Below are positions 1 to 6,103 of a stretch of 6,103 nt of DNA, piece by piece. This DNA comes from Deltaproteobacteria bacterium (lineage in GTDB: Bacteria; Myxococcota; B64-G9), in contig JAUVAM010000270.1 of assembly GCA_030591745.1 (NCBI GenBank), positions 1-6,103 on the forward strand, given 5' to 3'. How positions within the stretch are numbered: position 1 is the stretch's first letter; every line of letters starts with the position of its first letter. The notes under the pieces were generated by a model. It was given only the letters and a program-made list of their open reading frames with translations, did no database searches and had not been told where the DNA came from. The position numbers and the translations under genes were made by a program.

Positions 1-2127
1 ATGGCCAAAGAGTACTTCGGCGTGCTGCCGGCGCGTAAGACCGCGGCCGAACCCGGCATTTTAGAACCCGTACAAAAAAGCATGCGGAAGGAAGTCCTGC
101 GCATGCCCACCCAACTGCCCATCATCATCGGTGGATTCAAGACCCCCGCGGCTCGCCATCCAGACATGGCGGTACTGGAAGTCATCGACAGGATGCTGTC
201 TTCCGGGAAGAGCTCCAGGCTGCACCAGGCCCTGGTTCGCCAGCAGCGCCTGGCTGTTTTTTCGGGCTCCTGGAATCAGCGCATGCGCGATCCTGGCTTG
301 TTTCTGATCTTCGCGGGCTTCATGCCCAACCACAAGCCGGAACTAGTCGAAGCGGCCTTGTTGGCCGAGGTAAGCAAGCTTGGGAAAGAGGGACCCACAG
401 CCGCGGAATTGGCCAAGGCCAAGAAACAACTAACAGCCGAATATCAGTTCAAGCTGACCAACATGCAGCGGCTTGGATTCGAGATTGGCGACGCGGAGTT
501 GGTGGAAGGTGACTACAAGGCCTTCCTGGAAGGCGCTGATCCCTATGCCAAGATCGGGGCTGAGGATGTCAAACGGGTGGTGGCCGAACACCTGAACCAG
601 AACAAGCTGACCCTGGCGGTCTTGTTGCCGCCGGAAAGTGGCCAGGCCAAACCTGCGGCCAAACCTGAATCCAAGGCCAGCGACAAGCTCGATCTGGCCA
701 CCTGGCCCACGGCCGAACGTTTCATCAAGCTTGGCAGTCCGCCGGATGCGGCGATCCAGATGCCCAAAGTTACCGAAAAGAAGCTGGACAACGGTTTGAC
801 CCTGCTGGTCATCGAGCGTCATGAACAGCCGGTGGTTTATCTGGACTACGTGATCCGGGGTGGAAAGCAGTTCGATCCGGAGGGCAAGTCAGGTCTGGCC
901 GAGTTGGTGGCCGGCATGATTACCCAGGGCACGGCCAAGCGCACGGCCGATCAGATCGCCACGGCGGTAGACGGCCTGGGTGCCCAATTGAGCGGCTACG
1001 CCGATGACGAACGTTATGGACTTTTTGGCCGCTTTTTGGCTGCTGATTGGGCAGAAGGATTGGATCTCTTCGCCGACGTGCTTTTGCAGCCCAGCTTTCC
1101 GAAAGAGGAACTCGAAAAGATTCGTCCCCAGTACGAGGGTGGTGTTCGCCGCCTGCGTGACCAGCCCACGGCCCTGGCGAGGGAACACCTTAACTACTTG
1201 ATTTACGGTTATGGCCATCCCCGGGGAAGGCCGGTCACCCTGGCCAGCCTCAAGGCCATCGACAGCCCAGGCCTGCTGCAAGCCTACCAATCGGCTTTCA
1301 GGCCGGATGGGGCCATCATCGCGGTGACCGGCGACGTTACACCGGATGCGGTATTGGCTGATCTGGAAAAGAGCTTTGCTTCCTGGAAGACCCAGGCCTC
1401 GGTCCCTGCTTGGCCCGCGACGCCCGGCAAGCAGGATGCCCGCAAGTTGCGATTTGTCGACAAGGCGGATCTGACCCAGGCCACCATGTTTGTGGGTCAC
1501 ATGGGCATTGCTTTGAAAGATCCGGATTATTTCGCTCTCAAGCTGGGCAACTGGATTTTGGGCGGGGGCGGCTTCTCCTCGCGCATGATGAAGAGCATCC
1601 GCTCCAAAGGTGGCAAGACATACGGCGTGGGCTCCTGGGTTTCCACAGGCCTGGAGCCTGGCTCCATCGGTGCCTACACCTTTACTCGCAACTCGGAGAC
1701 AGGCGAGACCTTGAAGATGTTGCTGGATGAAATCAAGCTCATTCGCAAGGACGGCGTGACCGAAGAAGAGTTGCAGAAGGCCAAGAATGCCATGGCGGGC
1801 TCGTATCCGGTCAAGCTACAACCGCCCGGGGCCATGGGTGACGCCATCCTGGACGCGGTTTTTTACGGCTTCGGGCCTGATCGGGTGAAAAACTACAGAA
1901 AGAGCCTCGTGAAGCCCACTTTGGCAGAGGTTAACGCAGCTTTGGCCAAGCACCTGGATCCTGAGAATATGGCCATTGTGGTCGTGGGCAAGGCCGCCGA
2001 GGTGGCGTCTCAGCTCGGCGATTTCGGCAAGATGATCAAGGTGGATTATCTGGAAGCCACAGCCGACGAGGATCGCAAGCCCGCGGCCGAGGTCGAAAAG
2101 AAGCCCACCGGAGACGCCAAACCCTGA
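1..2127 (+). CDS. Tandem M16-family zinc peptidase (insulinase/PqqL-like), 5' end outside window
   Basis: This is the C-terminal 708 residues of a two-unit M16 protein. Residues 1-210 look like the second half (M16_C) of the first unit, with the typical SSRLHQALV stretch at 71-79. A linker rich in Ala, Lys and Pro covers about 213-250. Residues 254-400 form the N-terminal half of a second unit (KKLDNGLTLLVIERHEQPVV at 260-279), and about 430-665 form its C-terminal half, with GGGGFSSRMM at 521-530 and the R534/Y541 pair common in this family. The second unit has no HxxEH zinc motif: the expected site reads GLAELVAGM (298-306). In tandem M16B proteins the active motif is normally in the first unit, so it should lie upstream. 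The ATG at position 1 is therefore probably an internal Met. The protein ends in a charged Lys/Glu/Ala-rich tail (688-708). The likely role is periplasmic or envelope proteolysis. The family call is firm; the substrate is unknown. Confidence 0.9.
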   Translation: MAKEYFGVLPARKTAAEPGILEPVQKSMRKEVLRMPTQLPIIIGGFKTPAARHPDMAVLEVIDRMLSSGKSSRLHQALVRQQRLAVFSGSWNQRMRDPGLFLIFAGFMPNHKPELVEAALLAEVSKLGKEGPTAAELAKAKKQLTAEYQFKLTNMQRLGFEIGDAELVEGDYKAFLEGADPYAKIGAEDVKRVVAEHLNQNKLTLAVLLPPESGQAKPAAKPESKASDKLDLATWPTAERFIKLGSPPDAAIQMPKVTEKKLDNGLTLLVIERHEQPVVYLDYVIRGGKQFDPEGKSGLAELVAGMITQGTAKRTADQIATAVDGLGAQLSGYADDERYGLFGRFLAADWAEGLDLFADVLLQPSFPKEELEKIRPQYEGGVRRLRDQPTALAREHLNYLIYGYGHPRGRPVTLASLKAIDSPGLLQAYQSAFRPDGAIIAVTGDVTPDAVLADLEKSFASWKTQASVPAWPATPGKQDARKLRFVDKADLTQATMFVGHMGIALKDPDYFALKLGNWILGGGGFSSRMMKSIRSKGGKTYGVGSWVSTGLEPGSIGAYTFTRNSETGETLKMLLDEIKLIRKDGVTEEELQKAKNAMAGSYPVKLQPPGAMGDAILDAVFYGFGPDRVKNYRKSLVKPTLAEVNAALAKHLDPENMAIVVVGKAAEVASQLGDFGKMIKVDYLEATADEDRKPAAEVEKKPTGDAKP
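2110..2126 (+). promoter_or_regulatory. Possible Shine-Dalgarno plus CTG start for plsY
   Basis: GGAG at 2110-2113 lies 10 nt before an in-frame CTG at 2124-2126, which overlaps the TGA stop of the peptidase gene (2125-2127) as CTGA. This copies the layout of a common ATGA coupled start and would add eight residues (L-N-P-V-L-T-S-S) to PlsY. No good Shine-Dalgarno precedes the TTG at 2148. CTG starts are rare, so this stays tentative. Confidence 0.35.
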
Positions 2128-2147
2128 ATCCCGTCCTGACAAGCTCC

Positions 2148-2750
2148 TTGGCCGTCATCGCGGCCTATTTGCTGGGCTCGGTCAATTTTTCCCTGGCCGC
2201 GGCCAGCCTGGCAGGTCGAACAGCCGAGCTGCGCGCCTCGGGCTCAGGCAATCCCGGAGCCTCAAACGTGATGCGCGCCATGGGGCTGCGTTGGGCCATC
2301 CCCGTACTGCTATTAGACGTCGGCAGGGGCGCAGGGGTGGCCCTGGCCGCCACAACCTTCATCCAGGGCCCTTGGCAACCCTACGCGGTCTGCCTGAGCC
2401 TGATCCTGGGCAACCTTTTCCCCCTCTTTCACAAATTCCAAGGAGGCAAGGGCATTGCCAACAGCCTGGGCGTCTTTTTAGGCCTGGACTGGCTGGTGGC
2501 CCTCTCATCCTGCGCCATCTGGTTCGCAGTGGCCCTCCCAAGCCGCTACGCTTCGGCAGGCTCCCTGGCCATGATGCTAGCCATACCCATCGGTCTCCAT
2601 CTCCACGGAGCCCCCACCCAAGCCACAGCCTTCGGCGCCGTCATCTTCGTATTGACCCTCTTCACCCACAGAAGCAACATCAGCCGCCTCCTAAAAGGCC
2701 AAGAAAAACGCCTAAATAGTGGGACTCCCAACGGGGTGCCAGGCGAATAG
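2148..2750 (+). CDS. plsY: Acyl-phosphate:glycerol-3-phosphate acyltransferase PlsY
   Basis: PlsY is an inner-membrane enzyme that moves an acyl group from acyl-phosphate (made by PlsX) to glycerol-3-phosphate, giving lysophosphatidic acid, the first step of phospholipid synthesis. All three family motifs are visible: GSGNPGASN at 32-40, FQGGKG at 97-102, and HRSNISR at 174-180. The stretch LLLDVGRG (54-61) matches the conserved LDxxKG segment with Lys replaced by Arg. Most of the chain is hydrophobic and fits a multi-pass membrane protein, and 200 residues is a normal length. The start is TTG at 2148, since no ATG or GTG fits; a CTG at 2124 overlapping the upstream stop is an alternative. 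The last ten residues (SGTPNGVPGE) and the TAG stop come from an interspersed repeat, so the native C-terminus probably ended near RLN at 188-190. It lies 20 bp after the peptidase gene and may share its transcript. Confidence 0.93.
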   Translation: MAVIAAYLLGSVNFSLAAASLAGRTAELRASGSGNPGASNVMRAMGLRWAIPVLLLDVGRGAGVALAATTFIQGPWQPYAVCLSLILGNLFPLFHKFQGGKGIANSLGVFLGLDWLVALSSCAIWFAVALPSRYASAGSLAMMLAIPIGLHLHGAPTQATAFGAVIFVLTLFTHRSNISRLLKGQEKRLNSGTPNGVPGE

Positions 2751-2770
2751 TTGGGCGAATAGTTGGGGAG
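2711..2770 (+). repeat. Interspersed repeat, copy A, overlapping the end of plsY
   Basis: This copy contains the exact 20-mer GGTGCCAGGCGAATAGTTGG at 2735-2754. The match to copy B extends to 25 bases (2731-2755 against 4051-4075). GGCGAATAGTTG is tandemly doubled at 2742-2753 and 2754-2765. The left edge has ATAGTGGGA at 2716-2724, also present in the diverged copy at 5829-5837, so this location may join two repeat subtypes. The element supplies the last ten codons and the TAG stop of plsY. No transposase is nearby. It resembles the short repeats scattered by REP-associated transposases, but that link is inference. Confidence 0.85.
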
Positions 2771-2807
2771 TGGACGGCAGGGGAGGATTGTTCTATCCTG
2801 GAATAGC

Positions 2808-3482
2808 ATGAGAACGACGGCTCCCATCTGTCTGATCTGTTTCCTGTTGCTGGGTGGCCTTCCTGCCAAAGCGACGGGTGAAGACCTGCCCACCTTTGGC
2901 GGGCTGCGCCTTTCCTTGGGCACGGGCTTGTCCCTCTTTCCATACGCCACGGGCCAGCCGGGCAGTCTGCAACGTCAGATCGAGGCTGTGGGCATGGAGA
3001 TGCCGCTCTTCGGCGGCATCTTCGATCTGACGGTGGAATGCGAATTGCTGGGCTGGCTGGTGCTGGGTGCCGAATTCGACTACCACATCCACAGTGGGGG
3101 AAGCGCAGACGGATACAGTTCCGGCATCCGCATAAACCCGGACTTGTCCCCCGAACTGAGCTACGAGTTCCATCGCCTGTTGGGCATGGCCTTCGTGCAG
3201 GGCAACTTCATGGGCCGGCACAATGTGGGTGATTTCGAGATGGGCATTCGCATAGCGGTGGGTGTCGGCGGGCTCATCTGGAGCATGCGGGGCGAGAACG
3301 AGATGGGGCGTATCGTGGAATTTCGCCCCGGCCTGGTGGTGGGCAGCGTGCTGGGGGACTGGACCCTTCACGGGCACATCGCCTTCCCCCTGCAATGGAT
3401 CCGGGATGTGGGTCCCTATGAATTGGACTACACGGGCTTGACCGCCACCGTGTTTGAGATAAAGGTGGGCTACCGATTATGA
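2808..3482 (+). CDS. Exported protein, probable outer-membrane beta-barrel
   Basis: This 224-residue protein is not recognised as a named family. The start is ATG 2808, chosen because it opens a clear signal peptide: MRT, then a hydrophobic core at about 5-18, then a likely signal peptidase I site after A-K-A (20-22). The open frame reaches back to a TTG at 2763 inside the upstream repeat, which would bury the signal. A GGGGAGGA purine run (2780-2787) is the best ribosome-site candidate but lies about 20 nt from the ATG, so initiation may be weak. The mature chain is rich in Gly and in alternating polar/hydrophobic segments, for example GLRLSLGTGLSLF, FDLTVECELLGWLVLGAEF and MGIRIAVGVGG. It ends in EIKVGYRL, which resembles a terminal barrel strand, although the last residue is Leu rather than the usual Phe or Trp. 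It overlaps the next gene by 4 bp, so the two are probably co-translated. Confidence 0.8.
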   Translation: MRTTAPICLICFLLLGGLPAKATGEDLPTFGGLRLSLGTGLSLFPYATGQPGSLQRQIEAVGMEMPLFGGIFDLTVECELLGWLVLGAEFDYHIHSGGSADGYSSGIRINPDLSPELSYEFHRLLGMAFVQGNFMGRHNVGDFEMGIRIAVGVGGLIWSMRGENEMGRIVEFRPGLVVGSVLGDWTLHGHIAFPLQWIRDVGPYELDYTGLTATVFEIKVGYRL

Positions 3483-4027
3483 GATGGCTGACGTTGTCCC
3501 AGGCCCTGTCGGGTCTGCTGCTGCTTTCGGCCTGTCCTTGTGACAGGGGCCAGTCGGAGGTCTTCCACGAGGATTTCGAGTCCTGGTGCGAGGGGGTGCC
3601 CTGTGGCTGGGAGCTTGCGGCGGGGCAGGTGGAGCGGAGCACCAGCTACCACGCCGGTGAGCATGGAGCCCAACTCAGCGGGGGGGCCCGCCTTCTGGTG
3701 GAACTGGACGGGGTGTTGCTGGCCGCCACCGAAGATCCGGATTACCTGATCTTCATGATCCGCTGCGATCTCGAGGCTGGCCTGCGCTTCACCCTTGAGG
3801 TGGAGGGCGAGGGGGGATCCTATCCCCTCGTGGTGGAGTTGCCGGTCGGCGCGGGCTTCGGTTCGGAGATCATGCAAATGAGTGGACTGGAACTTCCAGC
3901 CCGGGAGGGGGAGCCGCCGCCGGCCCAGCCGGTCCTGCGCCTGGATTTGGAGCAGTGGGGCGAGGGCTCCTGCTTCATCGACGAGTTGCGCGTGCTCTCC
4001 GGCAACTATGTCCGCTGCATGGGTTAG
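3479..4027 (+). CDS. Small lipoprotein with possible jelly-roll (carbohydrate-binding-like) domain
   Basis: This 182-residue protein has a lipoprotein signal peptide: MRW, a hydrophobic core, and lipobox LSAC at 16-19 with Cys19 as the predicted lipidated residue. The start ATG at 3479 overlaps the previous stop as ATGA, with AAGGTGG at 3462-3468 as a plausible ribosome site. After the anchor come EDFESW at 31-36, GWEL at 43-46 and a late SCFIDELRV at 164-172. This order (opening aspartate-phenylalanine strand, closing Ile-Asp-x-Leu/Val strand) is typical of jelly-roll domains such as carbohydrate-binding modules or MAM-like folds in secreted proteins. I cannot assign a family. Cysteines at 37, 42, 96, 165 and 180 could form disulfides. 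Overlap with the preceding probable barrel gene suggests a two-protein envelope unit. Repeat copy B starts directly after the stop. Confidence 0.8.
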   Translation: MRWLTLSQALSGLLLLSACPCDRGQSEVFHEDFESWCEGVPCGWELAAGQVERSTSYHAGEHGAQLSGGARLLVELDGVLLAATEDPDYLIFMIRCDLEAGLRFTLEVEGEGGSYPLVVELPVGAGFGSEIMQMSGLELPAREGEPPPAQPVLRLDLEQWGEGSCFIDELRVLSGNYVRCMG

Positions 4028-4056
4028 CCCGGGGACGGGGTGCCCCCGGGACGGGG
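4028..4056 (+). other. GC hairpin and overlapping G-quadruplex motif in the convergent gap
   Basis: CCCGGGG at 4028-4034 is perfectly complementary to CCCCGGG at 4044-4050, giving a 7-bp stem with a 9-nt loop. The same bases form four G-runs (4031-4034, 4037-4040, 4048-4050, 4053-4056) with loops of 2, 7 and 2 nt, which fits the canonical G3+N1-7 rule. It lies between the ends of convergent genes and may slow or end transcription, but no T-tract follows, so it is not a standard intrinsic terminator. Confidence 0.45.
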
Positions 4057-4076
4057 TGCCAGGCGAATAGTTGGGG
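4029..4076 (+). repeat. Interspersed repeat, copy B, between convergent genes
   Basis: The exact 20-mer shared by all copies lies at 4055-4074. Upstream of it a 16-bp unit is tandemly doubled with one mismatch: CCGGGGACGGGGTGCC at 4029-4044 and CCCGGGACGGGGTGCC at 4045-4060. The element fills almost the whole gap between the lipoprotein stop (4027) and the end of the minus-strand gene (4079). It is in the same orientation as the other copies. Confidence 0.85.
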
Positions 4077-4078
4077 CT

Positions 4079-5770
4079 CTAGAAGACCGCGATTCTTGAG
4101 CAGCAGCATTGGATGAAAGGCCGACCCGCCTCTGCGCAAGCGTTGAAGGACACATCGCAGGAGGAGAGAGGGGTCCAATCGTCGTTCGTCGGCCATTGCT
4201 GTGTTGGAAAACATCGGCCGACTAGTGTTTGGCCTTCTACGATGCACAAGGCCTCGCAGTCCTCCGTCGGTTCCATGTAGTCGCGGCAGTACTCCGTGCA
4301 ATTGGTGGCTGGCACTGCTCCCGAGTCGAAGGTGGGCCACAAATCGACGATGGTATGGCTCGTGACCAGGCTTTGTCGCATCACGTTCAGATCGGCGTCG
4401 AGATAGTCGACCTTTTTCTCCAGGACCTGATTGTCATTGGGAAAGTAGTACAGGGCCTCGATGTCCGCGACCGGTTCGTCGAACACCACCAGGAACCGGT
4501 CGAACCAGTTGTGCTGGCCGTCAACGAAGGCGAGCCGGAAAGGATCTTCCACCAGACGATGTTCCTGTCCCAGCTGAAAACTCGCCCGCACCAGGGCCGT
4601 GGGACAGGCATGGATGCACTCATCGGACGAGTAATAGCGTTCCTCCAGCACGAGATCAGCACCATCAGCGGTTTGGACCCGGTGGAGGACAGGCAGGTAG
4701 AGGTCATGGCGGCAAGTGAGAAAATACCAGCGCTCAAATTCCTCACGGTCCACGGTGAGTTCGAGCGTGCTGTCGGGATAGGTGAGGGGTGGTGAGAGGT
4801 AAAGCTCGTCGAAGATCCTCAGACGATCATCCGGGGCGCTCGGGTCGAATTCGATCTTGTAGGTGAGCGTGTAGCTCATGGTGCCGTCCGAGAAGGTCTG
4901 GACGAACTCGTATTCGTCCCGGTCGGCCAAGGAGATTAGCGTGAAGTATCCGCTGGTTAGGGTATCAAGAAGCACACGGTCGGGCCCGAACTCGACCGAG
5001 GCTATCCAGTCACGCTCGAAGGAGGGTTCGTTTTTGGGCAAGGAAACCACACCGTCGCGGAAAGTGACCCGCATCCTGGTCTGGTAAGCACCAAATACGT
5101 CCCAGCTCGAGCTCTTGTCAGTGCATACTCGCGTGCCGGCCGGGATCACCAGGGCGTAGTCCTCGCCCAGGTCGAGGCAGACGCCCTGAACACAGCCGTC
5201 GGGGCATGTCCGTTCCGACCGCTCATAGTCACAACGACCGCTGCTCGCTTCGCAGGTGCCAGCCGAATCGTATTCCTCGACGGTGGAGTCATCAAGGCAT
5301 CTAGCGGGAGGCGGATCGTCACAGACGACACCCTCGCACAGGTCTTCGCCAACGCAGCGATTATCCTCACATCCCGTCGAGCATGCCCGGTCAGTGAAGC
5401 CATAGTCACAAATGCCGTCGGCCTGGCCGCAAACCCCCCAAGTCTCGAAAATCCTAAGCGTCAACGCGTCGACGCACTGATTGTCCGGCGGCTCATCACA
5501 GACCACGCCAGCGCAGGGGTCAACGGAATCGCAGCGCCCCTCCAAGCAGCCCTGATCGCACACAATATCGCTATGTCCGTACACGCAGGCGTCGGTGTCC
5601 GGGTCGCAGGAGCCCTGCGAGTCGTAAGTTCTGAGGGTGTCGGCGTCGGCGCAAATGTTTGCTGGCGGCTGCACGCATTCGGTGTCGATGCAGTCCAAAT
5701 CGTCTCCGTCCGTACATCCGATCACCATCAACAAGGCCAGGAGACAGGTCATCACATTGGAAAATCTCAT
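4079..5770 (-). CDS. Large surface lipoprotein with three 8-cysteine repeats
   Basis: This 563-residue protein is of unknown function. The start is the ATG whose first base is 5770, because a perfect AGGAGG (5782-5777) sits 6 nt before it; the longer start at 5785 would contain that ribosome site within its own codons. The signal peptide ends in lipobox VIGC (16-19), with Cys19 predicted to be lipidated. Residues 27-198 hold three cysteine-rich repeats of exactly 59 residues period. Residues 205-480 form a domain I do not recognise. It is rich in acidic and aromatic residues, with likely beta strands and few cysteines (216, 353, 385, 389). The last 73 residues carry ten cysteines (491, 495, 505, 509, 520, 538, 545 and 555-557). 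The overall style matches cell-surface proteins of Myxococcota and relatives, in which repeats of the form CxGVxCxxPPxxxC are common. It is probably disulfide-bonded and exposed at the outer membrane. The stop codon lies 2 bp beyond repeat copy B. Confidence 0.9.
   Translation of the reverse strand: MRFSNVMTCLLALLMVIGCTDGDDLDCIDTECVQPPANICADADTLRTYDSQGSCDPDTDACVYGHSDIVCDQGCLEGRCDSVDPCAGVVCDEPPDNQCVDALTLRIFETWGVCGQADGICDYGFTDRACSTGCEDNRCVGEDLCEGVVCDDPPPARCLDDSTVEEYDSAGTCEASSGRCDYERSERTCPDGCVQGVCLDLGEDYALVIPAGTRVCTDKSSSWDVFGAYQTRMRVTFRDGVVSLPKNEPSFERDWIASVEFGPDRVLLDTLTSGYFTLISLADRDEYEFVQTFSDGTMSYTLTYKIEFDPSAPDDRLRIFDELYLSPPLTYPDSTLELTVDREEFERWYFLTCRHDLYLPVLHRVQTADGADLVLEERYYSSDECIHACPTALVRASFQLGQEHRLVEDPFRLAFVDGQHNWFDRFLVVFDEPVADIEALYYFPNDNQVLEKKVDYLDADLNVMRQSLVTSHTIVDLWPTFDSGAVPATNCTEYCRDYMEPTEDCEALCIVEGQTLVGRCFPTQQWPTNDDWTPLSSCDVSFNACAEAGRPFIQCCCSRIAVF
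5177..5692 (-). repeat. Three 59-residue, 8-cysteine protein repeats inside the lipoprotein
   Basis: Repeat 1 covers residues 27-80, repeat 2 covers 86-139, and repeat 3 covers 145-198 (genome 5692-5531, 5515-5354, 5338-5177). All three share the identical cysteine spacing C-x4-C-x7-C-x14-C-x6-C-x8-C-x3-C-x4-C. Shared residues include PP after the second Cys, T-L/V-x-x-Y/F-x-x-x-G-x-C in the middle, C-x-Y after the fifth Cys, and GC-x4-C at the end. Repeats 2 and 3 also share C-x-GVVCD. An even number of cysteines per unit fits four internal disulfides. Confidence 0.9.
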
Positions 5771-5776
5771 AGCTTT

Positions 5777-5782
5777 CCTCCT
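5777..5782 (-). promoter_or_regulatory. Strong Shine-Dalgarno that fixes the lipoprotein start
   Basis: The minus strand reads ATGAGGAGGAAAGCTATGAG. AGGAGG is followed by six bases and then the ATG at 5770. The upstream ATG (5785) overlaps the site and has no purine-rich site of its own at the right distance, so the downstream ATG is preferred. Confidence 0.85.
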
Positions 5783-5794
5783 CATAATCGTCTC

Positions 5795-5838
5795 GCCTTC
5801 AAGGTGCCGCCTTCAAGGTGCCAGCCACATAGTGGGAG
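5795..5838 (+). repeat. Tandem 14-mer and diverged repeat copy in the lipoprotein leader
   Basis: GCCTTCAAGGTGCC occurs twice back to back at 5795-5808 and 5809-5822. The second copy runs into GGTGCCAGCCACATAGTGGG (5817-5836), which matches the main 20-mer at 16 of 20 positions. ATAGTGGGA (5829-5837) recurs at 2716-2724 in copy A. The element would lie in the 5' untranslated region of the lipoprotein gene. Confidence 0.75.
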
Positions 5839-5844
5839 GGTGGA

Positions 5845-5853
5845 ATCATAACA
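5845..5853 (-). promoter_or_regulatory. Possible extended -10 promoter for the lipoprotein gene
   Basis: The minus strand reads TGTTATGAT, a TGn extended -10 with the hexamer TATGAT. It lies about 75 bp upstream of the ATG, between two repeat copies. No convincing -35 hexamer is visible at the usual distance. If used, the leader RNA would contain the tandem 14-mers. The evidence is a single short motif. Confidence 0.3.
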
Positions 5854-5868
5854 CAGGCTGCAAATCGA

Positions 5869-5890
5869 GGTGCCAGGCGAATAGTTGGAG
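5869..5890 (+). repeat. Interspersed repeat, copy C
   Basis: The exact 20-mer GGTGCCAGGCGAATAGTTGG lies at 5869-5888, followed by AG. It has the same orientation as copies A and B, but the sequence to its left differs (TCGA in place of ACGG). It sits 22 bp beyond the stop of the rightmost minus-strand gene. Confidence 0.85.
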
Positions 5891-5910
5891 GCTGAACTGG
5901 CAAGGCCCCT

Positions 5911-6103
5911 TCATTCGGGTTGGCGATAAACCGGATCTTGCCGTTTCTTGATATCGAAAGGAATGCGGGGGGATGCGATGTGGCCGTTCCATACATCTTT
6001 TTCGCCTTCCACCCGGTAGCTCGCTTCTAGCCAATAGCACCCGTAAGGGATGAGTCGCTTGCCGTTGATTTGCCGCAAGGCCCAGGTCTGGAGATTGACC
6101 TGG
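5911..6103 (-). CDS. C-terminal end of an unidentified protein, probable beta-sandwich tail (5' part outside window)
   Basis: The minus strand is open from the window edge to a TGA at 5913-5911, giving the last 63 residues of a protein. The pattern includes LQTWALRQINGKRLIPYG, then CYWLEASYRV, then WNGHIASPRIPFDI. A Gly-Lys turn leading to a Pro-Tyr-Gly-x-Tyr strand, and a closing W-x-G-x-I-x-S...I-x-F strand pair, is what Ig-like or BsuPI-like beta-sandwich domains show at their C-termini. The fold call is from pattern only. A second minus frame is also open here (window end to 5846), but its product is rich in Arg, Pro and Ser and looks like a shadow. This gene is on the same strand as the Cys-repeat lipoprotein gene, 140 bp upstream of its start, and may be transcribed with it. 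Confidence 0.6.
   Translation of the reverse strand, partial: QVNLQTWALRQINGKRLIPYGCYWLEASYRVEGEKDVWNGHIASPRIPFDIKKRQDPVYRQPE

Follow-up and report, generated by a model that had tools for sequence, protein, structure and literature searches.

Background

RAYT-type enzymes are reported to cut single strands of DNA through a phosphotyrosine link (PMC6006769, in the part available), and priming of synthesis by the free 3'-OH has been proposed for them (PMC2817692, Discussion). They are described as present in one copy per genome and repeat type (PMC2817692; PMC6006769, same part). The genes are widespread and their cellular role is unsettled. In known clusters, as given in excerpts of PMC3733652 and PMC3116915, whole REPs or REPINs are tandemly repeated together with their flanks. 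TIRYTs, the RAYT-like genes of TIRtrons, have inverted terminal sequences that are also dispersed as repeats; these share GGGGWSAS in many but not all TIRYTs (PMC3733652, excerpts). TIRYTs belong largely to subclass 2.1 with a C-terminal HTH (PMC6006769, same part).

The window, that is the whole stretch of 6,103 nucleotides analysed here, contains four copies of a repeat of about 23 bases, CNRGGTGCCAGSCGAATAGTTGG, which on sequence comparison is related to the terminal sequences of a family of RAYT-class Y1 (HUH) transposase genes, the A1 class. The likeness to RAYT/TnpA_REP and REPs (PMC2817692; PMC6006769, part available) consists of an HUH-Tyr enzyme with the same predicted fold, a motif beside the genes and dispersed intergenic copies, but the enzyme class is multi-copy in the related genome G001 and the window repeat is non-palindromic. 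As in TIRtrons, RAYT-like genes have, at several loci, inverted terminal sequences that recur as dispersed repeats; the A1-class end is however GGTGYC^A, and the precomputed Pfam assignment of the A1-class homologues gives PF01797 only. A second repeat family described below has mostly paired, hairpin-forming units of about 52 bp and in this resembles REPIN/BIME (PMC3116915, excerpts). Unlike in REPIN/BIME clusters, one side of an internal point is here repeated alone, and the window family is unpaired, with no TGGCACC partner within 110 nt in any of 28 copies. The IS200/IS605 group (IS608, ISDra2) differs in that the best profile match is not strong (E 0.0037) and in that several G001 loci have inverted terminal sequences on both sides.

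A duplication anchored inside a repeat and on one side only is not described in the results of literature searches or in the parts available of PMC2817692 (Discussion), PMC3733652, PMC6006769, PMC3116915, PMC3686654 and PMC11708052; this is mostly open literature and priority is not established. A literature search with the first ten bases of the repeat gave unrelated papers only.

The repeat copies of the window and their neighbouring genes

The exact 20-mer GGTGCCAGGCGAATAGTTGG is found at 2735-2754, 4055-4074 and 5869-5888, each time on the + strand, and the stretch shared by the first two copies is 25 nt long, all as reported in the initial annotation; the shared stretch covers 2731-2755 and 4051-4075. 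Its statement that this cannot be chance agrees with 200 dinucleotide shuffles, which gave no match to GGTGCCAGGCGAATAGTTGG even with three mismatches allowed. The 16/20 relative that it listed at 5817-5836 is also present; together with its CNR it reads GGTGCCAGCCACATAGTGGG (copy 3, 5814-5836, + strand), and an identical 20-mer is found at the syntenic place in G001. With the extent of the conserved block taken from 26 strict copies, the other three copies, each with the exact 20-mer, cover 2732-2754 (copy 1), 4052-4074 (copy 2) and 5866-5888 (copy 4) of the + strand.

Three of the four copies contain internal tandem duplications that had been overlooked. Copy 1 has a duplication of the 3' type described below, with GGCGAATAGTTG present twice and exactly (2742-2753 and 2754-2765, + strand), and its putative cut would lie between 2740 and 2741. 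The 5'-type duplication of copy 2 (4029-4060, + strand) consists of two 16-base units, each with a terminal GGTGCC, which are 94% alike and because of this imperfection fall outside the exact counts; the corresponding cut would lie between 4060 and 4061. In copy 3 the 5'-type unit GCCTTCAAGGTGCC is repeated exactly (5795-5822, + strand), with a candidate cut between 5822 and 5823. Copy 4 is without duplication.

The first copy terminates an ORF for a PlsY-type glycerol-3-phosphate acyltransferase (2148-2750, + strand; PF02660, E 1.5e-40), the TAG stop of which (2748-2750) lies inside the repeat; the last codons and the stop are provided by the repeat both in the window and in G001. Copy 2 begins its 20-mer 27 bp past a stop ending at 4027 and is 4 bp from the stop, at 4079, of a - strand ORF, and the stop nearest to the 20-mer at 5869 is 22 bp away (5911). 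The annotated position of all copies at or within about 25 bp of a stop codon is thus right for the three exact copies (stop inside, or 4 to 27 bp off) and wrong for the 16/20 relative, where the nearest stop is 74 bp away. Between copies 2 and 3 the ORF list has a Cys-rich ORF of 568 amino acids (4079-5785, - strand), without a Pfam match and with repeated CAGVVCDEPP-like segments. This ORF includes a 15/20 relative, GGTGCCAGCCGAATCGTATT (5255-5274), which had likewise been overlooked and which the G001 orthologue also has; it may be due to chance or to an old insertion.

Distribution in related genomes

A scan of the genome collection with the degenerate pattern GGTGCCAGSCRMATAGTKGG gave eight stretches, five of them in G001 (the MAG AB_03_Bin_195 of a Deltaproteobacteria bacterium) and one each in CSMAG_234, Arthrobacter and Oceanobacter; the single isolated matches in the last two were discarded as probable chance. 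Viral contigs gave no match to the degenerate pattern. Two of the G001 stretches are syntenic with the window, with identities of 89.8% (4222 bp) and 91.3% (1819 bp), which identifies the source of the window as a close relative of G001. Within two mismatches, G001 has 38 places matching GGTGCCAGSCRMATAGTKGG (one in the reversed control) and 26 copies of the exact 20-mer (none in the reversed control), which substantiates the earlier suggestion of a dispersed family. Elsewhere among the nine genomes of the class, a single copy is present in G002 and in G003 and none in six. The block conserved over the 26 strict copies is CNRGGTGCCAGSCGAATAGTTGG; outside it conservation is near background save at a small number of positions with a weak preference for G or A.

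Looser subfamilies occur, for example GGTGCCATATGAACAGTAGG and GGTGCCAGCCACTTCGTAGG. A looser pattern was unspecific (240 matches in G001, 146 in the reversed control) and therefore served solely for choosing places. The regions taken were 37 of the 38 G001 places with GGTGCCAGSCRMATAGTKGG (C151 left out) and looser-pattern places among the matches listed. A loose regular expression had 83 hits, and the counts below rest on the 60 copies within two mismatches of eight consensus strings, which were composed after these hits had been inspected.

The 60 copies are divided into 45 intergenic, eight within called genes and seven at contig or locus edges, as placed by a hexamer-based gene caller of our own that is approximate; near contig ends it is unreliable, because the orthologue of the intergenic copy 2 (L073 141) was called inside a gene. 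The intergenic share is 45 of the 53 placeable copies, as compared with 16% of random points. For 29 of the 45 the nearest boundary is a stop and for the other 16 a start (308 and 341 for random intergenic points), and the surroundings of the 45 are tandem in the same orientation (10), tandem in the opposite orientation (16), convergent (10) or divergent (9). The family thus prefers intergenic DNA and leans mildly to stops, but its strand is not fixed, and the annotated picture of an element that marks gene ends in one orientation is unsupported.

The repeat has no Rfam match at gathering scores. Its core folds at -1.8 kcal/mol, without a stable hairpin, in line with the earlier remark that it is not an obvious palindrome, and the window copies have GTTG in place of the GTAG carried by the second family and by several of the RAYT ends of G001. 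Because both the palindrome and the GTAG tests failed, the window repeat is not classed as REP. The annotated REP-type family is accordingly retained only in part: the repeat is dispersed, extragenic and related to RAYT motifs, and by association and genomic pattern it behaves like a RAYT-linked repeat.

Transposase genes beside related motifs

A related motif is located upstream at six of eight A1-class loci in G001 and is absent at L060 and L062. The suspected link to RAYT genes is in this respect supported, although the RAYT ends in G001 share only about 16 of the 20 bases of the window 20-mer. The transposase has a predicted Y1 HUH fold in which HUH and Tyr are conserved; scores with the curated REP_Tyr_transpos model NF047646 (54.3, 46.5 and 40.4 bits) are below the cut-off of 80. 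Candidates for the A1 class were scored in numbers of at most ten per genome. The class is not restricted to one copy per genome and repeat type, since in G001 L053 and L057 share 88% and 92% identity with L055, and its ends are GGTGCCA and not the GGGGWSAS of TIRYTs. Inverted GTGC arrays are found downstream at L053, L055 and L057; flanking inverted copies are not present at every locus. These arrays are on the opposite strand and have units ending in GTGC and linkers of variable length.

Anchored tandem duplications

Of the 60 copies, 25 have a short, exact tandem duplication with its anchor at GGTGC^C^A (5' side) or CCA^GG (3' side), as have 13 of the 28 strict ones; the remaining 35 of the 60 are without. 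One boundary is fixed while the opposite boundary varies. The 5' type has the layout [X-GGTGCC][X-GGTGCC]AGGCGAATAGTTGG and the 3' type, which begins one base past the end of the 5' type, A[GGCGAATAGTTGG-Y][GGCGAATAGTTGG-Y]. In the neighbourhood of the 60 copies, exact tandem duplications with a period of 8-25 number 44: in 22 the end is at GGTGC^C or GGTGCC^A, in nine the start is at CCA^GG, and the other 13, among them several outer units of the same arrays, are located elsewhere. The distinct duplicated units number 22; array members are not independent, and two pairs among these units, from adjacent copies, are nearly alike. At least one base is shared at 21 of 22 5'-type junctions. The strictly 3'-type cases have the same start base in 9/9, several of them without a shared base.

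Intergenic DNA apart from the copies has 19 duplications in 21.9 kb, some of which are the RAYT right-end arrays. The flanks of nine full-length A1-class genes in G001 and G002 (fragments L059, L060 and L048 excluded) have 31 in 10.4 kb, at seven of the nine loci, with none at L062 and L050; for 13 other Y1 genes the flanking count is 10 in 14.0 kb, at seven loci. Upstream of other Y1 genes in G001 (L047, L049 and L051), a duplication ends at or one base off the tip GGGG^AC. A possible pairing of X with GG as a hairpin, and another between left and right flank, were noticed by eye.

Two of the anchored duplications of the window are indels relative to G001. The 12 bp of copy 1 and the 14 bp of copy 3 have no counterpart in the G001 orthologues, in which the surrounding DNA is otherwise nearly identical. 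Copy 2 is duplicated in both, with differing units. Where the window has copy 4, two copies and an additional block are found in G001; the aligned junction is at CCA^GG, a position that is ambiguous because of homology. Two DNA searches for empty sites found none, and the matches were split and repeat-rich.

A second repeat family

The sequence GGTGTCARACGAWTCGTAGG, of the related GGTGTC family, is found within one mismatch in each of eight genomes of the phylum, 12-14 Mb in size and with A1-class genes, in 12, 51, 3, 8, 6, 22, 43 and 37 copies (none in the reversed control). Among 102 distinct copies studied out of the 182 so counted, 26 left ends have a duplication ending at GGTGTC^, at least one base being shared at 21 of these 26 junctions, and one is of the 3' type. 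The mirror-image duplication is present at 13 of 70 distinct right ends. A GACACC partner lies within 110 nt in 75 of the 102 copies, mostly giving 52 bp overall, and one such paired unit folds at -37.6 kcal/mol.

X is conserved within the second-family subfamilies and the duplicated unit is therefore the outermost 12-15 bases of the element. As in addition all 26 strict copies of the window family have a C three bases ahead of GGTGCC, the idea that X is private target DNA was dropped. A likeness between left and right X within one second-family copy is unsupported (3.68 of 8 positions, 3.63 in shuffled pairs). At L203 (G092:C66:349000-357000) the pieces that GGTGTC copies set apart have 95-97% matches at separate places in G091 and G093, as though rearranged pieces were bounded by these copies.

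Discussion

That one breakpoint is constant while its partner varies suggests a break at a specific site, and the fixed internal breakpoint is probably the cut point of the transposase. The explanation proposed from these sequence patterns, and held to be reasonably likely, is that a RAYT-class transposase nicks its repeat at GGTGYC^A and that DNA is duplicated when this site is misrepaired or rejoined. Cleavage of single-stranded DNA would leave a 3'-OH on GGTGYC and the protein bound to the 5' end at A. The freed 3'-OH would slip 8-19 bases back and re-prime synthesis, or the cut end may instead be rejoined to a second nick, and either X-GGTGCC, the outer part, or GGCGAATAGTTGG-Y, the inner one, would become duplicated. 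Slipping back and re-priming would fit the junctions, since at most of them one or more bases are shared. On the other strand, copying may halt one base short of the blocked 5' end at A, with which a 3' type beginning after the A would agree. Against the nick stand the 35/60 copies without an anchored duplication, the 13/44 duplications located elsewhere, the near absence of the 3' type in the second family (1/102) and its offset by one base, the loci without motif (L060, L062) or without flank duplications (L062, L050), the ends matching at about 16/20 and the failure to find empty sites.

Ordinary slippage during replication, between short direct repeats (CC...CC, GG...GG), with RAYT-related elements but enzyme-independent duplications, would also go with the common base at most 5'-type junctions (21/22 and 21/26) and with the duplications in the flanks of other Y1 genes. 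It is nevertheless thought unlikely, because half of the 44 duplications end in one 2-base stretch of the element and nine begin at a single base, because the identical point recurs in the second family and at mirrored right ends, and because the shared start base of the strictly 3'-type cases is several times without a common base. A regulatory or terminator-like 3'-end element held at gene ends by selection is very improbable: nine copies lie in divergent regions with free orientation, the repeat lacks a stable hairpin and an Rfam match and related ends sit at transposase genes, and these points are set against the intergenic bias and the stop being nearest in 29/45. That insertion itself produced the repeated X-GGTGCC, as a one-time target-site duplication, can hardly be maintained, even though a unit of 8-19 bp is of suitable size and X varies among copies, as both units are on the same side of the element, X is conserved within second-family subfamilies and orthologous copies present in both genomes carry differing duplications.

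If transposase nicking at GGTGYC^A is the cause, the base-exact duplication hotspot would be a natural record of RAYT action, seen in two related families and differing between sister genomes. It would offer a direct test of the idea, put forward in 2010, that cleavage by RAYTs leaves a 3'-OH that primes synthesis (PMC2817692). The duplication scar may be general to Y1 elements, to judge from the GGGG^AC cases. As a tentative extension, somewhat less likely than not, Y1/HUH transposases of the A1 class might leave such a scar at GGTGYC^A, so that their cut sites could be read from genomes alone and gene borders would gain small indels across the phylum. The nick reading would also show how a non-palindromic unit of about 23 bases keeps altering gene borders.
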